DNA of 64,000 nt, taken from Cannabis sativa (Eukaryota; Streptophyta; Magnoliopsida; Rosales; Cannabaceae). The stretch is taken from the NCBI RefSeq assembly GCF_029168945.1, contig NC_083603.1, positions 9,300,001 through 9,364,000 of the forward strand, written 5' to 3'. How positions within the stretch are numbered: position 1 is the first letter of the stretch; every line of letters starts with the position of its first letter. Positions 1-64,000 of the stretch are shown in pieces. The notes under the pieces are model-generated. The model ran no database searches. It had not been told where the DNA came from and worked only from the letters and a program-made list of their open reading frames with translations. The position numbers were made by a program, and so were the translations under genes.

Positions 1-735
1 CGTTAAAAAATGTCATATGCGTTAGATTTAGCTAACGTGATACGTCAGTAATAGTAGTAAAATTATTATCGTAAATTAGATACAAAAATTGTATATTATT
101 TAGACTTCCCTAAAAATAATAAAAAATAACACCCAAATATTATCAAAACAACAAGAAAAAATAACATACAAATAATAAAAAATCAGCATCAAATTAATTA
201 AAGTACAACATAAAAATACATTAAAAGACTATATTTTTTGTAAATAAATTCATAAAAATCGTAAAAATATTTAAAATTTCATATAACCATATTTTTATAA
301 TTTTTTGTGTTTTTTGTGTATTTGTGACATAATCCTTTAAAAAATTCAACACCTATTTTGGGTTGGGCTATGCATCCAATCCAATGCAATATTTTTCTCC
401 TCATCCGATTAAATTTAATTAGTAATTATATTTGAAAAATCACCATCCATTCAATCCAATTAGACCTCAAAATCCACTCCAATCAAATTATTAATTATAT
501 TGATCGTTTTTCTAATTAGATATCTAATTACACACTTAATTTTTAATATTAATTTAAAATATAAAAAAATACTAAAAACCTAAATAATACTTTTTATTTA
601 AATTTAATACTCCATAACAACATTAAATTTAAAAAAAAAAAAAAAAAACTTTCAACTGATGCATTATACATATGTAAAATAAAAATATGATAAAACTTAG
701 AGCAAACTTTAAGCTCTTTCATATATATTCTTTGC

Positions 736-769
<34 letters not shown>

Positions 770-1130
770 AACTCTTTGATATATTATTTTAATATTTTTT
801 CTTGTCTTTTCTTTTTTCCATTTTTTTTTCTACTAACTTTTTTTCATTAATTTTCATATTTTTTTTTAACTTTAACTGAGGAAATATATTGAATATTTTT
901 TTAAAAAATAAATAAATAATTGATGTATAATATATTGTAAAAAGTTGTGTGAAATATTCATAATAAAAGTTAAGTCTAAGCTTAAGTGATATATTTTACA
1001 AAAATAATATACAAATAATTAATTAAATTAAGTAATATATTTATTAGGGTAATTAAATATTAGATTCTACTTATTTTATAATTTAATAATTAAGTATTAT
1101 ATAGTATATAGAATAGAAAAAAAAAATGAA
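1..1130. other. AT-rich intergenic DNA, no gene seen
   Basis: No coding frame of note. The stretch is AT-rich with several poly-A runs (about 631-648 and 740-766). Bases 360-480 contain several AATCCAAT-type words like those in the hAT elements at 7311 and 28300, so this may be a worn relative, but no termini can be defined. Confidence 0.5.
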
Positions 1131-1134
1131 AATT

Positions 1135-1560
1135 GTACACCTCTAAAAAGAAGTTCCGATAGACTTCCTATCTGTTTTAGCAGTGAAGAAAGCTTTTTTT
1201 TTTCTTTCTTAAATAGTGTATTTGTAGTTATTTAAGACCGCCTAATTAAAATTTTTTTGAATAATTTACAGTGCCAAAAATAAAGTTCAAATAGTTTTTT
1301 AGCACATGTATAAAAAAAAAGTCACGCATGCAACAAAATATTTGAATATTATTTCTAACACTATAAATTACTTGAAAAAATAGAAATAATTAAAATAATA
1401 ATAATAAAAAAATTATTTGAAATTTTTTGAAAATTTATAAACTTAAATAACTACAACGTACACGATCATAAAAAAATTTAAACTAAAAAATTATCATAAG
1501 TGTCAAACTAGATAAAGATCTACCAAAATACTCGTCTACTATAAATATAAAGCTTCCTTA
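1135..1560. repeat. Diverged copy of the 51023 Mutator-like foldback MITE
   Basis: The middle shares recognisable blocks with the element at 51023-51442: a segment near 1275-1360 containing AGTCACGCATGCAAC, and one near 1440-1480 with AACTACAACGTACACGATCA. The outer arms still contain TATCTGTTTTAGCA and its inverted partner in worn form. Ends are approximate and no target duplication is visible, so this is probably an old copy. Confidence 0.45.
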
Positions 1561-1631
1561 TAAAAAAAAAATTCAGGAAAGGGCCCTATAGAATATTAAG
1601 CTTGAGCTTTGTTATTTTTCATTATTTACTT

Positions 1632-2007
1632 GAGTAATTTGCAGTATAAATATCTAAGTTTAACTTCCAGTTATAAATAAATAGCTAAGTTTAATTTTTA
1701 GCCGTAATAATATCTTACTTATATTTTTGGAACTCTATAGGTACCCAACCATTAAATATTAAGTCATTATCTACGTGTTATTTTCTTATTGGTATATTTA
1801 AATTAATTTTTTTTTTTAAAAAATAAAAATTTAATGACTTGGACCAATTAGGAATTGTCACGTGGTAATTTACTTAACACTTAACAGTCGGGTATCTACA
1901 AAAGTTCTAGAATTATAAAGCTTAGGTATTATTACCACTAAAAATTAAACTTAGGTATTTATTTACAACTAAGAGTTAAACTTAAGTATTTATGACGCAA
2001 ATTACTC
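1632..2007. repeat. Foldback MITE with ~150-bp inverted repeats
   Basis: The left arm starts GAGTAATTTGC and the right arm ends GCAAATTACTC. The two arms remain alignable for about 150 bases; both carry AAACTTAGGTATTT-like blocks in opposite orientation. There is no coding content. The long terminal inverted repeats suggest a Mutator-type foldback element. The flanks are AT-rich and only an imperfect target duplication could be proposed. Confidence 0.6.
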
Positions 2008-2041
2008 TAATTATTTTTTGGTTGAAGTCTCATTCTTAGGG

Positions 2042-2357
2042 TATGTTTAGTTTATAGGAATGGGAATTGTAATGGTAATCAACATATTTGTTTGCTTTTC
2101 TTTTTTAAATTTTGTAATCTAGCTATTACATTGTATAAGATAATTATCGTTACAATAAAAAACTATTGTAAATGTCATCACAATTACAATCCATTATAAG
2201 ATTAATATAATATTATAGTAAAAATATAATAAAAGAAATTCAAAAGTCTATTTTACATTTTATTTAAATATTTTATAATTATAATAGTAAAAGTAATAGG
2301 AATATTTTAGTCAATATATATTTTATTCCATTACATTCTCACACCAAACTAAACACA
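2042..2357. repeat. Short inverted-repeat element (MITE-like)
   Basis: The left edge contains TGTTTAGTTT followed by GGAATG. The right edge contains its inverse (CATTCTCACACC, then AAACTAAAC). The interior is AT-rich and noncoding. Boundaries are approximate and no clean target duplication was found. Confidence 0.35.
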
Positions 2358-2370
2358 ATAATTTTAAGGA

Positions 2371-2585
2371 ACTTTTTTCATTTTTATACTTTAAGACAGG
2401 TTTTTTTTTTTTTTTTTGCATTTTTATGGAATTCTATATAAAAACCCTTATTACAACTAGCGCTGCAATCTAAATTGCAACAAAGAATCGTATAGAATCC
2501 CCTATTGAAACTAACGCTGGAACCACTTTAAAAACCTAAACCGTAAATTTAAAAAAATAATATATAAAGTAATTCCCCTAATTTT
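2371..2585. repeat. Dispersed ~215-bp repeat, copy 1
   Basis: Strongly similar to 14523-14737. Both begin with a TTTTTTCATTTTTA block and a long T-run, then carry two tandem units that each contain CTAGCGCTGCAA or a variant. Both end near a CCGTAAATTT block and a GTAATTC block. No protein is encoded. The family is unassigned. Confidence 0.6.
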
Positions 2586-3432
2586 AATTACAATACTCAT
2601 TCTAAACAATAAACAAACATTATAATTAATTACCATTATAATTTCTATTCTATGACATTTCTATTATAACAAATCAAACATCATCTTGTTTCTTTTCACA
2701 GAAAGGTGTAGGAGAAAATGAAAATGAATCCCTTCGTGTTAGTGTTACGTGTGTGTTGACTTTTTAACTTGCCGTTAAAGATGGGTACTAACCTCGAAGA
2801 TTTTTTCGTAGAGAATTTAAAAACAGTCCATTTGATCTAAGAAGTAGTAGTCATAAAATTATCAAAAAAAAAAAAAAAAAAGTAGTAGTCATAACCAGAA
2901 CCCACTTGAAATTTAATAACATGGTCCAATCTTTCTTTTTTTTTCTAGAAGAAATGCATTGGTTGTTGTGTGCATCATTAGCTAATGACATTACATAGAT
3001 AATGTTTTTGATAATTTTTTACTAGTTTTCATTTTTTGATTTATTCAACTAAACAATTGTTACTTTCACTTCACTCAAAGGTGTATGATAAGTATGATTT
3101 TAATACTCTATCTTTTTAATAATACTTATTGATTATTTTACATTTTTAAATCATACATATTTACTATTTTAAACTTAAATTTATTTAATAAAATTTTATC
3201 AATTAAATCAAATTATTTTCAATTTTATCAATTATTTTCAATAATTAAATTTTATTTTAAAATATATACAATTTCAAAATACAAAATACAAAGTACTAAA
3301 TAATTATTATTAAAAATATAGGTACCAAAATATTTTTCAAAAAAATACAAAATACTAAAAAGTTATTTGGCTTCATAACTTAAAAAATGTTTTTCATTTT
3401 TTAAAACTGAAAGCAATTTTTAAAAATTAATT
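2586..3432. other. AT-rich intergenic DNA, no gene seen
   Basis: No convincing reading frame or RNA gene. The segment holds poly-A (about 2864-2881) and a direct AGTAGTAGTCATAA repeat on both sides of that A-run (about 2844 and 2882). Confidence 0.5.
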
Positions 3433-3812
3433 AGGAGTTGTTTGGTAAAATTTTTTAAAAACAGTTTTTTTAAAATTGAGTTTTAAAGAACTAGAAAATT
3501 AAAAACATCAAAATGTTGTTTTCAATTTTTAAAAACAATTCTTTTTGTCTAACATATTATATTCTATATTTTTGCTCACATATTCGGATCTTAGATACGA
3601 ATCTATACCCGAACCTGTACCCGGATGGATTCATGTCATGGTATAGTGTTAAAATATTAATTTTTTTAGTAAGAAAAAATCTAAAAATAATTTTAAAAAA
3701 TTTATACAAAACACTATTAAATTTTTAAAATGACGAAAAACTGTTTTCTATTCTTACTTTTAAAAACACAATTTTAAAAACTAAAAACTGAAAACATAGT
3801 CAAACAGGCTCT
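3433..3812. repeat. MITE with GAGCCTGTTTG-like terminal inverted repeats
   Basis: The left end reads GGAGTTGTTTGG and the right end CAAACAGGCTC. Subterminal blocks rich in AAAACAG and TTTTTAAAAT are inverted between the halves. The termini resemble short hAT-type MITEs, but no clear 8-bp duplication is visible. The short frame inside (3513-3728) is chance. Confidence 0.45.
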
Positions 3813-4095
3813 AAACAAATATAAGAACAAAGGCAACTCCAAAGAGACGACAAATTATATATATGTCATGAGTATCTTATTTATTTATTTATTTATTTTT
3901 TTGAAATCCATGAGTATCTTATTCAAGGACACACCGTTTTGCACTCCAAAGACACACCATTTTATATGACATTTTGAGATTAATGCTACAGTGTAATGTA
4001 GGCACGGCATTTTTTTTATATATTTAAATAATATTTATATATGTTTATAAATATTAGAATAATGGGTAATTTCTCTTTATATTATTAAATGTATT

Positions 4096-4906
<811 letters not shown>

Positions 4907-4926
4907 AATGTATTTATGAAATTAAG

Positions 4927-5838
4927 AAGGGAAATTTAAAAAACTATCCATAAAACACTCTAAAATTATTTTTCTAAATCTATATTTATTAAAATTACCC
5001 ATATATAACTACATTTAATTTTTTTTCCCATATACTCCTCTCATTTAAAAAACAAATCCCAAACAAATCCCATTTAATTGCTCATATGCATATGTATATC
5101 GTATGCAAACTACCCACCTAAGACAGCTAATCACAAGGCAGTACTAGAGACGACCACCCACCACCACGGCTTCAGCACCCGACCACGCCCGACCACCGAC
5201 GACCACCCTCCACCACCGGCAGCAGCCCCCGACCACGCACGACCACCGTTCGATCACGCACAACCACCACCCGCAGTCGCGAATATGTCGAAGGTTAGTT
5301 TTTCCTCGGTCGGTTTTGGGTTTTTTCAAATCTGAGGTTGAAGACATCGGACCTCCTATTGGTCCGATGTCGTCCGATGGGGTTGTGGGTTGGGTCCGAT
5401 GGGCTGTGGGTTGGATCCGATAGAGTTGTGGGTTGGGGTCCGATGGTCATTCTCGTGGGGTTGGGGTCCGATGGGGTATGTGGGTTGGGTCCGATGGGTT
5501 ATGTGAGGGTCCGATGGTCCAATGGGTGGGGGTCCGATGGGTTATGTGGGTTGGGTCCGATGGTGTTGTGGGTTGAAGTTTGAGATTAAAGGTTATGTGG
5601 GTCGGGGCGGTGGGAGTCGTCTCGGTCGGATCGGGGCTGTGGGTCTCTATCAGAGTTGTCTCGGTCGGAGGAGGGAGTCGTCTCGTGGTCGGAGTGGGGG
5701 TGAAGGGGTTGAGGGTTCGGTTGGGTTGAGGGTTATTCTTGGATTTTTTATAAAAGTGTCATATATGTTTTATTTTAAAATGTATTGGTTTAAGAATAAA
5801 ATATTAGGGTTTTTAAAGTATAGTTTTTCAAATTTTAT
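4927..5838 (-). mobile_element. Related DNA transposon B, inverted relative to A
   Basis: The left part contains GGGAAATTTAAAAAACTAT. The right end near 5822-5838 carries its inverse (ATAGTTTTTCAAATTT). The interior holds many GGTCCGATG words on the plus strand, the reverse complement of the CATCGGACC words in element A, so B looks like a relative in opposite orientation. A CCACC-rich block lies at 5150-5275. Ends are approximate and no exact target duplication was found. The frames at 5078-5935 are repeat-driven and not supported as genes. Confidence 0.5.
5345..5580. repeat. GGGTCCGATGG minisatellite
   Basis: About nine copies of the word GGTCCGATGG (some with one change) separated by TTGTGGGTTG-like spacers, giving an irregular 25-30-bp period. 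It lies inside element B. Confidence 0.8.
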
Positions 5839-5844
5839 TTTAGA

Positions 5845-6135
5845 AAATTTTACAATGCATCTTTTTAAAAGTGATGTACTGATATACTTTTATCTGTTTC
5901 GACACCCGAAAAACTTTATTAATTTTTTAATATAATCGTGTATATTATAGTTATTTAAGATATCTTGTACAATTTTAAGAAATTTTAAAAAAATTAACAT
6001 GTTGAAAACAATGTACCTCTTTAAAAGTGGTGCACTGATGTACTCTTACATATTTCTGCATTCAAGAGACTTTTTTAGTCTATTTTTTTCATGGTCGTGT
6101 ACATTATAGTTATTTAAGACATCCTGTAAAATTAA
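5845..6135. repeat. Partial copies of the 51023-family MITE
   Basis: Two successive head blocks (TTTTACAATGCATC at about 5848 and AACAATGTACCTCT at about 6007) are each followed by TTAAAAGTG(A/G)TG(T/C)ACTGATG/A and a Phe-like TCTGTTTCGACA or TTTCTGCATTCA block. The segment looks like two incomplete heads of the MITE family seen complete at 51023-51442. It is noncoding. Confidence 0.45.
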
Positions 6136-6337
6136 AAAAATAAATAAAAAAAATTACAGCATTATAATTTTTAAACTAATTAGTAAGTTTATTTAAATAA
6201 AATAATTGTGGCAGCTTTAGTTAATTAATATAATATTAATATTTTTTATTTTATTAAAAAATTAATATAATAATAAATTGAAGAATATTATTTTAGTGTA
6301 ATTTTTGGTATTGTGATTGGAGTAGAAATAATTTATA

Positions 6338-6722
6338 GGGTAAATACTATTTTGGACCCTGTGTTTTGCCAAAGTTACCAATTGGACCCTCTGTTTTGTT
6401 AAATGACAAAATGGACCCTATATTTTCCAAAATGGTAAAAATAAGACCTTGAGCTCAATTTTTAACAATTTTATTTTTTAATATAACAAATTTTAAGATA
6501 ATTTCTAACATGAACAGATACAGAAAATGTAACTAATTTTGTCATAATATCTCTAGATCAAATTATGATTAAGTTTTATTTTGATAAAAAAAAAAAATAA
6601 AATCAGTTCAGGGTCCTATTTATACAATTTTAGAAAATACAGGGTCTATTTTATCATTTAACAAAATAGAGAGTCTAAGTAGTAACTTTTACAAAACACA
6701 GGGTCTAAAATAGTCTTTACCC
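6338..6722. mobile_element. Foldback MITE, ~125-bp TIRs (Mutator-like)
   Basis: The left arm starts GGGTAAATACTATTTTGGAC. The right arm is its inverse and ends GTCTTTACCC. The arms align for about 125 bases, including the GTGTTTTG and TTTTGTTAAATGA blocks. The flanks TAATTTATA and TAATTTAAG agree in 7 of 9 positions, consistent with a worn 9-bp Mutator-type duplication. No coding capacity. Confidence 0.75.
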
Positions 6723-6730
6723 TAATTTAA

Positions 6731-7170
6731 GTAGAACCTCTATCCAAGAATACACTTGGGACCAAGTAAATTATATTCTAAGAGGTTATAACTAAATAGA
6801 GTTACACTAGAAAAAAAAATTAAAAAACAAAAAAATATCAACGTAACAATAATAACAATAAATAATCATTAATACTATATCATAATAGAAATATTTTAGA
6901 GTAAATATAATATTCATACATGTATTATAATTTAAAATAACATTATTAATTTTACATAAATAAATTTATAAAATACATGTATATATTTTATTAAGATGTA
7001 ATTATTCTTATATAGAGGTATACTTTGGTCATATGGGACTTAAAAAATGTATAACTAATTACAATTTAGAGGTTATTCTTATTTATAACTGGCCCAAATT
7101 GAGACTTGATTTTTTTATAACAAATTAGAGGTTATTCTTGAATAGAGTATTCTTAAATAGAGGTTCTACT
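6731..7170. repeat. MITE with GTAGAACCTCTAT termini
   Basis: The left end GTAGAACCTCTATCCAAGAA is inverted at the right end (TTCTTAAATAGAGGTTCTAC). Internally, AGAGGTTAT-type blocks recur (about 6780, 7010, 7070, 7125). It is AT-rich and noncoding, and lies 8 bases after the previous foldback element. The superfamily is not assigned. Confidence 0.55.
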
Positions 7171-7310
7171 GTAACACTAAATTTAATGATAGTGTGACAC
7201 TAAATTTAGTGTGCTCCTTGAATATGCTCTAGGAGAAGTACTAGAAGGCAAAGTAATGTTTAATATCACTATAAACAAGGGCGAAGCCATGTGCAAGAGG
7301 TGGTTATGTC

Positions 7311-7995
7311 TAGGGGTGTTCATAAAATAGCCAATCTAATTTAATATTCTGCACAATCCAATTCACAAAGTACGGATACCTGCACTTTGTGCGAATTGGA
7401 TTAGATTGGAAATTTCAAAATCCACACTTGTGCGGGTTGGATGTTGATTGACCTGTAAAAGTAACCAATCCAATCTAATCCACACATTTTTATAAAAAAA
7501 ATTTAAAAAATTATATATACAATTAATATTTTAATGTAAAAAATAGTAATTTAAAAATCTAATACATATAATACAGATATATTTTAAAACTTAATAGATC
7601 AAATGTATATTCTATTTTTATATATAATTTTCTTTTTTTACATACAATTTAAAATAAAATTAAATATTTCATTATACATACATTTTTTTCGTTCTTTGAA
7701 TTTATTATTTTATTTATTTTAATTTTTTGTTGGAGATATAAAATAACAATAATTTTTTTAATTTTGTTGCTAGTTATGTAATAAAAAATATATATTTTTA
7801 ATAAATATTCAATAATTTAATATTAAAAAGCAACAAATCTAAAATAACTGATTCAATCTCTACTTTTACGGATTAGATTGGATTAAATTTGAGCTATTGT
7901 GTAGATTTGATCCAAAATATGAAATCCGCACTTAGTGCGGATCAGATGCACTATAAAAAAAAAATAATACGGATTGAATTGGATGAACACTCATA
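7311..7995. mobile_element. Non-autonomous hAT element
   Basis: Terminal inverted repeats TAGGGGTGTTCAT and ATGAACACTCATA. Perfect 8-bp target duplication GTTATGTC at 7303-7310 and 7996-8003. The interior is AT-rich with inverted subterminal AATTGGATTAGATTGGA-like words. No transposase frame. The same terminus type occurs at 28300-29602. Confidence 0.9.
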
Positions 7996-8287
7996 GTTAT
8001 GTCCCTAATAAAATTACTTTTCAAATAGGTATATATGTTTAATAAATAAAAGCTAATTTAAGACATATGAAAATGCTTTCGTATGGTTTCAAAAAAAAAA
8101 AAAAAACTTCAATAGATAGTATGTATATAATTATATATGGAACACTTTTTAATAAGTGTTAGTTATTTATTTTTGTAAAATAGGCGTTTATAGATTAAAA
8201 TCAAAGTTAGACCTTATGGTCATTACAAAAGATATTATTTGGTATAGAAGATAGCTCAACTATACCAGTAACATTATTGACGAAAGT

Positions 8288-8839
8288 TCACTTAAGCACA
8301 TTATGGGCTGCAAAATTACAAACTCTAAGAATAAATAAAAAATTACAACTTAATAAAAATGTAGAGAGATGTTTACAATGATGCACATAGTTACCAATCC
8401 CCCAACTAGAACATGTTTCCTTCAGCGTCTTGATAACTGTCTCAGAATCACTCTCAATCATCACAAAAGGGTGTTGAAACGAAACGACAGTCTTTATGGC
8501 TAACAGGCAGGCCGCAGGTTCTCCAATGAGGGGGTCAAAGAAGTTGAGCATATTTTTAGCCACCCACAAAATAGATTATGTGTGATCCCTAGCCAAAGCC
8601 ACTACGCACATGGATTCGCATCCAACTTTAACATCACATCTGAACTTGACCCAATCATTTAGAGGAAGAGACCAAACAAGAGACCCAACAACCTTCGATG
8701 AGGCAAACAAACAAGACCCATAATCTGCGTAACAAATAGAGTCAATACAATGTTTAGTGTTACTCAAAAAGTTATTGTGTACCTTGTCGTTACGTGCCCT
8801 CCAAATCGTATCCAGCACAATCAAAACATATAGGAACAA
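8288..8839 (-). pseudogene. LINE C-terminal RNase H-like domain (RVT_3), broken
   Basis: Two adjoining frames. 8576-8839 has the linker LIVLDTIWRARNDKVHN and GWVKFRCD-like text. 8288-8569 has GEPAACLLAIKTVVS, IESDSETVIKTL and a C-terminal CNFAAHNV, matching the plant RNase H-like RVT_3 pattern (E-A-x-A...IESDS...NxxAH). A stop separates the two parts. Confidence 0.75.
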
Positions 8840-9639
8840 GTACTTCTCAACATCAATCCCCTTAAATTTCAGATTTCACTAAAAATTAACCCAATCCCAA
8901 ACACGACCTCCAGAATCCAAAACTGGCACAACCCCCAAGGAGAAGACCACCAAAGGTGAGAAGCAAAATTACAATAAAGGAAGAGATGTTCCATCGACTC
9001 CTCTCCCTCCCCACGAAGAGGACAAGAAACCTCCTCAATATGCATTATCTTAGCTAGGAGGGCACGAATAGGCAGAGCATTTTAAAGAATGCTCTACTAA
9101 AGGACTTTGTGACGTTCAAAAACTTTAGAGCTCCATAACTTGTTCCATAAAGTTGAGGCAATCTCGCAAAAAGGGGCACACTCTAGAGCTTGAATAAGGT
9201 AAGTAGACTTCGTAGAAAATAAACCATTTGACTCTTTAGTCCAGACCCACCTATCTCTACCCTGACCACACGACTAACCACCTTTGATGATGTTATTGAT
9301 CGTCTCATGGTCAAAAAGAGTGTGAAACTTAAAGATGTCCAAATCCCTGTTGGCTAAGAGTAAATCTGCCACTTTCTTCAAACCCTCAACTAGATGAGTA
9401 TAAGGCTTTGGGTAGAAGTCCTGGCTATGTATAACCCATGGGTCATCCTAGATATTCGTCTCCTTTCCATCTGAAATAAGCTTGCAAGCCCCTTTCTTAA
9501 GGATTTCTTTAGTTCGCACAATATTCTTCCAAAACTACGAATTTGAGTTCTTAAAGGAACACTCCAAAAATTGGCTACCCCTAATATACTTGGCCCTTAA
9601 CCCCTTATAGCACATCGACTATTCCTTATTAAGGAGTGC

Positions 9640-11100
9640 CTAGCTCCACTTGGCCAACAATGCCTGATTCATTTCCAAGGAATTTTGAAAACCAAGGCCA
9701 CCCCAGGATTTGGAAAGACACAGGTGATCCCAAGCCTTTAAATAGATACCACGATTTCCTTGCTCACAACCCCACCAAAAGTCCTTGGTCATACCATTAA
9801 TATTAGAGGCAAGCTTCTTAGAAATCTTTGTTGTTTGCGTAGTGTAAACTGGTAAGGCAAGCCCAACAAATTTGATCAAAGTAGCTCATCTTGCTTTGGA
9901 AAATGTTTTCAACTTCCACTCGTGGAGTTTTGAAACTAGGTTATCCAAAATAAAGTTAAAATCCACATCCTTTTGGCAAGACCTAAACAATGGGAGACCC
10001 AAATAATTAATCTTTTCCATCGATTTGTTGAGTCCAAGCTCCCGCATTATGCCTCTTTTCATACCCTCACTAGTCTTATCGCTGAAGAAAATGAAGGTTT
10101 TTAGTTTATTTATCCTCTGTCCCCACCAATAACAAAATTTCTCTAGACACTGGCAAAAGCCTCTAGCTTCTGCTATAGTCGCCCTACCAAAAAGGATCAG
10201 ATCGTCTGTAAAGAAAGATGAGAAAGCCTAGGACCATCTCTACTCAACTTGATTCCTCTAATAGTTCCAATATCCAGAGCGTTCTCAAGAATATGCGAGA
10301 GGATATCAGTAACCCTGATAAAGAGGTAAGGGGGTAGGGGTTCCCCCTATCTGATGCCACACATAGGGAACAAACTACTAACCTTGCTACCATAGAGGCA
10401 AAATCTAAAATAAATCGTTGAGATACACTGTTGTACCCAATTACAGAACTTATCAGGCACTTTGAAGCTACAGAGCACATGATCAATGAATTTTCAGCTT
10501 AACTTATCATAGGCTTTAACCAGGTCAATTTTGATAACAAACAAACCCTCTTTCCCTTTTTTATGTTTAAACGAGTGGATGATCTCTTGGACTAAAATAT
10601 TGTTATCCTGAATGTTCCGACCTGGAACAAAAGCTACCTAAGTAGGACAAATTAGCTGGGGGAGAATCGGTCTAATTTTATTTGCAATGATTTTTGAGAT
10701 TACCATGTAGATCACATTGCAAAGAAAAATAGGTCTGAACTAGGACACTTTTTTTTTTGGTATTGGGCACCTTAGGTATAAGAGTCACATTCGTTGTATT
10801 GAGTCCCCTATGCATAGTCCCAGATTGGAAAAGTCCACAATTGTGTCACAGAAATCCACACCAGCTGAGTTCCAGTAATGTTTAAAGAGAATAACAGACA
10901 TACCATCAGGACTTGGAGCCTTCAAACTTCCCATAGGAAGAGTTTTTGTCTAATTTACTCATGCTCTGAGATAATCTCTAATTCATTCTGTTCAAGGGGG
11001 GAAAGATGATTCGAAATCAGATGGTGCATATTCTCCAAAGGGCCTTGGACTGGGTTAGTAAAGATGTCCCCCCAGAAAATTAGAGAATTCTCTACCAATT
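9640..11100 (-). pseudogene. LINE ORF2 reverse transcriptase, broken
   Basis: Around 10190-10222 the minus strand reads [10 protein letters not shown], the F-x-DD polymerase motif. Around 10310-10360 it reads [18 protein letters not shown], where the conserved Gln of the RQGDPLSPYLF motif is a TAG stop. A later piece at 9640-9879 has FWWG...KAWDHLCLSKSWGGLGFQN and ALLAKW, typical of the region between RT and RNase H in plant LINEs. Several frames are used, so this is a pseudogene. Confidence 0.8.
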
Positions 11101-11402
11101 TCTTTTCTACCAGTGATCCACACCCCATCCTTATTTAAGATACTCTCCACAGAATTTTGCCTATTTCGAATATTGGTAGATATGAAGAAGAAACTAGAGC
11201 ACTTATCACCATCCTTAATCCAAGAAACGCAGGATCTTTACTGTCAATGTAAATCTTTCCTTCTTAAAGCCCCATTAAGGGCCTTTCTCACCTCAACCTC
11301 CTTGGCCCAACTTTTAGAACCAACAAGCATCTTTTGAATATTCAGGAGTTGGACTTCCAGCTGTGAGATGCAAATATCCAATTTACCAAATTGCTCCCAA
11401 TT

Positions 11403-12265
11403 CTACCAGCTCTGGGCCAGACGTATGGCACCCATTTTATTAAACACTCTACTTGGGACCCAGTCATGGAAAACTGATGCCCAAGCATGATCCAAAACCA
11501 GTGGACTTCTCGGGTCCCTGGTCCGCCATGCCTTAAATTGGAAAGGCCGTCTAGTTCTAGTATTAGGATTTACAGTACTAACACAAAGGGGCCAGTGATC
11601 TGAATTGCAAGTGAGGAATGAACTGACCACCACTTTAGGAAAAATCTGTAACCAATCTTCATTGACCAGAGCTTTATCAAGGGCTGACTTAATATGAGTT
11701 GATCCATCTCTATGGTTGTCCCATGTCAGATTGCCACCTTTTATGGGCATATCTATCAAAGTATGACAATTAATTAACTCAGTAATAAAGGGGATGAACT
11801 AGTCCTTCCCCTTAGATCGAACACGCTTAGAGTTACTCATAATAAAATTCACATTTCCTAGGATCAACCAGGGCCCGCCAAACTTGTTTCCAAGGACCAT
11901 AATGTTCGACCAAATTTTTTTCTTCTTATGGAAGTATGGAGGCTCGTAAACACAAGACAACAATCAAGGATTATGCTTAAGGTTAGAATACACAATGTGA
12001 GAGATATGATTTTTAGAAATATAAATACTTTCAAATCTATAGCCCACCTTCCAAGCTAAAATTAAACCCCCGCATAACCCACAGCAGGAACAACAATATT
12101 GTAATAAAAATGCAAATTCTTAAGAGGTCGTACCAGATTAGTGGTATCCACTTTTAATTCTATAATGAAAATAAAGTCAGGTGAGGACGACCGAATCAGG
12201 GCTTTCAATTCCAAAACTGTAGAGGTCTGTCCCAACCCTCTACAGTTCCAGGCAACACCTCTCAT
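11403..12265 (-). pseudogene. LINE ORF2 apurinic endonuclease domain, broken
   Basis: The N-terminal piece (12062-12265) begins MRGVAWNCRGLG and continues to FIIELKVD, the usual opening of plant LINE endonucleases; their ET(K) motif is here altered to EL(K). The C-terminal piece (11403-11759) has GGNLTWDNHRDG, a LDKALVNEDWL block and the SDHWPL motif with the catalytic Asp-His pair. About 300 bases between the pieces are out of frame. This domain would nick target DNA to prime reverse transcription; here it is interrupted. Confidence 0.8.
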
Positions 12266-13107
12266 GACTCATGTGGAGGAGGTAATCCATCCTCCTCCAC
12301 AAGGGTAACAACATCATCTAGCACACTCACAACAGATCCCTCATCCTTAACCAACACATCATCTTTGAGCGGGATAGCAAGATCCAACAATTGAGCCTTG
12401 GCTTTCCACGCCGTAAATCTAGTTGATTGCCCCATAGAAATTGTTTGTCAACTTGTTGAGATAATACATTAGTATTCTTAGCACAAACAATTTTCTCAAT
12501 CTCGTTGCTAGCCAGTAGTTCTTCCAAAGACCCATCAAATACCTGATTAAACTTAGCATCATTAACCGCACCCATTGGTCTAGTTCCATGGGGAAAATTA
12601 TTGACCACTCTGTTAACCCTTCGAACAGATTCTCTTTCTTAACAGGTGTAGTTTGCTCATTTATTTCTGAGGAAGGTTGGGCGCCAATGTCAACATCGAA
12701 AGTTTTTCTTTTATTTGACCAGAGGACCCATAAGCTTAAAGCTCCTAAATATAACCCTATTGGGCTTGAAAGAACTTAGACAGGGATCTCTTTTCATTAA
12801 GGTGTACAGAAATGTCTTGGCCCATAAATGAGCTACTTGGGTCAAACTTATATGAAGCAACGTCCACTGTAGCACTCAGGCCCATCTTTAATTGATTTTT
12901 AAGTGTCAGCCCATTTGAAAAAACACCTGTAGATGGCCCATTATCCTTACCCGAGATAAGAGGCTATCTTGGGATGTGAGCCAAGTTAAGATTAAAATCC
13001 CCCACGTGACCTAAATTTAAATTAGGCCTAGTAACCATACAATTAGGGTTCGGCTGAGACTTTTCAACCTTATCCTTGTCATTCACTTCCACACAGTTGG
13101 CATCACC

Positions 13108-14270
13108 CTATTTAAAATTTGAATTCTCAACCAAAAATGGCAAGGCTTCAGAACCCTTTCCACAATGCAGTGAAGGCTTTCTAGAGTAGTTACCCAAACC
13201 ATGAACACCATTAGAGACCCTACTCACCGCAGTAAATAAGGGCTTGGGAACCCACACCTGGCTTGCCCTATAGCATGAACAATTGGTAGCTTTCAACATG
13301 GGTCCCTTTCTCAATCCGTGAGCATGAATGCCTGAAGCCACATTATTAAAACTCAAAATCCCTCCCAATGGTTCCAAAGAAGAAAGCCCATCCATCTTTG
13401 ACTCCTTACGCACACCCTTGTTACCCTTTTTATCCTTGGCCCAATTACTGGAGACATCTAATTTCCCTGAGAAACAACTTAGGTAAGAAGAAGTAGAGTT
13501 GAGCCAAGGACCAAAGAGAGGGTACGCGATACCCCGAGCGTCCTAAATGGTGACCGTCAACACTAAAGAGCAATCACCTCTCTGACCCAAACATCTGTAA
13601 AGGTAGCAAAAGTTTCCTAGTTTTTCGTATTTGATTTGAACCCATCTGTCTTCATTGTTCAACAAAAGCATCCACAACACAAAAGATTATTCACATTAAT
13701 ATCTAGTTCGACTCTGATCCAATTATTCCGAGTAACCAGTTTAGACTCATCCAACTCAATAAAAATCACCTTACCCACTTGATCTCCTAACAAATTAGAA
13801 TTAACTCTGGGGAAGAAACCAAGCAGCAGGTAATGTATTTGAATCCAAAAACAAATAGTATTAAAGGAAAGCTCCTTAGTACCAAAGGAAGAAGGCCAAG
13901 CTAGAAGCACTAAGATTTCTCCTTTGATCGATACGGCAAGGTCCATTATCAAGAACCCATTTCCTGTCTACCACCTTTATGAAGCCAAAATGAAAGATGT
14001 TAGAAAATGCTCATCCAAAAAATAGGGTGTCAACCTTCACTTGAGTCTTCCGTAGATTCGCACAAAAGCTTTCCACCTCTCTTTCCTCAATAAGTTTGGG
14101 AAACAACACCTTACCAATAAAGTAGAATTTAGATAAGACTTGGGTAGTTGAAGCTCTAAGGACTAGTGAGATAGAAGCCTCACTCAAAGAAATGCATCTG
14201 CCCCTATTAACAATTGGTTGCACATTAACTACCTTCATCATGAAAAAACAACCACCAAACGAAGACCATA
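13108..14270 (-). pseudogene. LINE ORF1-like protein (DUF4283 / zinc-knuckle), broken
   Basis: The segment at 13659-13952 translates to a stretch with ...WIQIHYLLLGFF... and ...IRVELDINVNNLLCCGCF, matching the end of the DUF4283 region and the run into the CCHC knuckle of plant LINE ORF1 proteins. The segment at 14003-14260 (FIGKVLFPKLIEEREVESF) looks like the DUF4283 start. The segment at 13108-13413 is a polar, low-similarity tail, as expected for ORF1 C-termini. The pieces lie in different frames with stops between. The assignment rests on position and motif style, so it is moderate. Confidence 0.6.
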
Positions 14271-14522
14271 CCCAAAACACGTGAAAAGAAACATAACACC
14301 CACCAACCCCACATACCAACAATAAAGACAGACACAACAAAGATACGACTAAAAGGAATAGCCAAACCAAAAGAATGGACAAGTAAAAAAGTAACAAACC
14401 CAACTACTCAGGAAACAAAAAGGAGAGACAATGAAGATCCACAGGTTAAAACAAAAGAACCAAAATAGGGTAGTAAAAGAGGCACACAAGACACACGACA
14501 AAGGAAAGTAAGAGAAAAAAAA

Positions 14523-14737
14523 GGATTTTTTCATTTTTACACTTAAAAACAGTTTTTTTTTTTTTTCATTTTTTACGGAATTCTACATAGAAACCCCTAT
14601 TGCAACTAGCGCTGCAACCTAAATTGCAACAAAAAATCGTATAGAAACCCCTATTGCAACTAGCGCTGCAACCATTTTAGAAACCCAAACCGTAAATTTG
14701 AAAAAAAAAGTTAAAAAAAATAGTATATGGGGTAATT
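14523..14737. repeat. Dispersed ~215-bp repeat, copy 2
   Basis: Companion of 2371-2585 in the same orientation. It contains two tandem units with CTATTGCAACTAGCGCTGCAA. It sits close to the presumed 5' side of the LINE but is not obviously part of it, since the 2371 copy has no LINE beside it. Confidence 0.6.
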
Positions 14738-14876
14738 CTAAAAAAAAAAAAAATAAGTCAACCCAAATGGAAAGAAGATGAAAGGAATGAAGTCGAGAAA
14801 TGAAAAGAGAGAGAGAATAGTAGATGACTATTCTCTCTTTTATTAATAAGTGTTATTTATTGATAGTTACTAAATA

Positions 14877-15382
14877 TGTAAAGACCGCTTAGTTTTAATT
14901 TAGAAATTAGCAGGTAATTAGGGCTTTATTATGAAAATTATTTATTAATATTGAATTAATTATTTTATGATGATTTATTTGAATTCAGAATGCATTTTTA
15001 TGTCACTTATAGAAATTTCATAATTTTGCATATTTTGTGTCCGGCAACATTGGAACGCGGTGTTTGGCTATTAGAATCACATCATACTATTTTCAGTATA
15101 GCGGGACAATAATTTAGATATTGGAAATGTCGGAAATAGTCGAGATTTTAGATTTTCCCAAAATACCCCTTAGTGATTTCCTTGAAGGTTTTGTGTGGGC
15201 AAGGGCATTTTGGTCTTTTTGCTCATTGAGTATTTTGTCCTTTAGTGGACTTAGTATTATTTTAATAAGTTGATTTTAAGTTATTTCTTGGCTGAAATAG
15301 AAGATAGAAAACTCTTTTTATTACTTTAATATTTCATATTTTTTTTACAAAATATCAAAAAGAAGGAAAAATTATTTTTGGT

Positions 15383-15426
<44 letters not shown>

Positions 15427-16884
15427 TCGAAACCCTTGGGGAAGGCAGCAACTTGGAGTGTTTTCAGCTGGTTTTTACTGGTTTAGGTTGATTCTTGGAG
15501 GATCCTTTGAAGGTATAGCTTTAGTAACCTTCTCTCTAGCTTTCTTTGGTTTTAAAGAAATGAATTTTTGCATGAATTGGTATTTTTGTTGCTGTGGTTG
15601 CTGTAGCTGTTGGATGTTGATTTCTATAGTTAAAATATGATTTATTATGTTGAATTAAGCATGAATTATTAGTTGTTTGAAGGTTTAACCAAGTTTTGAG
15701 TTTTAGAACTCAAACTTGGAGCTTTCATGGTGAAATTTAATTCCGAGCTTTGATTGTTGTTTTATTGCTTGGAAATAGTTTATTGGGGTATAATATGCAG
15801 GTCTGGAAAGTTTGGTTGAGTTTGGAAACGAGTTGATTAGGGTTTGAACTTTTTTGGTTTTTCAAGGTAAAACCGGCTAACCGGTTTTACAATGCTTGTA
15901 AAACCGGTTACCCGGATTTTGCAGTAGGGAAACCCGAAAATTCAGCTTGTCGTTTCGCGTCAGTTTCAAATTTCTAGTTGGTTGATTCCCTGCTAGTTTA
16001 GGGTATTGTCATATTGAGTTGCAGTAGATAGGTTTTTGGTTTTAAACCTAAGTCCCGGTTGTGATTTAGCGAGTCACTTATGCGTGTTGTTATCGATGTG
16101 ATTTAGGAGCCTATAATTCGCCGAGCAGTTGTTCCACTCAGGTTAACCGGCACACCTGAATTTGGAATTGAGGTAAGATTAGTATTATATCATGCATATG
16201 TTATTACATGTTTAGCGTACATGTTGTTATTTCCAGTTAGATTACATTGATAGCAGTAATAGTATACATAGAGTTGTGTTGATTACTGATAAATGTATGT
16301 TGGCTAAAATACTGATCAATGTTGTCACATCAATATGGCTAGAGTATGACTAGCATATTGAGTATAGGCTGACATTATGGTCGATAGTATTGTCTTATGA
16401 ACGTTCTAGACTCAGTACCGTGTGGGACACGGGGATTAGGGTTATGATCGGGTGTATGGGTGCCAGATTATAACTCGGGTTATTTGTATGTTTATGTTAT
16501 GCTTTTCTTACTGAGTCTTTCGACTCACAATGCTATCTTTATGTCTAGGTAAGGGCAAGGCTAAAGTTGAGGAGCCGTGAGTACGAGCAGGTGAAGATTG
16601 TACATGTCGGGGCGGTTAGGCCTGGAGCGTACGATCTTTGGGACAACGAGGCTTTTGCTGTATAGTCGCTGGGCGACAAACTTTTGTTTATATGTATAGC
16701 AAACTTTTAAAAAGTATTTTGTAAACGGGATCCCGAAATTTTATATATGTAATACTTTAAGTTGTTTAATTAATTTAGCAAATTTTTAATTAATCACGTT
16801 TTTCATTAACTTCGTTGATTAGCAACGAGCTGCACAGTACGTTTAAAATCACGCTAACATGCCTATGCTAGTTAGGGTGTTACA
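14877..16884 (+). mobile_element. Chromovirus (Tekay/Del-type) solo LTR, plus orientation
   Basis: Starts TGTAAAGACCGCTTAG and ends TTAGGGTGTTACA, with a perfect AAATA duplication on both sides (14872-14876 and 16885-16889). Start and end match, in opposite orientation, the LTR at 19026-21370 and the end of the LTR that starts at 62799. There is no internal region, so this is a solo LTR left by LTR-LTR recombination. At 2008 bp it is about 340 bp shorter than the 19026 copy. The frame at 15458-15640 is not believed to be a gene. Confidence 0.93.
15387..15424. repeat. (CT)n microsatellite in the solo LTR
   Basis: An uninterrupted CT run of about 38 bases inside the solo LTR. The 19026 copy has only short GAGA words at the corresponding place (about 20855-20875). 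Confidence 0.9.
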
Positions 16885-16889
16885 AAATA

Positions 16890-17246
16890 AATTTAATTAT
16901 AAATATTATTTTTAAAAAATATTAAATTATTAAATTTTGATTTAATGTCAAATAATAAAAGAAAAATTTGATAATGACAATTACTTGATTTCCCTATTTT
17001 TGATGGTTAGAGCATCTCCAAGGAGTACCCTAAATTTGGTTTCACACTATCACTAAATTTAGTGTAAAAAATTATTTCTACTCCAACCATAACACCAAAA
17101 ATTACACTAAAAAAAGATTCCATATTATTATATTAATTTTTTAATAATATTAAAAAATTTAATATTATATTAATTTAATAAAATCACTACAATTGTTAAA
17201 AGATAATAATACTGTAAAATCGGCAAAACTCAATAATGCCTCACAA
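16890..17246. other. Intergenic DNA with a MITE-like fragment
   Basis: AT-rich. Bases 17010-17110 (GAGCATCTCCAAGGAGTA..., TTTAGTGTAAAA) resemble the edge of a small inverted-repeat transposon and share ACTAAATTTAGTGT words with 7180-7220. No complete element can be delimited and no gene is seen. Confidence 0.4.
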
Positions 17247-17704
17247 GATTATGTTAGAAATTTATTTTACCAGGATCTTAGATCTACTCACAAGTATGTT
17301 GTTTAAACACCCTAAATATGAACTTTCTAAAACGATAAATTAAACACATATAAAGTTAAGAAAACCTTACATTGATGCAGCGGAATTAATGTCTCCTTCC
17401 ACTCAGATCTCTAACCCTTGAATCCTTTCTGTAGCAGAGTATAATCAAGATCTGAGCCCGAATGTCCTTCTTCTTCAAGTTTGATCCTTCACAGTCTTCC
17501 AATCTATGATTGAGTTACTGCTTGCTGTGTGTGGGCACTCACTCTTTCACTAGGGTCACGAAATTGATGAAGGGAAAAGAGAGGGATGATTTCAGCCAGG
17601 TATAGAAAGTGGGGAAGGCTCAGTTTTTCTGAAGAGAGAAATTTCTGTCAGAAAGGCTTATTGAAAACTTGTGAAAGCATGTTCTGTGACTGAGCCATCA
17701 CTTT

Positions 17705-17714
17705 CTATTTATAG
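17705..17714 (-). promoter_or_regulatory. TATA box of the copia-type solo LTR
   Basis: On the minus strand the sequence reads CTATAAATAG in the middle of the LTR. It fits the LTR orientation deduced from the TGTTGGG start and is the likely core promoter. Confidence 0.5.
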
Positions 17715-19596
17715 GCAACTACTAGGTTTAGGTTAGGAATTATTTGGCATTAAAATAATGAAAATATTAATTTGAAAAACCTATTTAAGTGGCCGGCCAT
17801 GGTGTGTTAGTGGGCCTCACTTGATTTTGCAGTTTTATCAAATTTTATCTCTATTTTCTCAAAAACGCCAATTTTCTAATTCTAACCTTTTAAATGCCAA
17901 AACTAATTATTTAATAACTAAAATACATTATTAAATAATATTGTCATTTAATTTAATTATTAATTAGACATATAAAGTCCATTAATAAATAAATAAACCT
18001 AGAAACTCTTTTCTTTACAATTTCACACCTGCTTAGTGAAAATTCATAAAATTAGACATAGTCTAACTTTAGAATTATAATTGATCAATCACGAATCAAT
18101 TAATGAGTCTTACAAGCAGAATGTTCTCAACTAGAATGGGGACCATGGATCTATATGCTGAGCTTCCAATAAGTGAACCAAATTTACCAAGTAAATTCCT
18201 ACTTATTAATTCTTCGTTGAATCCACTCTTAGAACTTAGAATTGCACTCTCAGACTTATATAGAGCATATTGTATGTTCCACGATATCAATATACTATCT
18301 CATTTAACCATTGTTATAATCTTATTGTGATTTAAAGATCCTCTATATAGATGATCTACATCGAGATGGGATTTCTTTACCGTTCTCATCCCTCAATGTA
18401 TTTTGCCCCTTAAAATACTTAGCTACCTGTAAATGGTGTTTAGTGATCTAATAATTAGTCAGTTAAACAAGAGCTCATCCATTTACTTCTATTTGCTAAG
18501 CTCGAAGGGAATCATCACTTGACTTTTATACACCAGTAGAAGCTATAGATTCCATATTTATGTTCAGCACTCCCACTCAATCATACTATCATGTTCCCAA
18601 AATATACGTATCACCCTGACCCAAAAGTAGGCTTAACTAATAAATCAAAGAACATGAATAGCACTCCTGAGTTGAGCCTAAGCATATCAGGATTTAGATT
18701 CTTTTAATCTTAAGATCAACTACTGATATTGACTTGGAAAGATATGTATAACGGTAAGTTTGTAGTATCTTAACTTAGTTGCAATATCGGTCCAGTCCAA
18801 TGTATACTCCATACATTCGAAACTAGTATACTTTACTAATGTCCTGGAAAGAACATAACACTTACTCCAAGTGTAAGTACACATCATCACTGATTATCAC
18901 ATTAGTGTAAATCCAATAACACTGATGAAACAGGGACCAAAACTTTTGATTCATATGATCACAATCACATTCCATTGTGTTGATGATACTGTAATTGTGA
19001 ATAAACATATGATCTGGATTTAACTTGTAACACCCTAACAAACATAGGCGTATTACGTGATTTTTAAACATGCTGTGCAGCTCGTTGCTAATCAACGAGG
19101 TTTATGGAAAACGTGATTAATTAAAATTTTTGCTTTTTAATTAAACTTATAAAATATTATTACAAAAGACTCAGGATCCCGATTACAAAATCATTTACAA
19201 AAAGATATAACTGTTCATACAAAATAATTGTCGCCTAGCGACTAGTTTCAAAATCAGCCTCGCTGTCCCGAGGATCGTACTCTCCAGGCCTAACCGCCCC
19301 GACATGTACAACCTTCATAAGCTCGCTCACGGTCCATCAGCTCTAGCCTTGCCTTTGCCTACACATAAACGTAGAACTGTGAGTCGACAGACTCAGTAAG
19401 AAAAGCATAATAATACTCATACATAAATCCCGGTCATGATCAGACGCCCATACCCCTGATCACAACCCTAACTGCCGTGTCCAACACGATACTAAGTCCC
19501 GCTACTGCCGTGTCCAACACGGTACTGAGCCACTACTGTCGTGTCCAACACGGTACTGAGTTCTGAACGTTCATAGGGACGGTACTATTGACACGT

Positions 19597-19830
19597 AACA
19601 GTCTGATCGGTCGAACCGGTCATACTCCATTCTTGGTCATACTCCGGCTGTACCGACGTGTTACTATATCCACGATCGGTCGAGCCGGTCATACTCCATT
19701 TCTTGGTCATACTCCAGCTGTCTCGACGGGATACGTCAATAGTACGGAACCACCAACCAAGTGTCGGCTGATCGGTCGAGCCGGTCATACTCATTCTTGG
19801 TCATACTCCAGCCTGTACCGACGTGATAGG
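19597..19830. repeat. Tandem repeats in the chromovirus LTR
   Basis: Three copies of a unit containing GATCGGTCGA(A/G)CCGGTCATACT followed by TTCTTGGTCATACTCC and a tail with ACCGACGTG or CGACGGGAT. The unit is about 70-100 bp, unequally spaced. The 62799 LTR has an analogous but differently sequenced array at 63310-63570. Confidence 0.75.
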
Positions 19831-20160
19831 GTTGGATGGTTCAAAGCCAACATACATAACAATGTAATCTAACAGGCTTCCTACATGCACGCTAAACATG
19901 TAATCTACATATGCATACTGTTATACTAATCTTACCTGGATTCCGAATTCAGGTGTGCCGGTCAACTCCGACCGGAACTTTAAGCTAACGCGGTGGATTA
20001 CAGGCTCCTAAACCATAAAAATCACAACACTATAAGTGATACGCTAAATCACTTCCCGGGGACTTAAACTAGGAACTAAAAGTTTCCCTATCACTAAAAA
20101 GCATGGCAATACCCCCTAAAACATAAAATCGAGGAAATCTAGAGTTTGTGAAAATTCCCC

Positions 20161-20252
20161 AACCGGTAGACCGGTTGCCCAACCGGAATTCCGGTTCTGG
20201 AAAATTCAGAACCCTCATCCGGAATTCCGGATGCACAACCGGAATTCCGGTT
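20161..20252. repeat. Cluster of CCGG-centred palindromes in the LTR
   Basis: Four near-perfect palindromes in 92 bases: AACCGGT-AG-ACCGGTT (20161-20176), AACCGGAATTCCGGTT (20181-20196), CATCCGGAATTCCGGATG (20216-20233) and AACCGGAATTCCGGTT again (20237-20252). Equivalent clusters lie in the other two LTRs (15871-15920 and 63881-63986). Function unknown. Confidence 0.9.
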
Positions 20253-21370
20253 CCTCGCAGGCAGCAAACTCAAAAATTCATAACTTGCACAAATCGACTC
20301 CAAATCAATTCAAACCTTCCAGACCTACTCCATATGACCCAAAGAACATTTCTAAGGCATCAAAACCACCCAGATTGCACATAATCAAAATTCACCATTA
20401 AAGCTCAAGCTTTGAGTTCTAAACTCAAACTTGAGCAAACCTAGCTAGATGCAATCAAATCCATCTAAACTTACTTAAACAAGCATAACTAAGCCTCTGG
20501 AAACAATTAAAAACATCAACAATATCACAGCAACAGATTCAAAGCATTTCTCTCAAAAATCATAGTTTTAGCTTAGAAAAATCATAACTTTACTCAACCT
20601 AACTATCATGCTTCAAAACAACCTAAATAACCTTAATCTAACAAGCTTTAAACCTCTGAAATTAAGAACAAATTCACAGCAGCAACAACATCTAACAATC
20701 ATGCATTTACTCATATTTTCACCATTTTTATTAAAGAAAATAAAGGGAGAAACTTAGAGATCACATACCACAATCAAGGGTTCACAAATTTATGATGAAT
20801 CTAGCTTGAAAATTGAAGAAAACCAGCCCTAGAATTCCATGCAACCAGCCGAAAAAGAGAGAGGAAAAAGAGAGTGTTTTTGAATTTTCTATCTTTTTTC
20901 TAAGTTGTACTTTTTTGATAAAATGAAATAAAAGACACCTATATCATCTCATTTCAGCCAATATTAAAAGTCAAATAACATTTATTTTTCCATTAATAAC
21001 CTCACTAAAGACAAAATATCATTGGGGCAAAAAGACCAATTTGCCCCTCCACACTAAAACCACATAATAATCACTAAAGGGGTATTTCTGGGAAATTCTA
21101 AATTCCCGGCCATTCCCGACATTCCCAATGTCTAAAAAAACTGCCCCAAACTACTAACATACTAAGTTGTGATTTCTACTGAGCCAACCACCGGGTTCCA
21201 AAATACCGGGCACCGGAATGCAAAATTATGCAAACTACTACATGACATAAAAATGCATCTCTGAATTCAATAAATAACAGTATAATAAATTATTTAAATA
21301 GCTATAAATAATTTTCATAATTACTCATAATTAACTGCTAATTTCCAAATTAAACTAAGCGGTCTTTACA

Positions 21371-21387
21371 ACTATCCCCCCCTTAAA
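21371..21387 (-). promoter_or_regulatory. Polypurine tract of the chromovirus
   Basis: The minus strand reads CTTTTAAGGGGGGGATAGT directly before the LTR start TGTAAAGACC. This is the expected plus-strand primer site for reverse transcription and fixes the inner LTR border. Confidence 0.9.
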
Positions 21388-22268
21388 AGGATTTCGTCCC
21401 CGAAATCTAACCTGAATAACTCTGGATATTGAGCTCTCATATCTGACTCTAGCTCCCAGGTGGCTTCCTCCACCTTGCTGTTTCTCCAGAGAACCTTGAC
21501 CAATGCTATGGTCTTATTTCGAAGGACTTTATCCTTTCTATCCAGGATCTGCACTGGCTGTTCCTCATAAGTCATGTCTGGCTGTAGCTCAAGGCTCTCA
21601 TAACTGAGTATATGAGAGGGATCTGAAACGTATTTTCTCAACATCGAGACATGGAATACGTTGTGAACTGCTGATAAGGCTGGAGGCAATGCTAACCGAT
21701 ATGCCACTTGACCTATCTTCTCGAGAATCTCGAAAGGTCCTGTAAATCTAGGGCATAACTTGCCTCTTTTCCCGAAACGTTTGATCCCCTTCTTCGGAAC
21801 TACCCGTAAAAACACATGGTCCCCTACTTGGAACTCAACATCTCTGCGTTTCGGATCTGCGTAACTCTTCTGTCTACTCTGTGAGGCAAGCATTCTAGCT
21901 TTTATCTTCTCTATTGCCTCATTGGTCCGCTGCACTGACTCTGGACCTAGGTATTTCCTCTCCCCTGTCTCATCCCAGTGGATGGGAGATCTACACTTCC
22001 TACCGTATAACAGTTCATAGGGAGCCATCCCTATCGTACTCTGATAACTGTTGTTGTAAGAAAAATTCTATCAACGGTAGATACTTATTCCATGAGCCTT
22101 CAAAGTCCATAACACAGGCTCTCAACATGTCCTCCAATATCTGAATTGTCCTTTCGGACTGACCATCTGTCTGAGGATGGAATCTTGTCTTGAATTTCGG
22201 CTTGGTACCCATTGCGCGTTGCAAACTTTGCCAAAATTTGGAGGTGAACTTCGGATCCCTGTCCGAAA
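21372..22268 (-). pseudogene. Chromovirus integrase C-terminal half with chromo-like tail, frameshifted
   Basis: Three frames are needed. The stretch 22225-22268 encodes [12 protein letters not shown] with the second catalytic Asp; 22015-22224 encodes [18 protein letters not shown] with the catalytic Glu; 21372-22028 encodes [18 protein letters not shown], then a GPFEILEKIGQVAYRL block and a tail reading LRNKTIALVKVLWRNSKVEE and ATWELE, the chromodomain-like end of Tekay/Del-type integrases. Such tails can steer integration by binding chromatin. At least two frameshifts separate the pieces, so no functional integrase can be made. Confidence 0.9.
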
Positions 22269-23195
22269 CTATAGACTTCGGTACCCGTGAAGTCTTACTA
22301 TCTCTACGACATACAACTCTGCCAACTGATCCACTGTAAATGTTGTTCTAACCGGCAGAAAATGAGCAGATTTCGTAAATCGATCCACCACTACCCAGAT
22401 GGAATCAAACAAACCCGTGGTCCTAGGTAACCCGACCACAAAATCCATCGTGATATCTTCCCATTTCCATTCTGGTAGGGTTAGAGGCTGCAACAACCCT
22501 GCTGGTCTCTGATGTTCAGCCTTAATCTGCTGACAGGTGAGGCATCTCGATACGAATTCTACCAAATTCTTCTTCATACCGCTCCACCAGAAGTACGGTT
22601 TCAAATCTTGGTACATCTTAGTGGTGCCGGGATGTAGAGAATACGGGGTAGAATGAGCATCCTCAAAGATCTCATTCCTGAGTTCCACACTATTCGGAAC
22701 ACAAACCCTAGCTTTATACAAAAGCGTCCCGTTGTCTGACACTGAAAAGTCCTTGGCTTGACCAGCCAACACCTCATCTCTGATCTTCACTAACTCTGGA
22801 TCCGTCATCTGAGCGACTTTTATTCTTTCCAACAGACCAGATTGAAGCGTCAAGTTGTGAAGCTGACCTACCACAAACTCAATGCTGGATCTAACCATAT
22901 CCTCTGCTAGCTGAGGTGAGATCTGAACCATACTAGCTACTTGCCCGGGACCCTTTCTGCTCAGGGCATCAGCCACTACATTGGCCTTTCCGGGGTGATA
23001 GAGGATCTCACAATCGTAATCTTTCACTAATTCCAACCAACGCCTCTGTCTCATATTCAAATCCTTCTGAGTAAAAAAATACTTGAGACTTTTATGGTCG
23101 GTATAGATTTCACACTTTTCCCCGTAAAGGTAATGCCGCCAAATCTTCAATGCGAAAACCACCGCGGCCAACTCTAGGTCATGAGTCGGGTACAC
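22269..23195 (-). pseudogene. Chromovirus RNase H and integrase N-terminal half
   Basis: Continues the polyprotein in a new frame after a frameshift near 23190. RNase H is marked by [35 protein letters not shown] and [10 protein letters not shown]. It is followed by the integrase zinc finger ([11 protein letters not shown]...[12 protein letters not shown]) and the first catalytic Asp region ([25 protein letters not shown]). The frame ends shortly before the second catalytic Asp. Confidence 0.9.
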
Positions 23196-24757
23196 TGTTC
23201 ATAATCCTTTAACTGACGGGAGGCATAAGCGATAACCCGATCGGCTTGCATCAATACACACCCCAAACCCTGTTTGGATGCGTCACAGTAAACTACGAAC
23301 TTCTCCTTGTCTGAAGGCAAAGCTAGCACTGGAGCGGTAATCAACCTCTGCTTTAGCTCCTGAAAACTAGCTTCGCACTTGTCTGACCAAATAAATCGCT
23401 GATTCTTCTTCGTAAGCTCGGTTAGGGGCATTGAAATTTTTGAAAACCCTTCCACGAACCTACGGTAGTACCCAGCTAAACCCAAGAAGCTTCTGATCTC
23501 TGTCACTGTCTTCGGTCTCGGCCAATCCCTGACGGATTCAATCTTCCCGGGATCCACCTTGATCCCATCTTTGCTTACAATGTGCCCTAGGAAAGACACC
23601 TGAGATAGCAAGAACTCACATTTCTTGAACTTGGCATAAAGCTTATGTTCTCGAAGCCGTTGCAGTACCATCTGAAGATGTAACTCATGCTCCTCTTCTG
23701 ATTGAGAGTACACGAGGATGTCGTCGATAAACACAATCACACAGATATCGAGGAAATCCTTGAATACTCTATTCATCAAGTCCATGAATGCTGCAGGAGC
23801 ATTGGTTAGTCCGAATGACATAACCTGAAATTCATAATGTCCATACCTAGGGCGGAAAGCCGTCTTCGGAATGTCCTCCTCTCGGATTCTCAACTGATGA
23901 TAACCCGAACGGAGATCAATCTTAGAAAAGACCGTCTTCCCCTGAAGCTGATCGAACAAATCATCGATCCTAGGTAATGGATATTTATTCTTCACCGTCA
24001 GCTTGTTCAATTCCCTGTAGTCGATGCACATCCTCATAGATCCATCCTTCTTCTTGACGAATAAAACCGGGGCTCCCCAGGGTGACACACTGGGCCGAAT
24101 AAACCCTATGTCAAGCAACCCTTGGAGCTGAATCTTTAATTCCTTAAGTTCAGCTCGAGCCATTCTATACGGGGCTTTGGAAACCGGTTCCAACCCTGGT
24201 GCCAAATCTATCACGAAGTCAGTCTCCCGCTGAGGTGGTAACCCTGGAAGTTCTTCGGGAAAAACATCCAAAAATTTTCGAACCACTTTGATGTCCTCTG
24301 GCCGAATGGTATCTGGCCGAGTGGTGTCCACCACCACGACCAGAAACCCTAAGCATCCGCCATGTAATAACTCTCTAGCTGACATGGCCGAAATCACCGG
24401 GATCCGGGATCCCTGAACTGAACCAACAAACACAAATGGTTCTTCACTTTCCGGTTGGAAGATCACCATCTTCCTTTTACAATCTATACTCGCCGAATAT
24501 TTAGATAGGAAATCCATTCCTAAAATAATGTCGAACTCTACTAAACTCATCTCTATCAAGTCAGCACTTAACTGTCTACCATCTATCCTGATCGGCATAG
24601 ACCTAATCCACCTATTGGAGATAACCAATTCTCCGCTAGGTAATAGGGTTCCAAACCCTGATTCATATCTATCGTACGGTCTATCCAATTTACTAAAGAC
24701 TCTGGCCGCCACATAAGAATGTGTAGCCCCAGAATCAAACAGCACTGAATATAGCGA
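23174..24757 (-). pseudogene. Chromovirus protease and reverse transcriptase, frameshifted
   Basis: The frame opens with [13 protein letters not shown], the aspartic protease active site, and has no proper upstream ATG of its own: it should be a continuation of gag. The reverse transcriptase follows with [53 protein letters not shown], the [12 protein letters not shown] catalytic core and FLGHIVS. The RNase H start has [11 protein letters not shown]. All visible catalytic residues are present. Frameshifts at both ends (from gag near 24770, into RNase H near 23190) break the polyprotein. Confidence 0.92.
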
Positions 24758-24776
24758 GTTATTAATAGAAAGGCGA

Positions 24777-25957
24777 CTGTGACAGGCGATGGGCTGGCAT
24801 CTGCATCAGCCTGAGTGATGGAGAACACCCTGGCTGGAGTGGGTATCGCCGGAGCTCTCGGTGCCTCTGATCGGAGCTGGGGACAGTCCCTCTTGAAGTG
24901 TCCGAGCATGCCACAGTGAAAGCATCCCTGACCTTTGCACTCACCCCGATGGTGCCTTTTGCAGCTAGGGCACTCGGGATAGGAGAATCGGGTCTCAGTA
25001 CCACCAGGACGACTCCTTCTGTTCTGGTTCCCCCAGAACCTCTTGTTTTGACTCGAGCCACCGGAAGCAGTGGGTGCTCTCTTCCTCTGATCAATGGCCG
25101 AACCACTACTCCCCCTGCTAAAGCCTGATGCAGGAGGGGTAGGAGCCCCGCCACTCGCCGGAGTACTAGCTGACTCCGACATACACCCAACTGCGCCCTC
25201 AGCTCGCAGTGCCTTCTCCACCATCTGAGCATAGGTGGTGCTGTAGTCCGTGGTGATCATCAAATCGTGTTTGATCTTTGCATTCAACCCATCCACGTAC
25301 TTCTCTTTCTTGCTGAAGTCGGTCGGCACAATTCCCGAGGCTAACCTCGCCAACCGGTCAAACTGAGTAGTATACTCGGTGACGCTCATATTCTCACGCT
25401 GGGTCAGGTGAGCGAACTCTTTCCTCTTGGCGCTTCTGACCGCCTCATTGTAGTACTTCGCGTTGAAGAGTTCCTGGAACCTTTCCCAGGTCATGGTGGT
25501 GACGTCATGAATCTGAGACACCATGTCCCACCAGACCAGAGCGTCCTCCTGGAACTGGAAAGTGGCGCACACCACTCTGTCATTACCGGTGACACCCATG
25601 AAGTTCGGGATCTTGGTAATCACCGTCGGCCCTTTGTTCGGCACAGGCGGCGGGGGCGGTGCCCTTGGAACTACGGGCACGGGAGGCTGCGGGAGCACCT
25701 GCCGTCTCGGCCTACGAATCTCGAGGTCTTGCTCTTCTATCCGGCTTGCATCTCCGCAAACCGAACCTCCCAGTCTGGGCTCCACGATCGGCCGGGGGAG
25801 CACAGGCAGCCTGTGGCGGGTTCTCATCACCCCGACCACGAGCCCTGCCTCGGGGACCTCTACCTCGGCCCCTAACAGGTGGGGGAAACTGAGCTCCCTG
25901 TCCTTGGTTCGACCCCACTGAGTTGCCCTGACTCCAAGTAGTCCGCCTGGCGTCCAT
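24777..25957 (-). pseudogene. Chromovirus gag, frameshifted
   Basis: The probable start is the ATG at 25957 (MDARRTTWSQGNS, followed by an Arg-Gly-rich stretch), typical of chromovirus gag. Near 25720 the reading frame must change to reach the main frame, which has PNFMGVTGNDRVVCATFQF, WWDMVSQIHD, FNAKYYNEAVRSAKRKEF and YVDGLNAKIKHDL of the retrotransposon gag domain, then a CCHC knuckle CFHCGMLGHFKRDC at about 24882-24923. GC content is markedly higher than in the surroundings. The C-terminal 30 residues of the long frame are out-of-frame protease sequence. Confidence 0.88.
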
Positions 25958-26223
25958 CTAGCTAGAACCGCCTGCGAAACCAAGAGTTGGCATATCAGGT
26001 CGTATTCAAGGAGAGCTTACTAATGCCGCTTAATTTGGAAATTAAAAATGAAACATGCGCCTATTGTACTATCAGGCTACTAACATGCTTCCTAATAGGC
26101 TTTTCTTTTTCATAATTGAATAAAATAAACTACTAAAGCAATAAAGGCTTACTGAACCGTGAAACGAGCTAACTGTTGATGATGATTGTACATGTCGTGA
26201 CGATCTTCGGAAGACAACCTGGC
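25958..26223 (-). other. Untranslated leader of the chromovirus
   Basis: Lies between the primer-binding site (26224-26236) and the gag start (25957). No coding signal. Its normal neighbour on the right would be the 5' LTR, which is absent. Confidence 0.7.
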
Positions 26224-26255
26224 GGCTCTGATACCATTCAAATGGTATCAGAGCC
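26224..26255. promoter_or_regulatory. Two primer-binding sites in inverted orientation
   Basis: GGCTCTGATACCATT (26224-26238) and AATGGTATCAGAGCC (26241-26255) are perfect inverse copies with only CA between. Each contains TGGTATCAGAGC, the site complementary to the 3' end of plant initiator tRNA-Met used by many LTR elements. The left one, read on the minus strand, belongs to the chromovirus; the right one, on the plus strand, belongs to the Cassandra-type part. A normal element has one PBS directly after its 5' LTR. Confidence 0.92.
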
Positions 26256-26746
26256 TTGACCCAGCCGGAAGTGTTGTCGACGAGGACGTCGGACCCCGTA
26301 AGGGGGGGTGATTGTGACAGTCAGTAGTCCCGTGATCTGTAAGGGGAAATACCGGGTAAGCTGTGCAATCCCACATCGCCTGGGGAAGGTCAAGTGGGAT
26401 GATTCTGAGACTGTGTAGGTATGGGACTGCACAGTTGAAGAGAGCTTAAATGGATTGATTGGTACTACCTATATCAACAAGGTGCATCTTGTTTTTCGGT
26501 AGCCCATCACGAAAGAACTCCACAGTTAAGCGTGCTTGACCTGGGAGCAATTTCAGGATGGGTGACATCCTGGGAAGTTTTCTCAGGAAGCGTGCGAGTG
26601 AGGACAAAGCACGCTGGAAACACTCGTGTTGGTCTGTAGGGTCAGTCATCGATCCAGGAAGCAGCCAGAGTGACGTACTCGTGTATAAGAGCCATTCATT
26701 CCGTGGGTGTAAGGGCCCAATGGAGGCTTGAAGCGGGGACGTTACA
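26243..26746 (+). mobile_element. Cassandra-type TRIM lacking its 5' LTR
   Basis: Order on the plus strand: PBS (26243-26255), a noncoding internal region of about 55 bases, a polypurine tract (GTAAGGGGGGGTGAT, 26298-26312), then an LTR from TGTGACAGTC (26313) to GGGGACGTTACA (26746), 434 bp. The tiny internal region without genes and the 5S-like block in the LTR are the hallmarks of Cassandra TRIM elements. The 5' LTR that should precede the PBS is missing; chromovirus sequence in inverse orientation lies there instead. Confidence 0.85.
26508..26600 (+). other. 5S rRNA-like segment in the TRIM LTR
   Basis: Contains CCCATCA, GAACTCC, AGTTAAGCGTGCTTG (26524-26538), GGATGGGTGAC (26556-26566) and TCCTGGGAAGT (26568-26578) in the order and spacing of plant 5S rRNA, covering its box A / intermediate element / box C promoter region. 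Cassandra LTRs are known to carry such RNA polymerase III-like sequence. It is not a real 5S gene: the beginning and end of 5S are missing and the rest is diverged. Confidence 0.88.
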
Positions 26747-26934
26747 TAACTGATTTTGTGTGTATGAATGTAATAAACATATTAAACATATTAAACAATT
26801 AGCATGTAAAATTCATGCAAACATCAATCACTTCAAATTTCTTATATTGATAACTAATCAGATTGTAAAGAGTTTTATTTAGGGCATAAAACCCAACAGA
26901 TTATAATCTATATTATGATTATCTCGGTAGATCA

Positions 26935-27310
26935 GAAAATAATCTTTCACATTATTGAATTGTTTTTGTCTCTCGATTGCCGAAACAAGTAGGAGTATAT
27001 CAATATACCACTTTTAAATATGTCCATTGAAAATTTATTTTTATTACCATAAAAATAATTTATAGTATTCATATTTAAATTTACACACAATAAATTAAAA
27101 GGTACTTTTCCAATGCTCTCTCTAAATAAAAGAGTTACCCGTGTAATAGACAGTTTGAACCTTATTTTCAGCGTGTTAAATTTATTCAAATTTTTAAAAT
27201 TTTGGAAGATGTCTTAAATAAGTATAATGTACGCTACTATAAAAAAAGTCTCAAATTTTGAAACAGGTAGAAGTACATCAGTGTACCACTTTTAGAAAGA
27301 TACATTGTAA
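26935..27310. repeat. Diverged copy of the 51023-family foldback MITE
   Basis: Opposed blocks GCCGAAACAAGTAGGAGTAT (26979-26998) and TTGAAACAGGTAGAAGTACA (27257-27276), each followed by ATCA(A/G)T(A/G)TACCACTTTTA, together with a CGTGTAATAGACAG core, match the plan of the element at 51023. The second block is direct rather than inverted relative to the first, suggesting rearrangement. No target duplication identified. Confidence 0.45.
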
Positions 27311-27341
27311 TTTAATAAATACAATTAATAATATAAACATA

Positions 27342-27593
27342 GGGACACAATTTTGTCCCGTGATGTACTTTCACAGAATGTATTCCGTGGTACATTAGAT
27401 GAGTCTCAGGGTACATTAAATGAGTCTCAGGGTACATTAAATGAGTGTCAGGGTACGTTACTATTTTTTAACCTTAATTACTCCTAGATCAATCTCAGCC
27501 CTCAGATCAAATAACTCCCTCATCAAACGGTTGTCATACATCACGAAATACATTCCGTAAAAGTAATACAATCACGGGACAAAATCATGTCCC
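27342..27593. mobile_element. Mutator-like MITE, 10-bp TSD (copy 1)
   Basis: Left end GGGACACAATTTTGTCCCGT, right end the inverse form ending AAAATCATGTCCC. A perfect 10-bp duplication TATAAACATA flanks it (27332-27341, 27594-27603). The interior has three tandem repeats of GAGTCTCAGGGTACATTAAAT or a variant, and CCTAGATCAATCTCAG. Related copies are at 32677 and 49959. No coding capacity. Confidence 0.92.
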
Positions 27594-27633
27594 TATAAAC
27601 ATATACAAAAATTAATTATATATAAAAAAAGTA

Positions 27634-27682
27634 TGCCGTGTGTACAGTGCACAACATATATGTCGTGCACTGTAGCACACAC
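27634..27682. repeat. Near-perfect 49-bp hairpin
   Basis: CCGTGTGTACAGTGCACAAC pairs with the inverse strand of the right arm (GTGCACTGTAGCACACACGG) around a short ATATAT loop. It is probably the core or end of an unidentified MITE. A weakly similar CTACAGTG...GGCACGGCAT stretch lies near 3990. Confidence 0.6.
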
Positions 27683-27699
27683 GGTAATTTAGTGTAATA

Positions 27700-28291
27700 T
27701 TTGCAGCTACGTTGGAGGGCCAATTTCACGGCATCACCAAATATGAAGCCTCGTTAGTGATGCTCTTATTATAAAATATTACATTATTTGTTTTGAAGTG
27801 TAATTTTTTTTTTTTTTGAAATGTTATTTTAAAGTGTATTTAAGTATTAGATTTTATATATTTTAATTTAATAATTATTATAAAATATTATTAACTAATT
27901 ATATATATATATATGTATAAAGTGTCATCTTGTAGTATATAAATATCAAATAGCAATCCTCTTCATTAATGAGATTTTTAACCAATGACATAGATGCATA
28001 ACCATATATATTATATTGGACAATAATATTTAATTATAGAATGAGATCATATCATATAATAGAGTATATAATTGATAGAAAATATTCAAAGTAATGACAA
28101 AAGCTTGGACTAATAATAGTCTTAGCTAATGTAAATGCTATTTATAGATATTAGATACAAGTGGATGGTTTTGTGGGTTCCACTATGGACGTAATGCCAT
28201 GGCTCTGCCTCACCCGGCATCGTTATTCGTGCCTTTTTTTTATTATTATTTTGAATTTCTTGCAATTTTTTTTATAGAGCTTTCTTGCATT
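27700..28291. other. Intergenic DNA, no gene seen
   Basis: AT-rich; contains a (TA) run near 27901-27915. The GTTGGAGGGCC...TTAGTGATGCTCTT stretch (27710-27770) looks like a MITE edge without a partner. Confidence 0.4.
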
Positions 28292-28299
28292 ATTTTAGT

Positions 28300-29602
28300 T
28301 AGGGGTATGCGATAAGTTATCCGATTCAATTCTAACTGACCGATTCAATTTCAATCGATCCAATAGAATCAGATATCCAATCATAATTGGATCGGATCGG
28401 ATGCAAATTTTAAAAATCTAATTGGATCGGATCGAATGTTGGATGAGACATCCGATCCAATGGATAACCGATCCAATCCAATCCAATATCATCCAATGTC
28501 CATCTAATCATATTTAATTATTTTATTTCAAGGCCGTCTCAAGGTGAGAAGAGGCCTGGGGCAAAATTTAAAAATAGGCCTTTTTTTTATATAAAAATTA
28601 AAGATAAATATTAATTACATTTTTGACACAATATCAATTTTAATTATTTTATGTAATAAATAAATTTTTGCCACATAAGTTCTCGATAAAGTAATATTTA
28701 ATTAATTATTACGAACATCTCTATTGAAGTGTTATATAATTTACCATATTTTTTTTAAAAAAAATAATATGTCAAAAATTATATAATTTTTTTACATATT
28801 TATAAATTTTTTAAAAAATACATAATAAATATATAATTTTTTTACATATTTATAAATTTTTTAAAAAATACATAATAAATATACATTATTTATAGTACTA
28901 TTAAAAAAAGTAAATATCTTAAAACTAAAAGAACTACAGTATAATTCTTTTTGAAACATTAATATTATTTATTTATTTATTATTATTTTTATAGTTTTTT
29001 CTTTGTTATGACTTAAATGAAAGAATAACATATATAACTTTTTAAAATATGAAAATGAAGGTGGGAAGGATCAAACCAACAACCTCTCCACTCATAGATA
29101 ACACAAATTACCAGTCGTGCTATAAGATTCTCATGCAATTAATGGAATTAAATATTTATATATTATAAGTTTTTATATATGTATATATATTATTTAAATT
29201 TTTTCGGGGCCTCGAAAATTATGGGGCCTGGGGCGTATGTCCCGGCTGCCCCACCCTCTGGCCGGCCCTGGGCGTATGCCCCGGCTGCCCCACCCTCTGG
29301 CTGGCCCTGTTTTATTTAATATTTTATATATTATTTTATTATCTATGTTAGATTATTAGGTTTAAATTATGTTTTTTCATATCTATATATATATATATAT
29401 ATATATATATTTTTAATGAAATTAGCCTAAAGCTTCCAATGGATGGAACCGATCCAATCTAATACATCCATTGGATCAGATTGGATCGGATGACTCAATT
29501 CAATTGGATTGGATCAGATGAAAAAAATCCAATATCCAATAAATAATTGGATTGGATTAGATGGGTCCAAATCCATTGGATGTGATCCAATGAACACCCC
29601 TA
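28300..29602. mobile_element. Non-autonomous hAT element, host of a nested hAT
   Basis: Termini TAGGGGTATGCG and ATGAACACCCCTA, perfect 8-bp duplication ATTTTAGT (28292-28299, 29603-29610). Subterminal regions are full of GGATCGGAT/ATCCAATC words in inverted arrangement. It belongs to the same terminus group as 7311-7995. A second hAT (28529-29309) is inserted in it. No transposase. Confidence 0.88.
28529..29309. mobile_element. Second hAT element nested in the first
   Basis: Starts CAAGGCCGTCTCAAGG and ends GGCTGGCCCTG, with a perfect 8-bp duplication TTTTATTT (28521-28528, 29310-29317). The right terminus is present twice in tandem (about 29230-29270 and 29270-29309), each with CCGGCTGCCCCACCCTCTGG. 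AT-rich interior, no transposase. Confidence 0.85.
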
Positions 29603-29610
29603 ATTTTAGT

Positions 29611-32060
29611 GTTACAATTTGTGCTTTTTCCAAGTACATGCAAGCATTAGAGACTCCAAATTTAAAGTATGGGGCGTAATTTTTTTTTTTTTTTATATAT
29701 ATATAAAGTAAGAAAGTCAAAAATAGACTTAAAAAAATAAAGTATTGTTAGTAAGATTTAAATCTTTGACCTCTAATATATATATAATTTATTTTAATTA
29801 TTATACTAAATTTATTATTATGTCTATAAATATAATTTTTTATTATAAATATATATTGTAACTAACTAAAATACATATATATTTTTTTGCTAATTTTTTT
29901 TTTCAAAGAAGACGACTATACCCTCTCGCTACAATATGAGTTCGGCCCCTGCATGCAAGTATCTATATAAGTCTCTAATTTTGATAATAATAATAAAAAT
30001 AAAACTATGAAATTAATTTTTAATTATTTCTCATATTACATCTTTAATTCACTATGACATTTTCTTAAACTAATTAATGAATTTTTATTTTGTATATTTA
30101 TTTTGTTTATTTGGGTGTATAAAACTAATTGATATTATATATGATTAATATTTTGAAAATTAATACAATAATTAATTTATTATTTTTTTCTTATAAAATA
30201 TAATTCTTTTGTTTGTCTTTCATTTGTCTCTTTTTAAAATTTTACAATTAAATAAATAATAATATTATTGCTTTTCTAAGTTCATTTTTTAAAATATCAT
30301 TAAATATATAAAAATTATTATTTTATAACATGTAATTTTAAATGAATTCCACAAATATTTATTTGAATATTGTATTGTTAATATTTTTATACTCAAAAGT
30401 ATTATTTCCATAACATAAATATTTTTAATAAGTTTTTTCTTAGAAAATATTCATATATAATGATTACAAAAAATTATTATTGTGTTTTTCTTAATATGTA
30501 ATACATGTATCATTGCAAAATATGTAATGCATGTATGGTATAGCCTAGATAAATTTGTGCTATATAAAAGATAATTTATTTACACTAAATATATTTTTAT
30601 CAAAAAATTAAAATGATAATAACAAGATAGAAATAAGAATTTTTATTTTTTGTGATAAGATAGAAATAATTATTGAAAATAAGTTTTTTTATTTCATTAA
30701 TTAGTAAACATCTCACGCTTCATGATGGATGTTTAATTTTTTTAATTATATATTAAAATAAATTATGTATATTAATTAATGATAATTACTTAATAAAATT
30801 GTATTACTATTTAGAGAATTGTCATGTATACTACATTTTTTTTTTTTATAATCACGTTATGTTGTTTTTATTTTTATAAATGAATAAAAAGTCAATTATA
30901 AAAGTATAAATAAAAAAGCCCCTTAAAATTTTAACCTAACTAATTTTAATATAACTTTTATTTAAATAATATGAAAAATTATTATACTGAATTTTAATAT
31001 TAACGATAAAATAATAATACGAAGATAAATAAATTAATAATTTCACTCTTTTTATTTTTGATTTTTTTATATACTAAAATTTTATATTATAATATTGACA
31101 ATTCTCCCGTTACAAATTTTTTACTAATTTTATTTCTAAGTACTTTGGCATGTTGGATTATAGGTCTTTATTTCTAGATAATTTCCAAGCACATATACAA
31201 CTAAATAAATACAAAAATACATTAGAAAAAGAAATAAATAGATCAATATGATCTTAAATGAAGTTTTTTTTTTTGCTAAAATATTATTATGGAATATGGT
31301 TAATTTAAATTTGTACAGAGAAAAAAAATATTATTAATATACATATGTATAAAATATTATAATTTAGAATTATACCAAGCATACAATTGTATAAATTATT
31401 TGATAGTAATTTATTAATATTTATTGTCTAAAAAAGATGTTATATATTTTTTTTCAAACATTCTCAAAATATATTATTTTTTTAAAAAAATATTATGGAA
31501 TATAATTACTAATCTAAGAAAATTTTATTATAAAATTTGTAAATTAATTAATAATTTGAATATATATCTAATGTTACTTATTCAAAAAAAAAAATAATAA
31601 TAATGTAATTTTTTTTTGATGAAAAATGCAATTTTCATTAATAATGTTAAATTTTTAGAATAATATAAATAAAAAAAAATAGATGATCTAGTACCAACCA
31701 ATTAAATCTATTGCTATGGAATAGAAACATAAATACATTATTGTTTCAATTTACATTATTTTAAATTATGCATATAAATTATTTTTAATAAAAAATAAGT
31801 AAATTATATTTGTTTATTCAATTAAAAAGATAAATTATATAAAATCAAATGATTAAATAAATCTTAACTATATACCAAATACAAATTCATATTCATAGCT
31901 ATATTTAAATCATATATGAGATATATTTTGATATATACTTTAAATAATTTAAATTAAAAATTAGAAAATATTAAGTAAAAAGAAGAAGAAAAATGATTAG
32001 TTAACAACAATAAAATTAGTAACGAATAATAGCTTATCTTTTGACATGGTTCTTTAGTCT
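29611..32060. other. Long AT-rich gene-free stretch
   Basis: About 2.4 kb with very high AT content, many short TA runs and poly-T tracts. No frame over about 70 codons, no RNA gene and no delimitable transposon was seen on either strand. Confidence 0.6.
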
Positions 32061-32088
32061 TGTCTTTTGACATGGTTTTTTAGTTGGC

Positions 32089-32442
32089 ATGAGTTGTGTA
32101 GCTCAGAATCATCATGGTGCTATGGTAGAAGCATTCAAGAAGGGGAAGAATGGATGTGTTCAACCTGAAATTGCTGAGATAATAGACATTAAAGAAGCAT
32201 TGAGTTGGATTGCAACTCATTCGTGGGATAGAGTCATGTTGGAAACAGATAACTTGATGTGTGTTCAAGCGATTCAGAGCGGCATTTTATGCCTTCACAA
32301 TTTGTGTTTTGTAAAACGATCTGCAAATAAGTTGACTTATTGCTTGGTAAGAGACTCTTATTTCTCTACAGGTCGTGTGCTTCAGTTAGAGGACTGTTCC
32401 TCTGAAGTGCGTTCTATTATTTTGAAAGAATTTATTAATTAG
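32089..32442 (+). pseudogene. RNase H-like (RVT_3) domain fragment
   Basis: A 117-codon frame resembling the plant RNase H-like domain found at LINE C-termini and in small stand-alone genes: EIIDIKEALSWIATHSW, MLETDNLMCVQAIQ and VKRSANKLTYCLVRDSY correspond to the E-A-x-x-A, ESD-x-x-x-V and R-x-x-N-x-x-A-H-x-x-A-R motifs. The ESD motif reads ETD and the final His/Ala are Thr/Tyr. There is no upstream RT. The protein starts inside the domain, so it is most likely a LINE remnant rather than a gene. Confidence 0.6.
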
Positions 32443-32676
32443 TAGATCTTATGATTTTTATTTTTTTTTTAAAAAAATAACTATCAAAATTTCAAATGAG
32501 AAAATTTATTAATTAATTATTCACCAAGAACAATAGTATAAAACAGAGAGAAAAAAAATATTTTGTTCATGCGATAAAAATAGAATGTTTCTATTAATAA
32601 TTTAGTGGTGATTAGGAATAGAATAAACTTCTATCAATAAACCTTTTCTATCATCATATTTAGCATAACATATATA

Positions 32677-32896
32677 GGGATATGATTTTGTGTACATTAG
32701 ATTGGTCTCAAGGTACATTAAATGAGTGTCGTTTCTACTGTTTAACCCTAACTACCCTTAGATCAATCTCAGTTGTCAGATCAAATAACTACCTCATCTG
32801 ACGGCTGTCGTACATCACGGATTACAATCCGTGAAAGTACAATAACGGGACAAATGTAATCCGTGAAAGTACAATAACAGGACAAAATCATATCCC
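32677..32896. mobile_element. Mutator-like MITE, 10-bp TSD (copy 2)
   Basis: GGGATATGATTTTG at the left, CAAAATCATATCCC at the right. Perfect 10-bp duplication AACATATATA (32667-32676, 32897-32906). Shares the CTTAGATCAATCTCAG core with copies 27342 and 49959. Its right arm holds a small tandem duplication (TAATCCGTGAAAGTACAATAAC twice) and its left arm is shortened. Confidence 0.9.
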
Positions 32897-33176
32897 AACA
32901 TATATATGTATATAAATAAAAGAAGAAACAGTATAAAATAAAGATAGAAAAAATACATTAATATATTAGAAGGCTTTTATCGATAACTTATTGACGGTAA
33001 GAGTCGTAAGAATAGAAGATTTATGCAATAAACCTATTCTATCACCATATCTTCAACCTTACATCATAATATTGTGACTTTTTCCTTCAACCTTCTATAT
33101 CACAATATTGTGACTTTTTTCTTCTGAGACATTAAGCCTATTCAAATCATGAAACAGTAATTTTATGAGTGAGATA

Positions 33177-33629
33177 TGTTAGAAATACTGTAAATCTGTA
33201 TATAGCCCTAATTAATTCAAGAGAATCAAACAATAAAATTAAGGAATAGCGGAAGCGTACCGGAGTCCATAGAATCGACCTTTAAATGATCTTTATTGGT
33301 ATGATCTTCCAATTTGCATCAAAACCTTTCTCTGAAAGTTTTTCTCTTGGTGATGGGGATACAAGAGTGAAAAGATACGATGCAAATGGGGACCATTACC
33401 CGTTATATTACCAACAGACAAACCTGTTGGTAATATTTATTGACTATTTCTATTTGGCCCCTCATCAATATAGAAATTGTCTAATTGGTATCCACATATT
33501 AAAATCATGACAATCATGCCCTTAAGTCATAAACTTTATTCCAAAATAGACCACATAAATTTGACTTATTTATTTGATGACCCAACACACATTTTATATA
33601 TACAATTGTGACCCCAATAAATTCTAACA
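33177..33629 (-). mobile_element. 3' LTR of the outer copia element
   Basis: 453 bp; minus strand TGTTAGAATTTATTGGGG to ATTTCTAACA, with TGTTAGAA termini inverted. Directly inside lies the polypurine tract (minus strand GACCAGTGGGAGATT, 33630-33644). The small plus-strand frame here (33286-33510) recurs in the other LTR at 39271 and is not a gene. Confidence 0.94.
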
Positions 33630-34033
33630 ATCTCCCACTGGTCACATATGTATACATATAAATGTGTTAACCTTATTGAGCTCATAACTTTGTCATCATA
33701 ACCATAGGCATGTGCAATCTCGTCCATTAACTATATCAACATAGGATCAAAGCGATTTTCATTGTATCAATCACAACTGAACCCATCAATGGTCACATAC
33801 ATCAATATAGCCAAATGACATAGATCAATCATGATAATGTGGTATGAAAATTACATGCATGGTGATCTATTCATGTCAATTTTCAATTGGTCCTACTTTA
33901 TGGAGATCAAAACTTTAGCTTAAATGTACAAAGTGAAATAAACTGAATAACATAATTTTCGATCAGAAAATAACCAAAATACACATGTTTCATGAAACAA
34001 ATAAAACACACTAAAGACAAACTCCCACTGAAT

Positions 34034-37000
34034 CTAGATATCCTCATAATCTAAAACACCCATACGAGCAGTGTGCTCGTGAAAGACCTTGGGTGGCAAA
34101 CCCTTAGTAAGGGGGTCTGCAATCATGGAGTTTGTACCTAAGTGTTCTATACAAATCTGCCCACTTTGTACCCTTTCTTTTACAACAAGGAACTTGATGT
34201 CAATGTGTTTTGACTTAGTCGAGCTCCTGTTGTTGTTGGAATACAATACAGCTGATTTATTGTCACAATACAACTTAAGTGGTCTTTCAATTCCATCCAC
34301 AATGCGCAGCCCAGTGACAAAGTTCCTCAGCCATATACCATGGTTGGATGCCTCATAACATGCAACAAATTCTGCTGCCATGGTGGATGAAGCTATGAGT
34401 GTTTGTTTTGCACTCCTCCATGATATAGCTCCACCACCTAATAGATATATGTAGCCCGAAGTAGATCTCCTACTATCTTGGCATCCCGCAAAGTCAGAGT
34501 CAGAGTATCCAATGATCTCAAAGTGATCTGACCTCCTATATGTGAGCATGTACTCTCTTGTTCTCTTCAAATATCTCATAACCTTTTTGGCTGCTTTCCA
34601 GTGATCAATTCCTGGATTGCTTAAGTATCTGCCTAACACTCCAACAATGTACGCTATATCCGGACGCGTACAAACTTGAGCATACATAAGACTCCCAACA
34701 GCCGAAGCGTAGGGAATCTTTTGCATTTCTTGAATTTCAAGGCTTCCTTTAGGGCATTGTTTAAGACAAAATTTGTCTCCTTTAACGACAGGGGTATCAC
34801 CTGGTCTACAATCTTGCATGCCAAACCGTTTGAGTACTTTATCGATATAGCTCTTTTGTGATAATCCAAGAATACCGCGAGAACGGTCTCGATGTATTTG
34901 AATTCCTAAAACAAAAGAGGCGTCACCAAGATCTTTCATCTCAAAATGCTTCGATAGAAATCTCTTGGTTTCGTGCAATAAGCCTATATCATTAGTGGCA
35001 AGCAATATGTCATCGACATATAGAACCAGAAATATACACTTACTCCCAATAAACTTATGATACACACAATCATCAACAACATTCATCTCAAAACCAAATA
35101 AGAGAACCACTTGATGAAATTTGTGGTACCATTGACGGGAAGCTTGCTTGAGTCCATAGATGGATTTTTTTAATTTGCAAACCATTTTCTTTGGGTCACC
35201 AACCACAAAGTTTTCTGGTTGCTCCATATAAATTGTCTCATCAATGTTGCATTAAGAAACGCTGTTTTAACATCCATCTGATGTAACTCAAGATCAAAGT
35301 GAGCAACAAGTGCCATTATTATTCTAAAAGAGTCTTTCGATGAAACCGGAGAGAAAGTCTCTTTATAATCAATGCCTTCTTTCTGAGTATAGCTTTTTGC
35401 TACAAGACGTGCCTTAAACCTCACCACATTACCATTTTCATCCCTCTTGGTTTTAAATATCCATTTACAACCAATTGGTTTTACACCTTCTGGTAATGGG
35501 ACAACTTCCCAAACTTTATTGTCTTGCATAGACTTATTCTCTTCATTCATGGCATCATTCCACTTTTGAGAGTTAGAACTTTTCATGGCCTGATGAAAGT
35601 TGATTGGATCATCTTCCATCATTCCAATGCCATCCTCATGTTCTTGAAGATACACTATGTATTCATCTGGATTAATAGCATTTCTTCTTTCTCTAGTGGA
35701 TCGTCGCAAAGGCACTTGTTCTTGAGGTTGTTGAGTTTGTACCTCTGGGGTTTGATTGACTATGTTTGGCTGCTCTTGATCTAAAACTTGATCAATATTA
35801 GGAATGGAATCCTGGATATTGTCAAAAGCAACTATTGGAATAGGAATCAACTCATCCTTAAGAGAAGTGAGTGATTCTAAATCCTCCTCAAAAACAAAGT
35901 CTTTAACCGTATTTCTCCCCCCAAACTCAATATCCTCAAAGAACTTTGCAGTTCCCGTTTCAAATATATTCTTTACTTTGGGATCATAACACTTGAAACC
36001 CCTAGATCGTTCAGAATATCCAATAAAGTAGCTGCTCACAGTTTTGGGTTCCAGTTTCTTTTCATTTGGCCTATAAGGCCTAGCCTCAGCTGGACATCCC
36101 CAAACATGAAAGTGCTTAAGACTGGGCTTTCGCCCTGTCCAAAGCTCATAAGGTGTTTTTGCAGCTGCTTTGGTTGGTACCCTATTCAAAATGTAGGCTG
36201 CTGTCTTAAGTGCCTCTCCCCAGAGTGATTCTGGTAAGGTTGAATGACTGATCATACTCCTTACCATATCTTTAAGAGTACGGTTTCGTCTTTCAGCAAC
36301 ACCATTCATGCTAGGAGATCCTGGCATAGTGTACTGTGGGACGATTCCACACTCCTCTAGATATCTGGCAAAAGGTCCTGGACGTTGTTCACCTGATCCG
36401 TCATATCTGCCATAGTACTCACCACCTCGGTCAGACCTGACTTGCTTTATTCTTTTGCTAAGTTGATTCTCAACTTCAGCCTTAAAAGATTTGAACACGT
36501 CCAACACTTGAGACTTTTCATGAATTAGAAATAGGTACGCATATCTTGAGTAATCATCTATGAATGATACAAAATATCGTTGACCATTCCAAGAAGGTGT
36601 AGGAAATGGCCCACAAATATCTGTATGTATCAACTCTAAGACATCTATAGCTCTTTTCGCACCTAATTTCTTTGTTTTGGTCTGTTTGCCTTTGATGCAT
36701 TCAATACAAACATCAAAGTCTGAAAAATCAATTGAATCTAAAATTCCATCAGACACAAGTCGCTCAACTCTATTTCTAGAGATGTGACCTAACCGTTTGT
36801 GCCATAAGGAACTTGATTTTTCATTATCCATTTTACGCTTAGTACCACGTGATTCCACATTCAAGGTTTCATTATAAGAAGCAACAGTGTCAAGCAAATA
36901 TAAGTTGTCATAAACCATAAGTGAACCAGTTCCAACAGTATTTGAATTAATAGATAAACTAAAGCAATTGTTTCCAAATGAACAACAATAACCCAATTTG

Positions 37001-38163
37001 TCCAAACAAGAAACAGAAACCAAATTCCGTCTAAAAGACGGTACAACAAAAGTATCTATCAAATCCAAATAGTAACCAGTACTTAATAACAACCTAAAAT
37101 GCCCTATTGCTTCCACATTTACCGACTTGCCATCTCCCACATAAATGCTTCTTTCAGCATCATTTGGCTTTCGGTAACTCAGGCAACCCTGCATAGAAAC
37201 ACTGATGTTAGTAGTAGCACCGAAATCTAACCACCAAGTGTTTCTTGGTACTAAAGCTAAATTTACCTCAGAACAGACCAAAGTAAGAAATGTACCTTTC
37301 TTTGCTCGCCATGCAATATACTTAGCACATTCCTTCTTCATGTGTCCTTTCATGTTACAAAAGAAACAAGCATCATCATTATTGGCTTGAGTTTGTTTCT
37401 TATGTGCAGGACCTTTATCCTTAGCAGCCTCATTCTTTCTTTTCTTGCCCTTATCTTTAGAGGTGCTTGCCAAATGAGCACTTTCAGTCTTCTCTTGCTT
37501 CAATCTTTCTTCCTCTTGAACACAAAATGAAATGAGCTCATTAACAGTCCACTTCTCCCTTTGGCAGTTGTAACTGACCTTAAATTGACTGAATTGTGGA
37601 GGAAGAGAGATAAGCACTAAATGCACAAGCAAGTCATCTAAAAGCTCAAGCTTTAGTGCCTTCAACTTTGAGGCAAGGTGAGACATTTCCATAATGTACT
37701 CCCTTATATTTTCCTTGCCCTTAAACTTCATGGAAATAAGTTTCTTTAAAAGAGTACTTGTTTCCGCCTTATCGCTTTTCGCAAAGCGCTTCTCAATTTC
37801 AGCAAGGAAAGTTGTGGCATCGGTGACCTCCTCGGACACTGCACCCCTAAAAGCCTCAGGTATGCCGCGCTTAATGATCATAAGACTCATGCGGTTTGAA
37901 CAGTCCCACTTCTCATAAATCCTCCTTTGCTCGGAGGTACTGGTATCCGTAAGAGAAGCAGGACGATCCATCCTTAATGCAAGGTCAAGATCCATGCAGC
38001 CAAGAACAATAAAAATGTTCTCCTTCCAGTCCTTAAAGTTATTACCATTAAGGACCGGTACCGAATTAAGGTTAGCAGATACACTAGCAACAGCTGAAAA
38101 GAACAATACAATTACATAAATAACATGCTCATATAAGAATCTAAAATAAAACAATAAATTCAA
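34034..38163 (-). pseudogene. Copia gag-pol polyprotein, one frameshift and altered protease site
   Basis: Gag domain (about residues 35-235, [12 protein letters not shown]...), CCHC knuckle [14 protein letters not shown], protease [12 protein letters not shown], integrase zinc finger (WHKRLGHIS...CIECIKGKQ), catalytic core ([37 protein letters not shown]), RT from [11 protein letters not shown] to YVDDILLATND, RNase H (YSDSDFAGC, AAEFVACYEA, LYCDNKSA, IADPLTKGLP). The frame breaks once between AFLNATL and IYMEQPENF (about 35225-35260), a one-base shift. The protease active site has Asp-Phe-Gly instead of the usual Asp-Ser-Gly, and the following THIS is TNIS. Otherwise full-length. The first ~30 codons are hydrophobic and may be intronic: the minus strand has TTGTTCTTTTCAG just before CTGTTGCTAG (38094). 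Confidence 0.92.
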
Positions 38164-39160
38164 ATAATGGTTAATCCCATCTCAAGATACCAAACACAAC
38201 ATTAATATTAAGTCTTTGGACAGTAATATTAATTGTAAGGGGTACTCTTGTTGTAGTGATCAACATTGACAATAAATTATGTCAAACAATATGCAATCTT
38301 TGGACTAACACATTGTTCACACAAAATACCTTATAATTGTCACACATTTATCACCACAAACATGCATGAAATTCATCTAAATATTAACTCACCTTTGGGT
38401 TAGTTAATAAATTTATGAATTACATACACCCAATTATTTTAATATTTTTATTAAATTAATCTACACAAAAGGGATCACTTTGGTGATATTTTGTTCCAAT
38501 TAATTCAACTAAAATATTAAATATCCTTAATAAATTCCAAACCAAAATTTGAATTAATTGTTACTGAATTATTATTATTATTATTACTATTATTTAATAA
38601 AATAATAATAATAATTAAATCCCAATAAATATATATCCATACACAAAATAAAACAAAACATAACAAACTGTAGCATTTTATTTTGTAAACAGATTAAAAC
38701 AATTCCATATTTATATATATACATGCGATTCATGTATGTAATCTGCCACAACACTAAATGACAAATATAATTACTACCTTTATATATATGAACCTATCAT
38801 ATATATAAACTTGATTTTATGAAAGTATATATCGTCCGCAGCAATTCTTGTAGCAGAAGAAAACAAACAAAAAAACATAGATTATATATGCATTCTCTCT
38901 CGCATAATTGAAGATTGAAATTTTCAATCGTAAAGTATATATATATATATATATATACTGCAATTAACGATTGAAAAAAAACAAAAAATTTCCAACACCA
39001 CATATATATACAGAGTAATCAAACGATTACAACCAAAACAAATATATATATATTCGGCATGAATACTTAACTGAATATTCCAAATGCAAATAAAATTTAA
39101 TGAAAGATCAATACCACTATAAATTCTCAAGAACTAATTTAGGGATGCTCTTGATACCAC
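38164..39160 (-). other. Leader and PBS of the outer copia element
   Basis: Noncoding, AT-rich, with several TA runs (38938-38957, 39041-39050). The PBS is at 39147-39159: the minus strand reads TGGTATCAAGAGC one base after the LTR, an initiator tRNA-Met site with one extra A, often seen in copia elements. A pyrimidine-rich stretch and CAG near 38094 suggest a spliced leader. Confidence 0.75.
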
Positions 39161-39161
39161 A

Positions 39162-39523
39162 TGTTAGAAATACTATAAATCTGTATATAGCCCTAATTAA
39201 TTCAAGAGAATCAAACAATAAAATTAAGGAATAGCGGAAGCGTACCGGAGTCCATAGAATCGACCTTTAAATGATCTTTATTGGTATGATCTTCCAATTT
39301 GCATCAAAACCTTTCTCTGAAAGTTTTTCTCTTGGTGATGGGGATACAAGAGTGAAAAGATACGATGCAAATGGGGACCATTACCCGTTATATTACCAAC
39401 AGACAAACCTGTTGGTAATATTTATTGACTATTTCTATTTGGCCCCTCATCAATATAGAAATTGTCTAATTGATATCCACATATTAAAATCATGACAATC
39501 ATGCCCTTAAGTCATAAACTTTA
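39162..39523 (-). mobile_element. 5' LTR of the outer copia element, first part
   Basis: Nearly identical to 33177-33523. It is cut by the nested element at 39524 and resumes at 46570-46660 after one copy of the CTTTA duplication. Joining both parts restores an LTR colinear with 33177-33629. Confidence 0.93.
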
Positions 39524-40002
39524 TGTTAGAAATTTATATGTATAAACTGAAATATATATGTTTATGTATAAAATGCGGAATTAAATCAAACATATATACA
39601 CTATGAATAAGGATCGAAATACCTCCAGCCATTGATTCTTGAGCTTTAGTCCCACATAAGCTTTGATCTGCAAAGAAAACTGGTTGATGTGGGTAATCGG
39701 GCTTCCTCGCTCTCTCAACTCTCTTTAGATGGATTTTGCTGTTATGAACAGAATGAGTGAGGAGCTCGGGGACCGAGACCCTATATTTATAGGTGAGATA
39801 CTCCATCGCATGTCTGTGCCACATTAATTGTCAGAATATTTTGACAATTAATTCAGAAAATCAAATCAGGTAATGAATATAGAAATCTGACCATATATAG
39901 AATATTACGTAATTGATTCTGTCCAGATTCAATGAATATAAAATATTCATTTATCAGAATCAATAATATTATTTTATTTCCTTAATTAGAAATATTCTAA
40001 TA
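39524..40002 (-). mobile_element. 3' LTR of the nested copia element
   Basis: 479 bp. Contains, on the minus strand, the TATA box CTATAAATATAG (39781-39792) that would drive transcription. The same box is at 46344-46355 in the other LTR. The minus-strand frame 39534-39824, also present at 46049-46384, is LTR sequence and not a gene. Confidence 0.92.
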
Positions 40003-40359
40003 TTCTCCCACTTGGTCAGCATTTAAACTAAAACATTCAAACCCAAACGTTCCTCATTATATAATAAACATACGAATCATAGCGACATGTCCTCATTATA
40101 AGTCGAGTATTATCTTCCATGTATTACGATATATTTATTATATAACAATGTACTTTATGTGGCAATGTACTTAAGTGAATAAACCCTAACCCTTATGTTT
40201 ATTCAGGTCCTCTTACGATAATTTTCTCAGATGAAATTAAGGTGCACATAAATATGAGAAAATATCGAAATTAGAGTTTCATAAAATAATTTTTGGTTGT
40301 ACAAATAAAAAAACTGCATATGGGTTAACTGAATCCCATATTTACTTTATGATCCTTGA

Positions 40360-41360
40360 ATTTGTGTTGCGGCATGCCTTTAGTCAAGGATCTATGCGAT
40401 CACCCAATTCAGTTTGCGTGATTAATGACCACTTATCACGCCTTTTTATGGCTAAATACTTAATGTCGATATGCTAGCTTCGACCAGTACTCTTAGAGTT
40501 ATTAGCCATAAATATTGTAGCTGAATTTATCGCAAAATTTTCTTAATGGCCTAATGAAACTGTAATTCTGAACTCTAGGCCTACTATGAAACTCTATAAT
40601 ACATCATACGAGATGTATCCTCAAAACAATAAATGAATCTGACTTCTATAGTGGAAATAACAATCAAGATTCTCTACAATATAACTTACTGGTAATCTTA
40701 AGGACGTAATAAAATATTGATTTATGTGAATAAATACAACCAGTGAAGTATGTTAGAATCTAATTGGTTAACTATATTTCCAGATGGTCAATTCATCTTA
40801 AAATATGTATGAATATAATTTTTAGTATCTTAAAGATACCTCATCACCTTGTATGAAAAATAAAGTGGTCTTAACTTTAGTTATACTGATACTACTTGAC
40901 GATCCTGAAACAAATGTAATGCAAAGTCTTATTCAGACTCTTAGGCATACATTAGGCTTCTAAAATAGAAGCAAATGAATGTTCTTAATTTATTCTCACT
41001 TCAGATCATTTTTCAAATGCTGGTTCGAGTTGAATTTATCACACTTAAAGATAAAAGTTATATCTGATGAATAATACATAATTTTATTTAATCAGAGATG
41101 CTGTGGCTACTCTCTAATTAATTAAAATTATATATATTATTTATATTCCTTATCTCAAAATAATAATTTAAGATATGAATGATTTCAACTTATATAGAAA
41201 ACTTTTATCATCATTTGCAAGTAACATATTGTCGACGTATAAAACAAATATTACTCCCACTAACTTTCTGGTATATAATTATTTCCATAATTCTCTTTTC
41301 AAACCTAAAGGAAAAGATGATATAATACCAATTTGTGAGATGTTTGTTTTAATCTATAGG
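40360..41360 (-). pseudogene. Badly decayed copia RT/RNase H remnant
   Basis: Around 40370-40410 the minus strand still resembles the RNase H end (I-A-D-P-L-T-K-G with stops). 40455-40535 aligns base by base with the outer element's RNase H (34195-34270). At 41210-41250 it reads LYVDNMLLAND, corresponding to the YVDDILLATND core of RT, with the second catalytic Asp changed to Asn. Many stops and indels; no functional polymerase could be made. Confidence 0.8.
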
Positions 41361-43565
41361 TAGACACTTTAAGCTTGCATATGTTCACCACTATTAGAGG
41401 AAAATCTTTATGGCAGTCTATATACCTTCTCCTCTAGTTCACTATTTGGAATTGATTAATGAATTAAAACAAGCAACAAATGCCAAGGTCTATAATAGAA
41501 TCTTTTATAAAAACAATTGAGAATGTAAATCTCCTTTGTTATTGATTCTTAGTTCAAAATGAACTTCTTAGCAATGAATATTCTTTTATATCTTTATGTT
41601 TCTCAATGTTGCCTAATGAATATTATTGGTGAAAAAACCTATGCTTAATTAATGTTCTCCACCCCATTAGGCAACTTTACTAAAGATAAACTTTATTGCT
41701 ATTTAAGATATTCATTTCTTCATTCATGGCATATTGTACTACAACTTCAATTCTTTATCATTCTATAATTTAATTTGTGTCTCAAATTAATATTGTAGTT
41801 GAACTCTTATTGTACAAAATGTGATCACTAGAATACATTGATCTTACTGTTCTAATAAGTCATCTTAAGGATGGACCAACAAACTCTTAAAAGAGCAAAT
41901 GGTTCAATAGCATGTTATTTTAGAAATTGTAAGCAATTACTAAATAACATAACTTATTAGAATTTTACCAATGACTTGTATATTATTAATGATTAGTTAT
42001 GAATTCTCAATAACCATTAATCTTAAGGGTTGTTGTGAATCATAATTAATCTAACACTTGAGGTGGAAGTTTGAGAAAATATGAATGATCTTTCTCGGAA
42101 ACTAGGTTCCTAGATTGATCACTCCCACTGATCAAGTCAATTCTTAATTCCACAATTCTAGTGTTGTGAGATGGATAATAAAATATGTAACCCTTAAACC
42201 TTATAGCTTTTCAAATGAAATATGCTCATTAATGGTTTAGGGCCCAGATCTTTTCTTTGACAATTGTACTCTAACTATATATGGGTATTTATAAAATGTG
42301 TACATGTCATCAAGTCGGTTTTCAACCTTATCACAACTCAAAATATGTTTGAGAAATAACTTTGGTTAGAACACGATTCGATATGTACAGCCCATTGTTG
42401 AGTATCAATAGACAAAGATTTAGGAAAGATTGGAGTTTGCTATGTAGGCTCCACCCCATGTCCAAAAAATGCTTAGTTTCTTAAATCTGTTACACACTAT
42501 AATTTAGGTGTACCAAGCATATGTATCGGGCAATGAACCCATGCTTTTAAAGAAACTTTGCAAATAGACTGGGAGTTTATCCATACTCACGAATTTTAAT
42601 GTAGTATTCTCCATTTTATATTTGATCTCACTATCTTAATATGCAAAATGCACCATTTCTCTACTTAAGATTTAAATGTCTTTGAAACATATAAATCTAT
42701 ACTTTTGTAGAAAAATTATTTATGTGAGTAATCGTTAAAAAAGATATGCAAAATTTGATTCCATGTCTTCAAAATTAATGGACTTGTATGATTTCTAATA
42801 TGATAGAATTCTAGTATGCACCGATTTTGACTTGTTGGAATACATATTCTTAATGAAATTCACACAAGTTCTAAATAAAGTTAGTAAAATCAAGTGTAAT
42901 GAAGATCCCCACCATTTACTAACATTTATTCTATTTATGGAGATATGTTCCATAATTTTTGGTGCTATAATGTAGAAGAATTCTTATTAATAACACATTT
43001 CTTATTGTCAGATTGAACTTGCATATCTTTATGAGTGACATCATTTGTAGTATAGACCTCTAAATGTGTCTAAATCAAGTTTCAATAGAATCTTGGAACA
43101 TAAAGGTCTTTGCCAATTTTAAAACAAAGCCACTACTATATTGCTTGTTCCTTAAACTTCTAAATGTGAGAACTTATCTTGTTTGTGGATAAGATTTGCT
43201 CACAGTTACTGACTTTCTTAGGTTTATTTGTAAATCTTGCAAGAAATTATGAATGTGGAATAACAATCTAAAATAATCCACTATGTGTTAATAATCACAC
43301 TAACTATATTAGAATGAATTCATACACAATAAATTAAAATTTATTGGTGATAATAAAGTGTGATTTATTTTTCTTAATTATACAGTAAAAACTGTACATT
43401 TTAGATTAAGTTATCAGAATAAATTTTTGGAAATTTCTACTGGTATGGAAGAAATTTATGAATAGTGATGTAATAAAATTACATATATAGTTTTGAGGTT
43501 TAAATGAACCATGTTTTTACCAATGAATAAACATGCTTACATATGAAATCTTATTAAACAAAAAT
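41361..43565 (-). other. Remaining internal region of the nested copia element
   Basis: No reading frame. By position it should correspond to the RT amino end, integrase and gag, but I could identify only weak similarity by eye. AT-rich. Confidence 0.5.
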
Positions 43566-44342
43566 TGCCTGTGGGCTAAATTTTTAATTTAATAAGATTA
43601 GATTTAAATGTAGATTATGATAGATTTACACAATTTATGAAAAACTTAAAGTTTAATATTTCTATCTCAATGAAAGGTATGAAACACTTAATTATTTATA
43701 AATGTTTCAAAATTTTATACTTTATGATAAAATTATTAAATTAAATCTACATACTTTCCTGTGGGATAAATTAAGAGAATTTAATTTAACATATTAATTA
43801 TGTAAATATAATAAAATCCCTGTAGGGTAAGATTATTATGTTCACATAATTCATGTCCATTATGTGATCTTGATCCACTTAATGTATATAATTTTATATA
43901 ATTAAGGATGCTGTGGCTACTCCCTAATTATTTAAAATTATGTGGTTCACTAGACACCAAAGTATAAACTAAAGATTAAAATTTTACTAAATCCAAAATA
44001 GCCTGTGGGCTAAATTTTAAATTTAATAAAATTAGATGAACTTTATGATAGATTTAATTAAACAATTAGTTTTGGAAAATGAAGGTTTATTATCTATCTT
44101 TAATTAAATTTGTGATAACACTATTAAATTAAATCCCCATAACTCCCTGTGGGGCAAATTAAGAGAATTTAATTTAACATATTATCCTAATTAATTATAC
44201 AAATATAATAAAATCCCTGTGGGGTAAAATTATTATACTTATATAATTAATTACAAGTTATGTCCATTAAGGTGAATTTTAATTAATGTATAATTTTATA
44301 CAAATAAGGATGCTGTGGCTACTCCCTAATTATATAAAATTA
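43566..44342. repeat. ~380-bp direct repeat in the leader of the nested copia element
   Basis: Unit 1 43566-43941 and unit 2 44001-44342. Both begin GCCTGTGGGCTAAATTTT, contain CCTGTGGG(A/G)(T/C)AAATTAAGAG and AATAAAATCCCTGT(A/G)GGGT, and end GGATGCTGTGGCTACTCCCT followed by AATTAT. A third, shorter copy of the end motif (GATGCTGTGGCTACTCTCT) sits at about 41097-41117. Noncoding. Confidence 0.85.
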
Positions 44343-46070
44343 TATTTTCACTTTGACATTAGGTATTGGGCTCTACCTAAAAGTAATTTCGTTATTAACA
44401 TAGTAGACAATCACTGAGATTAATGCTCCTAGTGTGGTTGTCCGAAGATCATTAAAAACCGTTCTAGATATGAGCATTTGTCCCAAATTCATGTTTTCTT
44501 ATGTCAAACCACAAAATTACTTACATTTCACTCATATTTTATTCATTTTAGGAAGTTTTATGAATATTTTATGAATAATTTTATGAAGTTTTATAAAACT
44601 TAATGTGCTATATAAAATATTCAACCTATCTTAATGTTTGAATATTTCTAAATATATCTAGCACTATAAAAGGAATTTATGTATAACATTTAAATCATAC
44701 AAATCTAAATTAATTGCATTAAACATAAATTTGCCAAATAAATACAAATTAATACAATTATTGTATGATAATAAATTAAATGCTTAATTCCATAATATAT
44801 AATTAATTATGCATTTATGACCATATAATATCTTAATTATTTGTACTAATAATTAATTTGTATAAATAAGGTAAATATACAAATTAGTACAATTAATTAT
44901 ATGAAATCAATTAAATGCAAAATTAAAGAATATACTTAATGGCAGATTATCAATTAATTTAATCAATAAATTACTTAATTGGTAAATAAATATAATAATT
45001 GCGCACTTAATTGTAGAATAATTAAATATTCACATTCTTAAAATATCACAATTATTGTAATTACATGTAATTAATTTACCAAATTAAAAACTTTCCATAA
45101 TAATTTATTACTAAATAACATATAATATATGAAGATATATGTTAAATAAGTATGGAAAGTTTAAATAAATGTAATTTAATTGACTAAATAAACAAAAATA
45201 AGGAAATAAAATAAAATTCCAAAAATAAATCAAAGTAACAAAATTTCAGAATTTTCTTAAATTTTTCTTAATTTTCCTTTTTTTTTTTTTTGAAAAACTG
45301 CCATGAAAAACAACACCGATGACCAAAATTCATGAAACCAATTCCAAAATGATCTAAATGAATAAATTAAGAGATCCATATTGATTTCAACATCGAAAAC
45401 ACGTAAAATGTACACTTTAATTTCATAAAAAATTCTTTCGGGTCCGATCGTGTTCTTAAGAGAATTTTTTCAGTTTTCAGATGGTTTTCAAATCCTTTTC
45501 ATTCATAAAATCGATCTAAAATATTATATGAATATAGTAATAAGTAGAGGATTCGAAATAAATACCAAAAAATGAAAACGAAAAAATTACAGACCGAAAA
45601 ATAAAACCTTCATGTATATATATACTCATATACAATGTATATACTGCATAAAATCATCATTAATGTATGGAAGATAATATTACATAAAATTTTATGCAAT
45701 AAAAAATATGAAAGCATTGAGTATTATATATAAACATATATACATCAAAAATTATATGTATATACATATATGAATATAAATATGAATGTGTGGATACATA
45801 TGAACATATAGATTATGAAATATGAATATAAAAGTGTATATACTCAGAAATATATATATATTATACGGTATAAATGAATGTATATAATATATATATATAT
45901 GAACGTAAATATGAAGATGAATATATATATATAATCGGGATTATATAATATAAAAGTATATATAAAATATATATAATTTATATTATAAATGAAGAACCCC
46001 GTAAAGTATATATATATATATATATATATGAAACTCAAAAAAAAAAAATCAAGGCAGAGATATATAATCC
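44343..46070 (-). other. AT-rich leader of the nested copia element
   Basis: Noncoding; includes TA/TATG microsatellite-like stretches (45740-46030) that produce spurious Tyr/Ile-rich frames. Confidence 0.6.
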
Positions 46071-46084
46071 GCTCTGATACCAAC
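46071..46084 (-). promoter_or_regulatory. PBS of the nested copia element
   Basis: The minus strand reads GTTGGTATCAGAGC directly after the LTR end ATTTCTAACA: the initiator tRNA-Met primer site, intact. Confidence 0.92.
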
Positions 46085-46564
46085 TGTTAGAAATTTATAT
46101 GTATAAACTGAAATATATATATGTTTATGTATAAAATGCGGAATTAAATCAAACATATATACACTATGAATAAGGATCGAAATACCTCCAGCCATTGATT
46201 CTTGAGCTTTAGTCCCACATAAGCTTTGATCTGCAAAGAAAACTGGTTGATGTGGGTAATCGGGCTTCCTCGCTCTCTCAACTCTCTTTAGATGGATTTT
46301 GCTGTTATGAACAGAATGAGTGAGGAGCTCGGGGACCGAGACCCTATATTTATAGGTGAGATACTCCATCAGTATCTGTGCCACATTAATTGTCAGAATA
46401 TTTTGACAATTAATTCAGAAAATCAAATCAGGCAATGAATATAGAAATCTGACCATATATAGAATATTACGTAATTGATTCTGTCCAGATTCAATGAATA
46501 TAAAATATTCATTTATCAGAATCAATAATATTATTTTATTTTCTTAATTAGAAATATTCTAATA
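46085..46564 (-). mobile_element. 5' LTR of the nested copia element
   Basis: 480 bp, about 99% identical to 39524-40002. Differences seen: an extra AT near 46118, a small indel/substitution cluster near 46372, and two single substitutions. Confidence 0.92.
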
Positions 46565-46569
46565 CTTTA

Positions 46570-46660
46570 TTCCAAAATAGACCACATAAATTTGACTTAT
46601 TTATTTGATGACCCAACACACATTTTATACATACAATTGTGACCCCAATAAATTCTAACA
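46570..46660 (-). mobile_element. 5' LTR of the outer copia element, second part
   Basis: Continues the LTR interrupted at 39524; matches 33530-33629 with one change. Ends CCAATAAATTCTAACA at the AGATA duplication. Confidence 0.92.
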
Positions 46661-46900
46661 AGATAAATAATGATTTAGAATTTGCATATTAAAAAGAAAA
46701 AAAATGAAGAAGAAAAAGAGGAGTGTGACTAAGAGAAAAAAAGAAAAAGAAATATTTTTTTAGGTTTAGGTCAAATATTTTAGGCTAATTTATAGCAATA
46801 TATAATAATATATGATAGGTTTGTTTAGATTTAAACATTTAGTTATTTTTTATAAAAAATAATAAAAAAGAGAAATCTTTAGTTTACCGTTAATATATTA

Positions 46901-47610
46901 CTAGGTGAATGTACGTGCCGAGCCACGTATTGCTAGTTTTATTTAAGATTTTGGTATTTTTAAGATTTTGAATGTATTTTATTTTTATAGATTACAAATT
47001 TTTTGTTTGAAAAAATTAAATATTTATATTTGAAATATTATTTAATAATGTATTAAAAATAATATTAGTGTAATTATAAAATTGTAAATAAATTTATTAT
47101 TGGAGTAGTAGATTATTCTATTTAGTTCTTTTTTTAACATAGCATTGTAATGTAAGTTTATATTTATAAATATTCTGTAAAGTGTTAATATTATATGAAC
47201 ATCTCCATTTATAAAGCTAAAAAGTGGGTCAATGACAGAAGTGGTATATCTGCAATCACACAAAGATAGAAGTGGTATTTCTGCTTCCTATGCTTATCCA
47301 GAGAAAATATTAGATAACGTAATGTTAACTTTAATATATAAAGATTTTTCTTTTTTAAAAAATAAATAAAAAAAATATTAATATTCTCCCAAAATAGGTT
47401 TGTTAGAGAGATATGTGGGTAAAATGATTTTTTTCATTTGAAAAAAGATTATTAAAAGATTGTTTAATTTTTTGGGTTTAATTATTGGGTTTATTTGTTA
47501 ACGGGAGATCAAACCTAATCGTTAAATTTAACAGAATATTCTTTTTATTTTTAAGAATATTCTGTTAAACCAAGAATTGCCGTTAGATAGGCACTTTTAA
47601 TATATAAAGA
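46901..47610 (-). mobile_element. Short non-autonomous Helitron
   Basis: Minus strand: the 5' end is TCTTTATATATTAAAAGTGC preceded by A. The 3' end is CTAG followed by T, with a perfect hairpin (TACGTG-GCTCGG-CACGTA) 11 bases before the terminus. A-T insertion without duplication, TC start and CTAG end with the hairpin are the Helitron signature. A second TCTTTATATATTAAA start lies at 47344, so the real unit could be 46901-47344 or a nested pair. No Rep/helicase. Confidence 0.75.
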
Positions 47611-47762
47611 TACATATATAAAAAAAGTTATTTTAAAAGTTATTGAATACATATACAATCATTATTTTTTTTTATATAATTTAGATAGAGATATTTTGTT
47701 TTAAATATAATTGTTATTTTTTTTTTATGTATTTATTATGTAGCTTAGATAGAGATATTTTG

Positions 47763-48300
47763 TGTTAACGCAAATTTTTGTTTACCTGATATGAGCTTAA
47801 ACGGTAATAAACTTGCACAGGAAAATAAAAACAGTAAAGAAAAGAGGGTGAACACAAAGATTTTTTTTACGTAGTTTTGCAGTCAAAATTTTGCATAGTC
47901 CACGAATCAATTTTATTATATTTTTGATAGCCTTTTTCTCTTATGAATTTTTCGTCCATTTTTCAGTCTTAACTTGTCTCTATTTATAATTTCTTAGCCC
48001 GGAAGTTAATTACAGAGTCAACTGATATCTTTACGACAATTATTCTTTGAAATCATGGGATTTGATTACATATCACGTAAAATAAATCTTTTTTTAGTGG
48101 TGGTTACCTCAATTGTGTAAGGGTAGCGAGGGGAGACCTCGCTTTGTGAGGATAGTGAGGGGTACCTCGCTTGTGTGAGGTTGTAAGGGTAGCTAGCTAG
48201 GGGGTCACTTCGCACAAGAGCCCAGGGAGAGGGGGTAGGGGGCTCGCACTCCGGGGGTCCAATGAGGTGGGAACCATCTTGCATACCCTGCGTATCCGCT
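47763..48300. mobile_element. Possible LTR fragment (Tat-like)
   Basis: Starts TGTGTTAACGC and contains TTTACGTAGTTTTGCAG and AGTCCACGAATC words that recur, in the same order, in the LTR at 58719. It includes ATTTATAATT (TATA-like on the minus strand) and a GC-rich block with AGCGAGGGG and CCTCGC repeats at 48110-48260. No right border or PPT could be found, so this may be an old solo-LTR fragment. The frame at 48066-48284 is not believed to be a gene. Confidence 0.4.
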
Positions 48301-49114
48301 TATCACAATTGAAAGGTATTTTCCCATTAGTCTTCCTACATTTATATCTTATCTAACTTGGGGTCTTAGCTATTTTAATACCTTCATCTTTTGGTGATTG
48401 GAAATGCTAATTATATCAACATTAATTACACACGAGCTAGAGTCGACCATGTAACGTTCAAGAAAATTAAATGTTTTTCCACCTAGGGATATAGGCGATG
48501 GATCGCCTACTATCAAGCCACACATCCCCATGTTCTCAGCCTAAAATTATCTAGCTCCACTTTGTAATTCTCATTTTGAACCCAAACGTTTCTAATCGTT
48601 TTTATGCTCATTTTACACATGTTTATGAGCATTAATTCCATCTCTAATAATTATAAACATATAGTCATGAACTTCACCCAAATAAATTGTCTAACTCTCA
48701 AAGTTGCCTTACAAGAAATTGTAGTCATATTTATGTAATATTTAGAATTGAAATAAATTATTAAAAAAATATAACGAAATAAATAAAAAATAATCAGAAT
48801 TAATATTTATAACATATTGTTTACTAAAATTATTTAGAAATAGAATAATAATGATTTATCTTATTTACTTTATTAAAAAACATAATCGGAATGCTTAAAT
48901 TGACTAATTGTCCTTTTGAGTTAAACTATATGATAGTTATATTGTAAATACATTTTAAAATATAAAATTGTCATTATATATTTAATATTAAAAAATAGAT
49001 AAAAATAAATAAAAATTATTATCTTTAATGACATTCCTTAAAAAAATTAGTGAAGGAAGTGTTCCCTTTCTTTTATTACTTATTTAATCAAGATCTTCCT
49101 TTCTTAATTTTAAT
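48301..49114. other. Intergenic DNA, no gene seen
   Basis: Moderate to high AT content; no frame, RNA gene or delimitable element. Bases 48420-48560 are less AT-rich and may still belong to the LTR-like fragment. Confidence 0.45.
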
Positions 49115-49122
49115 TAATTAAA

Positions 49123-49246
49123 GGCTTGTTCGGTAATTTTTCTATTTTTTATTTTTTAAATTTCACTTAACAAAATCTTGTATTTGTTCACGGTTTTTGA
49201 TTAATTAATCAAAAACTTGATTATATAATTATTACCGAACAATACC
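49123..49246. repeat. Small hAT-like MITE (124 bp)
   Basis: Ends GGCTTGTTCGGTAAT and ATTACCGAACAATACC (inverted with few changes). Flanks TAATTAAA and TAAGTAAA agree in 7 of 8. Confidence 0.65.
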
Positions 49247-49254
49247 TAAGTAAA

Positions 49255-49955
49255 TAAATATAAAGAAATGAAATGAGTACTTTACTATTAGTTCTCATTA
49301 CTTATTAGTAAGCATATATTACTAGTGTAAGTTTTACACTAAGAGAAGGTTCCAAATTCAAATCCCTTCCTCCAAAAAAATAAAAATAAAAAAAAAAAAA
49401 ACCTTACAATTTAAAACTTGTAATCAAATGGAGTTTACAAATCTTATTTTCACGTTTTATTCTCCTATAAAATGTTACTTTTGGCAAATGAATAATTAAA
49501 CTATTTATTCATTTAAATTGCCAAATAAATTGTCTTTTATTTTTGTTTACATTAAATTATTTATAAATAATATAACATAACATTCAAATTATTTTAATCT
49601 TAATTTAATGATTTTATACGACAATCACAATGTACATCATAATTATGAAATACATACTGTAATATTTTGAAAAAATTTAAACTGTATCTTTCAATAATAG
49701 ACATGTATAAAATAAAAAATGGTAACAAATTGCTTAAACTTTAAAGTTGCCGCATTAAATTATTTTAAAATTTTTAAAAAATTTATGAAATATCTTCATA
49801 CAATATACACCATCATATAAATATTATTACAATTAAACCTATCTAAATATCCAAAAGATAAAAGAATTTTGTATGTAACGAAAATTTAGTTAAAATGGGT
49901 CATATATGACAAAAGAAGAACATACAAAGAAACTATTTTGTATATATATATATAT
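49255..49955. other. Intergenic DNA, no gene seen
   Basis: AT-rich, with an A-run near 49374-49401 and a TA run just before the next MITE. Nothing else recognised. Confidence 0.45.
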
Positions 49956-49958
49956 ATA

Positions 49959-50155
49959 GGAATATAATTTTGTCTCGTGATGTACTTTCATGGAATGTAT
50001 TCCGTGATACATTAGATCAGTCTCAGAGTACATTAAATGAGTGTCAGGATACGTTTCTACTTTTTAACTCTAATTACTCCTAGATCAATCTCACAGCTGC
50101 CGTACATCACGGATTACAATCCGTGAAAGTACAGTAACATGACAAAATCATATCC
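49959..50155. mobile_element. Mutator-like MITE (copy 3), inserted in a TA run
   Basis: Same family as 27342 and 32677: left GGAATATAATTTTGTCTCGT, right GACAAAATCATATCC, core CCTAGATCAATCTCA. Both flanks are (TA)n, so the target duplication cannot be delimited exactly. Confidence 0.8.
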
Positions 50156-50159
50156 TTAT

Positions 50160-50769
50160 ATATATATATATATATATTTTAACAAAGGAGTCCAGCGGAT
50201 AAGACATATTGTTCCATTATTAAGTAGTAGACCAAGTCATTCCTATACTGAAATGTGGGGGAATCTACTTTGAACCACTTTTGAACTTGTTAATTTCCTA
50301 TTCACTCTCTCTCTCTAAGTCTCTTTATATACATGCATGAGAAATGGGCTTATCGTACATAGCGTCCTATTGTTATCCGCGCAATTGAATATTAAATTCC
50401 ATTCTTATACTCAAATAATATTTATATATAAAAAATTGTTACCTATTTATAGTAATAATATTACACTCCATATCTATCTATATCTAAATCTTGAAAAGGT
50501 AATGTGGTATGCTATCATTTTTACTTTTCAATTTATCTATTTCAAGGTTATTTTGATTTGAATCTCTTATTATTCTACTTTTTTTTTTTCAATAAACAAT
50601 AAAATAATTTCACCTAGTAATGAATTATATTGTGTATAGCTTTTTAAGCTTTCTACATAGATAACCTAATTATTTACTATACATTCACTATTTATTATTA
50701 ATTATTGATTTAATAAAATAAAGTTAATTATGTCACATATGGTTATAATTAATCTTTACTACAATTTCG
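50160..50769. other. Intergenic DNA, no gene seen
   Basis: AT-rich with a TA run at the left edge and a short CTCTCT run near 50307. The frame at 50337-50561 has no recognisable features. Confidence 0.4.
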
Positions 50770-50985
50770 CATATACATATATATAAATTTATTTTTTCTC
50801 TAATTATCATTATATCTCTTTTATTCTTTGTATTAACCTTTTTTTTTTTTCATTATGATCTTTCTCTTTCGATTGGCATAAGTACTTGGTGTTAACTGGC
50901 TCTCAGTTTGCTTAAATCCTTAAAGAACTAGCAGTGTGTAAAATCTATGGTAGACAACAAAGTACGCGCGAGATTAGAAGTTGAT
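50770..50985. repeat. Left copy of an old local duplication (paralogous empty site)
   Basis: Similar to 51470-51549 joined to 58461-58590: shared order of ATATATATAA, TATCTCT, a T-run, TGATCTTTCTCTTT / TGATCTCTCTTTT, GGCA(T/C)AAGTA, GGTGTTAACT, and GGTAGAC(A/G)ACA. This copy is uninterrupted where the other copy carries the outer CACTA element, and has TGA once (50856-50858). Confidence 0.7.
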
Positions 50986-51022
50986 CATCAACGACACTTT
51001 GGTATTTGATATTTATATTTTA

Positions 51023-51442
51023 GGGTGATTCTACAATGCACCTCCTTAAAAGGGATGTATTGATGCACCCTTAACTTATTTCGGCATTCAGAAAAAAAAT
51101 TTAGTCTAATTTTTTTTGCATATTCATGTACGTTATAGCTATTTGAGATATCCTACAAAATTTTGAGAAATTCGGAATAATTTACAATATAGAAAACAAT
51201 GTTCAAACAGTCGATTTTACACGCGTATAAAATAAAATAGTCACGCGTGCAATACAATGTTTGAATATAGTTTTCGACGTGTTAAACCTTTCTAAATTTC
51301 TTAAAATTTTGCAGGATGTCTTAAATAACTATAACGTACATGACCATGAGAAAAAATTTGACTAAAAAACTATTTCGGATGCTAAAACAGATAGGGGTGC
51401 ATCAATATATCAATTTTAAAGGGGTGCATTGTAAAATTTTCC
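51023..51442. mobile_element. Mutator-like foldback MITE, 9-bp TSD
   Basis: Perfect 9-bp duplication TATATTTTA (51014-51022, 51443-51451). The long arms are inverted: GGGTGATTCTACAATGCACC at the left against GGTGCATTGTAAAATTTTCC at the right, continuing through GGATGT...TTTCGGCATTCAG and its inverse. The core has ACGCGTATAAAATAAAATAG and TCACGCGTGCAA. Reference copy for the worn relatives at 1135, 5845 and 26935. Confidence 0.92.
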
Positions 51443-53405
51443 TATATTTTATTGTTTTATATATGTGAGTCATATATATAACATTTCCTTTTTTATTATA
51501 TAATCATATCTCTCTTGCTTTTTGAACTGTTTTTTTTCTCCATTCTTGACACTTTTACAAAAATGAGTTTTAGTGACCCTTGTTGAGGGACTTTAATTAA
51601 AACCTTTTAGTGACATTGTTACTAATGTGGGTGACTGAAAAGATAGTATTTAGTGACACTTCAAGGTGAGTCACTAAACTCTTATAAAGTCGCTCATCGC
51701 TTACAGAGTGTTACTGTATTTTTTTAAAAAATAAATAATATTTTTTTTTTAAAAAAAAATAAATATGATCTTTTTATTCAAATTATATATTATAAAATTT
51801 ATTATAATAATTTAATTAATAATATTTTGATAAAAATATACTTAATGATATAATTTAATTAATTATATATTAATTATGAATTAATGCAAACCATTACATC
51901 AAAATACCACAAAATATATACAAATTATGAAACAATATCACTAAAACTAAATCCAAATTTATAACTCATTTGAACAGTAAGACAAATTTCATAACAGTAA
52001 AATAAATGGGTATAGACATAAATTTAAAACAAAACTAAATTTCTTAAATCTTTAAACAATAAAATACAAAAAATTTTATATGCCTAATATCAAATCCCAT
52101 AAAAACCCAAGCGGCGGTGACCTCCGTTTGGCTCGTCAGCGATGCTGGACGTCCGTCGTTTGGGAAGAAGATCAGAGCTCGGGCCACACACTACTACAAT
52201 GTTAGCCTTTAGAGGCAGTTTTTTCAACCCCATTTATAAAAAGGGAAGCTAAAGGGTGTGAAAATACCCGCTATGTTCGAAATTGACATTTAGAGGCGGT
52301 TTTTTGATAAAAACCGTAGGTATAAAATTGCATTATACCATTTAGAGGCGGTTGGAAATTAATTTTTATTTTTTTTTTGAACTACCATATGGCGTCGGTT
52401 CCTATGAAGGAACCGACGCCATAGGGTCGACCCTTGTATATAGGGTTCGATCATCTTCTTCCTCCCCACTTCACTCAGCGCAGCAAAAAACCAGAGAGCC
52501 TTTTCCCAGCAGAAACCCTCGCCGAACCCACCTCCTCCCCACCCTATCTCCCCCATTTCTCAACCATTTCAGCCCATTATTTTTTTAAAATCCTCCATTT
52601 TCGATACTTAATAACATACACCTAAAAAGTTTTGATTTTTTAGCCTCTTTAAGTGTCATCCGAACCCAAATAGTAAACTTTGGGTGTGAAATCCGGCCAC
52701 CCATTTTTGTTGAGAAATTGTTCAATCTCAACCTCGTTTAAGGTATAAATATTGCTTCTATTCTTATTGTATTATGTATATTGTTTTATTTTTTGTTTTT
52801 GTAAATTATTATTTGAGTTTTTTTATTTTATTAGTAATATTATTGTGTTTTATGTGTATAGTGTCGAGATTTTTTACGGTGGTCGTCGGATTGCGGTTAT
52901 TAGGTAATCATTTATACCACAATGTATAGTATATATATGTATTTGTATATTTTATTGAATATTTGTATATAATGTGTGTATATATTGTGTGTGTATATTT
53001 TTTATGAAAATAAATTTTGTAATTGTATTTTATATATTTTTTGCAATATATATTTATTGTGAATAAAATGACATTGGAGGGATTTTATTAGTTTCAAAAA
53101 AAAAATTAGTTTAGAAATAAAAATTTTAAAATGGAATTAGTGTGTGATATAATTTTATTTTTTTGAGATAATAGTGTGAGATATAATTGATTATATATAT
53201 GTATGTATAATTTAGTAACTAAGTAACTTGTTACAATTTTTTATAACTAGTTATAAGTTATGAAATAATTAATTTTGTAATTTCGTTGTATTTCTTTATA
53301 TTATAGGGCTTCGGCATAATTTTGTGTGTAGCGTATTTGGGCTTGCAATTATAGGTATATACTTTTACTAACTTTTTCTTAATATATAATTAATTATCAA
53401 TGCAT

Positions 53406-53600
53406 GTTAGTTGAGTTTGAATATCTTAAATATTCATCCGTAGTGAAGTAGGTTACGCGAATACATGTACTTTGCGGTCGGATGGGTGGATTAATTTTGT
53501 ATTGTTTATACTGTTTTGTTTGTTATTTTAGGCACTTGTAAAATTTTTGGGAACGTCCAATTACAGTAGTTATCCGCCGAAATTTCGGTAGAATTAGGAT
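53406..53600. repeat. Intron-associated direct repeat, copy 1 (copy 2 at 55660-55855)
   Basis: GAGTTTGAATATCTT, ATTCATCCGTAGTGAAGTAG, a GGTCGGATGGGTGGA-like block, AAAATTTTTGGG and CCGAAATTTCGGTAGAATT occur in the same order in both copies. The second copy falls between two coding pieces of the Transposase_24-like region, so the repeat may be a duplicated intron. CCGAAATTTCGG is itself a palindrome. Confidence 0.8.
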
Positions 53601-53707
53601 AAATCTTACTAAAACCATTCATAATATAGTTAATTATAACATAATAATAAGAAGTTAGGTCACATAAAAAATAATAATATTCACATTTATGAAAACTTTT
53701 TAATTTT

Positions 53708-54215
53708 ACCAACATTCTAATCAACTAAACAACCTAATAACATGAACTAATGTAAAACGAAAATTTGAGTAATTTTTAGATTAATATGAATAAATTGTGT
53801 GAGAGACTTAGTTAGTTACATTGTGTAATTAGTAACTAGATATAATTAGTTACTAAATAAATTAACAAAATAAACATGTAAAATCCTTCTTTTTTTATTT
53901 TTTTTTTCTTTCATTTGAGAGGTTCAATGTGGATTTTTATTTTTCAAAGAAAATAAAGAGCAAAAGTTAATTAAAAGGGGAAAATATTAGTTAATACCTT
54001 TATTGCTTTACCAAAAAATTTTCCCCTCAATTTTATTTATTAAAAATATTTAACATTTTAATAACATTCTAATCAACAAAACAACCTAATAATATGAACT
54101 AATCTAAAACGAGAATTTGAGTAATTTATAAATTAATATGAATAAATTGTGAGAAACTTAGTTAGTTACATTGTGTAATTAGTAACTAGCTATAAGTAGT
54201 TACTAAATACTGAAT
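53708..54215. repeat. Direct duplication of ~150 bp upstream of the TNP2-like frame
   Basis: 53715-53870 and 54065-54213 are about 90% alike: TTCTAATCAAC, AACAACCTAATAA, AACTTAGTTAGTTACATTGT, then AATTAGTAACTAG and TAGTTACTAAAT. The second copy ends just before the ATG at 54220. Confidence 0.85.
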
Positions 54216-54219
54216 TTTT

Positions 54220-54975
54220 TTGGATAGGATTTTTGTTATGGATAAATCATGGATGCGTGAGGAGAGAGACACACCGCGATTTCAAGTAGGGTTCGATGCA
54301 TTTTTAGAGTTTGCCTTAAAGAATTCTACAAATCACGATCGTATTCATTGTCCGTGTGTAGATTGTTGTAATGTATCTAAAGGGAATATTACAATGATTA
54401 AGGACCATGTGTATTTACGAGGTTTCAATAGAAGTTATACTAATTGGTATTACCATGGCGAACATTTACCTAATGATCCATATCCATTAGGAAAGCGGGG
54501 GGTAGATGATATCGAGGGTAATGATTTCGATGATTATCCATTGGACTTGCTTAACGAAGCACAGGAGGAATTTCTTAATGATCCTGAGAAATTCGATAAT
54601 TTTCTTAGTGATGCTGATAAACCTCTGTTCGATGGTTGTAAAAAACTAAGATTACCAACAATGGTAAAGTTTTACAACATAAAAGCAGAAAATGGAGTGA
54701 GCGATAAATGTTTTACTCAATTTTTAGCTGCTTTTAAAGATATCTTACCATTTGCCAACTGCTTTCCGGAATCTACTTATGAAGTGAAAAAACGTTAAAT
54801 TCTATAGGATTGAAGTATGAAAAAATTCATGCATGTCCGAACGATTGCATTTTATATCGTAAGGAATATGCAGACATGAATTATTGCCCGACTTGCGGTT
54901 TATCCCGCCATAAAGTAAACAAGAGTAAGGAGAATAGGAAACTTATCCCCCAAAAAGTGATGTGGTACATGCCTT
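54220..54975 (+). pseudogene. CACTA TNP2-like transposase, N-terminal remnant
   Basis: Begins MDKSWM and continues with a transposase-associated domain: FQVGFDAFLEFALKN, IHCPCVDCCNV, VYLRGFNRSYTNWYYHGE. It is followed by an acidic region and KVKFYN...FAAFKDILPFANCFPEST. After YEVKKR a frameshift (about 54795) is needed to continue LKYEKIHACPNDCILYRKEY and MNYCPTCGLSRHK, the TNP2 zinc-finger-like start, to KVMWYMPL. The entire catalytic core that should follow is missing. It cannot encode an active transposase. Confidence 0.85.
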
Positions 54976-56200
54976 TGACACCAGAGCATCCTGGACGTGT
55001 CAGGGCTGCTGGGTATGCTATTACTTCAAATGTTATTTATTTAGTTACACAAATGAAATCGTTGCTAATTTGCATTTTATGATTTGTAGGTTCCTGACCA
55101 GGGCATCTCAACTGTTCGACAGGAAGAAAAGGGAAGTGTCTGATGTTGTGGCTCGGCAAGCGAAGGAGATTGAACAATTAAAAGCCGAAGTCCAATCCCT
55201 TAAGCAGCAGAGGAACACTGCCGAACAAGAGGAAGAAGGAGAGGTGGCTGGTGAGGCGTATGTTCCACAACCATACGCTCCTCAGGATGAGGTACAACCA
55301 CAAATTTATGCTGAGGAGTTCATTTCCCTCAACGACCAAGGTATCCTATACAATTTTGATGACCATGCGGCCCTTAATCAGCAAGTACATCTCTGCTCTG
55401 ACAACATCGACAATATTGTGGCCCGAGGGTATTTGTACGAGCATGTGGGTACGATCAAAGTTCACTGCCAGGATTACGATGATTCACATGCTCGGATCAT
55501 GGTTTCGGAAATCCTGCAAGAGGACGCTGAAATCCCAGTCCCAATTGAAGAGTTCAGATATGTTAGGGACGTGTACCAGATGTTCCTTCCTTGGCCTAAA
55601 CACTTAATTTTAACAACCGAGGTAACTTCTCAACTGAAATTAATTATTAATGATTAGTGGAGTTTGAATATCTTCAATATTCATCCGTAGTGAAGTAGGT
55701 TCTGCGAATATATGTGTTGCGGTGGGATGGATGAACAAACTACTGTTATATATGTGTTATTTGTCGTTATACAGCCATGTTCAAAATTTTTGGGGTCATT
55801 CAATTACAACCGTTATCTTTGCCGAAATTTCGGTAGAATTTAGATAAAATTTGATATATTTATATATATATATATTATGTTCTGTTTTGTTTAGGGTCCA
55901 CTCGCTCAACCGCCCTCAAGACGTGATGCGTCAAAGGGGAAAGCTCCGATGCTTTCTCCACAAAGCCGTGGTGCACGGGAAGATGAGTTGTTCACGGAAG
56001 AGAAGATGGCGTTGATCCCTAATTCGCTAAAATGGATGATTCATGAATTCCTAAGGCTCAAAGATAAACGTGATATAATCACAATTTCTGTCCCCCGAGG
56101 ATTCATTGCACCGCGTACCCGCATCATTTTATCTGGAGAGGATTTGCGACGGGTTGCTACGTGTAACTACATCGGCAACCGGGGAATGCGTTTGGAATGA
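54976..56200 (+). pseudogene. Transposase_24-like (TNPA-type) gene segment
   Basis: Starts abruptly after the TNP2 remnant with TPEHPGRVRAAG, a motif of Ptta/En/Spm Transposase_24 proteins, then an apparent intron (GTATGC...TTGTAG, 55014-55089). The next exon has FLTRASQLFDRKKREVS and a coiled-coil heptad stretch (VARQAKEIEQLKAEVQSLKQ). An apparent intron follows (GTAACT...GTTTAG, about 55622-55893), then GPLAQPPSRRDASKGKAP and a basic/aromatic segment to 56200. These proteins bind subterminal repeats. The fusion to TNP2 sequence indicates an internal deletion. Exon limits are by eye. Confidence 0.65.
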
Positions 56201-56284
56201 TGTATACTCTTCTTTAATCTAATTAACCTTATATCAAATTATAGTTAAATTATTATAAGGCACTAACACTTTTTTTGGCGGGCA

Positions 56285-57126
56285 CATATGGGAGAGCATC
56301 AACGGTACGAGAAAAATTTTCAAGTTTTACGACCCGCAGCTTCTCACGGTGCATGGGATCGGCGATGAAGAACGTAGTCGATCTTTTGACGATGCGGCAA
56401 GACGATTGGCTAATTGGTTATCATTAATGAACAGCAACCACCAAATGTTCTTTATTCCTTGGAATATCGGGTAAACTTTATTAAATTCTTTAGTGCTAAT
56501 TGTTCATTTCTATATTATGTCTTCAAATTATTTTTATACTATCTTACTTATATTCCAATATAATTTTCTAGGATGCATTGGACGCTAGTGGTGGTTGCGC
56601 CAAGGAAAATTATCCATTTAAACCCTGTAAAAGGCCGCCCAATTCCCGAAGAAATAGAACAAATGATCGGAAGGTAATAATTTAATGACTTCTTATGTAA
56701 CGAATTTAAATTAACTAACGAATTGAAATGCTAATATAATTTTCCCAAACAGGGCATTCATGTATATAGGGGACGCACATCAGTATCTTGGCCCGTGGCA
56801 AGGAATTTCACAAGCAAACTGTCCAAGATAACCTAAAAGCCAAGCATGCGGTTTTTATGTTTTGAAATATATCACTGACATCGTCGCACGTGCCAACCCC
56901 AACCGTTACATACAAGATCAAAAAGCTGTAAGTTTTAATTATTGATCATAGTATATAAATTTTATAATAACAAATATATAATATACATATACATAAACTA
57001 ATATAAATTTTTAATTTTTTTAACAGTTTGGGGGTAAGAAGCAATACGATCCAAAAACAGAATTGTTACCACTACAGCGAAAGTGGATCGAACAATTGAT
57101 GGCGGTGATTCACGGTGACGATTGAG
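56285..57126 (+). pseudogene. Ulp1-like cysteine protease (C48) exons, with a nonsense codon
   Basis: Four exon-like blocks with good splice borders: 56285-56471 (WESINGTRKIFKFYDPQLLT ... FFIPWNIG), 56572-56673 (MHWTLVVVAPRKIIHLNP, with the catalytic His), 56753-56937 (FMYIGDAHQYLGPWQGIS..., ACGFYVLKYI with the catalytic Cys) and 57027-57126 (FGGKKQYDPKTELLP... stop). A TAA at 56829-56831 replaces the Gln of the usual NCPRQ motif, and the Asp position reads Asn. The splice acceptor of the first block is GCAC, not CAG. Ulp1-type genes are frequent passengers in plant CACTA and Mutator elements; this copy is dead or truncated. Confidence 0.78.
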
Positions 57127-57429
57127 GTTCAAAGGTCGAAGAATTTTTCTTCATTATGTAATTTTTATAGATTAACTTGTAATTAGATTTATTAACTTAT
57201 TAATATTTTTAACTAATTTTATATGTTTGTGTAATATTTAATTATTTTTATGAAATCAAATTATGTTTTTACCCAAATTTAATTACTATTTAATTTAAAA
57301 TGTAATTAATATATAATTAAATTAAATAAATATGTAATTTAAATTAAATAAAATAATATATAAATTAATAAATATAAAATTAAAATAATATAATTAAATT
57401 TAAAAAAAATGAGGAAACCTGAAATTCGC

Positions 57430-57612
57430 CTACATATGGCGTCGGTTCCTACGCCATATATGGCGTCGGTTATTGGCTAGGAACCGACGCCATATGTACC
57501 CTTATGGCGTCGGTTCCCAGCTAATAACTGACGCCATAGGGTTATATATGGCGTCGGTTCATATAAACCCTTTAGCGTCGCCCTGATCAGCGTCGGTAGC
57601 GAATTTCGCGAA
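57430..57612. repeat. Subterminal ATGGCGTCGGTT repeats (right)
   Basis: About six copies of GGCGTCGGTT or its inverse AACCGACGCC in 180 bases, several arranged as hairpins (for example GGCGTCGGTTATTGGCTAGG with AACCGACGCC). The left end of the element has one matching hairpin (52391-52429). Probably transposase-binding sites of the inner CACTA. Confidence 0.85.
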
Positions 57613-57670
57613 AACCGACGCCTAAAGGGCTTAAAAACCGCCTCTAAAGGGTGTTTTTGTAGTAGTGACA

Positions 57671-58010
57671 TGAGGAAACCAGAGGGAGAGATAAGTTGTC
57701 ACCTTCGATTAGCTCATCTTCATTGATGGCGTGTGAGCGAAAAGGGGTGCGAACGAAAAGGAAAACCACTGCCATTTGGGTTTCCAGGTATTGCGAGCAT
57801 CATGTGGTCAATTTGGACCACCGTAGTTCGGAGAGAGGCATGGCAACATCACTGCGCAAGGGAAATAGGAAAGATAGATGAGAGAGATATTGGGACTTTG
57901 GGTTTTCTTGGGTTTAGGAAGCCATGGTCGGAGCACGACTGTCTAGCCGTGGTCACTCCAGACCACACGCAGTAAACAAAGGGAGAGATAGATAGATACG
58001 GGAGGATGTG
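57671..58010 (-). other. GC-richer passenger block in the outer CACTA
   Basis: Together with 52100-52185, this segment has gene-like composition compared with its surroundings. Words such as GCCGTGGTCACTCCAGACCA and CGACCACCG-like inverses suggest a captured exon or UTR fragment, perhaps on the minus strand. Frames 57696-57881 and 57733-57975 are open but match nothing I recognise. No function assigned. Confidence 0.35.
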
Positions 58011-58718
58011 GGAAGATGATGAGATTTAGGGTTTGTTTCAGAAAAAGAAAAAGAGATTAATTAGGGTTTCAACATATCCTTTTCATACTCCCATTTATTT
58101 TCTTATTTTTTTTCTTTTATTGCTTTTAATAAATAAATTAAGAGAGAAAGAAGGAACCATTGCACGTGTCCTTCAACTTTTTTGGCTTTTTAATTTCTTT
58201 TATTTATTTTTATTGAATCTTTAGTGACCCACCTTATGGGACTCTGAATACATTTAGAGTTAGAATGTGTGTGTCACTATATATTTATAAATTTTTTAAA
58301 ATAAATAAGTTTTTTAGTGACACGCATTATGGAACATATACTTGAAATTTTTGCTGTCTAGTAATGTGTGTCACTAAAATTAACTAAAATATTTAGTTAC
58401 CCGCACTTTGTTTGCAGGTCACTAAATTATGTCACTAAATGTGTAAATATTGTAGTAGTGTGATCTCTCTTTTGAATGGCACAAGTAGGTGTTAACTCTT
58501 TCTCAATTCGCTTATAAATATTTACAAGATTAGTGGTGTGCTAAGTTATTACGGTAGACGACAGAGCGCAAGATTAGAATTTTAATAAAATTTTAGTGTA
58601 AGGAATTTATATTTTATTTTTTATTCATATATACTTAAATACAGTATATGAGAATTGAGAATTAATTATTATTTTTTTGTTTGAATTTTGATTCGTGTAA
58701 ATAATTTTTATGATTATT

Positions 58719-59441
58719 GTTGACCGAGGTTTTCAGCAACCAAATGTATAATGTAATAATTGGAGCTTAGGGTAATTAATGCAGGTACTTTTACGTAGTT
58801 CAGGCATTAATGAGCCATAGTCCACGAATCTCTGTTATTAATGACAGAGTATTTCTTACAGAGAATATTTCTGTGTCTTTTTTCCGATCCCTTACTAATT
58901 TTAGTAAGGGGTATTTATAGCGATTGGTGGGAAGAAAAAAAAGAGTAACTTGTCTTTAAGTGACAACTATGGGCATGCACAAGTTCTCGAAAAGTACAAA
59001 ATAGGGCATGCATTACCTACATAATAGGTTGCTTAGGTTTTAGGTGAAATTAGCCTTCATTCCTTCTTAATTGATGTGATTCTTCATAATGGAGCTATCA
59101 CTAGCTCCTTTGATTATCGTGTAATCACCCTAAGTTGGGTTTATGACATCTAACACGTCCTCTTATGGGTACTCCCAAACGTTTTCTCCATGCCGCATTG
59201 AATGCGAAGTGACTGTTCAACTTCAGCCTTACTGGCCCGGAGAAGCCCATCCGCGCTTTAGCTCCCGGAGGAGAAGATAGGCCTACTTGCACATGTTCGG
59301 GAGCTAGCCCTTTCAATTGCACTTATTCTTTCTTGAGATGGTTTGGTTAAGTCTTCAACTCGTCTCCGGGTGACGTGCCCATATATGCCACATGTTGCAT
59401 ATAACATCTGCCACATATATTGGGAATAAATTGGGTTGACA
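58719..59441 (-). mobile_element. 3' LTR of a Tat-type gypsy element
   Basis: 723 bp. On the plus strand TGTTGACCGAGG ... GGGTTGACA; on the minus strand TGTCAACCC ... CGGTCAACA. Directly to the right, the minus strand has a polypurine tract (TTAGGGGGTAAA), which shows the LTR is the 3' LTR of a minus-strand element extending right. A minus-strand TATA box CTATAAATAC is at 58911-58920. The TTTTACGTAGTTCAGG and AGTCCACGAATC words are typical of such LTRs. The other LTR is outside the window. Confidence 0.78.
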
Positions 59442-59453
59442 TTTACCCCCTAA
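59442..59453 (-). promoter_or_regulatory. Polypurine tract of the Tat-type element
   Basis: The minus strand reads TTAGGGGGTAAA just before the LTR start TGTCAACC. It sets orientation and inner LTR border. Confidence 0.8.
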
Positions 59454-60446
59454 GTCTTATTTAGTCGTAGGTAAATGAGACTTGTAAGCTTTCTCCGGTA
59501 TCAATGAATGCAAGGACACATGCCTCGAGCGTGTAGGCAATATTTATGATCATCATCATTGGCCTTTGTTTCTTTTGCAGGAAACGATTTGCTTCTCGCC
59601 TATTGACGATCCTCTCCATCAATGCCGGTGTCAAAGAGGTAATCAAACGTTTCAACTGCCCTTTCTCTTCATCATAAATTTTCGTCTAATTTGTTGGATC
59701 AAGGGATCTGAACCGTTGTGAGCGCCTACCATACAATGGTGTTTGATCGACACTGCCTCACACCCCAAATGGTCTTTAAAAGCCAACACTTTCCTCAACT
59801 GGGTCATTTCTACTGCACTTTAGTTTCCAAAAATTTCAAACCAATTCGATAAAATTCCAAATGCCCCTGATTTTCTTTTGCTCTTCCTCCGCCGTTGTAA
59901 GGAAAAATATTATCATCACACGATGTCTTCATTCCTCTCCTTTCTTTCATTGTGTAAGTTCTCTATGCTTTTATACTTCTTTTCATCTGCTAGGGCAAAT
60001 AGTGATAATAATGTGTATTTATTTGCTTTGTTTGGTTCCTTCAAAATGATGGCCTTGGTTGCCGTTGGCGCGACGCCCCCTTTGATGGGCGTCTGATGGC
60101 TTGTGTCTTTCTTTATCACCATATTTTGTTTTTCTTACTTTCACTATGCATGTATTGCTTCTCTCTTTCTTTTAAAGAGCTGAGATCGGAGGGTTTTTTG
60201 TATGCCCCTGTCTGGCAGTTCGAAGTTGCTTTTGCACGCCTTCTATATATATATTTTTTTTTTCTGATTTCCCTGTGTTTCTTGGATATTTTGCACCTGA
60301 TGTCTGTATTTGTGAATCGTTTAATTCCTTTTGACAACCATTTGAAGGGGACCTCTTTCCATCGGTTAGGGGACCCCCATTCCCCTTTTTGACTTAGGGT
60401 TTGATGTGGCGGCTAACTCCTGGGATTTCTTATTTTTTTTAGATGA
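59454..60446. other. Region between LTR and antisense coding block
   Basis: No clear gene. By position it could hold the promoter and 5' UTR of the plus-strand coding block that follows (internal promoter would be needed). The frames at 59861-60392 are rich in Phe/Leu from T-rich DNA and not convincing. Confidence 0.4.
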
Positions 60447-62797
60447 GTGAAGTCCTATGACCATCACAAACACAGTTTCTTTGGGTTCGACCAAGAAATT
60501 CTCAATCGCCATCAACCCGACTCTATGTCTACCCCTGCGGCTACCAGAGTTAAATCCTCCAAGAAGGGGCCAAAGAAGTTGGCCACCTTAGAGGAGGTTA
60601 TGAAGGGCCCAGTTATTTACAAGAAGCTTGTGTGTCATTCCAATGGTTGGGAGGCTGACGAACTTTATTCGATATTAACTTGCGCCCATCAACTAGAGAA
60701 GATTGTCACTGTTGCTGGGATTAAGCCCTCTGGTTTTGGAGTTTACCACCGTCTTCCCAAGGATGAAGAGACGCCAAACCACAACTACAATGGCTCGGGG
60801 TTGGAGTCATGACTTATCTGATGTCCGGGGCCACGCTATCCCTCCAAGACTTCATTGACTTCCTTATTTTCGTTGGGCTTTCACCCTATCAACTGATTCT
60901 ACAAGCTTACCGCCTGTTATCAGGCTTCTTTATTTTTTATGTAGCCAAGAGCTCGGCTCCGCCCAACCTCGCTGAAATTTTATATTTTTACGAACTACTT
61001 TCAGTCCCCAAGAAGGGCGATAAATTTAAAGACGATTTTTACAAACTTCAGGCCCATTTGGCCAATGAGACTTTAGTACCCTTTAATTTCCAAAAGAATG
61101 TAAAGGAGTATCGCCACAGATTTTTCTTCTCTTTTGGGTTCAAGGCCTTCGAGTGTCCAGATCTACTAACAGACTGGGTCAAGATATCCCCCATGCATTA
61201 TACTACCCCCACCCAATTCTTCCTGAACCATACGCAAGTGTTTTCCAATTACAAGAAATAAGACTTGAATGTGGGTGACCTGGTTACGACGGCCAATTGC
61301 AGGAGGGCCAAGTTTATTTTAGAGAGTCAATTTGTTGATGACTTCAACTTGTCTAAGGTCTTCTGTCCCAACGTCCAAAATCTTGGGAGTGAAAATGCAC
61401 TCAGGGCAGACATTATTTCATCCGCAAAAGATAAATATAACAAGTATAGATACAAAAGGGAGCAGGAGCTCGGGTATGCTCGCCTTCAGGCTGCCTCCGG
61501 GAGGGTTTCCCAAAAGGAGGCAGGGAAAGAAAAAACTCCAGTCCGGCCAAAGTTTGCATTCCTGGTTCCAAACTCCGGGTCCCTTGTCGCAAATACCTCT
61601 AGAGTTTGTAAGTCTCCTTTGAATATTCATCTCGTTCCTTTTGTCCAAACTTACGCTAACTTAAGGCCAGTGGAATTTGATAAAAGACTATATAGCTTTC
61701 GGATGCCCCATTCCCGGTGGGGCGATAATGCCAAGGGTTTTTATTTCTCCAATTTAAGTCATTTCTTGGGTCGGTCTTGGATGGGCTCTGGTCCTCTCGT
61801 ACCAATCCTTTTGGATCATTCCTCCTACATGACTTTGAGTTGGTTTCTTCCTTCAAATAGCTTTTTAAGAGATGACGACACTAGCTTTTTAATTTATGAA
61901 TTTGCTAGGACTGAATTAGATCACCAGGGTAGGATTAGTCTCGCTGCACTATACTTGCATTTGTAATTTTTTGTTGTTACCCTGACCTTTTGTTTATTTT
62001 GAAATGCGAAACCCATGGAGGATCCTCTGGACGCCCTTGCCCAGACTCACAGCCCCGAGTCAGACATGTCGATGCACCCTCGAGTGACTATGACTCCAAC
62101 GGGACCTTCTATTGAAGCTATTAGGAACCAGGAGGTGGTTTTGATCGATGAAGAAGAAGAAGAGGTGCTCCCTAACCTTGATCGAAAATGTAAAAGCGTC
62201 ACCTCTGAGCTAAAATCTTCAAAGAAGTTGAAGAGGGTTGACACCCCCGACCCCAGTGTCGATTCAGGGACTCTTTCTGAGATTGACGAGTATCCGGCCC
62301 CTCTAGGCATCAACCTGACCCCTGCCCATCCTGACAAGGAAACGATCTAGCTCCGCATCACTAAAGACAACTATGTTATGGAAAAGTTGTCCAAGGGGGA
62401 CGCTGAAGCGGAGGTTATAAAGAAGTGGTTGAGGCAGGCTCAAGACGGGTCCTCCCGAGGTGAGTATACAGGAGATGTTTGGGATCTGAACTTGGACCCC
62501 ATGACAGATTGGTTTAAGCGCTTCGTGGGCCCTAATCTGGTTCCATTTGCTTCAGAGATGGTGAGTCAATTTGCTGCTAATTTAACCCAGCTTCCCACTA
62601 AGAGGTATGTAGCTTGTGCTTCTTCTAACCCCATTTACTGGATCCAAGACATGAGTGTTGCCTTGATAGCAATAAGTGTCAGTTTTTTACACCTCTTTTT
62701 ATATTTTATTTTCAAAGTTCCAACCTTATTCTTCTTTGGTGCTATATTGCTGCGGAGGCCGATCGACTTTCCAAGACTTTGATTGATTAAGGGTTTA
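60447..62797 (+). pseudogene. Antisense additional ORF, Transposase_28-like (putative gypsy-type transposon protein), broken
   Basis: A chain of plus-strand frames: 60447-60812, 60809-61261, 61265-61966, 62015-62350 and 62378-62797. FIDFLIFVGLSPYQLILQAY, ILYFYELLSVPKKGDKFKDD and EYRHRFFFSFGF fit the Transposase_28 pattern; later parts are a low-complexity acidic linker and a tail ending EADRLSKTLI. The frames overlap or abut with stops or shifts at 60812, 61261, about 61966 and 62350, so the gene is broken or partly spliced. The LTR and PPT to the left show the host element runs on the minus strand, so this gene is antisense to it, as described for additional ORFs of Tat/Retand elements. Confidence 0.65.
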
Positions 62798-63309
62798 CTG
62801 TAACACCCTAACTAGACTAGAGGTGTTACGTGATTTTTAAACGTGTTGTGCAGCTCGTTGCTAATCAACGAGGTTTATGGAAATCGTGATTAATTAAAAT
62901 TTTGTTTTTTTTTAATTAAAACTTACATAATACATACAAAAATATTCGGGATTCCGATTACAAAATACTTTACGAAAGGTTACTAATTCTTTACAAAACA
63001 TTTGTCACCCAGCGACTAATTACAAAAGCACTATCGTCCTGAGGATCGTACGCTCCAGGCCTAACCGCCCCGACATGTACAATCTTCATCGGCTCGTCCT
63101 CACGGTTCTTCAGCCTTTGCCTTGCCCTTACCTACACATAAACATAGCACTGTGAGTTGACAGACTCAGTAAGAAAAGCATAAATCATAAAACATACATA
63201 AATCCCGGGTTATGATCAGAGCCTATACCCCTGACCACAACCCTAAACCCCGTGTCCCACACGGTACTAAGTCTCGAAAGTTCGTACGACAGTACTTTTG
63301 ACAGAGTAA

Positions 63310-63570
63310 CAGCCTATACTCGGTACACTGGTCATACTCCAGCAGCTAGTCATACTCTAGCTTTACCGATGTGTTACAGTATCAGCCTATACTTGGTACA
63401 CTAGTCATACTCTAGCTGCTAGTCATACTCTAGCCTTACCGATGTGATACAGTCAAACAGTACAGTACCATCGACCATAATATCAGCCTATACTCGGTAC
63501 ACTGGTCATAATCCAGCTTCTAGTCATACTCTAGCTTTACCGATGTGATATTGTCGGATGGTACGAAGCC
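63310..63570. repeat. Tandem repeats in the 62799 LTR
   Basis: Three copies of a roughly 70-90-bp unit with CAGCCTATACT(C/T)GGTACACT, GGTCATACTCCAGC or AGTCATACTCTAGC, and TTTACCGATGTG(T/A)TA. Same position as the 19597-19830 array in the other LTR but with different core words. Confidence 0.8.
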
Positions 63571-63880
63571 AATATACATATCTAATGTAATCTAACAGGC
63601 TTCCTAACATGCACGCTAAACATGTAAATACATATGCATACTGTTATACTAATCTTACCTCAATTCCGGATTCAGGTGTGCCGGTCAACCTGAGTGGAAC
63701 GAACTGCACGGCGATTTACAGGCTCCTAAACCATAATAATCACAACACTAGATGAGTGACATGCTAGATCACTTCCTGGGAACTTAAACTACAAACTAAA
63801 AGTTTCCCTATCGATAAAAAGCATGACAATACCCTAAACAACATAAAAATGGGAAGAACTAGAGTTCCCAATTTTTCCCC

Positions 63881-63986
63881 AACCGGTAGACCGGTTCTAC
63901 AACCGAAATTCCGGTTCTGGGAAATTCCTGGAAGCCCCAACCGGTCGACCGGTTGCTGATGGCTTGCTTGAACCGGAATTCCGGTT
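63881..63986. repeat. CCGG palindrome cluster in the 62799 LTR
   Basis: AACCGGT-AG-ACCGGTT (63881-63896), AACCGAAATTCCGGTT (63901-63916, one mismatch), AACCGGTCGACCGGTT (63939-63954) and AACCGGAATTCCGGTT (63971-63986). Homologous in position to 20161-20252. Confidence 0.9.
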
Positions 63987-64000
63987 CAGTGCCGAAAACA

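Follow-up and report, generated by a model that had tools for sequence, protein, structure and literature searches.

Positions 19026-26746 of the window, the 64,000-nt stretch of the Cannabis sativa genome (771-Mb assembly) analyzed here and to which all coordinates refer, carry what the evidence supports as a single insertion in which a chromovirus and a Cassandra element are fused head to head at their primer-binding site (PBS) ends (Table 1). The insertion is one unit with a target site duplication (TSD), its halves stop at the PBS or no more than 4 nt from it, and both of its outer ends are U5 ends.

Table 1 Features of the fused unit and its target site in the window
Feature	Positions	Strand	Basis and remarks
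TSD TAACT, left copy	19021..19025	.	Single copy in 12/12 fetched paralogous empty sites
Tekay-type chromovirus 3′ LTR, 2345 bp	19026..21370	-	U5 end outermost (GGGTGTTACA in element sense); aligned with LTRs of 19 relatives
Chromovirus polypurine tract region (AAGGGGGGGATAGT)	21371..21384	-	Sequence reading
Integrase C-terminal piece with Tekay-type chromodomain motifs EEATWELE and KVLRNK	21372..22028	-	Motifs as in the accessible text of PMC3350952
RNase H / integrase zinc-binding piece	22269..23195	-	Reading frames and domain matches
Protease / reverse transcriptase / RNase H piece	23174..24745	-	Reading frames and domain matches
gag piece (capsid, zinc knuckle)	24583..25983	-	Reading frames and domain matches
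Chromovirus PBS (TGGTATCAGAGCC in element sense)	26224..26236	-	Similarity of relatives stops at 26236
TT, assigned to neither element	26237..26238	.	Comparison with relatives of both halves
CA (final two bases of Cassandra 5′ LTR) and AA spacer	26239..26242	+	Comparison with other Cassandra loci
Cassandra PBS (TGGTATCAGAGCC)	26243..26255	+	Sequence reading and comparison with other Cassandra loci
Cassandra internal domain; polypurine tract AAGGGGGGG at 26300-26308	26256..26312	+	Comparison with Cassandra loci
Cassandra 3′ LTR, 434 bp, 5S-like domain	26313..26746	+	Box A 26524-26535 exact; box C 26555-26567 one mismatch
TSD TAACT, right copy	26747..26751	.	Single copy in 12/12 fetched paralogous empty sites

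The perfect TAACT duplications reported in the earlier note lie immediately outside the unit, and chance agreement of two 5-mers at this base composition was computed at about 1 in 590. The target of the insertion is a high-copy repeat; a flank-to-flank query with one TAACT found matches at all 40 places scored (40 of 526 candidates scored). All 12 paralogous empty sites fetched are continuous with one TAACT each, as expected from that note, and, judged from these sites, the flanks of the unit join without loss. The outer LTR ends are indeed alike, both U5 ends reading ...GTTACA; the outer LTRs themselves are of different, unrelated families, and an internal LTR is absent. Two independent insertions, of which a later deletion or inversion left half of each, would be in keeping with the frequent rearrangement of inserted elements in plants (PMC1950507, where Table 1 gives 400 LTR retrotransposon insertions versus 220 other recombination events, and 20 recombinant complexes). 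We nevertheless regard this history as highly improbable, as it requires a chance TSD as well as two breaks, each only a few bases away from a PBS, and the lossless joining of the flanks also argues against it. The 13-bp inverted repeat at the junction could likewise raise the suspicion of an assembly error, but this is hardly credible: a misjoin would yield neither the matching TSDs nor two breakpoints at PBS edges, and the window contains no Ns.

The left half had been described as a minus-strand chromovirus without its 5′ LTR, and this description holds: the LTR, polypurine tract, pol and gag pieces, leader, and PBS are present, and the 5′ LTR is absent. Ty3-type gag, protease, reverse transcriptase, RNase H, and integrase pieces are all represented in a copy broken across several reading frames. 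The Pfam Chromo match on this half scores 19.9 bits, below the cut-off of 25.1, with both Tekay motifs given in the accessible text of PMC3350952 present; Chromo was not among the Pfam matches in one relative, and the integrase core domain in one relative reached 28.3 bits, below the 32.6-bit cut-off. The gag and LTR pieces share one common group of relatives (L015, L019, L020, L021, and L024). When a query ending at 26238 was used, 39 out of 39 scored non-self matches stopped at 26236 (40 of 1652 candidates scored), and in each of the 19 relatives fetched, a 3-nt spacer starting with A separates the PBS from the end of the element's own LTR. The idea that a Cassandra-like sequence is the normal 5′ LTR of close chromovirus relatives, raised earlier as a possible refutation, is thus rejected (0 of the 19). 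Some Tekay copies elsewhere have a Cassandra LTR directly before the PBS, in the same direction as Tekay and not inverted.

The right half, claimed to be a plus-strand Cassandra piece lacking the 5′ LTR, does contain the PBS, polypurine tract, and 3′ LTR, with one LTR only, but it retains the terminal CA of the 5′ LTR. The latter follows from the seven other Cassandra loci fetched, all of which read LTR end CA, then AA, then PBS (the bases before CA being TTA in five and TTT in two). Cassandra loci L002-L008 are composed of an LTR, PBS, 76-bp internal stretch, polypurine tract, and LTR, some in tandem (L005, L008); L002, the sole locus among them with a TSD read, is flanked by TTGTA. The LTR of the window, in which boxes A and C were located using the consensus in the accessible text of PMC7215508, scored 98 against a plant 5S sequence, the maximum in 200 shuffles being 50; Rfam gave no 5S match.

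At the junction, a 15-bp inverted repeat had been claimed. The 13 bp of the inverted PBSs stand, but the additional TT/AA does not reflect common ancestry, since the spacer of the chromovirus differs from AA and the TT is unassigned. Similarly, the claim that each half stops exactly at the PBS is accurate for the chromovirus, which terminates at the last PBS base, the one expected as the stop of minus-strand synthesis, but not for Cassandra, which extends 4 nt beyond the PBS, since TT and CA stand at the join. Some Cassandra copies (L004, L005) have TTTCA ahead of the spacer, but the chimera's own 3′ LTR ends in GTTACA, and derivation of the TTCA at the junction from this variant is therefore not favored. 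The search of the genome for the junction, suggested earlier, returned a join-spanning match at its own place only, the others covering the Cassandra side only (40 of 1830 candidates scored). Head-to-head PBS pairs with 10-nt arms and a gap of 0-16 occur at one place, the window (reversed control, 0), and those with 9-nt arms and a gap of 0-30 at the same place; the reversed control of the latter search produced three matches per strand, and the argument therefore rests on flanking homology rather than on the count. No other PBS-to-PBS join was detected in the assembly by these exact-arm pattern searches, and the head-to-head form is known from this single case; its interpretation as a multicopy family is rejected, only its own place having emerged from exact or best-candidate searches. 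The end branches, which reflect private divergence and represent upper bounds dependent on sampling, differ between the pieces (0.023 for gag, 0.048 for the Tekay LTR, and 0.010-0.014 for the Cassandra LTR), a point against the co-reverse-transcription proposed below.

Many same-direction Cassandra-Tekay recombinants, joined at the common PBS, are present in the genome. A pattern search for GGTGTTACA plus spacer before the Cassandra PBS and internal domain yielded 46 places, at 24 of which the preceding LTR end was read (19 Tekay-type and 5 from other LTR families). The reciprocal search for GACGTTACA plus spacer before the Tekay PBS yielded 31 places: in 10, of which 4 were fetched, the spacer is that of a different LTR family, and among the remaining 21, a Cassandra LTR was seen in all 16 that were looked at. 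These counts are raw, not per LTR-family copy number, and favor the Tekay-Cassandra pair because the patterns were built from Tekay and Cassandra ends. A less specific pattern aimed at copia, with LTR ends in AACA, gave five places; two were looked at and by eye resemble the L046 LTR family, unlike copia. LTR families other than Tekay have also recombined with Cassandra. One such locus (L104) has no ORF stretch of at least 110 aa, and another (L105) has one ORF that appears gag-like by eye and may belong to a neighboring element.

Perfect 5-bp TSDs, differing from one another, flank 9 of the 11 Tekay-Cassandra-Tekay composites examined, and an apparent 2.8-kb hybrid at C10:36243760, with a Tekay 5′ LTR and a Cassandra 3′ LTR, has the TSD AATAC. 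The TSD is shifted at composite C8:2294466 and ambiguous at the outer ends of C5:37772554; none was found at the outer ends of L106 and L109, and two Cassandra-Tekay-Cassandra composites lack a matching TSD. For the outer LTR pairs of direct composites, the longest aligned pieces agree at 93.6-98.1% (5 tested; second piece of one pair, 88.0%), and three between-composite controls gave 91.3-96.2% (second pieces, 84.1 and 94.9%). The Cassandra LTRs of the composites are scattered among those of ordinary copies, with weak support at many forks, which suggests that Cassandra-Tekay recombination has probably been recurrent. Descent of the direct composites as one replicating lineage is rejected, given this interspersion and the differing join spacers.

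We consider it likely that the unit arose by co-reverse-transcription. The RNAs of a Tekay-type chromovirus and of Cassandra would have been copied within one particle or one compartment of the cell. Both minus-strand cDNAs would have extended as far as their PBS and would therefore have carried a 3′ LTR with the 5′ LTR not yet made. The second strand transfer would then have been replaced by head-to-head joining of the two PBS ends, either by a jump of the reverse transcriptase between cDNA ends or by end-joining, with two bases added, and integrase would have used the two outer U5 ends to integrate the product. The same-direction recombinants lend support to the co-packaging proposed in the earlier note; the joining step, a common particle at that moment, chromovirus enzymes as the agents, and the chromovirus as the helper of Cassandra are what we infer. 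Because its coding is split over several frames, the proteins of this particular chromovirus copy need not have been those agents.

Alternatively, a single RNA of a pre-existing Tekay-Cassandra composite might have undergone an intramolecular strand switch. Such composites exist, and of 53 other Cassandra LTRs compared, the nearest (98%) sits in a recombinant locus, L051. However, the Cassandra U5 end is internal in composites and not free for integrase, and the chromovirus LTR of the window is nearest to that of L024 (93%), in which the element's own LTR adjoins the PBS, making this origin quite improbable. Partly overlapping with co-reverse-transcription is the possibility that cDNAs from separate particles were united by host end-joining before integration, without co-packaging. 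Although the two unassigned bases at the join resemble end-joining filler, each end would need integrase from a different particle, and the PBS-joined direct recombinants suggest that both RNAs meet during reverse transcription; we deem this unlikely.

More broadly, we lean, with some reserve, towards Tekay chromoviruses being, in this plant, an autonomous partner of Cassandra: their particles would package Cassandra RNA, the 13-nt common PBS would drive repeated recombination, and their integrase would take the Cassandra U5 end, and the window would hold a fossil of a head-to-head fusion between half-finished cDNAs of two families, integrated by two U5 ends. If so, this fusion is a new product of Tekay-Cassandra traffic. 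Cassandra is widespread in plants, and the recombinants with TSDs, as physical records of common reverse transcription, name a testable candidate for its enzyme donor. The head-to-head unit preserves a reverse-transcription stage that is normally lost without trace, and it demonstrates integration via two U5 ends.

Neither Cassandra-chromovirus nor PBS-to-PBS fusions were among the matches listed in the open-access literature. A close parallel is offered by the complex LTR retrotransposons attributed to template switching by Sabot and Schulman (2007; PMC1950507), who proposed co-packaged RNAs. In both cases, the fusion of two core sequences precedes integration, and a single 5-bp TSD surrounds the result; however, those complexes are same-direction dimers of related copies with a common middle LTR and similar outer LTRs, whereas the unit in the window is head to head, combines two families, has no middle LTR, and is bounded by unrelated LTRs. 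With Cassandra TRIMs, as described in the accessible parts of PMC7215508 and PMC10853983, the right half shares the 5S-like LTR, TGGTATCAGAGC PBS, polypurine tract, non-coding nature, and tandem units (L005, L008), but it consists of PBS, internal domain, and 3′ LTR only and is fused to an element of autonomous type; the accessible text of the former describes the enzyme donor of Cassandra as unknown in 2020. The left half resembles Tekay-clade chromoviruses, to the extent covered by the available text of PMC3605345 and PMC3350952, in its gag, protease, reverse transcriptase, RNase H, integrase, tRNA-Met PBS, 5-bp TSD, and chromodomain motifs, and differs from them in lacking the 5′ LTR and ending at the PBS. 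Finally, as in the pairs of TRIMs and related autonomous elements presented in the accessible portion of PMC4717578, a miniature element is linked to a larger one; those pairs are connected by common LTR and internal sequence, whereas the two elements in the window have unrelated LTRs and are linked by physical recombination.

The TAACT duplications on which the earlier note based its single-unit reading lie directly outside both outer LTR ends of the fused unit (C3:9300001-9364000 being the window's position on one contig of the 770.7-Mb, 18-contig assembly). A query in which the two flanks were joined around one TAACT matched at all 40 scored places (526 candidates), with 95-99% identity over all or nearly all of its length, and the anticipated empty sites were indeed found, the sequence running continuously through a single TAACT at all 12 places fetched. 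It follows that the unit went into a high-copy repeat and that no flanking sequence was lost on insertion. Its outer ends are both U5 ends (...GGGTGTTACA and ...GGGGACGTTACA); an ordinary insertion has one U3 end and one U5 end.

Features of the fused chromovirus-Cassandra unit
Feature	Position	Strand	Remarks
Chromovirus LTR	19026-21370	minus	Ty3-type element, left half; PPT adjoins
Chromovirus coding pieces		minus	gag, protease, RT, RNase H, integrase zinc-binding and SH3-like domains
Chromovirus leader, then PBS	26224-26236 (PBS)	minus	
TT	26237-26238		belongs to neither element
Cassandra half	26243-26255 (PBS); 26313-26746 (LTR)	plus	order: CA, AA, PBS, internal domain, PPT, LTR

The C-terminus of the chromovirus carries EEATWELE and KVLRNK, which fit both Tekay chromodomain motifs given in PMC3350952; the Pfam chromodomain model scores below its cut-off here and is absent from the listed domains of one relative. 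This copy is broken, its coding sequence being spread across several ORFs that lie in different frames. The Cassandra LTR contains a 5S-like domain. The Rfam 5S model detected nothing in 26240-26760 even at E up to 1, despite an exact box A.

Both halves had been proposed to stop exactly at the PBS. For the chromovirus this is borne out: when the query was extended to 26238, all 39 scored matches besides the window (best 40 of 1652 candidates) stop at 26236, and in 19/19 relatives whose letters were read a 3-nt spacer starting with A separates the PBS from the LTR end; mostly this spacer is AAT on the window strand (ATT in element sense). The left half thus ends exactly at the expected minus-strand cDNA end on the PBS. 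In other Cassandra loci (7/7 fetched) the LTR end CA is followed by AA and the PBS, so that the right half retains two 5' LTR bases plus the spacer; its 5' LTR is otherwise missing, as claimed, but the stop is not exactly at the PBS. Likewise, 13 bp of the 15-bp inverted repeat are PBS, but the remaining bases match by coincidence, the TT being foreign to both elements. This TT could have arisen if reverse transcriptase extended the Cassandra minus-strand end by two A residues.

A search for head-to-head PBS pairs with 10-nt arms (gap 0-16) gave the window place alone, against no match for the reversed control; 9-nt arms (gap 0-30) again gave this place alone, against 3 matches per strand for the reversed control. 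All genome-wide pattern searches used exact matching and their counts are lower bounds. No head-to-head fusion of two families was found in the literature searched (open library).

Same-direction joins are numerous. Two patterns were designed for strand-transfer products between Tekay and Cassandra; reversed, neither gave any match. A Tekay-like LTR end precedes Cassandra PBS/internal sequence at 46 places, and among the 24 where this end was read, 19 are of Tekay type (for nine, L091-L097, L102 and L103, from the last 15-20 LTR bases alone) and five belong to other LTR families. The reciprocal order, a Cassandra-like LTR end ahead of a Tekay PBS, occurs at 31 places: 10 have the spacer of another LTR family, and that other LTR was present in 4/4 fetched, while Cassandra LTRs were seen in all 16 inspected of the other 21. 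Tekay is the most frequent Cassandra partner among the joins found; the patterns favour Tekay, and other LTR families recombine too. The five other-family LTRs precede the Cassandra internal domain at C1:6781098, C1:19152656, C1:41724106, C1:54190629 and C2:16337092 (L043, L044, L045, L046 and L048, respectively) and possibly represent further Cassandra partners. Those of L044 and L048 are alike; L046 has a PBS and a different leader after it. A looser pattern, for LTRs that end in AACA like the copia of the window, turned up five places; the two inspected resemble, by eye, the L046 LTR family and are unlike copia. At C8:11576880-11577460 (L101), a recombinant involving a Cassandra tandem, a Tekay-type spacer is followed by a Cassandra unit that continues into a further Cassandra PBS.

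At 11 places both joins lie ~500 bp apart, in the order Tekay LTR, PBS, Cassandra internal domain, Cassandra LTR, PBS and Tekay leader. The outer ends of these composites were read by eye, and the intervening stretches were fetched in a minority at most. Nine of the 11 have perfect 5-bp TSDs, all different (TCGCA, ATGAT, AAGGG, ATCGG, TTTTG, TGATG, AAAGA, ACTAC and ATTAC); those at C3:49329741 and C3:12283159 require one changed base within the first two LTR bases, and at C14:2498742 the LTR end, present in two copies separated by 31 bp, must be taken at its second copy. Outside these nine, the C8:2294466 composite is flanked left and right by GTTAT, one end carrying two additional bases, and that at C5:37772554 is more complex. 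An apparent 2.8-kb hybrid at C10:36243760, flanked by AATAC, consists of a Tekay 5' LTR (first 173 and last ~20 bases read, spaced as expected), a Cassandra internal domain and a Cassandra 3' LTR; such a structure is expected if the second strand transfer comes from the wrong partner. It came from L108, one of four further single-join loci tested; in L107 the upstream sequence is Tekay internal, and no TSD was found at L106 and L109. At C3:23216125-23224105 and C5:41700099-41708219 the order is Cassandra LTR, Tekay internal, Tekay LTR, Cassandra internal and Cassandra LTR; the two outer Cassandra LTRs of each place are mutual nearest (tree support 90 and 99), and no matching TSD was found at either.

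Cassandra LTRs from recombinants are mixed among ordinary copies in a 54-LTR tree, many forks of which are weakly supported, and the spacers at recombinant joins differ; both features fit repeated recombination events. Outer Tekay LTR pairs of five composites are 93.6-98.1% identical over the longest aligned piece (88.0% in the second piece of one pair), compared with 91.3-96.2% for three control pairs between composites (second pieces 84.1 and 94.9%). Because these ranges overlap, they weakly suggest that each composite may stem from one reverse-transcription cycle. End branches of the window copy (Cassandra LTR, 0.010-0.014; gag, 0.023; Tekay LTR, 0.048) are upper bounds on insertion age rather than a close dating.

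The window contains two more Tekay-type LTRs, at 14877-16884 and from 62799 to the window end (L010 800-3105), 72-83% like that of the chimera. The latter looks like a solo LTR, since no Tekay internal part was found alongside it. Three copia LTR stretches (33176-33630, 39161-40002 and 46085-46661), made up of pieces a-c, a-b and b-c with 98-99% identity, with copia-like ORFs at 34034-38163 among them, are an odd rearrangement or nest.

Strand transfer through the PBS common to both elements would yield the direct composites and the hybrid, and the window unit would require one additional step, the joining of two PBS ends. The PPTs of Tekay and Cassandra also share TAAGGGGGGG, and their U5 ends share GTTACA. 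Dimers with TSDs were described by Sabot and Schulman, and co-packaging was proposed (PMC1950507); those dimers are in the same direction, whereas the window unit joins two families head to head.
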